A program made the translations under genes and the position numbers. A stretch of DNA of 64,000 bases from Ceratodon purpureus. Lineage: Eukaryota > Streptophyta > Bryopsida > Pseudoditrichales > Ditrichaceae. The stretch covers positions 7,227,528-7,291,527 of the forward strand of contig CM026433.1 in the NCBI GenBank assembly GCA_014871385.1. The letters are read 5' to 3'. Shown one piece after another: positions 1 through 64,000 of the stretch (position 1 is its first letter; each line of letters starts with the position of its first letter). The notes beneath the pieces are model-generated. The model worked only from the letters and a program-made list of their open reading frames with translations, had not been told where the DNA came from and searched no databases.

Positions 1-93
1 CCCAGATCCGCTTCTTCGATCTACCTCGAAATGGATGCCCATCACTAAGTTAAATGCAATTCGGGTTGGGGCGGCTGCAAATCCGGTTTCTCC

Positions 94-934
94 TTAACCC
101 CTGATGTTGAATGCCCTCAAAATTGCAAAAAACCCTCAAAACTTCCCTCTTTAAATGCAAGGTGCAAATTTTTGATTTTTTATGTATTTTTGAGTATGCA
201 ACCGTAAGATCTTGTACCTAGCTTGTATGTGCATATGTATATCAAATCTCAAATTTAAATTCCTTACCAATTGTGAGATCGTAATGTTTAAAGATGAAAA
301 AAAGGTTTTTTTGATTGTTGGAAAAGGGGTAATTGGTTTTTTGAGGGCCAAAAAAACCATTTTTGGTAGAAAATTTGATATGAGGTTTTTCAAAATTCTT
401 GTTTTTAGGTGAGTCAGGAACATGCCTTTGCAATTTTTATCCTCATACGACTTATAAAACCTAAAGAAATGCTTGATTATTCACATAGAGGTATGCTGAA
501 ATTCAACTACAAAGGCCAATCTTTGACAATAAAAAAGGCATGTGAAGAATAAATGGATTGAAGATCCAAACGGTGAGATCATGCCTTAAATTCTTATTTA
601 CTTGAATAAAAAACAAAACTTGAAAAAAGATAAAATCTCAATTTTTGGTGAATTTTTGAAGTTTCTGCACTTTAATTGATTTTATGCAGTTTTTGAGAAT
701 AAATGAGCATTAGGGCAGTTTTGGGCAGATTTCAAATAGTGTTTTCTAACTTTGACTGGGAATATCTCCTAAAGTATGAGGATTTTTGAGGCATGAGATA
801 ACTTTTTGGAAAGGTGTGAAAAAAATCTACAATCTACCAAAAGTAGAAACTTCATTTGATCTAAAGTTAGTATCTGCGAGCTTGGCCGGACCAAAATCGA
901 CCATGATTGGGTTGATTTCAACATTAGGGGTTAA
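94..934. mobile_element. MITE-like element with TTAA target duplication
   Basis: An AT-rich element without coding capacity. It is bounded by inverted repeats CCCCTGATGTTGAA (98-111) and TTCAACATTAGGGG (917-930), 13 of 14 bases complementary. TTAA lies directly outside on both sides (94-97 and 931-934), as expected for a TTAA target-site duplication. The body is about 833 bp. A diverged inverted relative lies at about 21,960-22,612 and ends in a similar TTCAACTTTAGGGA followed by TTAA, so this is a repeat family. TTAA duplications are known for piggyBac-like and Kolobok-like elements; which one mobilised this element is not visible here. Confidence 0.7.
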
Positions 935-1560
935 ATATAAGTGGGGCTAATAAAAGGCTGCTTCTTAGTTTGATTTTTTTTTTGTTTTCTTTTTACCAAT
1001 CAATGTAATAATCAATTGAGAAGAATACAATCATGGACTAAAGGAGCAAGGCTAGTTGGCAAGCAAGTTTCTTGTATTTTTATGAGCTTTTAATGATAAA
1101 TCTCTTGCAAGCTAAGGTTAGTTTTCCTAATACCAACCACCGCCCCAAAACCAATGTGTAGATTCCTTAAAATCGATCATGCCTAATTCCTAGATTTTTG
1201 GAAATCGGATGTACCTCATTTCTACATTAGAGCATGTGATCGGAATTGGGTCAGAGGTTACTTTGCACTTTGAAATTCTGTAGAAAATTGAGAATGCATA
1301 TTTCTTGTTGCAATTTTTTCCAATCTCCATGAAATCCTATTTCGAAAGCGGTCATAATTTTTTTTGGATTTAACACTCCCAAATATAAGTCAGATTGTTT
1401 AGGTGGTTAGTTATAGGACAGCCTACTTTAGACCCCAGTGACAATTTATCACCTTGCTTGAGGCAGTCCCACTGCAGACCTTTCCAAGTGGTATAGTTGC
1501 CTTCTAATTTTGAATGTATAAGCCTTGGAAGTTTCATGGAGAGGCCCCCTAAACTAAGGG
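935..1560. other. AT-rich intergenic DNA
   Basis: No credible exon, RNA gene or repeat structure seen here on either strand. Confidence 0.6.
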
Positions 1561-1577
1561 GCGCTTTACACTATGGA

Positions 1578-1653
1578 CCAAGAGCCATGACCATAGAAAT
1601 TAAATCATTTTCATGGTCATAGCACTTGGTCATAGCACATGGTCATAGCACTT
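1578..1653. repeat. 13-bp tandem repeat with inverted copy
   Basis: Three consecutive 13-bp units of the form GGTCATAGCAC(T/A)T occupy 1615-1653. The complementary core ATGACCAT lies at 1587-1594 and again near 1681 (GACCATG), so the stretch can fold back on itself. It sits about 75 bp outside the left terminal repeat of the 11-kb transposon and is probably part of the pre-insertion DNA. Confidence 0.6.
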
Positions 1654-1726
1654 GGTTACAAGTACTTGGCCAAAAGTCGTGACCATGAAAAATCAAAAAT
1701 TGGATATGAAGTGGCTTGGTTTCTCC

Positions 1727-1762
1727 TTCATTAGGAGCAGTTTGGGGTCTCCAACGGGCCTT
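1727..1762 (+). repeat. left terminal inverted repeat of 11-kb transposon
   Basis: The inner 17 bases, GGTCTCCAACGGGCCTT at 1746-1762, are a perfect inverted match to 12774-12790. The outer TTCATTAGG (1727-1735) matches 12801-12809 in the same register. The ten bases between are only partly conserved. The equal spacing shows that both blocks belong to one 36-bp repeat. Confidence 0.85.
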
Positions 1763-1808
1763 TTCCATGTTATTTGTGCCAAAATTTTGGGCATGCCCGT
1801 GCACTTTA

Positions 1809-1835
1809 CCTGCTGGCACCAACTGTGCCAGCAGG
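1809..1835. repeat. subterminal hairpin, left end
   Basis: CCTGCTGGCA (1809-1818) and TGCCAGCAGG (1826-1835) are perfect 10-bp inverted arms around a 7-nt loop. They sit 46 bp inside the left terminal repeat. The arms contain half sites of the GCTGNCAGC palindrome found throughout this transposon. Confidence 0.75.
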
Positions 1836-2495
1836 TCGCCAAAAGCGAGCCAAATCGCGAATGGGGGGGTCCGGCCAATAGTCGCGCAGGAAGGCTTCCC
1901 TCCCCCGCGCGTGTAGTCCCGCAGGTCGAGAACGGAGCCTCTTCGCGCACGGAATTCGAGCATTGCAGAAGGGTGTCAGCGGTGGTGGGCTTTATGAACT
2001 CCTGCAAAACTGACTCCACAGGCCACCTACCGAAATCGAATTGCCGCTCCCCCTTTGAGATGCAACGTGCACAAGGTGTTGATGTCGAAATGCTGCCAAC
2101 GGTCATTCCGAACCTCATGCGTTCCCCTGAGAGAGTTGTTGTCGTTGCGTTGTCAAGCAGGATGGAGCGGTGGAGGCCTCCAAAGGCTGGGCGAAGTTGT
2201 TCGATTTCGGTTGTGGGTGGTCACGCATTGTGCAGTAGAGATTTAGGGTTTAGCTGTAGTGGTCTTCCAACGCTGCCAGCGGTCTGCCATCCACATAGGT
2301 TGGAGAGAGTACCTGAGTTGGGAATTGGGGTTTCGGGATGAGGTTTTAGGGTAGGTCGTACCTTGGTTGCGAGGCCGTGGACACAGGTTTCAGCCGTTCG
2401 TGATGGCGGAGGGTGTGTTGACAGCGTGAAGTTCTGGCGGTTGATGACAGCGACGACACCATTTGTAAGTTTTTGAGTTCACAGTCGAAAATTTC
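1836..2495. other. left subterminal, non-coding part of transposon
   Basis: GC-rich stretch between the left terminal repeat and the first gene. It holds one exact GCTGCCAGC site (2272) and a near match GCTGCCAAC (2092). An open frame crosses it but starts outside the element and reads through the terminal repeat, so it is probably not a gene. A GTAAGT at 2464 followed by TTCACAG at about 2480 could be a 5'UTR intron of the downstream gene. Confidence 0.5.
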
Positions 2496-3837
2496 ATGCA
2501 TTCTAGTGGTATGGCTTCACGGCCAAACTCCCTCGTACAGAGTGTCATTCTGCATAATACTCAAGACTTGGAGGGCAACTGGATCCCCATGAGGGTGGAT
2601 CGTGATTCATGGGTTATGCTGCAACCAGCGTCGGATGGGCCTTGGGGTAGAGAGGCAAGGCGACATGGTGGAGAAAATTTTCGGGGGGCCTTCAAAGCGC
2701 AGATCAGAGATTTCTCTTGGATCTCCACGGAGCATGGAGCATGCGACCTCGATAAGGTGCTTGTGCAACATGCATATCAACCAAGGCATCTGCGCTTGGA
2801 TCCTACGGAGGCAGCAACCAAATTGGGAATGGCAAACTACCTGTACGCGTCGGTTTCGGAGGATTGGGTACATCCTGCATCTATCCTTGGTCCCATTCTT
2901 GTGCTCCATGTTGAGATTGGGGAGGCAACACGGAATCGACAGAGCCACGCGGAGTTGCTGGACATAGGTACATTCTTCCTTGGTGGTCTGTATTTGCCTC
3001 CAACAGGTGACACGCTGTACGGGAAGGTTGAAGCACTCCCGCTTCCAGAGTTCAACGATGTGGAGTGGCCTTTGCCAGACATGCACACATCTGAGGCGTT
3101 TATAACAAAGCTCACTCTTGATTTTGCAAATGCCATGAAAGCAACAACTGGTAGCAGCTTCGTCCACCACCAATGGTTTATGCCAATCCATGTTATGGTT
3201 GATTTGTTTGCGGTAGCTGCTGACAGCATTAGGCGGACACCTACATTGTTTGTTTTGAGACTTACTCCATCCGAGGCTCTGCTGAGCAGTCTAATGAACC
3301 CAGGGTGGAACGAGAAGTTCCACATTGGCCAAGATGTCATCAAGTGCGTTGCCAACAGGACCAGCATTGTTTTCCGCTATCACATGGGAAGACAAACATT
3401 TTACACCAGGTTCATGTATACAAGGTATAGGGGGGCTGCCAACAGTCAGTGGGAAGCGTTGGATCACCTACCAGAGGAGGTGATGGTGGAAGTGTCTTGT
3501 ATGTTTAGGGGGAACTTGCTGCCAACATTCGAAGTTGGCAAGGGTTGGCCAGTATCCCACCTGCGGCACGAAATTGCAATGGCACTTGGAGATGACGTAC
3601 CTGGGCAGTACAACCTGGTTTTGATAGAGGCCAACGGTGTTCGTGAGAAAAAGGTACGAGTCTAGCCGAATTCATGTAGTCGTTTTGATGTGTTGGGAAT
3701 TGGCTGTTCAGAGCTCCTTGCTGCCAGCAAACGAATATGACAGGATTTGTTGGATGCAGATCAACCAGCGCCATGAGAGACACCTTACAGCTGCGGATGT
3801 CACGGTTCCCAAAAGGATGAAGATTGTGGAGCTGTAG
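2496..3837 (+). CDS. transposon-encoded protein of unknown function (427 aa)
   Basis: I do not recognise this family. Two exons, 2496-3653 and 3712-3837, are joined in phase 0 across a 58-bp intron (donor AAG|GTACGAG, acceptor GGCTGTTCAG). The start ATG at 2496 is the first in a long open frame; a possible 5'UTR intron lies just upstream. The protein is globular with no signal peptide, membrane segment or clear metal motif. The last ~75 residues (from LPTFEVGKGWPV through LVLIEANGV to KIVEL) loosely resemble a ubiquitin-like beta-grasp layout, which is only an impression. It is the only plus-strand gene in the element and is convergent with the RING-like gene. The second exon contains a GCTGCCAGC site. 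An accessory role in transposition is inference from location. Confidence 0.65.
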
Positions 3838-4818
3838 GAAAAGTGATTTCGGGGATGGGTAGTCACAGTATGTCGGAAGTCATTAGGTTCTTCGCGAAGT
3901 CGTTAGCGAGTTCAGGTAGTGGTTCTACTTACCATTCAGGACTTTCTGTGGGACATCCTGTATTAACGTGTTATATGGAGGCAAATTTGTGATTACCCTT
4001 GATCTTCGTGCTGCCAGCGGAAATAGAAAAGAAAAACAGTTACAATTACCAGTGGTGAATCCTAGGGTGCAAAATGAAAAATAGAATAAAATACAAGAAG
4101 TCTGAAGAATGGCCGGGGTTTCAGAGGGCCTGGGTCTGAATCGCAAAATTGCTTCGAACTTGTGGTGGCGCCATTGACGCTGGAGCCTGCTGCCAGCGCA
4201 AAATAAGAAAAGAAAAACAATTGCATACAATAGAGCACATGACCCTTCAGAGGCACAAAATGGAGTTTGGCACTTGACAAATATGAAGTAATTAGGAAGG
4301 AATGTAAAGTTTGTTACTTCCTCCGAAGAGGCTGGCTCCTTCGTGAACCTGGTGCTCTGAACTGGCAATGGCGGGCACAATGCAGCCCTTGGTGCCAACA
4401 AAGACGAAAAAATGAAGGTTGCAAATAAAAAAAGAACCACGCTTGATTCTAATAGAATAAGATAAAAATAAAAAACAGTTGTACATAAGAGATGAAGTAG
4501 GTCGCAGATGGTAAATAACAACAATGGCCAAAATTGAAAGGGACCATGGTGGCGAATAATGAAATAAGAAAAAAAAAAAAAAATGGCGGCTAAAGAGCAG
4601 CCCTTGCTGTCAGCAGTCCACAATAAAGAAGAAATACAGTTGCGAATAAAAAGGAAGGGTTACAAGAATGCCATATCTTTCAAAGAGACATGGCAGTCCA
4701 GAGGCAAATTGTTTTCAAGTTCGGAAAAGTTTAAGAAATGTAGCCCATAAAAGTCCGGACCAAAAGTCGCTGCCAGCAAACCCCTAACCCGGCCTACGGA
4801 ACTATCTAAGGTGGGAAT
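3838..4818. other. convergent 3' intergenic region of transposon
   Basis: Lies between the 3' ends of the plus-strand 427-aa gene and the minus-strand RING-like gene. It carries four exact palindrome sites (4010, 4189, 4606, 4769) and poly-A/T tracts such as 4568-4584. Minus-strand open frames here are pyrimidine-rich and low in complexity and do not look coding. Confidence 0.55.
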
Positions 4819-6755
4819 CTACTCCACGGCTGCATCTGTGGCAATTGCCTCAACAAGGCTGGACAGTCCCTCCATGTTGGTGTCGTCCTCGTTCTTCTCA
4901 GCTGCACCTGGTCCTTGCGTGGTGGCGGATGAGCCCTTGTTCCCTTCTCCGGATAGGGCTGCCTGGGTCTCATGAGGAGAGCGTTGCGTGGGATCGAACG
5001 CCAGGGAGTCTGAGTCGGGGAGAGCATCCTCTGTAGTTGCTGCCAGCAAACAAGAATTAGAAAATAAGAATTATTCGGATGTAACAACGAATTAGGCAAG
5101 TAGCAATGGGCAGATAGGTTAAGGGGCAACAAACCTTGGTCGCCCTTGGTCTTCTTCCGCGGAAGCGCGGCCACAGAGGGGGCAGCGGGCCTCTTGCTGC
5201 CAGCACGTGGTGAAGCAGGCTCGGCCAGGAAGATCTCCTCCGTGAGACGTAACTCCTCCGCGGCCTTGGAGTCGAGGTGGAAGCCCCACTGCCCAAGCCA
5301 TCCTCCAGTCATCCCCCGCTCGCATCGACGGCACCGGGCGTCTTGGGAGAAGACTGCCTCAAACATACAATGGGGATGTGCCAAGCAGCCGCAGAACAGA
5401 GGTACGCAGCAGGTGTCAACGAAGTAACGCTCGCAGAAGGGGCATGGGTCGTTCAGGGCTATTGGCAACACCTGGAACTCCAATGGATAACGAGCCAGCA
5501 CCTTCTTCGGGCGCAAGAAAGCTGAAGCCAACTCCAAGGCCGAGATCTCCGCTGTTAGCGCGGAGACCTCGGCGTGGCGTCTCTGCTCATCGGCTTCCAT
5601 CTCCTCCAACTTCTTGTAGACCCTGTCAATGCGGGCTTGGGCCTCAAGGAGTGCCTTGCTTGCAAGCCCCAACTTGTCTTGGCCTAAGCGGGCCGCGTGA
5701 TCAAAGCGCCTCTTCTCTTGGTCGTTGCCATCAGCCGCGGCCTTCTTGGAGGCCTCGCGGGCGGAGAAGATGTCGTCATAGAGCTTGGACTCCTCGGCCT
5801 CCTTGGCCTTGATGTAGTCCCGCTGGGTTGCAAGGTCGACCTTGACGCGGTCCCGGCTGGCCTCCACCTTCAGAAGTGCCGCCTCCAAGGACTTCTTCTT
5901 GAGGCGCTGCTGCTCCAGGACCTGCTTCGGATCCGTTGCCACCAAGGGCTGCACCTTGATGGCAACGGCAGCAAGGGCCTTCACGGACTTCTTCTCAGCC
6001 ACAGCCTTGGCAGGAGGGGGCAGGGATCTAGGTCCCCTGACCTTCTTCGCCTCCGCGGCCGTGATCAAAGCCTTGAAGGTGGCTCCAACTGGCTTGGCTC
6101 CTCCGCTCGACTCCGCCCCTCCTCCCTTGCCCTTGCTGCGAGCACCGGGGATGTGGCGAGCGAGGAAGTCGATAATGGCTTCAATCTGCTCCCTCAAGGC
6201 CGGGGGAGTCAACTTCTGCGGATTACGCCCTGGCAGCTTCTCACGCCCCTTCACAATTGCCTCCGCCTTCTGGGCGAAGTTGACATCCACGCCCTTCTCA
6301 AAGTAGAGGTGGCAAGCCCGAAGAAAGGAGGTCCCGAATGCCCAGTTGTCGGGGTCACCTCCATAAGTCCACCGGTATATCTCGCAGTATTTCCTCTGGG
6401 CCTCCGGATCCTCACAGTCAGCAACGTAGTGCCGCCCAGAAGAACGCTCTGGCCATCTGTCGATGAAGTCGGCCTTCCTGCAATGCTTGTTGCCGCTGAG
6501 GTCACTGAACTTGAGCCCCTTGTTGGAGAGCTGCAAGGTGCGGGCGAAGAAGTCCTCATTGTAATCCGCAGCCTGCCTACCCAGCAGAAATGGGGCGAGG
6601 TGGTGGAGCTGTGCATGAAGTGCAGGGGGTAAGCCGTCCAAGTCGAAGGCGTCATCCCACGGCGTCTCAACATCGTTGCCATCCTCCTTGCTGTCAGCAA
6701 CCTCGACAACCTCCTTCTTCACGACGGCCTCCTTTCCCTTCCTACGGCTCGACAT
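4819..6755 (-). CDS. RING-like zinc finger coiled-coil protein, transposon-encoded (613 aa)
   Basis: Two exons: 6755-5135 and 5039-4819, joined in phase 1 across a 95-bp intron (donor GTTTGT, acceptor TTTGCTGGCAG). I chose the ATG at 6755 (MSSRRKGKEA) because a Lys/Arg-rich, nuclear-type start follows; an in-frame ATG 54 bases upstream is possible. Order: basic N-terminus; globular domain (~40-200) with conserved-looking Trp/Tyr residues; Ala/Lys-rich linker; long charged coiled coil (~290-410); cysteine cluster at ~438-478 beginning CPFC, with GC, H and CRRC pairs as in RING-type fingers; basic stretch; acidic C-terminal tail. RING domains often act as ubiquitin E3 ligases; here that is inference, and DNA or protein binding is equally possible. 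An overlapping 311-aa antisense frame is a shadow. Confidence 0.7.
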
Positions 6756-8816
6756 CCCTGGCGCTGGTAGTACAAAAACAACACGTTTTACGAAAGGGGG
6801 ATCGCGCATGGCAGCTGAAAGGAGAGAAACGGACAGGGTATTATTCTTGCAGATTAGAGATTTAAGCTACACATCTCTAAACCATTACCCCCCGCGACCC
6901 TAGCAGCCATTGCTGAGCAACTCTATTCTCTTCACCATGGTCGGTACGCTCCAACATGGCCAACCGCAACATAAGGAGGAGCAAGGTTGCAAAAAAATAG
7001 ACACGATCAGATCACTAACCTCGCAATGCTTCACTGTCAGCGGTGGAAGACGGTGCAGCTTGAAGCCCCTCTCGCCGCGCGTGACAATGCGCCTCTAGAT
7101 TCTGCAGCCGAGAAACCTCCACCTCACCCCACGCTCCCAGCCCTGCTGCTCCACCCCGCTTCTTCTGCTATAGCTCACCCTCCCCTCTCTCCGGCTGGCC
7201 TCGGTTCTTCTCCACTCCGCTCCTCACGCTGCAGCTCCACGCCCGCTCCTCACTTCGCCAATGAGCTCCACGCCTACTCCTCACTATTCGAGAGCTCCAC
7301 CCCGCTCCTTGTGCTGTACCCCCCTCCCCTCGGGCTCCCGACCGTGCTGCTCCTCCCCACACCTTGCGTTGTAGCTCCCAACCGCAAGAACTCGCCTTCA
7401 GCTCCACGGCCGCTCCTCACGTGACCCTCAACGCGAGCTCCGTGTAATGCAGCTCCGCCCCGCTCTATCACCTTCCGTGACCCACCACAGTGCTTGCGCT
7501 TCCGTTTCTTCTTGCCAACGACGTTGCTGCTCTTCCTTCGTCCTCCTTGCTGTACCTCCCCGCAGCTCTCGACCCTGCTGCTGCTCCTCGCTCCCGACCT
7601 TGCTGTACCTCTCCGCAGCTCTCGACCCTGCTGCTGCTCCTCGCTCCCGACCTTGCTGCTCCAAAACCGCTCACGACCCTCTTGCTCCACCTGCCGTTGA
7701 ATCTCCACGGCCCTCCTCGACGGCTCGCTCCTCACGCTGCAGCTGCTTCGTGCAGTCGACCGCAACGGCCCCTTCCTTCAAAGTCGTTGCTGGCGGTACT
7801 CTTCGTCTCCTCACGCGATCCTGAACGACCCAAAGGGGGTGCGTGACTGTACCGCCCTCTGAACATCCAACTTCCCCACGGCGCCCACAAAACTGCCAAG
7901 GTAATTGCAATCGCGAGGGCGCTTGCTGACAGCAAGAGGACGACTGAAGAAGACAGAGGAGCTGAAGAGGTGTTGGAGTCAACGGAGGGTGTCGTATGGG
8001 AACAAGGCAGGAAAAGAGAGAGGCCTTCCTGCCCGAGTCAACCACATGTGCGTCCTTGGAAACTAGGCCGGGTTTACTTCAAGAGGATATTGGAACGCTT
8101 TTAGGGGAGGTTTGGGGGGCTTAGAGGGAGTTGAGAGTCTCAAACAGAGTTTAATGAAGGGAGGTTGAGGAGTTGGTGCAAAGCTCTCATTTCTCCCTTA
8201 ATTGCCACTCCATGCAAATGATTGCCATGGCCCTAAACCACACATCCCCATTTGATGTGGGTACTTAGAAAATCGTCTTAGAAATTAAAATCTTAATTTG
8301 AGCGTGACCGGTACATATGATTACTAAGACCATTAATTATGAAGATTAATAATTGCATGGACTAGGCACTTTAGTGAGCTATCCACAAAACAAGTTTAGG
8401 GGAGAAACATGGCCTAACTCATTCAAAAAAAACATTGTTGCCAGCCACATTCTACATAGCTATAACATAATTACCAAGACACATTGCGGCCAAGTCACAG
8501 ACGGCCATTGCTCGCGTCGTCACTGTACTCCTTGCTGCCAGCGACCTCACTGTCAGTGGAATCACTACCTTCTCCATGGGTGCCTCTTTAATAATTATCA
8601 AGAGTAACATAGCAATGGATAAGCCATTTTAGGCAATTCCTGGATAAAATCCGAATCTTTTTTATAAATCTATTCGTAAATGGCTATTCTAGAATATAAA
8701 CCAAAAAACATGTTCAAGAAAAAACCACTGTCTACTCCGATTAAAAAAATAAAAAATAAAATAAGGACTTGTCACATTCTAGAATAGCCATCCAATGAGT
8801 TTAGAACGCATTGTAC
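6756..8816. other. internal promoter/intergenic region of transposon
   Basis: Holds the 5' side of the RING-like gene and the 3' side of the transposase gene. The stretch 7,050-7,830 is C/T-rich and repetitive (CTGCTGCTCC, GCTCCACGC, CTCCTCAC), so long frames there are low-complexity artefacts. Exact palindrome sites lie at 7925 and 8534. From 8,200 to 8,815 the sequence becomes AT-rich with no coding signal. Confidence 0.55.
7561..7659. repeat. 53-bp tandem repeat, about two copies
   Basis: A unit beginning CGCAGCTCTCGACCCTGCTG starts at 7561 and again at 7614, a period of 53 bp, within the CT-rich part of the transposon. The surrounding 7,150-7,430 contains looser copies of related CTCC/GCTCCAC motifs. 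Confidence 0.7.
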
Positions 8817-11800
8817 TCAATTCACACGGGTCACAGGGTCGCTGCCAGCGTCATCGCTGTCCACGTTGTTGCCAGCATCGTCACCGTCACTGGAGTTGAG
8901 ACCTTCCTCAGGATCCACATTGTTGCCATCCTCCCCGGGGTCATCTTCGTTGGCAGATCCTCTTGCTTGATCATTGTTGGCTCCATCACCTCCAACGGTG
9001 TTATCACACACCCAAGCTTTGCCAACACGCCGTCGCCTTGACCGCCAATTCTCCAAAGCCCTGGCAGCATTTGATCGATGCCATTGTTCTCGCCTTCTAC
9101 GCGTAGCCTCCAATCTTGCCTCATCATCCGGGGTATTGAGAACCCTGGTGGACTCTAATTTCTTCTTATACCGATGCTGTATATTTCGGTACCAATGCTG
9201 GAATTGTTGCAAAATAACACTGATGCGCTCTTTGCCACCACCGTGAGCTGTATGCGCTTGATTCGCTGCCTTCGCTTGATGATGGGATTTCTCCATACCC
9301 TGGCAACTCCATACGGCCAGACTACCGTATTCCTCCACAAACCAACTGCCATGCCTGACAATTACATGCTGTCAACAGCCACTCCAAGGTTAGTCCTGGA
9401 TAGAGAATTGACGAAAGTGAGGTCAGCCATCAACCCCTAATTCATCCCAAACTTCGTTCATATAACTCACCATGTAGTGCGACACATGCTCCTCTCCGAA
9501 GGCCTCCAAAAATGTTCTCCCCCACGTTTCTATCTTCCCTTTGAACTGGAGTCGTTGCTCTGCTGTGAGCACCAAGCCGCTGAAATATGGTAGAACCTCT
9601 TCAAAGGCTTGCCACATAGCAGCCCTTGCCCTACGATGTGCACCGCCGCCACTATTATTGCTCTCTGCTTGACATATGTCTTTCCAGGCCTTGTCGTTTC
9701 CAGACCATACGCTTGGTTTAAATAGTCTGCTAGCAACAACCACACTGAAAGATGGCTTCTGTGGCACATTCCCTCTGCTGCCACTCAGTTTCGGATCCTT
9801 TCTAATCTCCACATTGCCACCGTGAGCCCCGATAGCTGACAAGGACTTCTCCATTTGCTCTATGGCTGTAGCCCTCAGTCTTTGATCTTGTATGTTCCAG
9901 ACATAAATGATGTGTTGATGCACAATCTTCTCCGCTAGGCGAACTAGGGCGTGAAGTGTACAAATGTGCACTCTTTGCAACGGAATTGGCAAGATAGGCC
10001 TCCACCTTATATGTGCACGCATGTCACATGGTTCTGGCTCCACAGAGTTGGCAAACAGTCCCCCCACCCAATTCGGTTTCCCACGTTTTCTGATGGCAGC
10101 ACTCGCCTGGCTTGCTGTCCCTACGGTAGGCTTAGCCCTCTTCTACTCGCAGTATATGCAGTTCATCGCACGCGACGGCCCCGACTGAAGCCCGTACATA
10201 CACTTGATCGTCTTCATGTCCGCAGCGAGATGCCACTCCACATGGAATTCTCCAACTTCAGGGACCGTGAGTTTCTCGCCACTGGACTGTGCTGCAATCA
10301 CAGATGGAAATTTGGATTTCCCAAATATCCACGACAGAACTTCGTAGGACTCTTTTTCCACTTGAAAGGTTGCCACTGGCCAGATTTCCTGCTCTGACTG
10401 GACTGAGAAAAACAAGGCATGGTTTCTCTGAATGTCTGGGTCGAGCGCCCTATTCATCAATGTGATGCTGACCCGTTCAAACTTCTTGCCATTGACAATC
10501 TCGGCCTCGTCCAATTTCATGACAAATACCAGCGGTGCCCCTCTTAACTCTGTGGAAACATGGCGAGTGGATGTGTAAGTCACGGTTAATTGATAAATAA
10601 CCCTGCTGACAGCAAACTCTGAAAACAATAGTCTGAGGTGATTACGTTACCTTCTTCCGTGATGCCGTAGAAGATCACCATGCTCCTTTGGACCACCTCA
10701 AGGTCTGTGAATAGGGAATTCTTGTCAGTCAAAACGACTTCCTTTACCATGTCCTCAGACTTCTTGTTCTTCTTAGAACTTGCTGGCAGCGTAAGTCGAC
10801 CTTCAGCATGGTAGTATTCGCCAATATACTGTGGCAGGTTTGCATTTAACTCCTGCCAAAGCAGTTTCACGTGATAAGGGCTCGGCAAAATACTCCCGGA
10901 GATTCCTTTGTTCAGAGCAGCAATGGGAGCCTTCACAGATTTGTAGAGAGCACCATATCCCCGATGGGAAACCCCTGCCTGGTCGCAAGCAGCAAGAATT
11001 TTGTCCGGTCCAATACTCTTACCAATCGATTTGATCACATTTTTCGCAATATCTGACTTAACATGTGCCATTGCAGGCTGAGAAGCGAGTGCTACACCTT
11101 CATGCCGTGACAAAATTCGAGCTAGTGCTACTGCAGTCCTATTTTGGGACTCTTTATCCCCCCGCAGTCGAGAGCACTTCCGGTTCTCTCGGTTCCTTTC
11201 GACAACAAACTCCACCACATCTGGTTGCAGCACTGTCCGCACAAGCTTCACTCTTGCTTTTGATCCACCTGATCCAGGTTTTAACTCGTGAATCCTTCTG
11301 AGAGCCCTCCTCCTATTTCGCATGCCCATGGGGGTCTCCTTCTCGAAGCTGGCCCTCCGCTGGCAGCGTTCAACGTCTTCTTGGAGACCCCGCACATGGC
11401 GCTCCAATTGCTCCACCCTTTGGGCATGGCAATCACGGACAGCCTGTAATTCAGCTTGCAAATCCCTGCATTTCTTCTCTAACTCAAGGCAACGCATTCT
11501 CCCCAATTGGACATCTTGGGCTGCCCTTGAGTTGCTGGCCAGAGCTTCGCCTCTAAGCTGAAGCACTTCTTCGCTCAACTGTGCCAACTGGATCCACGTC
11601 TCCTCCTGTGTAGGACCATGTACACAATGATCCAGCAGCCTGTGTGTATATCCGCGAAGACCCTGCTCTCCATGACATATGAATTCAACGAACTCTTTTA
11701 GCGACTTGATTGGAGGTGGCTTCCCTGTCATTGGGTCAACAGGGTAAATGTCTCCATTGATCCACAAGTCAATGTTCGTGTCTCCACGCAACCTCCGTGT

Positions 11801-11923
11801 TGGAAACGAGCTCCTCATGCACAGCTCCACTTGCGTAGAACCTCGTCTCATGACCGGGGCATAGCGTGTGTCCAGTGCAAAGTGGGGAATGTACTGATTG
11901 CTTCGTTCAGCCCTTGCTGCCAT
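8817..11923 (-). CDS. DDE-type transposase with CxxC and CxxH motifs (948 aa)
   Basis: Probable transposase catalysing cut-and-paste movement of the 11-kb element. Four exons keep frame: 11923-10651, 10549-10147, 10089-9471 and 9368-8817 (introns 101, 57 and 102 bp). A TAG at 10145-10143 falls inside the 57-bp intron. N-terminal ~420 residues: a coiled coil (~130-220) and a possible DNA-binding helical region. The catalytic core shows a first Asp in MKLDEAEI (~438), a second Asp in AADMK (~535), then CIYC (555-558), CTLH (602-605) and a Glu in GMEKSHHQAK (~791). D2 followed by CxxC and later C/DxxH is a known signature of several eukaryotic transposase superfamilies, including CACTA. The C-terminus is basic, then strongly acidic. 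The third catalytic residue is inferred by analogy. I cannot place it in a named superfamily. Confidence 0.75.
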
Positions 11924-12773
11924 CGTGGACCCGATAGTCGGTAATCTTGATTGAATCTCCCCTGGTCACACTTGGTGATTTGCTGTTATTCGAGAGAACT
12001 TGTTATGATCTTGGGACACCTCCTACACCCAATGAAAAACTAAATTCACAACCTCAAATACTCCGAACCTAATTCGATAGACCTGCGTGGCATCTACAAG
12101 CGCTATCGACCACGAAACCTACATTGCCTTATGCCGTTGTGGCAGCAAGGGCTAATGAAATCGAAATTCAAATTGCTCAAAAACCCAGTACCCCCTGAAC
12201 ACCCCACAAAGGTTTATCGAATTAGGTTAACTTACCTTCCCTTCAAGTACATCAGTTTTCATCTCTTCGTTGAAACCTTGGTCGCCGACTGAGAACAACC
12301 CCCCGCCGCCGTCGCTGCCAGCGGACGCTGCCAAGAAATGAATTGCAATCTCAATTTTGCTCCTCCGGTCTGGGGCGCCATCGCCACTCGGAATCTTTCT
12401 CGCAAATCACATACGATTGTGCGTCCCACAGTGCCAACAACGACTTGCTTGAAGCAGAACAGGGCGCTTCGTTTTCTTGGTGCTGAACGGCGTAGAGCCG
12501 GTGGCGCCATCGCGCCCAGACCGTTGTGGCAACAACTCGAACAATCCGTGGATCGAGGCAACGGATTGAGGCACTTCATTAATCGCCGAGCAATAAATCC
12601 CACTCCTTGGCGCTCAACAACCACCGTCCACGCCCTCTCGCCAACGAGGCAAAACCCGGCCACGCAACTCCCGTCCGTCTCCAAAAGGCCGCTTCGGGCA
12701 GCGTTTCAGACCCCTGCTGCCAGCGACAGAGGGGGTTTTGGGCAGGCAGCCCACCTAATCCGGGCTGCCTTAC
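11924..12773. other. right subterminal region and transposase promoter
   Basis: Non-coding DNA upstream of the transposase start, running to the right terminal repeat. Exact palindrome sites lie at 12314 and 12716. Open frames on both strands at 12,260-12,800 overlap each other and the terminal repeat and are rejected. GTAACTTACC-like splice motifs near 12,230-12,240 (minus strand) could mark a 5'UTR intron. Confidence 0.5.
12744..12770. repeat. subterminal hairpin, right end
   Basis: AGGCAGCCC (12744-12752) and GGGCTGCCT (12762-12770) are perfect 9-bp inverted arms around a 9-nt loop, three bases inside the right terminal repeat. It mirrors the hairpin near the left end, with a different stem sequence. 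Confidence 0.75.
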
Positions 12774-12809
12774 AAGGCCCGTTGGAGACCTCATTTTTCC
12801 CCTAATGAA
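12774..12809 (-). repeat. right terminal inverted repeat of 11-kb transposon
   Basis: Reverse-complement partner of 1727-1762: AAGGCCCGTTGGAGACC at 12774-12790 and CCTAATGAA at 12801-12809. The LINE coding sequence begins almost immediately outside it. Confidence 0.85.
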
Positions 12810-15800
12810 AAGCACCTCTGAACCGTAAGAGAGAAGTGGAACTTCGCAGCAAGTTGGAAGCAGCGACCGTTTCCCTTCAGGCCAACCCCCTTTCGAGCTC
12901 GCTCCAACTGGAGGTCGCCAAATTTCGAGAAGAGTTGGGCTCTCTGGAGCGAATACAGGCTGATGGCGCTAGGGTGCGGGCTAGAACTCGCTGGAAAGAA
13001 AAGGGAGATGATTGCAACAAAGAGTTTTTCCGATGGGTCCCGTAGAAGCCAAGAGCAACCGTCATCCCTGAGCTGCGAGGTAACGACGGCCTGCTTCACC
13101 AGCAGGGCCCCCAAATGGAAGCGGTAGCTAGGGAGTTCTACGCCAATCTCTACGCTGCCCCTGCGGACCCTCCCCCAGACCTTTGCGACCTAGTGCTGAG
13201 CAAAATTCCCCAGCGCATTCCTCCCGACCAGAACAGAGACCTTGGTAGGCTGCTCACGAGCGATGAGCTGTACAAGGCTGCTAAGTCGCTGGCGAAGGAT
13301 AAAGCCCCCGGGCCGGATGGAATTAACGTCCAATTTTATACCTGCCACTGGAAGCTTATCGGTGGTGAGTTTTTAGCGATGATCAACAAGGCCCTGGCTG
13401 CCGGTCAATTACCCCAGGGAATGACCAAAGGTCTTCTCTCCCTCATCTACAAATCTGGCCCAAAGGAGGAGCTCCCCAATTGGAGGCCGATTACTTTACT
13501 GAATACATCCTACAAAATCCTAGCAAAGGCTCTCCAGCTCAAGATTAAACCAGTTTTATCTGACCTAATTGACCCAGACCAGACGGCTTTTGTGCCCCTT
13601 AGATCTATACTCGACAATGTGCTGGTGACGCATGAGACCATCAACTATGCGAAGAGATCCTCCCAGCCCCTTCTCTTCCTCAAAGTTGATTTCAGCAAGG
13701 CCTTTGATAAGGTAAGCTGGGATTTTCTATTCAAGTGTTTGGCCAAATTTGGTTTCTGCGACTATTTTATTTCCCTGGTCAAGCTCCTTTTTAGAGGAGC
13801 TTCAGCCTCGGTTAATCTGAATGGATCCAGAACTGATACATTCCCCATTAAGAGAGGGGTGAGGCAAGGCTGCCCCCTTGCCCCCTCTCTCTTCATCATT
13901 GTGGCTGAGGTTTTAAATATCTTAGTTAAGGATGCCGAGCTTGGTGGTTTAATCCAGGGGATCCACCTCCCTAACTCCACCCAAACTCAAATTATTTCTC
14001 AATTTGCAGACGATACTTCAATGACTTTAGAGATTAGTGATCCTGAGTCCATCAGGTGCCTTATTACCATTTTAGATACCTTTAAAAATGTTAGTGGCTT
14101 GGAAATTAACTGGCAGAAAAGTCACGCTTATTGGCTTAGTCACAGTAGGAAATCCCAATGGCTTGAGCACATAGGTTGGACCTGGGCCACTGAGGATGAT
14201 TTAGTCAAGCTTTTGGGTACCCCATTTGGGATCGACCCCTCATCTAGTAGTATAGATGATTTCCTCTTAGACAGGGTCACGAAGAAACTGTCGTACTGGA
14301 CTTCCCAGCGTCTCTCATTGGCTGGGAGAGCTCTTGTAGTGAAGCAAGTGCTTCTATCTTCACTGTGGTTCTTTGTCTCTGTCTGGCAAGGAACTGTAAA
14401 AGTTTTAAGCAAGATTCGTTGCCTGCTTCGAAACTATCTGTGGACCGGGAAGGAGCACACCGCAAGGACTCGGGTTAGCTGGAGAGATTGCTGTGTAAAG
14501 CGGAAGGCTGGAGGTCTCAGTCTGATTGACCCCCAAGTAACCACTTCCTCCTTGCTCGGCAAATGGATCCTCACAGCCTATAGCCCAGGGAGCTCGAATC
14601 TGCAAGTTCTCTTGCGTGACAAGCTCTGGTACTGCAGCCCCTGCAAAGGCCCAGTTTGGCCTGCTAACCCTCATTGGGGACTCTCAAAATCTCACACCCC
14701 CAAGCCAGGCTCCAAGGTCTGGAGCAAAATCCACCTGGCTTGGAGGAAACTCAATCCTAAAGTCAAATGTATCCCTCCTTCCGGCCCTGCTGAAGCCTCC
14801 CAAGTGCCGCTATGGTGGGATTCTGAATTCAAAGGAGGACCGCTAAACATTTCTCACGAGTTAGCAAGGGAACTCTACTGCAAGGGCATTCGCACGGTTG
14901 CTGACATCTGGGACCCCCAAAGGAGAGAATTCAAGTCACCGGGCAGGTTGGGCGATGAGTACACACTCTCTGCCGAAGAAGAATCGAGCTTGGCGCCGTT
15001 GATTGAGAGCTGTGAGCAGCGATACAAGGATACCCTGTGCTCCCCGGCCTCGGCTATTTCCCTCGGCGATTGGATCGGGGGCTTCAGGACCGAACAGGAT
15101 GAAGACCCCACCTTCCTCCTCAGAACGTCGGCAACTTGGTGCCTCCGCTCCATCAATGACTTGGCCTGCTCAGGGCACCACCCCAGCCCTATGCCATCTT
15201 TCATGTGGGCCGTAGATCCAAGCTACTCATACGTCATGAAACTGAAGACATCTACAAGGAGATCAGCGAGTGGCCTGGTCCATTTCGGAAAGTTCGTGTG
15301 GCCCAGATCGAGAAGAACAAGGGTCCCAAAGCTGAGTTTTTTCTCTACTTTGGCATGCCTGGCAAACTAGGTGGGATTGATCCTGATCTTTGGAGGTGGT
15401 CTGGGGGCATGCCGTTTATGATGTATTGTGCTCGGAAGGGCCGTGAGCTCCTAACGGGCAGCGCCACTCTCACAAAGTCCATTAAAGACAAATGGCGCAC
15501 AGAAGGGAGCCCGAATTTCACCCTTAAGTGGAAGGACATTTGGAAGTCAGGCAGGAGCAAGAAGGAGGCGGCCTTTATTTGGTCGCTATGGCATCGAGCA
15601 GTGGCAACCAACTCATGGCGGGGTAAATTCATCCCGCACATTGACCAATCTTGCTCCCTTTGTTCTCTTAATTGCACTGAGACTTATACACATTGTTTTT
15701 ACGAGTGTAGGAATGCTAGGAATGTTTGGAACTACTGTTTCTATCTTGTCCATGTGTTCAAGAAGGGAATCAGGAACACTACTCCTCCAAAAACTCTTAC

Positions 15801-16290
15801 CTTCCACCAGTGCCTATTTGGGCAGCACGTTCACTTTTGAAAGAACAGTACCACCAAGCTGTGGTCCCTGATCAGGGGAATCGCCCTCTGGGCCATATGG
15901 CTGAGCAGAAATGAAAAGGTCTTCGGTGGAGACTTATGGTGTGCTAACCGAATTAGACAATTTGTCTGGGATTCACTTCTAGACTATGCAAGGATTGCTT
16001 GGAAACGAACGTTAGCTCAAGTCAAGAAATGCATCTCTGAGGCAATGATCCAAAGCACTCTCAACTCTTTTGACGCGAAATGGCTCGACAGGAATTTAAT
16101 AGGTGTTAGAACTGATAGAAAAGTGGTTTGGAACTTGTTGCCTCCACGTGGTATTGTCACGCACTGGTTCTAGTAGCTGCTAGGGTTCAGAAGTCTTGTT
16201 CTCGCCACCCTGGACTTTGGTCCGTTAAGGATCGGTTGTTCCGTTCTTCTCTGCAATGAAGTTTTTCATTTGCTCCAAAAAAAAAAAAAA
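12810..16290 (+). mobile_element. 5'-truncated L1-type LINE
   Basis: A non-LTR retrotransposon remnant: reverse transcriptase region, plant-type zinc-binding domain downstream, then a 3' tail ending in a run of about 14 A at roughly 16,277-16,290. The endonuclease domain and 5' part are missing. The coding frame is visible right up to the right terminal repeat of the adjacent transposon. Either the LINE inserted there truncated, or the transposon landed in it; no LINE 5' half was seen left of 1,727, which favours truncation. No clear target-site duplication was found. Confidence 0.85.
12836..16173 (+). pseudogene. L1 LINE reverse transcriptase, broken
   Basis: Translated 12836 to ~15230 in one frame except for a TAG at about 13045. 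RT motifs in order: LAKDKAPGPDGIN, NWRPITLLN, VDFSKAFDKVSWDF, RQGCPLAPSLF and FADDTS, the last holding the catalytic aspartates. Around 15,230 the frame shifts, and the sequence continues through KDIWKSG and CSLCSLNCTETYTHCFYEC, the zinc-binding RT-associated domain of plant L1 elements. A TGA at 15838-15840 interrupts the tail, which then reads on to TAG at 16171. With two stops, one frameshift and no endonuclease it cannot move by itself. Similar to many plant LINE copies; family membership is secure from the motifs. Confidence 0.88.
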
Positions 16291-17985
16291 GCATCCTGCA
16301 CCTTGCCAGCATCTTGCCAGCATCTAACCCCAATGTCCAAGCCTGATCGCAGAGGTAAGTCCAGTGGGCATCATTTATTATTCTTTTAAATTCCAAATGA
16401 ACAGCAAGTTCATCAATCCAATGGGGTGCCCCACAGTTGTCAAGGGGGACAATATAAGCATGAAGCAATACAGCACCACCAAAAGGTGAAGGCTGAGCTC
16501 ACACCTTGCGAGCCGCTTCTTGGTCTTTGGAGAGCACAAAATAAACCGCTTCTTGTATGATCTGGAATCTGCCATGATTCATGAAGCCTGCCATGGCTCC
16601 ATTGGGTGCCCCTTGAAAGGGCACTTCATTCCCACCAGTTGATGATGTTCCAAATATAAAAATACAATCGAAACAATCAAAACACTAAAAATGAATCAGG
16701 GCAGTTGATGTTCCAAAAATAATAAAACTTGAAAAAAATAAAAATATGTCAGAGCAGTTGACCCATGGAGTCCACCTGGCACAGTGGTTCGTGCTTTGCA
16801 GGTTCTTAAAAGGGTTAATTAAGGGGTTACAGTGAATATCCCCGAAGGCAGTTCTCTCTCTGGTTCTTTTTTTCGGAGTATTGAAGCCTATTGTAATGGA
16901 AGTTGTCGAGTTTAATCCTTTATCAAATAAAAAATAAACCGTAGCAGGTTTCTCTTACAAATAAGTATTTTAAAAATAAAATATTGGAAGATTTTAAGTT
17001 TAAATTTGATTATTTAACTATTTAATTTTTCGTGAGTGATTTCTTTTTGCCAACAAATGGAAATTAGAAATTCAATTTTGGAGAGGGAAACATAATATTT
17101 TCAAAAAATAAAAGAAAAATAAAATATTTTGAAGCTGTTACGGTACCAGACTACCAGTCGTGTCAAAGAAATAAAAAATAAAATTAAGCAATTACAGAAT
17201 GCTGGTAATTTCCACAGACTCGTCGATGCAAAATATCGATGGAGACCTAAAACAGTTACGGCACATAAAAGCAACATTATCTACCGAAACATACATTTGA
17301 GTTTCCAAAGTCTTCCAAATGGAAGTATTATATTGGTTTTGGATACCACAACGTATTTTTCATTTAAATTTAAATTTAAATTATTTTTGAGTCCATGATG
17401 GATTTTTGTGTGCATTTCCAGACACTGAATAATGTTCATATCTAAAAAAAATTAAAAAAAAAAAAAAAAAAATAATGTGCAATTTTAAAATAATTGTTTA
17501 GTTTGAGAGCCATATGGAATTAGTATGAGAGACCTTTGATTTGTTGTGTGCTGGACAACGTAGAGTAGGCTACAGGACCGGGAATGCCAACGGTACAACA
17601 ACGGCATCCCCACGGGGTGACTCATCCCCAGATTCCAATGTATTGGTCGCCCCTCGAATGGTGCGCCGGATCCAGCCGAAATCCCCCCCAAGGGCCACCT
17701 ACACCGCACTCCCTCCCTCCCTTCCCCCACCAGGGCCACCACCCTTGTACTACACCCTCCGAGCTTGTACCAACCGGAGTACGTCGAGTACTACCTCCGC
17801 CCAGGCTGCAAAAAATCCATCGCAGCAGCAGCAACTCGGAACCCCCGACCCCCCTCAAAACAATGCTTAAACAAATGCCCAACAAATGCACAACAAATCC
17901 ACTGCGCCATGGAATCACGCACCGTGTGCATCCCCGGATAAAATAAAATAATCACAGTACGACGATCAACGCAAACAGTATCACA
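16291..17985. other. AT-rich intergenic DNA
   Basis: No convincing exon. Contains TTGCCAGCATC twice (about 16,311-16,332), several A-rich runs, and a long A tract near 17,450-17,471. The short frames at 17,540-18,130 on both strands overlap and look spurious. Confidence 0.55.
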
Positions 17986-18412
17986 AAACATGTGCAAGAT
18001 ACCCGGACGATACTGTAGTGAAACCGCGTCGTTACTTGCGCGATACGTGGGTGATACCGCTGCAACACCCGCTGACGAAGGCGTGATAATGTGATAATTC
18101 TTCTCTGATACCATCGAGGAACTCACGTGTCGACGACGTACTTAGGAAATCGCACCAAAATCCGGCACTCTCCGGCACCATCAGTACAGTTCCTAGATTT
18201 CACGGCATTAAAATGTACGCTGGTTGTAGACGATGGTGGTTTTGCGTATCGTGACGGCTTTGTGTGATCGTCTCGAGCAGCGGAGGACTGTGTCCGCCGC
18301 CCGACTGAGAACGTATGATACTCAGGCGATACTCGATTTATACACGGCTGATACATGGGTGATACTCGTGTTATACTACTTTGATACTAGTAAGATACCC
18401 GGGTGAAAAGTT
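17986..18412. repeat. degenerate GATAC-rich repeat region
   Basis: The motif GATAC, often as GATACCCG, GATACTCG or GATACGTGGGTGATAC, recurs about ten times on the plus strand with irregular spacing. The pattern suggests a decayed tandem repeat. No coding sequence is apparent. Confidence 0.45.
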
Positions 18413-19941
18413 TGTTTTTGGTGCAGACATTCGTGACAAGCGGGGGAGGGAGGGGGAGGCCATGGCCACGAAGTGCGCGACCGCTCCAGGGACGGCATTA
18501 CACTCGGCAGGATCGTCGCCATCGCCATCGCGCAGCGGAGCTCATAAATGGTGTGCGCTTCCACTGCCTTAGTCCCTGCATTGCAATTTGCGCACCCGCA
18601 CTCGCAGTCGTCTGTTAGTGCTCGCGCCTCCGTCTTCGCATTACCAGCGGGAACTGGAGCGACTGCACTTCCAGCGTCTGTCGTATCGCCGCCCTTCTCG
18701 ATCGTTGGCTCGTGTTCAAGGTACGCTGGAGCCGCTTCGTCTCTCTCCTCTTGTAGCTATCTTCGTTGTTTTGTTGCGAGTTATTGGAGCTTGTTTTTGC
18801 GCGCTTCTTGTAAGATTTCAGGGAGTTTTTCGGAGTTACATTTTGTGCTCTCTTCTTGCGTCGCAAGCGGAGTTTGTGTTCATATCCTTCTTTCGTAGCG
18901 AGTAAGTTTGTAGGTAACCTCATTGGATTCTGTCTCTGCGCTCGCCTTGTGTTGCGAGTGAGATTATAGAGGCATAACTTGTCGGAGGATTGTTTCGGCT
19001 ACTTGCTTGTGTGGAAAGTGATGTCTGGTTCTAGATCCTGCCTTTGTAGCGAGTGCGTTTGCAAGTTGTCTTATCGGAGGTTATTGTCGCGTTCTTTTGT
19101 AGCGACTGAGGGTACATTTGTGGCGAGGAAAGTTGTAGGAGATTACTGAGACTGAAAACTGTTTCTGCATTTCTTTTGTCGTGAGTGACACTGTCTCTCG
19201 CACCCTTAGCTTGTAACGAAAGTTCTTCGGGCCTCAGTTTGCTGGATTTCGCCTCTCGTAGCTTTCTTTTTTCGCGCAAGTTTCTTCTGAGGCGAGTAGG
19301 ATTACGTCTTTCTCTCAAAGTATGTTCCTGCATTATTCTTTTGCTGAACAAGATCTCCGCTTAGTTTGTCGGCTTCATTTGTAAATTCATCTTTGGAGCG
19401 AGTAAGATTGTCGTTGTAAACTTTACGGAGTTTGTTTTCGGTCTGTATCTGGGGAGGTTGGAAGATCCCAGCACGTTAGCCTTTGGAGTTCGATCTTGTG
19501 TCGCTATTTCTAAGAGAATAGGATTGCAGAACCTTGGTACTCTTCAGCTGTTTTTTGCACTACGTCTGCAAGCGAGATATGTTGTCGGTTTCAACGATGA
19601 CTGTAAAGCGAGAGTGTTTGCAAGACCTTAGCTTTTTGTTATTGCGTCCTTCATTCGTGGCTAGTCAGATTGTTGGACCTTTATTAATATATTTTAGTAA
19701 TCTTCAGATGTAGAGAGCGAGGGTATGTTTTCGCTTGTCCCGTATGATTCTACATGGAAGAAAAGGTTTTTTGGTCAGCTTGTAGAGCTTTGGTGCTCTT
19801 GGTCTGAAGGGAGTAAACTGTGGAGTCGGCTGTTGGAGTATGTTCTGTATTCCTCTTCTTCGGCGATCAGGATTTGTAGGTTTGCTTATTGGTGCTTGGT
19901 TGGTGTCTACGTTTGCAGGAGAGAAGGTTGCAAGCATCGCA
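18413..19941 (+). promoter_or_regulatory. promoter and probable long 5' leader of AG-peptide gene
   Basis: A T/G-rich, C-poor stretch without sustained frames, leading to the AG-peptide start. It is interspersed with GTAGCGAGT-like repeats (for example around 18,895, 19,050, 19,400). Such composition fits a transcribed leader or 5'UTR intron; TTTGCAG-type acceptors occur near 19,918. No TATA box could be fixed. Confidence 0.35.
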
Positions 19942-20148
19942 ATGGCCGGAGCAATGAAGACTTTCTTGGCTGCTTTCTTGGTGGTCGCTGTGGCGGCTGT
20001 CGCAGTCCACGCGCACAACGGTGAAGACCACGGGCCCGCGGCGGCTCCTCATTCCTCTGAGTCGGGCGCGGCATCTTTGGTGGCCTCGTTGATGGCGCCT
20101 CTCTTGGTTGCTGTCGGCGCATTCGCCGCTTCCGCTCTACAGATGTAA
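19942..20148 (+). CDS. arabinogalactan peptide (AG-peptide), GPI-anchored precursor (68 aa)
   Basis: Encodes a short cell-surface proteoglycan backbone. Signal peptide: MAGAMKTFLAAFLVVAVAAVAVHA (about residues 1-24; translation could begin at the second Met, residue 5). The mature part is tiny, HNGEDHGPAAAPHSSESG, with Pro-Ala dipeptides of the kind hydroxylated and O-glycosylated by arabinogalactan. The rest is a hydrophobic C-terminal segment (LVASLMAPLLVAVGAFAASALQM) typical of a GPI-anchor signal removed in the ER. Size and layout match plant AG-peptides, which act at the plasma membrane and wall. The frame is open further upstream from 19840, but the Met at 19942 gives the proper signal peptide. 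Confidence 0.85.
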   Translation: MAGAMKTFLAAFLVVAVAAVAVHAHNGEDHGPAAAPHSSESGAASLVASLMAPLLVAVGAFAASALQM

Positions 20149-20426
20149 GGTTATACCGGAAGAGCCTCTAGTGATTGCTTGATCAGGCTTGCGTCGTTGA
20201 TAGTGGGATGTGGCAATCCTCGAGCGGCATGGTGTAATGAATGGCTTGCCCAAGAAGGCATTTTATTTCCTGGCACGAGCAAATGAGTGGGGTGAGAGGT
20301 AGGGAACAGAAACAGGGGAGCTTGAACTTCCCTTTGATTTGTTGCGTCATTCTTTTTAAGGTATACATCGGCTTGTGCAACCACTGGCTGTATCTGTAAT
20401 AATGTGTCTTTTCGGACCGCTTACTG

Positions 20427-20432
20427 AATAAA
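20427..20432 (+). terminator. poly(A) signal AATAAA of AG-peptide gene
   Basis: AATAAA about 280 bp downstream of the AG-peptide stop codon, within a T-rich context. Confidence 0.45.
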
Positions 20433-20459
20433 TGGTTTCAGTGTACACTTCTCTTGTGA

Positions 20460-21955
20460 TTACAGATTTCAAGCATTGTTGGTAGTTGTCAAAGTCTGGT
20501 ATCCCTGTCTCTGCTCGTTTCCGGTTGCGAAGTTATCCAGGCCAATCTTTCGTAGAATGGTAGATATTATCATTCCCTTCGCTAATACCCCCGACGTGCT
20601 CTGAAGCACGACTGGTGCACGACTCCCCCTCTCATTGTTGATAATTTGCATGCGACATTTCGTGTATATTGAGTTGTCTAATAGTGAAACAGGTCTGGTT
20701 GAGTTAGTCTCTGTCAAACTTGGAGAATTTGCATGGTTTAAAACGGATAACTGGGAGAGGTACAGGGACAGAATGCCTTCTGTCTTGATATTACGATGAG
20801 GAATAGATCTATTCAATATAGAGTTTTGTTTTGAGTGCATGTTGCATTTGGATATGGAACGTTTTGTAATTCTTTCCACCTAATTGACACAGATGGCGTA
20901 ACGTGGAAATTTCCATTGCCAACTCTTTTATAGAGGACGCAAATAATTTGGTTATGGGAATTGGTCAGGTTAGGGTCGAATACGACCAGGTAGAAGTCTA
21001 CCGGTTTGACGATAAAACTTTTTCATCGACTTGTTTCTATTTTGCATCGAGTTGATAGTGATAAGAATCCGAATTCGTGTAGCGATATCCTAGCTTGACT
21101 TGGCGTTGTATTGAAGCATTTTGTTTACAGCTTTTTGTTTTGCGATGATTTGTCAGGACGAGTGTTTAAAAGTTGTGATTTGGTTTAAAATTAGGTTTAG
21201 AGACTAACATAAGAATGGTTTGGAGAATGCGTAACACCTGATGGGATGCAGCAACAATCAAGTGTGCTTGGGCTGAGGATTTTGTTTTGATTAGGGAGTT
21301 CTGTCACATTTTGGTAGTAAAACTTGTTTGGTTTTATTGTGGGGTAGAATTGTTTCTTGCACTGCAGGCATTGGCCTATAGGGATTTATGCGATCAGAGA
21401 ATTCCTTTTTCGGAACTGCACGGGCATAGATAACTTACTAGTTTTTTTCCGTCAGTGGCTAAGTGTATAAAAGTGGAAATCTGTGAGACTCATGGAATCT
21501 CCATTACTTGGTGGTATGGAACGACGTTAGTCTGCTAAGTGAGAATGATGTTTCATATCAGGTGGACATCATTTCTTATTTGTAAATTGTTCCACAATGA
21601 GTGCATCACTTTGGATTAGATGATCCAACTCAAGGTGCCCTTGCTGTGCATTATACAGCAAGTTCGTAGGTGTGTGTAGGTTTGTTACGAGCTCTTTTAG
21701 CCAGAGATTTCAAGCTGGCATTGGTAACGCTCTGGTCTGCGAATGATATGGTATGTAGGTAAATGAAGATTTATGATGTTCATACATCTGTGTTATTCTT
21801 ACTAGTATCGGCAGGAGTTGCAAATGACTCCGCCTTCAATTCCCTTGTGATCGAATAGGGTTGGCCTTGTACAAGACAATCCTCTCAAAACAGAGTATTT
21901 TCAATGAACTCATATGAAAGTCTTTCCAAGTGCCTAAAGCTGTAGCATCTATGTC
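20460..21955. other. AT-rich intergenic DNA
   Basis: No gene seen. A minus-strand frame at 20,469-20,879 lacks splice context or recognisable domains and is not reported. Confidence 0.5.
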
Positions 21956-21959
21956 TTGG

Positions 21960-22612
21960 CCAGTAGTGCTCATAGTAAAAATGATGTCTTCAGCATGCCC
22001 AAAACTGCAGTGTATGCTCAAAATCTGCCCAAAAATAATTAAATCATAGAAATTTCAAAAATTCACCAAAAATTGAGAATTTTTATTTTTTTTCAAGTTT
22101 TGTTTTTTCTACATGTAAATACAATTTGAAGGCATGATCTCACTGCTTGGATTTTCAATCCAATATTTCTCCGTATGCCTTTTTTACTATCATAGACCGG
22201 CCTTTGCATAAGAATTTCAGCATACCTCCATGTGAAAATCAAGCATTTCTTTAGGTTTTGCACGTATGAGGGAAAAAAATCTATGGACATATTCCTAATT
22301 CATCTAGGAACAAGAATTTGAAGAGCCTCACATCTAGTTTGCTTTTGAAATTGGTTTTTTTGGCTCACAAAACACTTGAAACCCATTTTGAAACAAGGGA
22401 AAATACTTTTCTTTCAACTTATAACGTTACGATCTCACGAATAGTAAGGATTTCGAATCCAATATATGGGGTACATATACATGTACAAGTAAGGTACTAG
22501 ATCCTACGGTTATTTCCCCAAAATACATCAAAACTTAAAAACTTACACCTTGTATTGAAAGAGTCTAATTTTGAGGGTATTTGGCAGTTTTGGGGCCTTT
22601 CAACTTTAGGGA
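21960..22612 (-). repeat. diverged inverted copy of the left-edge TTAA element
   Basis: Read on the minus strand, this region aligns over most of its length with 110-760: shared blocks include AACCTAAAGAAATGCTTGAT, GAGGTATGCTGAAATTC and TCTCAATTTTTGGTGAATTT. It ends in TTCAACTTTAGGGA followed by TTAA (22613-22616), matching the terminal repeat of that element. The opposite end is not recognisable, so this copy is truncated or decayed. Confidence 0.7.
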
Positions 22613-22786
22613 TTAAAGTAAAAGTAAAATGAAAAAAGTATTTTTGTATATAAGGCTCCAAAGTGAACTACAAAGATATTATGCGTGAAGTCCTAAGGTT
22701 GGGAAGAGAAGCAAATATTGACTTTTGTTTTATAATTTACTTTGATATAATTTCACACATACACATTCTCCAGTAGTTAGTAGCCT

Positions 22787-22885
22787 ATGACGGCTACAAA
22801 TTGGGATTCTTTATTGGATGAAGTGCACCACAATATCCTTAGCAAATTAGATTTCAAAGATCTATTCTGTTGCATATTGTTTTAA
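22787..22885 (+). pseudogene. F-box gene remnant
   Basis: An ATG-started frame of 32 codons reads WDSLLDEVHHNILSKLDFKDLF, which fits the first two-thirds of an F-box (LPxEhxxxIhxxLxxxDL). The frame ends exactly where a TTAA-flanked element begins. Beyond the element (23257 onward) the sequence NSRSSSFL could continue the motif after a frameshift. F-box proteins link substrates to SCF ubiquitin ligases; this fragment is too short to work. Confidence 0.45.
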
Positions 22886-23256
22886 CCCTTAAACGTCAGA
22901 CCCAGTCAACCAGCCTGAGGGGTTGGATTTAAAGGAATAGTTGAAGGCAGAAGTTTCATTTCTCAACCAAATCAAGCGAGACTTGTTGGGTTGGAAAGCT
23001 ATTGAAAAAGCGATCTAGAATCCAAATTTTTACCTCATTTGAGAGATTGTGGAATTGTTAGTAAGCAATCAAAGTTATCAAATTGAACAAGTTTTGAGGT
23101 TGGGGCAGCTGAAGTTCAGCAGTGTCACAGTGCTACATTGCTAGAGTGCTTGCTAGCAGTGCACTGCAGAGCCGTTTTTGGAAAAAAACAAAAAATAAAA
23201 TTATTAGATTCTTTCTCAGCTGCCCCCCCAGGACCTAAAATGACGTTTAAGGGTTA
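22882..23256. mobile_element. 375-bp MITE with TTAA ends
   Basis: TTAACCCTTAAACGTCA (22882-22898) and TGACGTTTAAGGGTTAA (23240-23256) are perfect 17-bp inverted repeats whose outer four bases are TTAA, as for a TTAA target duplication plus a 13-bp terminal repeat. The interior has no coding capacity. It lies at the 3' edge of an F-box remnant. The structure parallels the 833-bp element at 94-934, but the terminal repeats differ beyond the first CCC. Confidence 0.75.
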
Positions 23257-24193
23257 ATTCTAGAAGCAGCTCGTTTCTTAAATGGTTAAATAATTTCAAA
23301 TAATTTTTTTGTTGATCAATTTTAATTAAGGATCACTTACAGGTATTATTGTTTTAATTTATTGATCAATGATAAAATTTTGAAGACCCAAGTCTTATTT
23401 TCATACTAATACTGTAAAATAGAATTTTTTTTTTCTTCTATTTTTTTCATTCTATCATTTAAAAATGATAATTATTTTTTATGAATTTAAATTTTTTATT
23501 TTATAACTATAAGAAATTGTTGATTAATGTGAGCTCAAAAATTGACTTCAATCGATCTTTTATACTAGATTGTAAATATCATATATTTAAATGAGTATGT
23601 GAGTCTTATTGTATTCATAACATTACACCAAAGTACTTCCAAAAGACGTATACACCATTTATATTGACCTCATCATATTTTGATAAAACAAATATTAAAT
23701 AACCTACCTCCATCATTTTTTCATATTTTCATATTCATGAAATTATAAATTGAAAAAAAAAAAAAAAAAAAAAAAACATCATCAAACATTAAAGCACTAA
23801 ACAACCATGAAATTACAATGACTCCTTTTCTCACCCTCCCACACCTCAGAACCACTCTAGAATGTCTTGAATTCCAGATATCATTTGTTGCAATCCAACA
23901 ATAAAAAACACACACACTCATGTACATGTGAATTAATATAAGCACAACAATTTCTCCAGATTCATGGAGTCATGAAGACACAGAAAAACATTGTGAAAGC
24001 TTTTACACAATCCACTATCCAACCCTCACAGCAATCTCACACTCTCTAAACCATGTGAGTGATTTACATCACCACTGTTGAATGTGATCAACATTCTTAA
24101 AAAACATTTCATTTTTTGATCTGTGACATTCAGAAATGAAACATTGGTTTTTCCTCAAACTCCAATGGATTTCTGAGCTAATCAGAGCTTGAA
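23257..24193. other. AT-rich intergenic DNA and 5' region of the next gene
   Basis: Very AT-rich, with a run of about 23 A near 23,754-23,776. No exon seen before 24,194. The last ~200 bp are probably the promoter and 5'UTR of the ten-exon gene. Confidence 0.5.
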
Positions 24194-27100
24194 ATGAAAC
24201 CTTCAATGGAGAAAGAGGACATGTTTCCTGCTCCAATGTTAGAGCCACTGGAAACAAATGGAATCGTGATGGCAGAAGAGATGGTGAGTCTTGAAGAAGT
24301 GTTGATGGTTTCGGAAGAGATGGCTTCAAAAGAGATGGCTCCAGATGCCCAAGTGGTGGCCAAACGCTCTCGGCCAAGGTTGCCTGTGATCTTCTACAGG
24401 CTCAAAACTGGGTCACGCCTCAAGGTTGTCAAAGAGGTATAATCCCTAATCGGCCATCACTAAATTTCCCCAAAACTTTTCAAAAATCTGACATTTCTAG
24501 TGCAAGGAATAATTGTCAAAATGAAAGTCATATTTTCAGTTTTTAACCATAGGATCTCAAATAAGATTGCTTTAACAGATTTTCTGGATTTTTTGGGCAT
24601 TTTTTGACCGCACGGATTGGAAGATTATAACATTTGAAGTTCAAAGAATTTATTTTTTTTCAAATTAAAAAACGCCCATTCTAGGACAATGGTTGTTTAG
24701 GGGATAACAATCAATATTTCTCTACTGTAATTGAAGTTATAATAATTGAGGTATAAGGTGTTGCAGTTGAATAATAGCTTCTCTTTTTGTCATCTGAAAT
24801 TCTGATTTAATGAGTAATTCTGATGTAATTCTAATATAAATGAAGTTGTAATTGAGGTGTAAGGTGTTGCAGTTGAATTATAATCTTCCTTTTTTGTTGT
24901 CTGAATTCTGATGGAATGTGTTTTGATATTATGTGTTCTGGCAAGTTGTAGTGGATACTTACATGGATGTCTTATTGAATGGGAGTGATCACTTTCAGCT
25001 GCTCTGTATCAAGTTGATGACATGATGATTTGGTGGAGGTTTAGGAATGGTTGGATGGTGTGTTACTGAGGTTTGATGTTGGAAGTGGTGTGCAGTACAT
25101 TGCATCATTTGAGTATAGTCTCAAGCTTGAAACCAATTTCAACACACAGAAGCAGCGGCCTCTCTCACTGATTATGGAGACGGCGAAATCGGTATGCATC
25201 TCTGGTCTTTAGATCAACTGTTTTATTTTTGTTTTTTTTGTTTTTTCGATTCATGATGCTGAATACTCCTGACTGAATTACGCATCTTAGGATATTGTTT
25301 AATCCTTCACATGTTTCAATGCAACACAAAACGAGAAGGTTTTAGGTTTTATTTTGGTTTTTTACAATTGGTGGTTAACCTAGAAATGCTATGAGCCGAG
25401 ATGAGTGTGATAAGAAGTGGGATTCTGCAGGAAGGACATTGTCCGGGCAAGCCTCGATCTTCCTGTAGATTGATTTGGTTTCTGTTTAACCTGATTTATG
25501 CTTCTGGGCATGTCCACATGTTGACAAAACCCTAATCAGCTCATCAAGCTGCATGTCTCTTCCTTTCAGAATCTCGTTCATTTGGTTTTTGATGACTCAA
25601 TTTGCTTCTATTGTGTTTCTTTACGCCATTTCAGCTTGCAGTTCAGATTTTTATTTGTATGCTAAAACCAAGATTCTGATAGTGACATTGTGGGAAGCAG
25701 ATCATAAATTCACCATTGCCCATCAAGTGCGTGGAAGCTGTGTTTGTTGCACTTCTCCTGACGGTATGTTGAAACTCTCTCCTTCGATCATCATCTTTAA
25801 TATTTAGAGAAAGATTATCTGACTTGGGATTCATCACAAAATAACACTGCAACCTCCCAGCATTAAACCTTGTGAACTATTTCACTTCACCTCACATGGA
25901 ATATGCTGTGAAATGTTCTATGCCTGATCGTTGTAGTTTTCTTCGTCGCAGGCTGGGCTGCCTTATGTGGAGCGATTCCCGTTGAGCTTCCAGACTGTGT
26001 TGGATGGTCAGGTAGTCCCTCTCAGCAGAAAGTGTTGAGTGTGGTGGCCAGGGAATGTCATGCTCAACCTAACGCTGTAATAAGGACTGCATGATTCCAC
26101 ACGATCATAGAATGAGAGGTATCCACCAGACTGCTCAGGCCTTCGTCACATGCTTAATACAACAGAATTAATAGCCAGCAGTTTTACCACTGAAAACAAG
26201 TTTATGTTTTCAAATATATTGTCTGACGTAGTAAGGAAGTGAGCAGCAACTTCATGACACCTGCATGCACGCTTCACTTGAATATTATCCCTTTATTCGA
26301 TTTCACTATGTCTTTCTATGAAACAATTCTTCGGATGCATATTCCTGGGCCTCTGTGCTGAAGATAATTATTTACTTTTTCTCTTCTCGAAGTATACCAT
26401 GACCCAAACAGGCAAGTTGATACAAGAAAGTTGGACCTTGAGCAGGTGTATCAACACATTGTGCTAGTGGTGCAGTACTTTGATAAATTTGGTGCATTTG
26501 GGATTAGTCGCTGGCCTGAATTTGGGAGCAAGGACGTTCAATTTTACAGGTTAATGCACTAATTTAAATTACTTGATTGCGAAGTCTAGTTTTTCATAAC
26601 AGTGCAATGGTTCCGGTTGACTCATTAAGTAATCAGAATTTCTGCATATCCGTTGGTGAAATGATGGACCAAAAAGATTCTAGAGCTACGAGTTCTTAGA
26701 TTTCTGATCATATTTTCACCTGGTTTTCAAATCATTGCTCATCTGTGCAGTATGTCTAGTGTCATTGACACCTTCAAAAAGGCATATGAGGAGCAGCGCC
26801 ATGTCGTTGAAAGAATTCGAGTTGGCCTTCCGGTATACTATTCTTATAAATTTTTAGTGATATTCGGCGATTATAAGCTTTCTGTGAATACTTTGCCTTG
26901 CTTGTGCGAGGTGCCAAGTTTGTCATCTTAATCAGACTTGACCATTTTACTCTTGGCTGGTTAACTCTTCACTTAACTCGCATCAACTTCATGATTGAAC
27001 AAGTATGGTTTGACTATTTGCAGGTCGAGCACAATACAAGGTCTACGAATTTTGTCTGCTGGCGATATCTTGAACTCAACCTCGAAGACGAGCCATGGCC

Positions 27101-28321
27101 AGAGGTAAGATTAGAAGTACTTGTGCTAAACACCTGCAGGAAATTCTAAGAAATTCATTTTAAACTATTATGTCATTGATTCCGTCCTTGAAGGACAATG
27201 TCCAAAAACATCAAGTCTAACAAGTGAACTAAATGCCGGTACTGAATGTTTTTCCTTAATTTAATGTGTGATTATCTAACTCTTTCATCACTTGTGTTTG
27301 GCTGGGAACTTACAGTGTGTTGAAGAAATTGACAAGTTTGCCGCGAAGGGAAAACAACTTTGGAATTTGTAAGTCTCTCAGCACTTAGTCATGCCAGAGT
27401 CTCAAGGACTAATTTAAGCTCTAAGTGTCTCAGCTTCAAACATTGTCTTTACAGATTGTTCTTACAGTCAATCACAGAGATTTGCCAACTCTTTTAACAT
27501 TGTGTTCCTTCGAGCACCCTTACACCACACTTCTGTAACAAATGTGAACTAAATCAATAAATTAATTTCTGCGCAGCTGGATTAATCCTGGAAAAGGTGA
27601 AGAATACCCTCGCCAGATCCACATTCGCCAGACGAAGAGGCTGCTTGCTAGCCGAGAGTCATCCCCTCTCAAGACCAGGCGTTTAAACCTGGAGAGCTGC
27701 ATCATTGGACAGGCCGTTGTTGGAGGCATCGAGGATCCTGAAAATCCAGAATCAGATGTGATCAGTGACAACATCATTAACCCACAGGAATTGAGTTCAC
27801 AAGCAGATTCTGCAGAAATTACTTTGAGTGTAGACCTTGGAGATTCACCTGCGAAGGAGGCCGCTGCTGAGCCAGTTGAGCAGAAGGAACCCTGCTTCGA
27901 TGACAAAACCGTAGCTACACATAACCCATCCAAACATGGATTCAGCAAGCTTCGCCGCATCCAAAAATTCTTCAAAAACAGATCAGCTCAGAGTGAGGAC
28001 GCTGCAGTTCGGTCGGTGAAGAAATCTCTACAATCCCGCCCGAGGTTGGCAAGACTGGCACAGAAAATCGACCGAACATCATCGCTGGTCGTGAGCCCGT
28101 CTCTCTTAGGAACCGAGTCTCTCAATGGAACACCTTGTCATGGTGTGAGACTCACTGCCAGTCGGGGACCCAAGATCAGTCGAGAGCTTGATCTGTTTGT
28201 TCGTAGCAGTGAGGTTGTTGTAAAATCACCGCTTGATATCTCTATCAAAAACATCGATGCTGAGGCACTCTTTCCAGTACCCAACATATGGTCCAAGATC
28301 GGTTGTTCGATGTCCCGCTAG
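24194..28321 (+). CDS. ten-exon gene, protein of unknown family (555 aa)
   Basis: I do not recognise the family. Exons that keep frame: 24194-24436, 25096-25191, 25431-25464, 25647-25763, 25952-26011, 26393-26549, 26751-26832, 27024-27104, 27316-27368 and 27577-28321. Exon 3 and the exon 5/6 junction (weak GAAG acceptor) are the least certain. The middle (~80-310) reads as a compact globular domain with many aromatic residues (FYLYAKTKILIVTLWEADHKF, VYQHIVLVVQYFDKFGAFGISRWPEF, NFVCWRYLELNLEDEPWPE, KQLWNFWINPGKGEEYP). The N-terminal ~50 residues are Met/Glu-rich. The C-terminal ~230 are polar, with basic patches such as KLRRIQKFFKNR that could direct nuclear import. There is no signal peptide or membrane helix. 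Phase-consistent splicing over 4 kb and no frame breaks suggest a functional gene. Role unknown. Confidence 0.7.
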
Positions 28322-28623
28322 CTATGGATAGCACCTATATTGCGTGTTGTACTTAAAATGTTATAAGGGTAGAGCAATGGTAAATTATCATGCAATCTGG
28401 TGTTGAGCAAAGGTGAACATTGCATACATAATCTGAAGAAAGTTGATGACGGTTTACGCTCAGATCCTAGCTCAGATATGACTAACTTTGAGTGTTCCAA
28501 CTTTGAACCCAGATCTGGAAATGAGAGTAGAATGGGCTGTTGTTTTTTGATTTGGTTTTTTAGTATAAGGAATCCCTTTTGCTGCACTGAAGGATGGAGG
28601 ACTGCGAAGGCAAGTAGTGAAGG

Positions 28624-29199
28624 ATGAAGTGCTGCTCTTCTGATGCAGGACTTGGAGATGGTCCAAAGCGGGGTCCGAAGTCGTGCTGGGAATGTCTCAG
28701 AAGAGGGTATCGAACCAAGAATGAAGCAAGATTGCTGCTCCTCAAGGACAAGCTGGCAGATCTACGAATGCAAGGACCGGTTGCGGGAGAGAGCTTCCTC
28801 GTCGTCCAAGAAATATTTCAGCAGCTTGTGGGCTTTGGAGACGCGATTACCAGCAGGCTGGATGTGTTTGAGGGGACAGTCGACTCACTTTCTGAGGCTA
28901 TTGACGCGGTTGTCCAATCTGTCGACGGCGAGAAGGAGCTCCATTCCTTGAAGCAACTTGCAGATCAGTTGGTTGACATAAGAATTAGTAGGGAGGAGGG
29001 CTTGATGAGGAAGCCGAAACCCTGTAATAAGCAGGGGTTTGTAACAACACCGTGTCTTCTAAGATCCGGATGTGGGACTTACAATGCGGATGTGCAGTAC
29101 CGGATTCCACCATGCTTTTACTTGTTCAGTAAGTGGTGTGGGCGGCGTGAACATAGGTCACGTGACTGCAATGACCTTGCGGAAGAACCTGCTACCTGA
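28624..29199 (+). CDS. hypothetical protein, possible single-exon or partial gene (191 aa)
   Basis: An open frame from ATG 28624, 300 bp beyond the ten-exon gene on the same strand. N-terminus has Cys/Gly/Lys (MKCCSSDAGLGDGPKRGPKSC); the middle is amphipathic helical (LLLLKDKLADL, AIDAVVQSVDGEKELHSLKQLADQLVDI); C-terminus is Cys-rich without a regular zinc-finger spacing. No family recognised. It may be one exon of a longer transcript that continues at 29297. An overlapping +2 frame makes the coding call uncertain. Confidence 0.35.
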   Translation: MKCCSSDAGLGDGPKRGPKSCWECLRRGYRTKNEARLLLLKDKLADLRMQGPVAGESFLVVQEIFQQLVGFGDAITSRLDVFEGTVDSLSEAIDAVVQSVDGEKELHSLKQLADQLVDIRISREEGLMRKPKPCNKQGFVTTPCLLRSGCGTYNADVQYRIPPCFYLFSKWCGRREHRSRDCNDLAEEPAT

Positions 29200-29296
29200 A
29201 CATGTTAGAGAACACAAAAATCGCATACCGCAAGAGCACCATGCCAGTTTGAGACAGTCCATCAAGTGTAAATGAAGATGACGAGAAAGATGAATC

Positions 29297-29653
29297 ATGT
29301 TAGTACTGAGAAGACTTCGAGAGGAGCTGCTGCACTTGATTGGGAGACCAAGTGGCACACCACATCCAGAGTGCAGAGACAAGGAATTGTTGAATCTTAC
29401 AACTGTAAATCAGCGAGTTGAAGATGTCTTACAAGAATTGGAGGCAATGGAATTGGATGACAACTTACCACAACTGAAGTGCCGCTCACATGGCTTCAAT
29501 TGCGATGCATTGTTCCCCCTTCTCCCTCTTCCAGCAGGCAGGAGTCAAGGTATGATTATTGCTTCATTGCAATCTCTGGCACTTGCGATACCTGACGTAT
29601 TGGTAAGTATTAACTATTCTTTATCTCGAAGAACAGAGTTAAGTGAACTATGA
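29297..29653 (+). CDS. hypothetical protein or exon (up to 118 aa)
   Basis: ATG-started frame with a helical, Leu/Glu-rich sequence (VLRRLREELLHLIG, RVEDVLQELEAMELDDNLPQL) and non-repetitive composition. A strong donor GTAAGTATT follows codon PDVL at about 29,604, so the frame probably ends in an intron there rather than at the TGA at 29653. It may form a gene with the preceding frame. The next plus-strand exon cannot be fixed, because the sequence soon enters the 3' end of the opposite-strand basic-protein gene. Confidence 0.35.
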   Translation: MLVLRRLREELLHLIGRPSGTPHPECRDKELLNLTTVNQRVEDVLQELEAMELDDNLPQLKCRSHGFNCDALFPLLPLPAGRSQGMIIASLQSLALAIPDVLVSINYSLSRRTELSEL

Positions 29654-30061
29654 GACGGGACGAACTTGTGAGTAATAACGGTGTTTTGTGCATAAATGTT
29701 GATCCTAGTCACTGACCATCACGACACTCATGAACTACCAGCGATTGATACCTGTTTGTTCATTACTGCACACTTCTGGTTCAGGTAGTCATGCTTGAAG
29801 TGGAAACATCAGCGTATACAGGACGCGGACGCACAAGAAATTTTATGACAAACCGCCGTTTTATATTACACAATCCCACAATTATGTTACAATTTTGGTT
29901 CCACCTAAGAAGAACCGTGGAAGACACTCTCCTCAAGAAAATTTATTCTACACAGCTCTCCCGTCAACCTCAATCTCTCCAAATCAATGCTTCCTGTATG
30001 TACAGATTGTTGCACAGGAGGAGATTTCTGAACCTCCATTGATCTTTAACCTCAACTAGTC

Positions 30062-30706
30062 TCATGTATGACGGGCCATGGCCATAGCTCGGCGCTCGCG
30101 GACTTGTGCACGCTTCCTAGCAGCGTTGTCAACGGCTCTCGCAACTTTCTGCCTTCTCCTCTCTGCACAAGCACAACAGAAAAGAGTCCACAAAATCAAA
30201 TCCCATGCTTATACTACAATTCCCGTACACTCCGAACAAAACTCAAAACTCCAGCCACATGCAAAATCTTGCAAAAAAACATCACAAATTCTAAGGATCT
30301 ATACCATCTGCTTGTCCTTCAGTTCCAGAAACAAGCAACTATTATACCACACACTCAGAGCAAAAAATAATACTGCAGAAACTCGGGTAAAGCACTCAAG
30401 AATGCCATCGCGATTACCTGTGGCAGCGGCCTTCATGTTCCGGATGCTCTCCGTAGCAGCCACTCTCTTCACAGGATGCGTCGGATGCTGCAAGCGGTAC
30501 AGCTTGAGCATGACATTGGCACGCAGGTACGTCATCTTCTCCGACACCTTGGCGCCTGCGATGCTGAACTTCGCCCCGACATTCGCCCGCATGTCCGTGA
30601 ACCTCACCGCCGGGCTGACCTTGTTCTTCGCCACGGCTCCCGCAGCTCCGTGTCTGCGCCGGCGCCCAGTGGCCGTCCCCGTAGCAACTGTCTTCGTCCT
30701 CGCCAT
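30062..30706 (-). CDS. small basic protein, copy A (129 aa)
   Basis: Two coding exons, 30706-30418 and 30162-30062, phase-1 intron of 255 bp; a 5'UTR intron at 30968-30736 precedes them. The protein begins MARTKTVATGTATGRRRRHG, has a central region (VSPAVRFTDMRANVG, KMTYLRANVMLKLYRLQHPTHPVKRVAATE) and a highly basic helical tail (ERRRQKVARAVDNAARKRAQVRERRA). I see no signal peptide. The basic composition suggests nuclear or nucleic-acid binding, but I do not recognise the family; the opening MARTK resembles histone H3 only in those five residues. It differs from copy B by one residue (Ala for Gln at ~44) despite lying 14 kb away in opposite orientation. Confidence 0.8.
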
Positions 30707-31076
30707 TCTCTAACTCAACAACAACACCGCAACACCTGCAACGACCATCGATCAACAGACCTCCACCATGTCAGATCCACTCTCAAAGCTCCCACTCACA
30801 CCACGCTCCACAAAACGAGCCAAATGCATCGCAAAACATGAAACATCGACCTACAGACACCATCGACAATCACTCAATCCTGGCATCGACTCAAAAGCCG
30901 CCCATGGTATTAAAGTAAAAGTATATCAGGTAGGAAGGCAATTCTAGTGAACTGGTTGGATTGCGTACCGAAGGAAAGTTTAGCAGAAAGTGAAAGGCGT
31001 GAGGATGGGGGATGGAGCGCAGATGAGAAAAGTTTTGAAGCAGATGGAGATGAAGTTTGCGATCATCGAGCTCGGG

Positions 31077-31083
31077 TTTTATA
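31077..31083 (-). promoter_or_regulatory. TATA box of basic-protein copy A
   Basis: TATAAAA on the minus strand, 108 bp upstream of the 5'UTR donor site; the same element is conserved at 44266-44272 in copy B. Confidence 0.6.
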
Positions 31084-31289
31084 TGTGCGTCGACGGAGAA
31101 TGATTCTGGCGGGAATGGCGTGACAGGTGGCGTCGGGGCTGTGTATAATTGGGTGATGGTGTCTGCCAGGTCGGATTGTTTATGGGGTTACCTCCAGGTG
31201 GCTGGGGACCGGTACGCGTGGCGTGGGGGGAGGAATCCGATGGTTGGGGATACAGTTGGGAGGAAAAGATCTAGGGCCTGGATGGAGGA

Positions 31290-34010
31290 AAGATCAGGAG
31301 GGTTGCGGCTGTTGTGTTATTTACGCTACCGACTGGATGACCCGGAGGGCTACACTGTAATTCATATTGAAGGTTAGTTTTTGATCAAACGTCCAAAACA
31401 TTAAGTGTTTAAACTTTATTGGAATTGGTGTTATCATAATATGTTTAAGTTAAGCTCTTGACAGCTTGGATTTGAGAATAGACTAGATCATTCCATATTT
31501 TTCTACATTTAGCGTAAGTAGAAAATCTAGTCTTGCTTTTCTAAAGGACCAATTCTCTCTTATTTTGGTTGAGGAAATCTACTTTTTTTCTCAGTTTTGC
31601 TCCTAAAAAAAGTTCATGGGGCTTTGTTTGATGTTTAAGAAATTGAACGTTGTGGGAGTTTGAAGCTGCAAGGTGGCATTGGTTGAATTCATTTTGTAGC
31701 CAAGTTGTAGATTGTTAAAAAAATTGGAAGTCACTCTAAGTATTATCTTCTTTGATGAGCACTAGCGCACTAACTTCCTTGTCACTTCCCTCATCTAAAA
31801 AAAAAGAATTCTATTCACTAAGACTGTTTTTGTGTCGGAATTGCCTTCTACATTAAATCTGTTTGACTGAATTACCATGAGTTTTGATTAAACATAATTT
31901 ATTTATTCACTCCAAATAGTTAATAGATAAAGAAGAATTTGTTGGAATCTCTCCATATTCAATTTGTAAAAGTTGAGGTGGTCTTTAAATTCAAGAAAAA
32001 CTAATACTCAACAATGAAATAAAGAAGAAACTAATTCTCTTTGAATCTAAAGACCACCAAACTTTTAGACAACAAATATGAAAAGAAACCACCAAATTCT
32101 TCTATACCTTCAAACTATTTTGAGCTAAAATAATAATATAATAATGCAAAATTCATGATAATCCATCAAAACTCAGGCTGACTTGAAGGATAATTGTACT
32201 CAATTGCATTGGTTCATCTTCTTTACTTTTTCAGTTTAAACCGAGTGTACGGGTATATAAGACGGAGACAGACTCTGCACCATTTGAAACTCTAATCCTG
32301 TGAGGTCTCTCCACCTCTCTCGAAGCTCTCAACAAATCAGAGCAGTAGTTCAAGAACTTTTGACTCCGAAGTTGGAAAGATGGAGGTAACCTCAGGAGTG
32401 AGTGGGGACTACCGGTTTAAGATGGAGACAATTAGGATTGTGAACAATCTAGATACATGACAAGTAGGAGTACTTGGCAGATTTTGAGCTGAGTGGCAAA
32501 ATCCTCTTTGGTGTAAAAGAATTGTGACAACAAATACATTACAGCAAAATGTCACAAAATAGGTGCCGACATGATCTAACCCTTGGAATCGATCCGGGTA
32601 CCTCTCAGCAACAAATCTCTCTCCCTTTGTCCATTCATCTCTCGCGCGTCAGGTATCCCCTAATGAGAGGTCCCCCGGATCTGCTCCGAAGATCTGCAGT
32701 TCTGTTATTAATACAAGTATTAGAAGCGCGCCCCTCAGGTTCATCTTGTTGGCTTGGTAGACATGCGGAGGAGCAGGTGATGCAGAGATGAAATGACAAG
32801 CATCTGCTGCGCCGCCGGGGTCCAAAGCGTGGAATAAATCGATTCATGCACCAGGCCACTGAGGCCAGTGGGAAGGGAAACAGCTGCTGCTCGAGGGAGA
32901 TCTGCCGATGTACTAGAGCCCGTGCCTTCCTAGAACAGTGACGTCAAGCTTGGGGAATCATTAGTGTTTGCGTCTTCGCTTGCAACAGCGTGGATGCTTT
33001 CTTTGCTTTTGGGTTTCTGCCTTGTGGGGTTTAGTTCCAGTTCAATTGGTTTCAACGCAGATCTGGGGTTTCGTTTTGGGAGATAAAGCACTGAAGGAAA
33101 AGATCTCCAGGAGCCTAAAACCTGGCTCCAAAATAAATGAATCTGGTTAGATTTTCTGATGTGGATACATTCTAGAACGTCACAGGGTGACCCAATAGTC
33201 CTCTGAACACTATTAGAATCTGTATTCACTGCTGTCCTGATGAAATGATCAAAAGCCTGACGGTGAACATACACGATTGCCGAAGAATATGAACCATAGC
33301 TGATTCAGAGGCAATGTCTGGATGCAGACCCTTGGGAGCCGGTTAGTCTGTGTCGGTTTGAAGGATAATTGTACTCAAGTGCAATTGGTCTATCTTCTTT
33401 GCTTTCTCAGTTTGAGATGGAGACAATTAGGATTGTGGACAATCTTGATACATGACAAGTAGGAGTAATCTTTCCTTGCCAGAATGCAGATGATAAATTT
33501 TCGTCAGTTTGTGTCTTTGCAAAGGTGACTTATAACCAACCTGAAGAAGAAATTACAGCAAAATGTAGACACCTGGAGTGATTTGGGTGATGACGTTGTA
33601 AACACATTCACGTTGGTCCTATTCACTGCGCATTCCATTGCTGTACAGCCGGTGTTCTTCGTCTGCCCATCTAGAAGTTAAGTTCTTATCCGGTATCTGT
33701 ATCATTAATGAATCAGTCACAAATTCTGAATGCCGACAAAGAACAAATTGTTTCTGGAGACAAACCGTGACTCCAGCTTACAGAATCCCTATAATATTTC
33801 AGTTCTAGTTCGATATCAAACTAAGGAGGAACTCTCGTAGGTATCAATTGATTCAGTTTTTACGCATAAAACGTACTCACACTTGTTCATGCTTCCTTGC
33901 AGGGTCTTCAACAGCTCAGCTTTCCTTCTGCACAAGCTGAAGAAATAGAGCTCATAAAATCATGTAATTATCTCACAGTGAATTTGCACCTGAGCAATAA
34001 ACATACACTC
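31290..34010. other. intergenic region with partial direct duplication
   Basis: No convincing gene. Short frames at 32,549-33,274 overlap on both strands and lack splice context. It contains the direct repeat listed separately. Confidence 0.5.
32180..33470 (+). repeat. direct repeat, two partial copies
   Basis: The sequence at 32,180-32,236 (GAAGGATAATTGTACTCAA...) joined to that at 32,420-32,476 (GAGATGGAGACAATTAGGAT... to ACAAGTAGGAGTA) recurs as one block at 33,358-33,466. The first copy carries an extra ~190-bp insert with a TATATAAGA box. Probably an internally rearranged local duplication. Confidence 0.6.
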
Positions 34011-34017
34011 TGGCTAT

Positions 34018-37000
34018 TCAGAAAATATTGGCGATACAGGTAGACAATGTAAACACTTGAGGAAGCTCCATTGAGTGCGGCACTTCATCATAATATTGTT
34101 TGACCGTTGCCACTGCTCTAAGCTCCACCTTGCTGCGACACAAGTACAGCTTGAACGTGACTGTCACTCCCACCTCGTTCTCATCAATGAGAGAAACAAA
34201 ATTGGAATCCTCGAGTAGATTAATAACAAAATGCCCTTCTCTTGTAACGGAATCCTGAAATGTGTACCTTGGCTCCTGCTCACTGGAACTGTACAACTCC
34301 AAAGGTATTTGTGTTTGGCCACACGTGTGTGGGACGTCAAAGGGTCCTAACCTCGCAACCTGCTTGCCCTCTATCCGACACTCTTTTACAAAAATTGGAA
34401 CGAATCTGTTCCTACAAAATTGCTTCCCGCCTTTCACTTCCAAGAGATGAGACGGATCAACGCCGTGCTCGAAGGGCAAGAACATGGTGATCCCGTAGGT
34501 CTTCATGAGAATTCGAGGCACAATGGCATCTGGGGTAACTGCTTGCGCAATTGCATCTGGAGTCAGTGCAAGTGCAATGGCACCTTGCATTATGGCGCTA
34601 CCAGGATTAGGGGGGCTGAATATGTGATCCACTTCATGACAGAAACGGGCGCGAATTCTTTCCATGACGTAGGGCGAGCCAGCAAACCCGCCCACCACAA
34701 ACATCACCTTGACGCTTTGCACTTGACTCAACTGAGTTTCAATCAATCCAAGAATCTTATCCACCACTGGGTCGAAAATGGACTTCAGATCTTGTTGAGT
34801 AAGCTCAATCTTGGAATAAGACTCACGTCGAGGATAGCCACGTTCCATCTCATATTCCTCCCACTTTTCAGGGAGGAGAATGTTATGGAGGGTGATGTTC
34901 ATTGTATCTGTACTCGACATCATCTGATGGCCGAAGCCACACTTAATGTCCTCCCATTCCATTAGCAGCCGCCACCGATACCGATCTTCCTCCCTCAGGA
35001 ACTCGTCCAGACATCCTATTCTCCTGGATAAGAATTTCATGAAGGACGCGTCAACAGAAGTCCCTCCGCACCGGCCAACGGACGGAGCTGTAAGTTCCTG
35101 CACCTTGAAATTATTTCCACTCCGTATCACCTCTTGCACCACTACGTCCACTGTCCTGCCCCCAATGTCGACCACAAGAACCTTATCTCGCACAAGCAAT
35201 GTGGGCAAAGTTCTCAGGCTTTGGTGATCTGACACCAAAAGCTGATGGCAGTGAAATGAAGCGGCTTCTGTCTCCTGCACAAGCATAACTGATTCTGGTC
35301 CTCCCTCACCAGACACAAGCCCAGCGTTCACCATGTACTCCCTCATCTGCTGCTTTGCGTTTTCGTCCCAGATGGATGGCACTGACACGCACCATAGCAC
35401 TGAATCCCTGTCAAAACTTGCAGGCTCGCTCTTACGAGCTGTCTCTATAGCTGATAAGGCAAGCTCACCAATGTACTTCAAGTAATCCGTGATGACAGAG
35501 TCCACCGTTAGCGATTCCCTCGCTGCCCATGAAGGAAGATCATTCAAGCGACTCAACAGGGAGCTCTTGCTCTTTAGTGTCGTAAGGTACAACCCTTCTA
35601 CATTTGCAAGGTAGTCATGCTGCGCATGATAGCCCCAGGATGGCCTCTTGTGCTGGCCCCGTGACAAGCCCCGAGCGTAGAACGAGGCTGTCAGAGTCTT
35701 GCAATATGGATTCTCCACAACGCCTCGTCCAGAAGAGCTCCCGCGAGGCGTCCATTCACCGTAGTAATACGGATAGTCGTTGTTGACGCACATCTGACCC
35801 CCAGTTGATACATTAGCATAGTAAGCGAAGCCCGAATAGGTGGTGCCGAAATCCAATGCGACCAGCCATTGAACACGATAGCCTCTTCTCTTGAACCCAA
35901 TTGGAGTAGATGAGTTACTGGCTGATGGTCGCTCCGGTATGTTCACTGATAGTGAAACCTCCCCTAACGCAGCTGCAAACGAGAACGTCACTACTCAAAC
36001 CAGCGTTCAACTTCAATTGAAATATTGCATCAATGCATATACAGTATGTCAAACAGAACTGATATCATACGAATTACAATCTATGATACATATAGCATCT
36101 CCCATGAAAAAATCTGTTTCATCTAAACGAGAGATGCTTTAACTACATATGGCTTAAAAGAAAGACTTACATGGCATTAGAAGTTCACATTTAAGATGAC
36201 GCAGCTCGGCACAAATTTCACCAAAGCTTGGGCGTTTGCTAGGATCTTGGTTCCAACATCTTTCAATCAAAGACTTCAATAACGGAGGGCATTGACTAGG
36301 TAATGGTGGACGACCACCACTCACTACCACCTTCCTTACACTGCCAGGAGATACGTCTGAGAAAGGCACATGTCCAGTCAAGATTTCAAAGCATAGCATT
36401 CCAAAGCTGTAGATGTCGCTTTTGAAAGGATAATTCATGACTGTGGCCTTACTCTCAGACATCTCCACTTCATTTTCTGCATTGAAAGATTGTATCATCT
36501 CTGGAGCCATCCACCTTGTCGTGCCCAAATTGAGAGTTTGGTTGGAATAGGTCATACTCCTTTCCTTCGTTTTTGACAGTCCAAAGTCAGCTACTTTCGC
36601 TACCACATACTCAATCTCTTGTGCACCAACACATCTGACAAGAATGTTCATCGATTTCAGATCACGATGCACAATCTTCATATCATGCAGGTATTGCATA
36701 CCGCCTCCTACTTGAAGCATTATGTCTACTCCTTCCATTATGTCAAACGGAGATTCTTGATTTCCAAGGCCCTCTGATAACCTTTTATGCATCAACGATC
36801 TAAGATCCCCATCCATCAGTTCTACTACAATGGAACAACTCCGCTCATCTGCAGTAGAACACAGCAAGGATATGATATTTGGATGGGACAACTTTCTCAA
36901 AATTGCAACCTCCTTCTTGAAGTCATTGTTGTCTGGTCCAATAAACGTTTTTATGGCAGCTTCACCTCCCATCCAATATGCTCTGTTCACAGTAGCAGCA

Positions 37001-37986
37001 GCACCTTTTCCCAGCTGGTCCTTTACTTTCAGGCTCCTGAAGACTGTTTCACCAAGCTGCTTCATTTGTTCCTCGCTGTTGAAAACTGTTTCAGAGCTTA
37101 AGTCCGAATGAGATGACCCTGGCAAGTCACCGGCCGGAATCAGCCTATTTGCCTCAAGTCTCTCACGTAGAAGACCCGCCAGCTGATACTCTATGCTAGT
37201 TGCCTTTTTCGTCTGAAGCACTGAATTTACATTTCTCAACAATAAATCTCTATCCCTTAATGCCCTTTCTTTGACAATTTTAGCTTCAGCTTTAAAAACA
37301 GCGTCCACTTTGGTCAGCGTGAAGCTTCGTCTTGCTCTCAATTTCTCACTTTTTGAAAAGACAAGTGTCCATAATTCCAAATTAAAACCAATTGATAAAA
37401 CATACTCCGACACATTTGTCGACGACATGGCAGCTTGAATCCAAGCATCCTTGGAACACTGACTTTGGATGAAGTTCTCCACTTCCTTAGCTGACGCATA
37501 TAGCAGCTTGAAAATTTTGAGGCAACTTGCCTTGTCTTCCGGTGAAGGAAACCAGAAGTATCTTTTGCTGAGTAACACTAAGAACGAGTCTGCGCTCTTC
37601 ACGGCCAATTTCAGCTTATCAGCTAAATATTTGCACTGCCCAGAGTTGAATTTCAATGATATGAAACCACTTTGCGAAGACAACCTTTGAACCCGCTCCA
37701 TACAGCTTTTCGTGAGCTTTAAGTACTCCTCGGGCCCATTACCTGGATCGAACGTAACAAGATCGCAATCAACAGCACAATCAACACGTTTTTCAATGAA
37801 ATATGCCAACCTTAAGTCATATGACATTGTAGAGAGAAACATGTAAAGAAAACTAATAATGAATTTAACAGAAGGATCGAAGTACCCTTCAAACTGACTG
37901 TTATACTCAATGCTTGAAGCACACACTTCTTGTTTGGGATGGATCTGATACTTAAAGAGCAATGAACTTTCCAGCTGAAGAAGCAA
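34018..37986 (-). CDS. MLKL-like protein kinase fused to HSPA12-type Hsp70 (about 1,256 aa; 5' end uncertain)
   Basis: Exons 37986-36171 and 35972-34018 join in phase 1 across a 198-bp intron with a consensus donor GTAAGT and acceptor TTTGCAG. First exon: helical N-terminal region (~60-260), then a Ser/Thr/Tyr kinase-like domain: LGKGAAATV loop (~325), AIK lysine (~346), HRDLKSMN (440-447), DFG (467-469), APE; all key catalytic residues are present. Second exon: an Hsp70-fold ATPase of HSPA12 type, with LDFGTTYSG (~645-653), VLVVDIGGRTVDVVV and FVVGGFAGSPY, and no classical peptide-binding tail. The numbering begins with a TTG, so the true start is either Met ~48 or an upstream exon (acceptor TTCTTCAG just before LESSLLFKY). 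An ATG in the second exon (35991) lies within the intron, so separate genes are possible but less likely. Confidence 0.72.
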
Positions 37987-40900
37987 CTTTCATTTGGTAC
38001 GAAGTTTACCGTGTACAGTGACTAGCGATTTGAATAACCTGGAAAGTTTCATCTTGCCAACAACAGCACCTTGCTCCTTGCACTCCGAGTCGGTAAAGTC
38101 TATGCGTCCTTCTGATAAAGATATTAATGAATAAATTCAATATTAGCGCATTGTTAGCACCTGAAATGCAAGAGCCGAAAAATCTTCCACCAGCAGAAGT
38201 GGTTCAGGGCAGATTGCTTTCTCAGAGACCCTAAGCTCAAGTGAACTCCTAGTTCACTACGCACCGTGCTAACCATGGGAGAAAACTTGTTTGTTTACGT
38301 TTAAACACTGCCTCCGCGACAAAATTCGTCAAAAACACATGTAAAACAACAAACATTGATGGCAACTGTCAAATGGGAATTCTATTCACGTTCTAACATC
38401 GACCCCATAATTGAACAAAGGACCACTGATAAAGCCCCTAAATCAGCTCTGCAATACTAGATTACTAAAGACACTTACAGATTAATGCGCTCTAGGTTAC
38501 CTAACAGGCTAACAAGTGAAACAATTCGACATATACTTCTTTAACAACTTTCTACCATCAATTTTTAGCGCTCGTGAATAGTCGAGAACTGGGACAGTGC
38601 GGTTCATCGATGACGACGTTATCCGCTGCTCTCTATAGCAAACTCTACATAAAAAATTCTCAGAAATTGAGAACGACCCAGTACACACAACCTTTGGAAG
38701 GCCGGATTCTTGGATGACCCATCGACCATGCCGTGACCCGACCCAGTACCACCACCAATACATCCAGACTAACTTCTGCCTCTCTCCAAAACCTAGAACG
38801 ACTATAATCTCATTCTTCACGTCAAAAACTTCGTGACCCACTATCGCACTTACAGAAAGGTAGGGATACCACGTACAATCAGAACCTTTCCATCATAAGC
38901 AAACAAACGCAAACTTCACCAACTTCACCAGTTCAAAAAACTCGGCTCAAACCTATAAAATCGCTCACAGGCTTTTGGAATACACTCACCAAATACGTCT
39001 TTAATCGTCGGTAAGGCAAGACACAAGATCCAGATGAGCACTGACCAGCGTCAACACATCGTTATCGAAAGAATCTTGTCTCTGTAGAAGTGCCCCTTCC
39101 AGATTCCTCGCCCATGGCACACAAACCCCTGCACAGTAACTAAAGCTGCGGAATCACAAGAGTCTCAACTAAGTAGCCATTTTGAACAAAGAACAAAGAT
39201 GCACATTCATGAGCTGCAAATGGCTCCATAGTATCGAACTGACCCTGATCATGACCACCCGCACCTTGCACCCTTGTTTTATTCTGGAAAAATCTTTGAA
39301 GCCTTCTTATATTGTAGCAAAAATGACTCTGGAACATTTGCAATCCCAAGGAGATTTCTGTCTGTACACTGCTTTACCGACAGTCGCTGATGACGGTGAT
39401 GAAGGCTCCATTGTTCACATTGCAAAATCTGGGCATGACACGCCATATGAAGGTGAGTTTCCTCGGTCTATCCCTTTTTTGATTTTGTTTTCTCTGCGAC
39501 TGAAGGGAACAACGGGGAACTGGTCAAAGTTTTTCAAGTTTTTTGAAGAAAGTGGAGGGAGAATTTAAGCTAGATAAGGAGTTCAGGAATGGGAATCTTT
39601 CATGATCCCAATGCATCGACTTCGTGAACATTCATGGTGCCAATATAAACATTCCTGGTTAGCTTTTTTATGACTTGAGTTGTGGGCGACGAGGATTAGT
39701 GAGTTTCAGGACTTCCACGTATCACTTAATTGCATGTTCTAGTTGGCCGTTTACATTTATTATTCAAATACCAATTAATTCGTTATGCAGCATGAAGCTG
39801 TTGGCGATTGAGCGACGAAGCACAGGGGAAGCACACTTAGCACACCTTTCTCTTTCCAACTTATTTCTAAGCATCTTCCGCTATCCATACACGAAGTAAA
39901 ATATCATGTGATTCCCAGTTTTATAAAAAGACCTGACGAAAATTCCTGAAGTTACCACATACTGGTGTAGAATCTGATACATGTCGAGGCTTAAAAATTA
40001 TCGAAACGTGCAGACTGGATTCTAGGATTCAATTTTTGTCTCCAAGATACGATTAATAAATTATAATTACATCGCTTAGTTGCTAAGAAAGGACAAACAG
40101 CTCAGACTTGGAAATGCACAAAACAATTCTGGAATCTAGATGAGATATTTGAAATGTGTTTCCCTAGAATTTGGGGGAGGTAATAAACTTTGGTCTCACC
40201 TCTTGCTGGAAGTTCGGTGAAGAATACTCAGCGTCCTCCAACAGTCGAGTGGAGTTATGCTCAAAATATCTTACACATCAATAGGAGACGCATGTCAGAG
40301 CTTCTCCAGGAAAGTCCTCACAACCGGTAGAAAGCTGTACAGACTTTTCTTCCTACTGTACAGATTGGTATGGGACTACAGAAGCTTCGGGTACCCAGTC
40401 TGGTGTTCTATAAATCGTCAATGCCCGATATCAAAAAATCATAGAAGAAAAATAGAAGTTGTCCATTGCACTGCAGTGAGACCAGTTGTACTTACAATAT
40501 TCAAAACTAATTAATCCACTTTTGTGTAATGACAATGTCAATGTGAAGGAAAAAGCCTCGAAGAAATGGAACAATATGAACAGAAAATCTCAAACATGGA
40601 CATCTGAATGATTCTACATCTTGCATAAGATGGTTTGAAATATATACAGAAATAGTAAACAAATGTACACAAGTAGTAGACGCGGTTCTACGAACACACC
40701 GCCAAAGCAATAATTTCTAAGATTCTGCAACTAGTTCTCCTGACTGTAAGGCACATAAGCTCGTAGAAACTTGTAGAAAAGGACGTGTCTTGAATGGAGT
40801 AGGTATCGCTCATACCGCATCTCAACCTCTACAGCTGGCTTCGATCTGTTGATATACACAGGATGATCACTTCTAGCTGGAGGAGCTTTTCCTCAGAAAC

Positions 40901-41010
40901 CAGATCTTGATAGAGCAGGCCGTCCACTGGAAGAGATTGACAAGCAGTGTGATGGTGCCATGATCCGCTGCTGAATGTACCTTCTCCGGCTACGCAAGCC
41001 ATCGATCCAA
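37987..41010. other. intergenic region, may hold upstream exons of the kinase gene
   Basis: No confident gene. On the minus strand an ATG near 38,050 (MKLSRLFKSLVTVH) lies before a GTAAAC donor, but its phase does not fit the kinase exon. On the plus strand, 39,262-39,451 is an open stretch ending at a good donor (GAAG|GTGAGTTTCC), which may be an isolated exon. The remainder is AT-rich. Confidence 0.4.
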
Positions 41011-41015
41011 CGTAC

Positions 41016-41858
41016 TTAAGTGTGTTTGGCCATATCATAGGCGCGACGCTCACGCGCCACTGCGCGCTTCCTGGCTGCATTGTCCGCTGCACGGGCCACT
41101 TTCTGCCTTCTCCTCTCTGCAACAAATACATCGCAAAATTAGTCAGGATCGAAATCGACTTCCAACTGATGATCACAATCTTCAAAACGAACAACAAAAA
41201 AGAAACTTCGACAGCCATGAACATCAACTATTCCTCCCAGAAACCACAATGCAGCTACTGAAAACTCTAACGGAAAAGAAAAACTACAAGAACAACCTGC
41301 TCCTCTCCCACTTCAACCGAGAATGAACACGGAGTAAGACTTCGATCGTCAGACACCGCCACACTCGTTCAAGCTGAAAGGCTTTCAACTCATGGTCACC
41401 GCAACTAAGGCTGCTAATCTAAGCGCCGCAAAGTAACCACTACAAACCGTCGCTAATAGAGCTACACTCTGAAGCTCCCCTCCTACGTCATTGCAAATAA
41501 ACACGAATAAAGACCTTAAGACGATTGATTACAATGCAGCTGTGTGTATATTACCTGTTGCAGCGGCCTTCACCTCCTTGATAGTTTCCGTTGCCGCCAC
41601 TCGCTTCACGGGATGCGACGGGTGCTGAAGACGGTACAGCTTCAACATCAAATTAGCACGAATGTGCGTCATCCTCTCCGACACTTTGGCTCCCGCGACA
41701 GTAAACCTCATCCCCGCATTCGCCTTCATGTCCGTGAGCCTCACCGCCGGACTAACCTTGCTCTTCGCCACCACAGTCCCCGCCGGCTTCTTCCCAGCCT
41801 TGGCATTCCCCCTCGCATTGCCCTTGGCATTCCCCTTAACTCCCTCCGTCCTCGCCAT
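41016..41858 (-). CDS. small basic protein, diverged copy C (134 aa)
   Basis: Two exons, 41858-41555 and 41116-41016, joined in phase 1 across a 438-bp intron at the same position as in copies A and B. The start MARTEGVKGNAKGNARGNAKAGKKPAGTVV differs, with Gly-Asn-Ala-Lys repeats in place of the Arg-rich stretch. The core KVSPAVRLTDMKANAGMRFTVAGAKVSERMTHIRANLMLKLYRLQHPSHPVKRVAATE and the tail ERRRQKVARAADNAARKRAVARERRA are conserved. Constraint on core and tail, but not on the N-terminus, indicates a real gene family. Function unknown; likely nucleic-acid-binding by composition. An in-frame Met lies 84 bases upstream (ORF from 41942), but the MART start matches the other copies. Confidence 0.78.
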
Positions 41859-44064
41859 CTCCTTCTCCCTCCAAAACACACCAATGCAGGCTCCAAACGG
41901 CTCAAAAGAAGCGCACAAACGAGCACAACAACTCAACTTCACTCCAAGCTCAGAAACTACAAGAGCAGCAAGACGACACGCCGAAAAGCTATGGCGAAAT
42001 TGATCAGCGAAAGTTGCGTTCTAAGGAAACAGACGCCATGCTTATGAGCTCAGATATCAGGAAGAAATGCATGCGTATCCAAAGCCGCCACTACATCACA
42101 AAACCAACAAAATCTACAACACCTATAGAATTCAGGAATACAATGTAGCAGACAGTGAGATGATGTTGGTTTTGCATATACCAACGCTTTTTTGTACCCA
42201 GAGGGGGTCGTACACAAAACCGTCATTGCACTCAGAACCGATATGATCTACAGCTGGTGTGGATTTTAGAAGGTGTATATGTACATTTGAGGTTGTGTTG
42301 GATTTAGGGTACTTGACGGGGATGGGTTAGTGCACGGGATATGGTGGCTGGGGTCCGGTTTGATTGGGGGGACACTTGGCAGCGTGGATTTGGAATCCGA
42401 GGGGTTTGATTGTAGGTTTGGGGATGACGTGGCGGAGATTTTACGTGTGGGCTGAGGGACTGGCTGACTGACTGCAGGAAGTGCGTTGATCGCGGTCATT
42501 GTGGAGGCGGGAGGTGTGAAGAGCGTGGGATTGTGGGCATTGGAGAAGGTGGCTAGTTCGCATTTTCTGCAGCAGGCTAAAGGAGCAGGGAGCCTACTTT
42601 TGTAGATCTTTGCTGAATGTGTAGGTTTAATTAGTATTTTTGGGCCTAAAGGTTCTGGAGTAGGTGAAGTTAGTCCATGTAGTTGGTCAAAATGGCTTGA
42701 CTTTCATTTGATAAGAGAAAAAAGTCAAGAAAGAGAGGAATGAGAAGCGGAGAAGATTCACAAAATTAGGTTTCTGAATGAAAATATTTTTTGTTTTTTT
42801 GATATACTTGGACACTTGAAAAATATCATTTTCTATTTTAAACAAGATCAATTAACTTAAAACGTATTTTAATTTCCAAAAATTATAGTATTAAGTTTTT
42901 TATTGTTGAATAGCTATTTAAATTAGACAAAAAAAAATATGTTTAAATAAATTAGATGGTTATATATTTATAATGTAGGTGCTTTTTCAAAAACCTTTAT
43001 TATATCAAATAAATATACCAAATAACAAACATTTCTACAAAGCCAAAATCCACAACATTATAAAACATCTTAATACCAACTACTCGTTATTAAATGTGGA
43101 TTATTTTATCTTAGTTTTTCTTGCTAATTCCATCTACATTAGTTGGATGTAATGTCCCACACAAAGATTAAATTTTTTAATTTTTAATTTTTTTCATGTT
43201 GGCAAGTCAAATAGGTATTTCTTATTCATGTTGGCAAGTCAAATAGGTATTTCTTAGTGCACACAAAATTCAACTAAAGGGCATTAAGGAAGACACAAAT
43301 GAACTCAGGAAATTTTTCGAAGTAGTAAAAAATCCAAAAGGTAGTAGACGAGCGTGTTGAAGAAATTTGGCTTGACATGAAGGTTCTTCCACTGCACCAA
43401 GTTCACTCTAATAAGGTGGTTTCCGCATGCCCAACTGGCTCCTTATTCCAATGGCTATAGTTTGGCGTCAAAACAAATGGTATAAAATTAAAAAACCACT
43501 GTACCTACATATGCGGTTGGAAATGGGTTGAGTTTAGGGCATAAATAGTAGCAGGAGTAATGGTTTAGTGGCTAGGGAGATTTGGGGTGTTGGAAATGAG
43601 ATGCACAAGCATTGGGACGTGACTTTTTAGATATGGTTCACTGTTTGTATCAAAGTGTATTCCAGAATGTGATCAAGACGGAATTGGAGGAAACTCAGTT
43701 GAAAATAGGCAATGCATGTTCGTGTATCAGTTGGAAAGTGTGGTAAATAAAGGAGCCTATCAGTTGGAAATGGGACAGCCCCCTTTTTCCATTCCGTAAA
43801 TCATAACTAATTCACAGTAATTCCTAAAATACTCAAACCACCTGCACTGGGTTTTAATGTACTTGGCTCATTTGTGTAAATTTTGTCCCAGCGATTTCGC
43901 TCATTTCCCTTGCAATATCAGCTTATTCAGTTGGGAATGGGGTAACCACCTTATTGTTTATCCCACACCATGTCAGCAACAGAATAAGGCCAGTCGGTAC
44001 AGTGCAAACTCCTGATCTTCCAACAGCCCTGCTGACAATCACGAAACAAGAATACTCATGCCAG
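41859..44064. other. AT-rich intergenic DNA
   Basis: The first ~200 bp are probably promoter and 5'UTR of copy C. The rest is AT-rich without exons, especially 42,780-43,200. Confidence 0.5.
43194..43257 (+). repeat. 32-bp perfect tandem duplication
   Basis: The unit starting TCATGTTGGCAAGTCAAATA occurs at 43194 and 43226 with a period of 32 bp and no mismatch visible. Confidence 0.85.
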
Positions 44065-44265
44065 CCCACCGGACCCGTAGATCTTTCCCTCCCCTCTGCA
44101 GCCCCATCCGCACGATCCCCACGATCACGACACGCGTACCACCCCAGCCACCTGGAGGTAACCCAATAAACAATCCGACTTGGCAGACACCATCACCCAA
44201 TCATACGCAGCCTCGACGCCACCTGTCACGCCATTCCCGCCAGAATCATTCTCCGTCGACACACA

Positions 44266-44272
44266 TATAAAA
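44266..44272 (+). promoter_or_regulatory. TATA box of basic-protein copy B
   Basis: TATAAAA located 108 bp upstream of the 5'UTR intron donor (44381). It is conserved in copy A. Confidence 0.65.
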
Positions 44273-44646
44273 CCCGAGCTCGATGACCGAAACCTTCATC
44301 TCCATCTGCTTCAAAACTTTTCTCATCTGCGCTCCATCCCCCATCCTCACGCCTTTCACTTTCTGCTAAACTTTCCTTCGGTAAGCAATCCAACCAGTTC
44401 ACTAGAATTGTCTTCCTACCTGATATACTTTTACTTTAATACCATGGGCGGCTTTTGAGTCGATGCCAGGATTGAGTGATTGTCGATGGTGTCTGTTGGT
44501 CGATGTTTCATGTTTTGCGATGCATTTGGCTAGTTTTGTGGAGCGTGGTGTGAGTGGGAGCTTCGAGAGTGGATCTGACATGGTGGAGGTATGTTGATCG
44601 ATGGTCGTTGCAGGTGTTGTGGTTGTGTAATTGTTGAGTTTAGAGA

Positions 44647-45289
44647 ATGGCGAGGACGAAGACAGTTGCTACGGGGACGGCCACTGGGCGCCGGCGCAGA
44701 CACGGAGCTGCGGGAGCCGTGGCGAAGAACAAGGTCAGCCCGGCGGTGAGGTTCACGGACATGCGGGCGAATGTTGGACAGAAGTTCAGCATCGCGGGCG
44801 CTAAGGTGTCGGAGAAGATGACGTACCTCCGGGCCAATGTCATGCTCAAGCTGTACCGCTTGCAGCATCCCACGCATCCTGTCAAGCGAGTGGCTGCTAC
44901 TGAGAGCATCCGGAACATGAAGGCTGCTGCCACAGGTAATTGAGATGACATTCTTTACTCGAATTTCTGCAGTATTACTCTCTGCTCGGAGCATGTGGTG
45001 TTTGCTGCTTGTTTCTGTAACTGAAGGAAAAAAGCAGCTAGTGTAACGATGTCAGTAGTTAGAGTTCGTGATGTTTTTTTTTCAAGATTTTGCATGCAGC
45101 TGGGGTTTTGAGTTTTATCCGGGGCATAGGGGAATTATATAGAGTGTATGCAGGGGATTTAATTTTGTGAACACTTGTACTTGTGCAGAGAGGAGAAGGC
45201 AGAAAGTTGCCAGAGCCGTTGACAACGCTGCTAGGAAGCGTGCCCAAGTCCGCGAGCGCCGAGCTATGGCCATGGCCCGTCATACATAA
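44647..45289 (+). CDS. small basic protein, copy B (129 aa)
   Basis: Coding exons 44647-44935 and 45189-45289, phase-1 intron of 253 bp (donor ACAG|GTAATT, acceptor CTTGTGCAG). A 5'UTR intron at 44381-44613 (GTAAGC to GTTGCAG) lies upstream of the ATG, which is preceded by TTTAGAGA. Protein features are as in copy A: MARTKTV start, Arg-rich patch at 15-18, conserved core, and a basic helical tail ending ARHT. Stop is TAA here and TGA in copy A. A poly(A) signal AATAAA lies at 45403-45408. No family recognised. 5'UTR introns are common in strongly expressed plant genes, which would fit a housekeeping role (inference). Confidence 0.82.
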
Positions 45290-45499
45290 GACTAGTTGAG
45301 GTTGAAGGTTAATGGAAGTTTGGTAATTGATACTGATGCACGACGATCTGTACATATCAAGAGTTTTTTAGGGAGATTGAAGTTGACGGGAGAGCTGTGT
45401 AGAATAAATTTTTCTCAAGGAAAGTATCTTCCCTGTTTGCAAGTTAGGTGGAACCAGAATTGTAACATTATGGGATGGTGTAATATAAATTGCCAGTTT

Positions 45500-46330
45500 G
45501 GCTTGTTATACTCAATTGTTGTTCATCGGCGTTCAGAAAGTGGATACGATTAACTTCGATATGCATTTTATACTATCTGATCCACAACTTCAAAGCTTAG
45601 TATTCAGAATACACAATTGGATTATGTTCCGTTCTTTTTCTACTCTCATGATTGTCTATAAAAATGGTGAGAGAAATGGGCTCAGCTTCCAAAGCGAGCC
45701 TGTAGATAATTTGCCACCTCCTAAGCTAAACAGAGACTATCACAAACTTTTCAGCAGTCACAGGTTTCACAATCAGCATTCTGAAACTCGATTCAACAGC
45801 AAAAACTTATTTGCTGTTTCTGTCGTGGTCATGAGCAGGCCCATCACGCTTCGATTTGCATCTGCTAAGGTCACAACATGACGCAACAGCATCGAAGAAT
45901 GGAAATCTTTCAGATATTGACATTAGAAAGCCCGCAGCAAACCAGGTGCATCTACACAACCAAAAACCTCTATTCGCTTCAAACCCAAGTTGTTTTACAA
46001 AATGAAATGTAGCACTCACATAACAAAAAACAGAAAGACTGACAACAGATATCACTGACTAAAATAAATTCTTCGACTAAATGTATTTTTCCACATATTC
46101 ATAAGGAATTGGGTACATTCGGCACTGCAGAGCTTTTTCTCGGCAGAGGTTATAGCCCTTCCTGAAGTGATGAGAGATGAATGGATGGACGCATTTCTAC
46201 GATTCAATTCGAGCTGTCTGAACTAATTGACAAGAAATTCAGCTGCGGTTTCTAGGGATCAACATTACCACATCACAGAAACCTGCAATGAAGGATGCCT
46301 TGGGATATGAACGATGATGCCACCTCCAGA
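45500..46330. other. intergenic region
   Basis: No supported exon. Plus-strand frame 45,498-45,881 has no recognisable domain or splice partner. The last part is presumably the 3'UTR of the minus-strand Dabb gene. Confidence 0.5.
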
Positions 46331-46339
46331 GTGTCGCGT

Positions 46340-49300
46340 CTACAGAGGGGAAGACTTGGTCACAGGATCTACCAAAAAATCAGCTGATAACAGCCCTGCA
46401 CTGATGGGAAGAACTTTCTCCGTGAATACCTGCACAGGCAATGCAAGAGTGAGAGAACCGACGTGTAAACATTCTGCCTCATCTCTGAGTTGCTTAGTTT
46501 TACAGCGAACAGGTCTAAGAAATTGTACACAGTTTGGGGTTGCAGGGACTTCATTTAAGACAGCAGAAAAAGCTTCACTTCCGTGCACTCTGCTTACACT
46601 GACATAAGCTGGATGTTTGCTGAATGTGTCCAGAGCCTCTTCTGCAGTTCAATACATGACATGCATTAATGAATGTGTATATAATATCGGTTTTAAAGTT
46701 GTCGACATGAGATTTACATTTGACTTGCTACATGTACTCTTCAGTGAATCAGTGAGCTATCAAGCATGTTACTGAGAAAAATAGCCTTCTTCATTTAAAA
46801 GGTGTTATTATTTACGTTCCATAGATACATTATTTTCTGTGAAGGAGATGAATTACAACACAAGCGTAGTATTTGTGAGAAAAAACGTAGAGAAAACAAA
46901 CAGTCTGGAGACTGACCTGATGGCACCCGCACAAGAACTCCGTGTGTATAGCCTTTGCTACGATCAGAGAGGTTAACACCTGATTCAACCCAAAATAAAC
47001 GTCAGCAAAAAATTTACCAAAAAATGTCGAAGGGTTTGCTTAAATGCAAACTTGATGCACAATCAACCTCTAGTACAGTCAAATAGCTTAAAACAAGTTT
47101 CACCTGCTGTGAGTTGAACAATAACCGACGGATCAATTTGTTGTGGAAGAGCATTGAAGGCCTCCATCATTCCTTCGGTTCCGGCTTGGCTTGCTCCCTC
47201 TCTTACTTTTATCAGAACGACGTGCTCTATTCCTTGTTGAAATTTCTGTCAGGCTCAACATCATAATATCATTTTCCACTCTTGAATTTTAATTATGGAA
47301 GAACTTTTAACTACAACCGAAGACACCGAATCCAGTTTTCTGGTCTTTTGTTATATGCTCGAATCAAAACCGTGCATATGCTGGCTACAAGTTAGAAATT
47401 AGGAAAGTTGGATCGAGTACAACATGGGAAAGCCTCATGTGAAGAACATGAACTTTGACATGTTTCTACGATTTGCATTCCTCGCCAAATTCGGGAAATC
47501 GAGCACGAGAGGAATACACGCAACTTACATCACCTCGCCTGAAGAGTGGTTCGAGGTCATCTTCAACCTCTGCTTCGAAGTCTGCAACTATGCGTCCCTG
47601 AAAAACTCCATAAGTTTAAAATGATGTAGGCATTCTCATTTTGATATTCCGTGCAGCTTACAAACATCAGTGAATTGGAGAGCTCAAGATTTGCACTTGC
47701 CGAGGCGACACAAAATCCAAGCCACATTGAAACATGATTTCTACAAGAAAGGAGAACCGAAATTGCAGGGAGAAACTCCAAAAAAACAGAACCTGCAAGA
47801 AAAATTAGCCATGGTGTTTTACCTTGCAATATGGACTGATGAACTCATCAGCAACTTTCAGGCGAGCTGGGTGGTTCATGTACTGTTCTAAAGCTTCAAA
47901 CGATGGAAAACGCTGGAAGAAAGCATGTGTGACCCCTTCCGGCATCCTTTCAACGACCCGACCTGGGAAACACAAAGCGAAATGAATCAAAACTCAACTT
48001 CAGAGGGTATGGGTCAGAATGCTATTTTTTGTATTCAATTTCAAATAACGAGTGTCCAAACGCACCTAAGGAAACAGCCAAAATGCCTCGGTAGTGATAT
48101 TGAAGGGAGTACAGATGATCCAACATATCCTTCTCTTGTTCATCGGTTAAATCCTCCTCCATCTGGAGCAACACAACATGCTCCACCACCTTCCTGCGTA
48201 GCCCATCTATGTGCCCACCATTCAGACAATATCAACAAGCTATACATTCCATCTCTCCACAACACATTGATTAGTTGCCTGCTCAGCAAGAACAACAACG
48301 TTGTTGGAGATTCAATACTACAATCAGAAATTGTTTTCATGTACCAAAAAACTAGAAAAGACATCAGGACACAGGACCAGGGCTCAAATGAGAAGATTTA
48401 CTAAGCAACATGACTCCGCAAAATGGCAAGGCTGTGCTAGGATACCTCGTACCAGTCGGCCTCGTTGATTCCTGAGGACCATTCATGGAAGATCGCTCAG
48501 CTGCAACTATGATGTTGCTCAATCTCCTCGATGAACTGCCGAGAAAAGGACCATGTTGAAATGCTTTTCGTAGTTTTTCTTGAGAATCTGCATCAAGTAG
48601 ACAACAATGACCGCAACTAAGGGTACTATCATGGACAGCTCTACTCTAACAATTATTCTAAGTCTTTATCAGATCAGAGCTACCTTCACTAAAGGTTGCC
48701 CTAAGTGCCTGCAACATCCGCTCATGATGGTCATCTGACCGGTTTGAACATTGAAGTACTTGAGACAGAATGCAGAGGAACTTAGACACTGAATCAGAGA
48801 TGGAGGATAATGCAAGTGAATTCACAGGAGGGAACTTCAGTAAGTGATATTCATCTAATAGGCAGAAGCTCTTGTAAACACTCTCTTCTATACTTGACTA
48901 TGTTTCTTATATCAAAGAATACTACACATGTACTGTAATTATTCCAAAGAGCTTGTGAAGGAGCCGTAATTGTAAAAGATAAATCACTACCCACAACAAC
49001 GGCATGATTCTCAATCAGGGATCAAACAGGAACACCCGCTCCTCTACCCTAAGCTAAATTGTAAGTCCAATTGGCACTCTCCCGCAAAAACACACATAGG
49101 GCAACGAAATGCACTGCTCTTCCCTAAAGCAATGATTCACTCAAAAAAAGACAATCTCAAGTCCTCCACCCAATGCAACAAATCCTAACTCACACCCTCC
49201 AATTCCCAATCCCAATCCAATCCAATTCCCAACTTCAGCTCCAGGGAGATCACCAAAACCGGAGAAAAGACAAAGCTCCCAATCGCTCGCAGCAACATGA

Positions 49301-49959
49301 ACTCAACATTCTACACCTGGAACACCCATTCATCAAACACGCTTCCCCTAAAATGCGAGCATTGCATAAAACCCGTCCTCAAATCCTCCACTTGGAATCC
49401 CAAACCTCTCTCACTCACTCTCTACCACCATCCCATCTCCAGCTCCAGGTATCCAAATCCTCACCTTCTTCCAGATAAGAAAGCAGAGGATCACAAAGCG
49501 CAATTCCAATCCACCTCAATGCAACAACAAAAAACTCTCTCTCCAAAACCTCCAATCCCAATCACTCCAAATCCTGTCCACTCCTCTCTCCACCTCCAGT
49601 CCAATCCACAAAGCCTGATCCCAAAACTCCAGATTCAAGCCTAGAATTCCCAGGACAAAACTACAACCTGAACAAAACTAGAATCTGAACAAGACTAGAA
49701 TCTGAACAACCGGGGATTCGAAACTCTAGCTCTAGATTCGGAGAGCTCCACAAAGAGCTGGCTTTCCCCAAAGACATCACTCAAGAGAAAATCTAGACAA
49801 CACAACATACATACCTGGCAAAGACTTGGCAAAAATGCAAACATGGTGAGGATGGCTGGAAGTTTTGATGACCCAGGGTGGGGCTCCAGGCAGGTGGGAG
49901 GAAGTGGAAGTGGTGGCGACGGCAGGGGCAAGCGAGAGCATAGCCATGGTGAGGATCAT
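46340..49959 (-). CDS. double Dabb (stress-response A/B barrel) protein, probably plastid-targeted (320 aa)
   Basis: Nine phase-consistent exons: 49959-49815, 48587-48446, 48193-48066, 47962-47823, 47597-47529, 47245-47104, 46979-46917, 46641-46598 and 46429-46340. Two ferredoxin-like Dabb domains in tandem: VVEHVVLLQMEEDLTDEQ...GVTHAFFQRFPSFEALEQYMNHPARLKVADEFISPYC (~100-185) and IEHVVLIKVREG...GYTHGVLVRVPSEEALDTFSKHPAYVSVFTEKVLPI (~215-305). The linker is acidic. Residues 1-~50 (MILTMAMLSLAPAVATTSTSSHLPG) are Ser/Thr/Ala-rich and low in acidic residues, like a chloroplast transit peptide. Known plant Dabb proteins are small, stress-induced and of unclear biochemistry. The join from exon 1 to exon 2 spans 1.2 kb and could hide another exon; the rest is well supported. 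Confidence 0.78.
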
Positions 49960-50269
49960 TGCCGTGAAGCCATAGCCATGCACAGGCCTTGAAGCTGGTG
50001 CCTGGTGTGTGCTTCACTCTTTTTTTCCAGTTTCCTTTCCAGGTTGAGTGCCGAGGAACTTCTCCTCCTTCTCTTTCCCATCCGGGTTGAGCCCCTTCTC
50101 AGCTTGCTCATTGGCGGAGACCCGTGGCTCCACGTCGGATTGTTTGGGCCAGCGTGGCGGGGGGTGGATTGGTCCGGTTTTGTGCTCCGGAAGTGGCCAC
50201 TTGGCTCGGAGATAACTCTATGTTGGAGGGACAGTTGTGTATGTAGTGAGTCGGTGTTGATACAACTCC

Positions 50270-50545
50270 ATAGAGCGTAGCAAAATTTCTTGCATTCTAG
50301 TGTAATTCTGTTTTGTAGAGGAGAGTTACAAGGTGAGGTGATGTGCCAATTCCTGTAATTGGGCAAATTTTGAGTTAGTTCTGGATGGAGTGAATATTTG
50401 TTGATAGAACTTCATGTAGTGTAGCAAAATTTCCTACATTTTAGTATAATTTTTCTTGAGTAGAGTTACAATTTAAGTTTGCATGTCAACTCCTATGATT
50501 GGGCAAATTTTGAGTTAGTTCCATATGGAGTTGATGGGGCTGCAC
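50270..50545 (+). repeat. 144-bp direct tandem repeat, two copies
   Basis: GTAGCAAAATTT...ATTGGGCAAATTTTGAGTTAGTT occurs at about 50,277-50,382 and again, about 144 bp later, at 50,421-50,520, with roughly 80 percent similarity by eye. No coding sequence. Confidence 0.7.
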
Positions 50546-51571
50546 TTGTGGAAATTGTGTAACTTAGGAGAGTTTTGGATGACACTTGGTACTAGGTGAA
50601 TTCTGAACAACTGCAACGTTTTGAAACGAGCTTAAAATGGGACTATCCTTGTGGGAATCTACTTCAAAAGTACAGTTGCTGCTCTGAATTACGTATATTC
50701 TAGATTTTGACTCTCTGAATCTGAAACTTGAATCACTCTAATTACTTGTTATCAACAAGACTTTAAGTGCTTCAGCTTCGAACAGATGGTAGCAAATGTT
50801 GGACAGTCTTTGGGCCCTTCCAGTGGGGTCACTGATGATCACCAAGACAGTTACGTTACAGAGTTGGTCAAATTTGGGCCCTATGTACGTGGATGAGATC
50901 TCCACAGTCCTCTGAAATAAATGGGTTATATCAAGCACCAAAACTTTCAGGCAACGCTCATATGGGGATATTTATTAACTAAGGCAGTTTTACAACTGCC
51001 CAAATTAGGTTCAGAATCTTGAAAAACACTACATGTGCCCTAAACTGCCAAAATTGTAAGGAACTGCCAATACAATGAATACGTCTCATCAACTCCAGAC
51101 AAGGATACCAATTAGCCATACTCCAAACCATGCTGCGGTGAATAAACAACTTTGGTCTACAACGCACCAAAAAATTTCGACCTCATTGATATAAGCTTCC
51201 AACCAGAAACACACAACCTTGACAGATGATGGAAATAAACTACCAATTGAGATTCAGAAAACTGTTCTACAATTGTCAAACATAAACTCACAATTTATCA
51301 TAATTCAAGTCCTCATATCGGCTGCTGATATGAGTTCTTCTAGTCCCTAGTTTGTCATTTAGAGAGCACTGAGCAGCTTTAAGAAATTCTTTTCAAAGAA
51401 ATCAGAAAGTAGGGATCAGACTATCAAGTACACATGCTCTGAATCTTGTAATGTAAATATCAGTACACACAGAGTATCGCTATAGTATTGCACGTATTAT
51501 CAATGCAGTTAATTTTTCCAAAGCATATCGCATAATGCTTGTCAACTTGCACGTAGTAAGGACTCTCGTAT
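50546..51571. other. intergenic DNA before the CACTA element
   Basis: AT-rich; no gene, RNA or repeat recognised. Confidence 0.5.
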
Positions 51572-51591
51572 CACTACTAGCGAAGTGGTCG
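51572..51591 (+). repeat. CACTA terminal repeat, left end
   Basis: CACTACTAGCGAAGTGGTCG. The three bases outside (TAT) would be one copy of the usual 3-bp target duplication. The partner repeat is not in the window. Confidence 0.65.
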
Positions 51592-52445
51592 TTTCTCACT
51601 CCGGACTGTAAGGGCTGGGTCGCGGCTTAGGCGCTCCTCCGGCGGTTTCTGTCTTTCCCTGCGTGGTCGCCGGTGTGGGCGGTGTGGGCCACTCCTTGGA
51701 AGGCTGAACATCGAATCAGGATGCGCGATGGTACTGGATTTATCCTGGGTGGAACCACCTCGGACAGGGTAATAAGCAAGCGCGAGCCACGTATGAATTA
51801 CGACCCTCCCTCGACATAGCTACGAGATTACTGGTCCAAGACGCCGGGAATTTTAGGTCCCACGATTTCGAGGTCGTCCTCGTTGGGGTGACTCGGGTGC
51901 CGGTTGATGCCCGGTGCTTCATGTGGGAGAATGACCTCAATGTGTACAGTACGCTTTTTTTCCTGATGATATTACTGTTGATCCACATTACGGTAGTTGT
52001 ACCGCGTCGTCACTTAGATTCAAATAGACGTCTGAGGGATGCAATTTTTTTCCTAATACTTTGAACGACCACATCCAGTCCAGTACATGACAAGCACGCC
52101 ATTTCACAGAAAAAGCAGTGGAATTCATGGGCCTGTAGTAATACGAAGATAGAAACGAAATTCAATTATCCATTATAGAAGTATGTAACGAGTGCACCAC
52201 ATAGCGGATACGCTCAGTCCGGTGCAATCACGCACATGATACCCGAGTGAGTTCAAAGAAAATGTTAAGCTCACACCTAATTTCCGATCACACCTACTTT
52301 ACGATCACACTAACTCTCCGGCAGTCGTCAAGTTCATTTTAAAGCTCTATATCAGCCCGTCCGGATGTGCATCAAAATGATTTATGTACAGACCAAAACC
52401 CCCCAGTACTCATACTATTACTGAAGCCCTCCAATTCTGAACACA
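51592..52445. other. CACTA subterminal non-coding region
   Basis: First part is GC-rich (51,592-51,950), likely carrying the subterminal protein-binding repeats known for CACTA elements. A minus-strand frame of 82 codons here is not convincing. Confidence 0.45.
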
Positions 52446-54602
52446 TCAGTCGCTATCGGTGTCCCCGATATTGATGCTCCCCATATTCCTTCCAACATTC
52501 GCATCGTAATCTCCCGATCCCGAACCAGAAGCCGCAACCTCTGCGTCAAATTCACACACGTAGTACAGAGATATTCTATAAGTGTAACTGCTGTTACAGG
52601 AGACATGGCTACGACTATCAGCACTCACAAAAAGTGATACGTTATATATATTCATGAGTACGTAAGCAACTCAGCAGTAGAGATTATCCTTATGTAAGTG
52701 AAAGGTGATAGATCGCTCACCGCGAGGGAGTAATAGTGGACGTCGCTGGAACCTCAGCGGTGAGAACTTCACAGAAACGTTGGAATCCGCCACATACTTG
52801 TCCACTACGATGTTGCAATCCGGCACCTGCGACGCCTCATTCCCCTCAGGTGGAAAAGCCATGTCAATTGTTTTCCATCTCATCTTCGTAAGCCACCCTT
52901 CCTGTGCCTCCTCCTCCGCCTTCCGCTTCTTCGACTCTCTCTTGAACTCCGTCTCCTTCTCTTGGAGGAAGGTCAACTGTGCTTCGGGTTCGATTGTGTA
53001 GAATCCAGCCTCCACGGCCCAGTGATCCACTGCAAAATTCAGAGGTACAGTAAGCCCACGTCGTCGCATGAGATTAAAAAAAAAATCAAGACGGGTTGTG
53101 GTTCTGAAGTCGAATAGGTTCAGTAAGGTTTAGGTGTCTCACTTCTCGACTACAATTTCAGGATGAGACAATGACAGGGGAACTCTTGAAAACTCACATT
53201 CGGCGTGAACACGGTCGGAGATGTCTACTCCGAGGACATCCTCATCGCTAACAATGTCCTCGAGGTCGCGCTCCACGCCGGCGGATGGGTGGATACTCGT
53301 TTCAGTCCTATGCCTGTCGGACGGCTCGTAATCAGAGTCCGATGTGGATCGTCCAACCTGGCGACCACCGACAGGAGAAACTGCTGACGGCCACCCATTA
53401 GCAAGTTAAAAAGTGCTTCTATTCGACTAAACACTTAAGTGTTATATCTTCAAATCTACTAACAAGCTAAACCGAGGCTATTTCTGGAGTACATAATAGT
53501 ACCTGGTCCTGGTGACACGGGGCAGCTGTCCCACTCGTTGCCTCCTTCTACGATTGGTGATCCTTGTGTTGCAATAGGTGGTACTTCCGCGGATTGGACC
53601 TCTTCAACCGAGAGTGGAGCTGTACCTGCACGAATTGGACCACACGCCTCGATACATTCTAATGATTGGCAGACGTAGTGGATTCCACCAAGCACAATGT
53701 CCTCCAATTGTAGGATTATTTAACTAACACTGGATTGAACATCAGCGTACATAATGGATGACAGGAGACTCACCGTGGTTATTAACTATCTTCTCCGACG
53801 AGTCACTCCCAGAGCTTGCAGTATCACTGTCTGCATGCGACGACACTATGTACAAACAGCCAGCATCTATTTCAGTACAGAACAATGTAATTTCATGTCA
53901 GAGTAGCGGAGTAGAATTCATATTCAAGGTACTTGAAGGGAAACGGTAGGGGGGCTGACCTCCGATATGAACCACTCGCCCGTACAGTGGTGGGGAGACG
54001 ACGGTGTCCGGCCTCGTTGGCAAGGCATCCTTCAAGTCGTAGCCGTTGATGAGCCTCATGTTCATCTGCCGAGGATGCCTATTAACCTCCCAGTCATCCG
54101 GAGCCCCCTCCAAGTCATTCGCGTTCAGCTCCGACGCCTCAATCCGTGGCCACCAACCGGACTCCCGTCTTGTTTTGCTTCTCAGCTCTTCTAAGGATAT
54201 GAACGGACGCCCCCCCCGCTGACACTGCTTGGCGGCAAAGGAGGCCCAATCCACTGCGTGCCCGAGCTTCTCTGCAATCAGTCCCCGTGCAAAGGCGAGT
54301 CCAATGCAGCGCTGCTTCCCCATTGGGCGCTGGTGGGTAACCTCGTACAGACTCTCAATCCTCTGTATCATTCTCGGACTCTCGCTCGAACCTGGCCGCG
54401 CGTACCAGAATTTGCCGTGTTGCTTTGGTCCCCATCGCTTCGCACACTTCTCCTCGTTCACGACTATGTCTGGAAGTGCGTCCCGGTCGCGTCTCGGGGC
54501 TCCCGGCAAGTATCCGTAGTTATTCAGTTTCTTGTCCACGAAAAACCATCGTGGCGATCCCCGATGAGGGTTCCGTGGAATGTCATGGCTGTCGATGGCC
54601 AT
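52446..54602 (-). CDS. CACTA companion protein, TNPA-like in position (492 aa)
   Basis: Six exons, all joined in phase 1: 54602-53960, 53866-53774, 53658-53503, 53380-53198, 53029-52721 and 52540-52446. N-terminal ~214 residues form a Trp/Arg-rich domain (GSPRWFFVDKKLNNYGYLPG, KCAKRWGPKQHGKFWYARPG, SGWWPRIEASELNANDLEGAPDDWEVNRHP). The middle is acidic and Ser-rich (SDSDTASSGSDSSEKI, TSDSDYEPSDRHRTE). Then comes a Lys/Glu coiled coil (LTFLQEKETEFKRESKKRKAEEEAQEGW) and a short acidic tail ending GDTDSD. I do not recognise a Pfam-type family. Position downstream of TNP2 on the same strand resembles the second gene of En/Spm elements, whose TNPA product binds subterminal repeats; equivalence is inference. 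An upstream coding exon cannot be excluded. Confidence 0.65.
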
Positions 54603-55962
54603 GTCTGCGAAGACATACAGAAGACATCATATTGATTAAGTCTTCCATAGCCGAGACAGCAAGGGTTAAATTCTATTCCATTGTAAATAAAAAAAAGGCG
54701 CACTAACTACACAACTCCAGCAAAGAGGAACGAGAACCCAACAAATTCGGAGGATGAAATGGTTACGAGTCATTCAAACACACACAATATGGAGGAGAAG
54801 GGCGTCTGGACCGTCGACAAGATATGGAGAAGTCAGCATGGTACAAGCACATGGAAATACTATTCGGAACATAATATCATAGATGGAAGCGCGTACCTGG
54901 TTCAGTAATGAAGCCCGTGATTCTGCTTCGCACGCACCGGGGAAGGAGTGGATTAGCACACAGACGCCAGAAAGCATCAGTCGACGGGTTCGCACTCTGG
55001 AGGCTCCGCCCACCTGTGCGATGGAAGCATTGAGGAGCATCCGCCTCTCCATCTCTCAGGCGACTCGCTTTATTCTGAGGAAATTAGGGTTCTAGAAGAC
55101 AGCCGACAATTGATTGGGGCTGGTAGTCACCTCACATCTATTGCTCCCTGTCATAATATGATGCTGAAATCCAATGCGTGACGGGTGTGGATACGCCACG
55201 ATGGTCATTGTGTCACTAACCTGTCAATTCTCCACAACACCTTCCACTCATTGACGATACAGCGAGGCAGACTGCTGCTAATTACAGCCCAGAGGTGACA
55301 GAATAATGACATGTGAAACTAGAAGGAGCCGCCTCGCTGATGGGATGCTATGCGTTCTACTCATGTCTACTTCAGTGCCCCATGACGGCATGACCTACGC
55401 CTACTTTGATGGAATGGACTCGAAACGGCTGGAACTGACATGCGTATGTACTCGTCCTCTGGATTATGATTGATTAGATGGACTTCCTGAATAGACAAAC
55501 AGGCTAAGATTTTGTGACAGGTGAAAGAGGCTCCGCCTACTCAGTGTCCGGTGCTGGTGACATGACCGTCCTCCGTCAGAACCTTGGCTCGTACGTGAAG
55601 CAAGTTCTGACAAGTCAGTACATGGGACGAGCCTCTGACTCAGTTTGGACGTGTGAACATATTACCTAAGAGGGATGTGGATATACTAAACCGTGGACCT
55701 ACTGATGCCCCATGGCCAGAGAAGCACACGGTATTTCTCTGAACAGAACCTAGAATATAGAGGTTGCGGAAAAACTTTTGGGGAGTTATTCAGTTACTGA
55801 CCTCAGAGAGTAACCTCAACTGATCAGTTTGCAGAATGCTGTGAGAGACTGTAATGAAGGATTCATTCGCTGAATTGACGTACCAATGTCTTAGGGAATG
55901 CCGTAGTAACACCGAGTTCAAGCTCTGCGTGAAGGGCTGATGGCATTTCAAACTCGTTAGAG
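54603..55962. other. intergenic region inside the CACTA element
   Basis: Between TNP2 and its companion gene. A minus-strand open frame at 55052-54896 (MERRMLLNASIAQVGG, ending at donor CAG|GTACGC) might be an extra exon, but its phase does not match the next acceptor. Otherwise no coding signal. Confidence 0.45.
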
Positions 55963-58900
55963 TTATGCATCGTCAATCGCATTAGGTACGGGAATCACTG
56001 GAACTGCTGCCTCGTCGTTGGGGATGTCGTCCTCTGAATCGGAATGGATGTGGTCCGTTTGCATGTAAGCTGCTTCTTCGTCGACCTCTTCGTGTGCCAT
56101 GACATGCACCACGTCGGCCTCTAGTACTGGCTGCCTCTGAGGCTCAGCTGCAGCCTCGCCTTGTCCTCTAGCAATGTTAAGCTCGGTGGCAGTGGTCCGA
56201 CCTGGTGCGCTAAGAGAAGCGTCTGGTAGCCCATCAGTGACCCGCCGTGATCTCGGCTCCTTGTACCTCACAACCTTCCATTCTTCATTGTATGGATCAT
56301 CGACAAAATAAACCTGTTCGGCATTGGGTAGTCCATAATGACGACTGTGATAAGTGATACGATGCTCATGATGCAATTCAGAGGTTCAGCTTAGACCGGA
56401 ATGCAAACATTGGGAGACTGTACGAATGAAAGGGAATTGCGTCGATTAACTGACCTGACGGGCATGTGCGGCCATGAGATACGGCTCGACGTCTGCACTC
56501 TGTCGAGCAGCGTGTTTTACGAGCCAAAAACCGTCTTGGTCTACTTTGATTGTCGGCTCCCCTGCGAGATCAGGCTTGATCCATGAACACCTCAATACGT
56601 TGAACTTCAAATGTCCGTAGTCAACGCGCAGTATGTCCTTAATAATTCCTACATAAAGGAGCTCCGACTCAATTTGGTTCACATCCGACACTGAAGAACG
56701 GCAGGTTTGGTTTATGATGGCTGCCACTCCAGCGTCGAAGGTTACGTGTTGTTTCCCGTCCTCTTCGTCAGTTCTGAAGTGGTAGCCGAAAGCCCACATC
56801 GAGTTATGATGCTTTACGTACGGAGACGGAAGTCTGGACATAGTCACCAGATCTGGAGAGGGGTTATGACCATCGATTCCCATTTGACGCACTCTCTCTT
56901 CGATCCAGTCTGCGAATGGAACGAGTCTCCTTGGATTGCGACCCCTAAGCGATCTTCTTTCCTCTGAGAAAATACTGCAACAGAAACGGCTGTAGAGTTA
57001 AACAGTACTCTACGTACTCGTTTTAATAACAGTTAGAGCACTCTTTATTTAGTCACCAATGCGATGACACTGACCCAAACAGTACGCATGAGGGTAGCAT
57101 ACCTATAGAGGTCCTCCGTGTGGACGCAGTGACGCAAAACATGTTCGTGAAGTTTCTTCAATTCAATGTCGTCCCAGAATTGCTCACGACCCTGCCCCTC
57201 CATCACCTCCCCTGCGTCCTGTTCGTCTTCTTCCATGTCCCAGAGTAGTCTCGCAACTCCTGGATACATTTGGAAATGCTCTGTGACGAATCCGATGGCT
57301 TCCGTATACATATAACCCTGGGCAATGGATCCTTCGGGTCTGGCCTTATTACGCACGAGGCTCTTCAAGTGACCTAAGTACCTTTCCACGCTATACATCC
57401 AGCGGGCATGAACGGGCCCGCACCAGTAAAGCTCCCTTGGCAAGTGAAGTACGAGATGGGGCATTATATTCCAATACGCCAGTGGGAAGTATATCTCCAG
57501 CAGAGAGCAAGTTTCGGCAATGTAGTTCAATAAGTTCGGGAGCTCACTCACGGTTACTTGTTTCTCGCAAATCTTCTTGAAGCAGTGCCCTAGTCGAATA
57601 ACAGCTACCCGAGGTCCATCTGCGAGCGACCCTCTCAAGGCGGCAGGTAACACCTCCTCTAGAACAACATGCCAGTCGTGGCTTTTCATGAACTGGAACT
57701 TCCCTTTATCCAAGTTAACTACCTTCGACAAGTTCGAACAGTGACCAGTCGGTGTTTGAACATTCTTGATCGTCTGTAGGACTCGTCGTTTCTCACCGGG
57801 GCTAAGAACGTAGGGTGCCTGCGGCATCAGGTAGCTATCGGTTAACTCATCCCGCACAAGATGCAGACTAGGCATGACCCCTTGATCCTGTAGGTCCTTT
57901 CGCACGGCTATCGTGTCTTCTTCACCGAGTAAAAATCCAGTAATTGTAACCGCTATATTCTTTTCCACATGCATGACGTCGAGTGTGTGCCTAACTGGAA
58001 GTTCCTATTCACAGCACCATGAAGAAAGTTGTGAGACTTCAGCTGAAAATATAAGAATGGGGGATCAGCAAGCACGACTGACCATTGCACCGAGAAACAT
58101 AGTCTGCTACATATTCATCTGGTCACACAGTACCAGATCATGCGCAGGTGAGCATCGACATGTGCAATTCATGTCGTCGAACAGCATGATCATATAATCC
58201 AATTCCAGCAGTCATTATACGCTATCTAAGAGAACAACATACGCTAAATGAATGGTTAGAAGTCCCGGTGGACAGAGCCTGGTAGTTCGAACCCCATTCA
58301 CCAGCAAGTTTATCGACACCGAAAAAAAAGGCTGGGCTAAACTTCAATGACATATGTTAAGACAGCTACATCACCCCGACGTCTAGACATAGAGTCCCAA
58401 GTGATCATGACATGAAGCCACTGGAGCCACACAATATCGAGACGTCGAAGACAACATGTGCAGACTGTAAACAAGGATCAGGGGCGGCTCAGTGGCACTC
58501 TTACCTTCCAGTAAGGAAGCCTATATAGTGAGGAAACTCGCTTGATGCCGTGCCTTCTGACGGGGTCATTTTCCTTCGGTCTTCCATACTCTCTAAGCCA
58601 CCTGACACGCTCCTCTCCCCTCTGCAATGCTTCACTTCCGGTAACGGGAGTAGGGGCCACTCGGTGCTCCTCATCTATGAAGTTTGAACTGTCGCCCCTG
58701 AAGGGATGGTCTGCCCTAACAAGGAACCTGCGGGCACATCCACAGAAGACGTTCTTGTGTAAAACCTTAGAACGCCGTGATCTAAAGCCCTCCCCGCACA
58801 CTGGGCAGCCAACGAACCCATTGGTTGTGCAACCAGCTAAAACGCCGTAGGCTGGGAAGTCGCCAATTGTCCAGATGATCATCGCCTTCAATATGAAATG

Positions 58901-60643
58901 AGACGACTCCTTATAACGGGCGACATCCATGCAGTACACCCCTTCTTCCCAAAGATGTAAGAGTTCTTCAATCAGTGGCTCCATATAGATATCGAAGTAA
59001 TCAGCTGTTACGGATTTAGGACCCGGGATTAGGATCCCCAACATAATAAAATAATTCTTCGTCGTAAGCCACGGTGCAATGTTGTAGTTCATGAGGAGAA
59101 TAGGCCATATAGAGTAAGTACTCCTCTTGTCTGCGTGGGGGTTGAATCCATCTGTAACAAGAGCCATTCGCACGTTTCTATCGTCATGGCCAAACTCTGC
59201 ATGAAATCTCTCCGAGATCCACTTCCATTGCGCTGAGTGAGAGACATGAGACATCACACCGTCCGTGACTGCGAGGGTCGCCCACCATGTCATTGCAGCT
59301 GCCTGAAGAGCACTTCGAAACATCCGTTTGAGTCGCGGAGTAAGAGGGAAGGCCCTCGTAACCTTGAACGGCACTTCTGATCTCCCTGCTCTTCTTTTTC
59401 TCGGAGCCCTGCAATGTGGACAAACACGAGCGTCCTTCAGGTCCTTCCGATACAGGCAACAATTGTTGGGGCAGGAGTCGATTGACTTGTAAGTGTGGCC
59501 CAACTTCCTCAAGTACTCGGATGCCTCTCTGTAAGTCTTGGGTAAGGTATTCGGCTTAGGAAGAATGGTAGTGCTTAAGGTCCGGAATAGCTCATCCAGG
59601 TAGACGTCGGAACAGCCGTGCAGCTTTCCACTACTTAGAAGCACATACGTCGTTCCCATGCTAGAGTATTCTGATCCTGGGAACAAGGGAGTAGTCGCTG
59701 CCTCCTCTAGGGCCGCGATGGAAGCGTCTGTCTCGTCGTCAGAGTCTCCCCACTGGTGCGCCCCCTCGTCTCCAGAGCTATCATCAGAAACGTCGACTGA
59801 CGGTGCATCGGAGATGTCACGGCCGTCTTCACCTGCTGCATTACCTTCCTCGCGTAAGGGGATTGCCGAGTCACTGCTTCTCTCCGGACTAGGAATCCCC
59901 CCACCCCGACCTGCTCCTACGGGTGATGCTCTGTTCTCCTGCCCTAAGTCGTCGCTGACTCCATTCGGAAATCTCTGTTGGTGCGGATCTCCTCTCGGAT
60001 GCTCTCCAGCATGAACCTGGTCCACCATCACCTCTTCATGAATTCTGTCCACGATATCATGAGCTTCGACTACCATCTGCGTCACATCAATCCCCGGGTC
60101 TAAATCCCTCCGCCGTAGTGCGTTTGGACGCATTCTCGCCTGCGCTCCATAGTACCACGTAATGTGGTCCTCCCACTCGACGTCGGAGTCGTCGTCCTCG
60201 TATCCCTGGTACAACAGAACATCTTCGACTGTTAGGCAGGAGGTGCTTCATGACATGCGATATCCCAATTCATAGCATCAACCAATCGGTATTGTGTTCT
60301 TCTACTGTGCATGGAAGGTGAAGGCTCTAAGTGAATTTTCAGAATTCGAGTTCCTGAGTTGTCGTGGTTAATCTTACATATGAGCACCACATCAACACAC
60401 GAAGGAAAATATGAGACATACCTCTGTCCTTCCATAGAACCACACATGCCTTCCATTATCCCTCAGGCATCTCCGGTATGAGTCGAGAGTGAGTTCCGCC
60501 TCCCGCATGTGGATTTGACATGGACATGGCAGTTTCGTCCAACTCATCCGCCTCGCGTACGCCAACTCCCGCCTGAGTAATTTCGCTCTCCGAGACAGGA
60601 TGCGAGCCTCCCCCGGTGGATTCCTTCGAATGCCCTCTTCCAT
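55963..60643 (-). CDS. TNP2-type CACTA transposase, apparently intact (1,231 aa)
   Basis: Catalyses CACTA transposition. Five phase-matched exons: 60643-60422, 60205-58505, 58004-57103, 56974-56455 and 56313-55963. Order of domains: N-terminal CPCQIHM region; acidic Ser/Asp-rich stretch (~180-240); Transposase_21 core with NNCCLYRKDL...CPHC, first Asp in ALVTDGFNPH (~426) and second Asp in IGDFPAYGVLAGCTTNGFVGCPVCG (~523); LPYWKELPVRHTLDVMHVEKN across the second intron; DUF4218-like KSHDWHVVLEEVLP and ERYLGHLKSLVRNKARPEGSIAQGY; DUF4216-like ELLYVGIIKDILRVDYGHLKFNVLRCSW and QVYFVDDPYNEEWKVV. No stop or frameshift remains when introns are removed, so it may be active. Intron 2 is 500 bp. Confidence 0.88.
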
Positions 60644-60891
60644 TCTAAGAACATGAAGAACGACGACAGCGGTTCTTCAGACTCACGCACTGTCAATGAA
60701 CAGCCATGTACATCACGGTAACTACGTAATTAAGCACTTTCTACCCACCGAAAACTCCTTAATCACAATTGGTGCCCAACGGGTCAAGGAATGGCAGCAT
60801 ACCTAAATGCTTCACCTCGCAAACCCAACAAATGTAAGCGTCTGAGCGAAATCCCCTTTTCTGTGCAGAACTATTCTGACCAGCATTGGTC

Positions 60892-61769
60892 CTATCCAAG
60901 GCGATACACCTCCTCCAAGCCGTCGAATTCAATCCGAACCAAGTCCGCTGGAAAATCAGAGCTAGAGACTTCTGCAGAAGGCTCTTCGTATTCTTCGGGA
61001 CGTGTACTACCTTCCGACGGATTGTATTCCTGCGTAGGGAGTAGTAAAAGACACTTGCAGAATAGAGAGGCCGACGTCGCCAATGACGAGAGTGTATTGC
61101 ACCTGCAACGCAACCACTTCACCCGCATCGCTCCATCCAAGGTGAAATACTTTCCCCACATTTTCCCGAGAGCGCAGTTGCATTTCGGATTATTAAACCA
61201 CCTAAGTTTCCTACACGAACTGCAATCGCAGAACTCAATGCAGACGTGACGAGGACCGAGCACTCCTAACTCATACACCCGGATTGCGCTCTCTAACAGA
61301 CTTGGTGCCCCACCAAATCGGTCAACGCGTAACGAATCTGTTCCGTAATCAGAGCTATATTCCAAATCCTCTCGATGCATCCTCTCAGTACTCTCTATCC
61401 ACTTCAACCACACCACGATCAGAGTAAGCACCTCAGAAATTGTCCGTTACTCTGTAAACCCTAATTAGGAGTGTTGGGTGTGCGTCTGCAGTACACTCTT
61501 CCGGAACGCAACAGCGCAACAAGGAAAGCAGAGTACATCGGTGAGCGGGAACGCATGTGCTCTCTTGAAGGGAACGTCCCCACCTGAACAGCGTTGCAAT
61601 AGAAATATTCTATGTCTTCCCATGCACCTATAGACCATTCCAAACCTCCCGTAGTGCGTAACCAGAGTACCTTAGTCTCTTGGTGCCATCGTCCGAGGAT
61701 GACCTTCAGCGACGAGGCTCCTTCAATCCCCGACCCTCGGCCCATCCAACCAATGATAGGCGCCGTCAT
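60892..61769 (-). CDS. Cys-rich hypothetical protein of the CACTA element
   Basis: Tentative two-exon model: 61769-61584 (MTAPIIGWMGRGSG to CNAVQ, donor CAG|GTGGGG) joined in phase 0 to about 61428-60892 (acceptor TTTCTGAG). The second exon contains a Cys/His-rich core, CIEFCDCSSCRKLRWFNNPKCNCALGKMW, which may bind zinc, followed by an acidic Glu/Ser-rich tail. No family recognised. It is head-to-head with the plus-strand F-box-like gene, with a shared 5' region near 61.8-62.4 kb. The acceptor is weak and the 3' end may be spliced further (possible donor GAG|GTGTATCG). Confidence 0.4.
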
Positions 61770-62446
61770 CTGAGGGATTCTCGCGAAAGCTGCTTTTGAT
61801 CTATATTATCTATTTCTAAGTGGGGAAGTTCGGTTTGTACCTGGTCGGCCTTGTCAGGTAAACAACCGGGTATATTGGTTAGTTTCTAGTAATCATCGAC
61901 ACGGCGTCACTTCGGAAACCCATCCACGACGTCCATGAGTGAGGACTTCCACCATTAAACCTAGGATAGCTATGATGCTGAAGATACCTCCTCTGAGACG
62001 GAGTTCCCACTCTCCACCACATGCACCACGATGGCGGACAGTATGGTGATATTTAGCATACCGTCCCGTTTTTATCTGATTTGCAGACCAGCAGCAGTAA
62101 TGGTTCAGAGCGCCGTGATCGGGAGAGTTGTGGGCGCTCTTGTCTTACTCATCGGGGGGGATTTCCACTTTCTTGCAAGGCTCTAGGGTTTAGGGATGAG
62201 ATGTCGTCGCCCATGGCTCACGTCGACGGCGGCTGCCCCTGGGGTTCTCAACTGTGTCACAATGTTATTGAGAGACATTTAATCGGCCTCTGTCAATCGC
62301 ATTGCTGCGCTCTCTTCCAACCTCAGGTCCACTCCCTAACCCAATGTTCGTTGTCTGCACTCGTTTGTTTCGTTAGATTCTCTGTTTCTTTTTGGACACT
62401 GTTCCATCTGTTAAGTCGCGCACGGAGATCCCCAACCCGCCGTTTA
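61770..62446. other. divergent promoter region within the CACTA element
   Basis: Lies between the minus-strand Cys-rich frame and the plus-strand F-box-like gene. A plus-strand frame is open from 62081 but its early part is Cys/Ser-rich and without an N-terminal domain, so it is treated as leader sequence. Confidence 0.4.
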
Positions 62447-62998
62447 ATGGCGATGGACTCACGAGTACCGTCACCGAGCCGCATGTCCGCAAGAAGGATT
62501 GCCGAAGGACCGGGAGGCTTACACCACACCATGTTAGATGTAGTCGAGTTAGCCATCTTCCGCTTGGACAGGTACCTGAAGAGACATCGCATGCCGGTGA
62601 AACCGTGGGTGATGGATTGGAAGCGCCCTCGTAGTGGCCCAGAGTCGGATTGCGATCCCGCTCATGTCCCCGCGGAGACTTTCTTGGACTCCCTGCCCCG
62701 AGAGATAGTGAAGGACAAAATATGGCCATTGCTAATGAATGGAGAAACACCAGTCGATAAATTCAGAATGTTGTGTCATATTAGATGCGTGTGCGTCGGG
62801 TGGATGGTATACGCTGAAGGTAGCAAGGAGTGGCCTTTAGGATTAGAAGCGTGGATTCAGGGTGATCATCGGGTTGTTGCCGCAACAGGGGAAAATCCGT
62901 TCCATGACACAGACTCCGAATCCGACCCGGACTGGGCTAACGCAGATTGGGACTGGGACGAAGAGAGGTCCACAAGCGGCACTGACGATGAGGAATAG
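62447..62998 (+). CDS. F-box-like acidic protein carried by the CACTA element (183 aa)
   Basis: Start chosen at ATGGCGATGGAC (62447); the same frame is open to 62081 if translation begins earlier. Residues ~80-130 read FLDSLPREIVKDKIWPLLM...FRMLCHIRCVCVGWMVYAEGSKEW, matching the F-box pattern LPxEhxxxIhPxL...hRxVCxxW. The N-terminus is basic; the C-terminal ~40 residues are highly acidic (DTDSESDPDWANADWDWDEERSTSGTDDEE). F-box proteins recruit targets to SCF E3 ligase through Skp1. A transposon F-box protein might target host silencing factors or its own transposase, which is speculative. No substrate-binding repeats follow the F-box. Confidence 0.55.
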   Translation: MAMDSRVPSPSRMSARRIAEGPGGLHHTMLDVVELAIFRLDRYLKRHRMPVKPWVMDWKRPRSGPESDCDPAHVPAETFLDSLPREIVKDKIWPLLMNGETPVDKFRMLCHIRCVCVGWMVYAEGSKEWPLGLEAWIQGDHRVVAATGENPFHDTDSESDPDWANADWDWDEERSTSGTDDEE

Positions 62999-63364
62999 AT
63001 ACACATTCTGTAGAATGAGAGGCAAGAGCGGCTGCGGCTAACGTCATTGTCGTAATCATCTTAGTGGATTTCGGAGTTTGATCCTGTCCTCCTCCCTGTA
63101 CCGGGTTATGCCCATTGTATTTCGATAATCATATGTCGCACTGCATAGTGTGACACTTCCACCGATATTGGCTCATTGTCACGTTGTATATGTTCTATAC
63201 TTTTCTGTTGTGGAATTCCTCATTTTTCGTTTCCACTTTCTATTTCACGTGTCATTGAATTAACCTTGTACAGTGGGGTTTGTTATGGCTAACAGAATTT
63301 TATCCCGGTGTTATCATCCTCTGGTGGAGCTCAACATTTCGGACCTCCACATCTTTCCCAGAAA
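62999..63364. other. CACTA intergenic spacer
   Basis: T-rich; no exon seen. Probably 3'UTR of the F-box-like gene and 5'UTR of the next one. Confidence 0.45.
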
Positions 63365-64000
63365 ATGACGTCCACTTCCTCCGGTCAATCGAACATCCCG
63401 ACACAGGTAACACACTTACGCATTAGTATATCAGATCCGTCCTAAGTTCATTTTTCTCAGTCCGTGGTGGATAAGCACGTCGCAGCTGCATTTACATTTT
63501 TATATACCTGATTCTAAAACAATGTTATCGGGGTCTTGAACTTGAAGAGTACATCCTCGGGACAGATGCCAGTGAACTCAAATTACCCTCAACGACCTCC
63601 GTACTTGCACCCGTGGGCGTCGCAGATGATGTACTCCGGGGCAGTTCCTCCTTCGATTGACTCTTCTTCGCAGTTGCAATATCTTTACCAAGGATGTCAG
63701 CATCCATCACTCCAGAACAATTCAGTTCCCGTGCCTCACGTCCGCAACTCCATGTCCCAATTTGCTCCCACGGGCGCCATGGAGAATTACCGACGACTAT
63801 CGCTAAGTCACAGTCGCGCTATTCAGCAGAACTCCAGTCAATCACATTCTCTAAGCTCTCCTATTTCCAGCCAGCTGCCGAGGTCCCGTGGCGGAGATGG
63901 GAGTGCGAGCAAAGACACCGCTAGTGGAAGTAAGGGCCAGGGTAGCGGTCACACAGCTCGCACTGAGGGATCCGACTCCAGGATGCATAACAGCAATCAC
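63365..64000 (+). CDS. partial gene at right edge: Ser/Gln-rich protein
   Basis: First exon 63365-63406 (MTSTSSGQSNIPTQ, donor CAG|GTAACA), then 63548 onward in phase 0 (STSSGQMPVNSNYPQRPPYLHPWASQMMYSG...), open to the last base of the window. It is rich in Ser, Gln, Asn and Pro, with little predicted order in the visible ~165 residues. Basic and Gly/Ser-rich near the edge (SRGGDGSASKDTASGSKGQGSG). Plant CACTA elements often carry such a low-complexity leader before a DNA-binding domain; here the domain, if any, lies outside. The weak acceptor (CTTGAAG) makes the first exon tentative. Confidence 0.5.

Follow-up and report, generated by a model that had tools for sequence, protein, structure and literature searches.

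Dispersed palindromic dyads in a Ceratodon purpureus transposon suggest recognition by a protein of its own

Transposons that counter silencing in a sequence-specific manner have been characterised in detail in Arabidopsis, namely the VANDAL elements, and in En/Spm many short sites for the element protein TnpA are found in the subterminal regions. The binding motif of VANC21 is YAGTATTAY, VANC6 recognises other motifs, and each is enriched in its own families (PMC5735166). TnpA activates Spm, a change that correlates with demethylation (PMC10398659), and Spy, of the PHIS group, moves its one transposase gene by cut-and-paste without target-site duplication (TSD), inserting within AAATTT (PMC4482050).

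The element studied here, family A, lies in a window of 64,000 nt, which is the whole stretch of DNA analysed. It resembles VANDALs (PMC5735166) in a short motif that is plentiful inside the element, scarce outside it and variable among related families, and in extra genes beside the transposase, with a candidate binder that is less conserved than the transposase. However, VANDAL motifs are described there as same-orientation tandem repeats of non-coding DNA, whereas those of family A are dispersed palindromes, exons included. Unlike VANDALs, family A ends in inverted repeats, and its flanks revealed no TSD; VANC proteins have DUF1985 or DUF287, neither of which appeared when the proteins of all three genes were scanned against Pfam to E 10; and VANC binds its motif and removes methylation, activities that are putative for family A. 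En/Spm likewise has numerous short sites to which a protein of the element binds (putative in our case), but its TnpA sites are subterminal and those of family A extend through the whole element. Moreover, En/Spm has CACTA ends, a 3-bp TSD and a CACTA transposase domain; here the ends are CATTAG, 3 bp were common to 0/18 flank pairs, and that domain was not among the Pfam results. Spy likewise lacks a TSD, but the 18 flank pairs of family A show no AAATTT insertion site, A and its relative B have three genes, and Pfam recognises no DDE domain in gene 3. With regard to a PHIS-type DDE transposase, gene 3 gave no Pfam match and no convincing PDB match.

Architecture and genes of family A

The family A transposon comprises 11,079 bp (Table 1), and exact matches to its left-end 24-mer number 130 across the genome (63 + 67). 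CATTAG ends are common to families A, B and C60 and to the right end of the more distant family D. A block resembling the subterminal palindrome is also present in a short derivative nested in L037. Where an A copy lies within gene 3 of a relative, the junction keeps the reading frame and the net length is unaltered. A PIF/Harbinger assignment, made on first inspection of the inverted repeats, was dropped in view of the CATTAG ends and of the 0/18 flank pairs with 3 bp in common. Elements of this type may represent an undescribed transposon superfamily that moves without TSD.

None of the three genes showed a Pfam domain above the cut-off. Gene 1 likely has a small second exon near 3754-3840, and its comparison with the PDB gave no convincing match. 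Gene 2 evolves fast (A to B 45%, A to D 24%). The D protein gave weak matches to RING domains (best E 0.029, Ring1B), and the Pfam scans of gene 2 picked out no DNA-binding domain. In the window copy a stop codon breaks the second long exon of gene 3, which in other copies has an open frame of 407 aa. For seven gene 3 proteins no Pfam transposase match was obtained up to E 1 and no DDE domain was recognised; no relative was found among the viral contigs scanned.

Table 1. Positions of the features of the family A element in the window.
Feature	Positions	Strand	Remarks
Whole element, family A	1729..12807	.	Ends CATTAGG...CCTAATG; both ends align in other copies; TIR arms
Left terminal inverted repeat	1729..1762	+	TIR arm; end fixed by alignment of copies
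Subterminal palindrome CCTGCTGGCAC...GTGCCAGCAGG	1809..1835	.	Half-site-like sequence; read from sequence
Dyad GCTGCCAGC	2272..2280	.	
Gene 1 main exon, 389 aa	2496..3662	+	Open frame; no Pfam match above cut-off
Dyad GCTGACAGC	3219..3227	.	In gene 1 exon
Dyad	3720..3728	.	Perfect 13-mer
Dyad	4010..4018	.	
Dyad	4189..4197	.	
Dyad	4606..4614	.	
Dyad	4769..4777	.	
Gene 2, 667-aa open frame	4809..6809	-	Part may be intron
Dyad	5039..5047	.	Perfect 13-mer
Dyad	5196..5204	.	
Gene 2 RING-like C4HC3 zinc pattern	5322..5444	-	Spacing identical in D; alignment read by eye
Dyad	6690..6698	.	Perfect 13-mer; same place in family B
Dyad	7925..7933	.	Perfect 13-mer
Dyad	8534..8542	.	
Gene 3 C-terminal open frame	8820..9338	-	Open-frame list
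Dyad	8841..8849	.	
Gene 3 second long exon	9426..10628	-	Transposase-like (LDEAEI, AADMK, CxxC, HxxxxH)
Gene 3 first long exon, 445 aa	10589..11923	-	At least 95 genomic matches scored
Dyad	10605..10613	.	Centre base unlike window's in 22/30 other copies
Dyad	10782..10790	.	Same place in family B
Dyad	11359..11367	.	
Dyad	12314..12322	.	
Dyad	12716..12724	.	Same place in family B; centre base unlike window's in 29/29 other copies
Right terminal inverted repeat	12774..12807	-	TIR arm; end fixed by alignment of copies

Density, turnover and divergence of the dyads

The exact core GCTGNCAGC occurs 18 times in the window, at 2272-12724 and thus always inside the element, and 0 times in the 52.9 kb outside it; over 100 dinucleotide shuffles the mean was 1.05 and the largest count 4. 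The sequence-only reading had correctly described palindromes packed in the transposon and absent elsewhere, but its count of 17 falls one short, and its statement that many extend to TTGCTG-N-CAGCAA was overstated, since only 4/18 are perfect. The flank preference itself is real, the base adjoining the core being T or C at 36/36 half-sites in A and 29/32 in B. The sites are dispersed, as had been proposed, and include exons in different frames: 8/18 fall inside the open frames listed, which cover 6,107 of the element's 11,079 nt, and all three phases are read, for which reason a peptide or codon origin was dropped. A tandem-repeat origin was also dropped, because A yielded a single tandem array (7545-7660), and it contains no site. 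The next commonest palindrome of the 4-1-4 form reaches 2 in A and 2 in B, against 18 and 16 dyad sites.

Genome-wide, there are 962 copies of the 13-mer TTGCTGNCAGCAA and 8 of the reversed sequence, and two palindromes of like composition reach 22 and 26. For the 9-bp core the count is 9,987, compared with 2,025 for the reversed core, an imperfect control because it is CpG-rich. Among the matches listed for contig C1 up to 2.95 Mb there were 59 cores; a single A copy of ~11 kb accounts for 19, which leaves 40 for the other 2.94 Mb (~1 per 73 kb). Five 11-kb stretches from the rest of the window (two of which overlap) gave ordinary dyad values. The core is hence not dense in unrelated DNA, a check that the sequence-only reading had called for, and dyads are retained both by other A copies and by the diverged family B, as its proposal demanded.

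Family B holds 16 core sites, and for only 3/18 A sites does the aligned sequence of B show an exact core; the parts that do not align contain 10 A sites in 5.5 kb and 8 B sites in 5.1 kb. Site positions have therefore turned over between the two families while density was kept. In both, the dyad consensus is TYGCTGNCAGCRA with a TY/RA flank preference, and among one-mismatch variants of A and B together the C was replaced in 28 cases against ~3 expected, compared with 3, 7 and 6 at the other three core positions (~3.5, 2.9 and 2.6 expected). Judged from these sequences, such a profile resembles that of a real binding site.

A blind scan of 768 dyads per family ranked GCT-3-AGC first in A (24 vs 3.68 expected) and second in B (18 vs 2.94), where the top dyad was TGC-2-GCA (23 vs 4.27; 8/23 overlap the exact core). 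In family D the first rank was taken by GTT-3-AAC, with 24 sites against 3.83 expected and 0 in the 3.8 kb beside the D copy. This dyad, GTT-NNN-AAC (GTTNNNAAC), has the geometry of GCT-NNN-AGC with a different sequence, and GCTGNCAGC itself was not present in family D. The top dyads of A, B and D were each matched by 0/120 Markov simulations. An earlier guess at the D motif, TTTGTTGNCAACAAA, was discarded as unenriched (2 vs 5 for the reversed form). Family C60, the one complete relative without a significant dyad among the 768, has genes 1 and 3 and the inverted ends; GAT-3-ATC, promising there at 7 vs 1.71, was dropped, as 66/120 simulations reach that level over 768 tests. The relatives' pieces L061 and L062 (3.6 kb each) showed no significant dyad of GCT-NNN-AGC shape, nor did L079 (1.8 kb), an uninformative piece possibly outside the element.

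In recent A copies, at the 6/18 sites with enough copies, the core was no better kept (12/1,240 base calls variable) than sequence elsewhere (919/115,279), and flanks 6-60 bp from the core varied less (68/16,543). The expectation that motifs are conserved where their flanks are not thus failed for these copies.

A putative self-recognition protein and its alternatives

That the dyads are functional is well supported. We give an even chance to the reading that they are sites for a dimeric protein encoded by the element, most likely by gene 2, with a role in self-specific anti-silencing. A sequence-specific, probably dimeric protein would bind the palindromes and, with sites dispersed over the whole element, would recognise and cover DNA of its own kind. 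The different dyad of like geometry in D fits an element-specific binding protein, as had been suggested from the window, although the core is not extra-conserved in recent A copies; since D keeps the geometry with GTT-NNN-AAC, recognition would have diverged together with the family. The interpretation offered by the sequence-only reading is thereby supported in part. Gene 2, fast-evolving and with a RING-like zinc pattern, is favoured as the binder because it is carried by A, B and D, yet was not found in the dyad-less C60, an association over four families of which two are closely related. The gene content of D is incomplete, because its left end was not found. Anti-silencing, comparable to that by the VANC proteins, is our leading guess for the role because VANC/VANDAL is the nearest precedent; this role, like the binding and the part of gene 2, we infer.

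Repeated short motifs are commonly bound by transposon proteins, and the dyads might instead be an expanded, TnpA-like set of transposition sites for a transposase or accessory protein from gene 3 or gene 1. In its favour, core-like sequence occurs close to each end of A: the left end has one-mismatch sites, the right end one such site together with an exact core. Two short derivatives have a further 5 and 4 one-mismatch sites. However, these derivatives contain 0 exact cores, the dyads also occupy the middle and the exons of the element, and C60 shows no significant dyad although it possesses inverted ends and both of these genes; we therefore consider this explanation unlikely, though worth keeping in view. 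Less probable still is a host factor, acting in transcription or on chromatin, that binds the dyads and is exploited for expression of the element. Transposons commonly use host factors, and such binding would likewise keep density through turnover, but one factor would be identical for families of one genome whose dyads differ, the core is rare elsewhere in the listed stretch of contig C1, and the sites are spread across element and frames rather than clustered at one place.

Plants methylate the CHG context, and the core includes CTG and CAG; the commonest one-mismatch form, moreover, is of the C-to-T type (15/28 at the C position). Nevertheless, a target for host recognition and silencing would be purged by selection, yet B holds much the same number of sites at other places, which makes this idea very hard to sustain. 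We give equally little credence to functionless dyads left by internal repeats or biased composition: the ordinary conservation of the core in recent copies would agree with such a relic, but the only array found is free of sites, and counts are several-fold above Markov expectation, also in B, where the sites are placed differently, and in D, where a base of the dyad has changed.

A wider version of the self-recognition reading, which we hold tentatively and think somewhat doubtful, is that an unclassified superfamily without TSD evolved self-tagging independently of VANDALs, through a RING-type protein of the element that binds a palindromic code scattered along its full length and switching from GCT to GTT. 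With this half-site switch, sister families in one genome would not recognise each other. On DNA tagged in this way, the targets of the RING domain would be histones or silencing factors of the host.

If true, this would be a second, unrelated case of anti-silencing, in a distant plant and with a family-specific palindromic code, making self-tagging a recurrent strategy, and it would offer a clean system for testing the code, the candidate protein and the change in specificity. The sequences of family A and its relatives suggest that these elements tag themselves with short palindromes, which a protein of their own coding would recognise.

Palindromic cores in the window and the genome

The palindromic core GCTGNCAGC had been reported in the sequence-only reading as 17 sites confined to the three-gene transposon designated here family A. 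The confinement was borne out, as all sites in the window fall within one interval of the element (see table), but the count is 18. Shuffled versions of the window gave a mean of 1.05 sites and a maximum of 4; the perfect 13-mer is present at 4 of the 18 cores. The genome comprises 151 contigs totalling 362 Mb, and a count across it gave 962 copies of the 13-mer. Two palindromes of the same composition have 22 and 26 copies, and the reversed 13-mer has 8. For the 9-bp core the count is 9,987, compared with 2,025 for its reversed form, a weaker control because it is CpG-rich. Among the matches listed for the first 2.95 Mb of contig C1, a single A copy holds 19 of 59 core sites.

Recent A copies show no better conservation at core positions. 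The cores vary in 12 of 1,240 base calls, the near flanks in 68 of 16,543 and positions elsewhere in 919 of 115,279; the test rests on the 6 of 18 sites with at least five aligned copies.

Coordinates of the element, its neighbour and related sequences (window positions unless a handle is given; L, stretch elsewhere in the same genome; C, contig)
Feature	Location	Remark
Family A element	1729-12807	ends CATTAGG...CCTAATG, fixed by copies elsewhere
Interval with all window cores	2272-12724	
LINE-type reverse transcriptase gene	13115-15840	frame 13115-15370; outside the element, close to its right end
A copy inserted into a relative's gene 3	L007 and L052	
Family B, copy read whole	L035+L057	10,629 bp
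Family B, copies read in part	L036; L037	
Short derivative	L037:8741-9200	A- or B-like ends; about 400-460 bp
Short derivative	L077/L060/L078	A- or B-like ends; about 400-460 bp
Gene 1 matches with identical scores	C1:12186083; C8:10846199; others	423-aa frame

Dyads in related families

Families A and B contain 18 and 16 exact cores, respectively, while the runner-up palindrome of the same 4-1-4 shape occurs twice in each. The proteins are 74% identical in gene 1 and 79% in the second exon of gene 3, about half of each element does not align, and only 3 of the 18 A sites have an exact core at the corresponding position of B. The variant profile of A and B pooled, together with the flanks of each family, yields the consensus TYGCTGNCAGCRA. 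When 64 three-base half-sites were scanned with gaps of 0 to 11, GCT-3-AGC (half-site, gap, inverted half-site) was the top dyad of A. In B it ranked second, behind TGC-2-GCA (23 seen, 4.27 expected); 8 of the 23 overlap an exact core and others resemble half-sites.

The more distant family D, represented by 8,985 bp within the assembled L071+L065+L072 and lacking its left part there, contains no GCT-3-AGC and 24 copies of GTT-3-AAC (3.83 expected). Four further D copies, which are related and therefore not independent, carry 11 to 14 GTT-3-AAC per 3.6 kb each. No dyad above chance was found in the fourth family, C60, and no significant dyad of the same shape in pieces of three further relatives, one being the 1.8-kb stretch L079, near a gene 1 copy of the 423-aa frame and possibly outside the element. 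The gene 1 matches with identical scores suggest another recently active family.

Copies and insertion of the element

The left-end 24-mer of A has 130 exact genomic copies, among which short derivatives may be included. For the 445-aa exon of gene 3, scoring was confined to the best of 1,303 candidates and gave at least 95 matches, which are 89-100% identical. A stop codon interrupts the second long exon of this gene in the window copy, whereas copies elsewhere have it intact; in the remaining relatives this exon is 46-55% identical to A.

None of 18 flank pairs (from the window copy and copies elsewhere) showed a target-site duplication of at least 3 bp; the two flanks agreed over 2 bp in two pairs and over 1 bp in five. 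Identical positions stayed near the shuffled-pair mean at all lengths from 1 to 12, for example 10 of 54 at length 3 (mean 14.2) and 44 of 144 at length 8 (mean 36.1). The 400-bp derivative retains both ends, and its flanks show no duplication above 1 bp. The A copy nested in the gene 3 of a relative makes the order of these two insertions known. Its joined flanks are in frame across the junction, and the junction stretch has 24 residues, counted by eye, as in two other relatives, so that the insertion caused no net gain or loss of length. Gene 3 had no Pfam transposase match. Given the negative duplication and Pfam results, the element and its copies may represent an undescribed superfamily. 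No description of such an element was found among the matches listed in a search of titles and abstract beginnings of open-licence papers, which is weak evidence of novelty.

Gene 2 as candidate dyad-binding protein

Gene 2 is the best candidate for a protein recognising the DNA of its own element, because of its presence or absence across families, of which four, a small number, could be compared with the dyads, and its rate of change. Its identity is 45% over 341 aa between A and B and 24% over 470 aa between A and D. Family D carries gene 3 and gene 2, the latter on the strand opposite to the A arrangement; gene 1 was not found in the incomplete D stretch at E up to 0.01, and in another D copy, across some 3.2 kb lying upstream of gene 2, it matched only two stretches, of 8 and 17 residues (E 0.29 and 0.51). 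C60, with both ends assigned by sequence, contains genes 1 and 3, and no gene 2 was found in its complete 5,715 bp. Family D is concentrated on contig C6 (110.5 Mb): among the matches listed, 86 of 90 rows for D gene 2 lie there, some copies giving several rows.

The alignment of A and D gene 2 reveals a common zinc pattern, CPxC-x13-CGCLxHPxC-x11-CxxC. The best PDB matches of the D protein were RING domains, all weak (Ring1B, E 0.029), and 3 of the 20 weak matches listed were unrelated or non-RING proteins. Pfam returned a RING model only at E 1.1 for D gene 2 and no RING match for the window copy.

The nearest working precedent is the anti-silencing VANC system of Arabidopsis (PMC5735166; PMC10398659). 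A protein binding the DNA of its own family would account for the density of dyads over the whole element, their survival through turnover and the different dyad in another family. CTG and CAG, both contained in the core, are CHG methylation sites in plants, and binding to the dyad could thereby be made sensitive to silencing.
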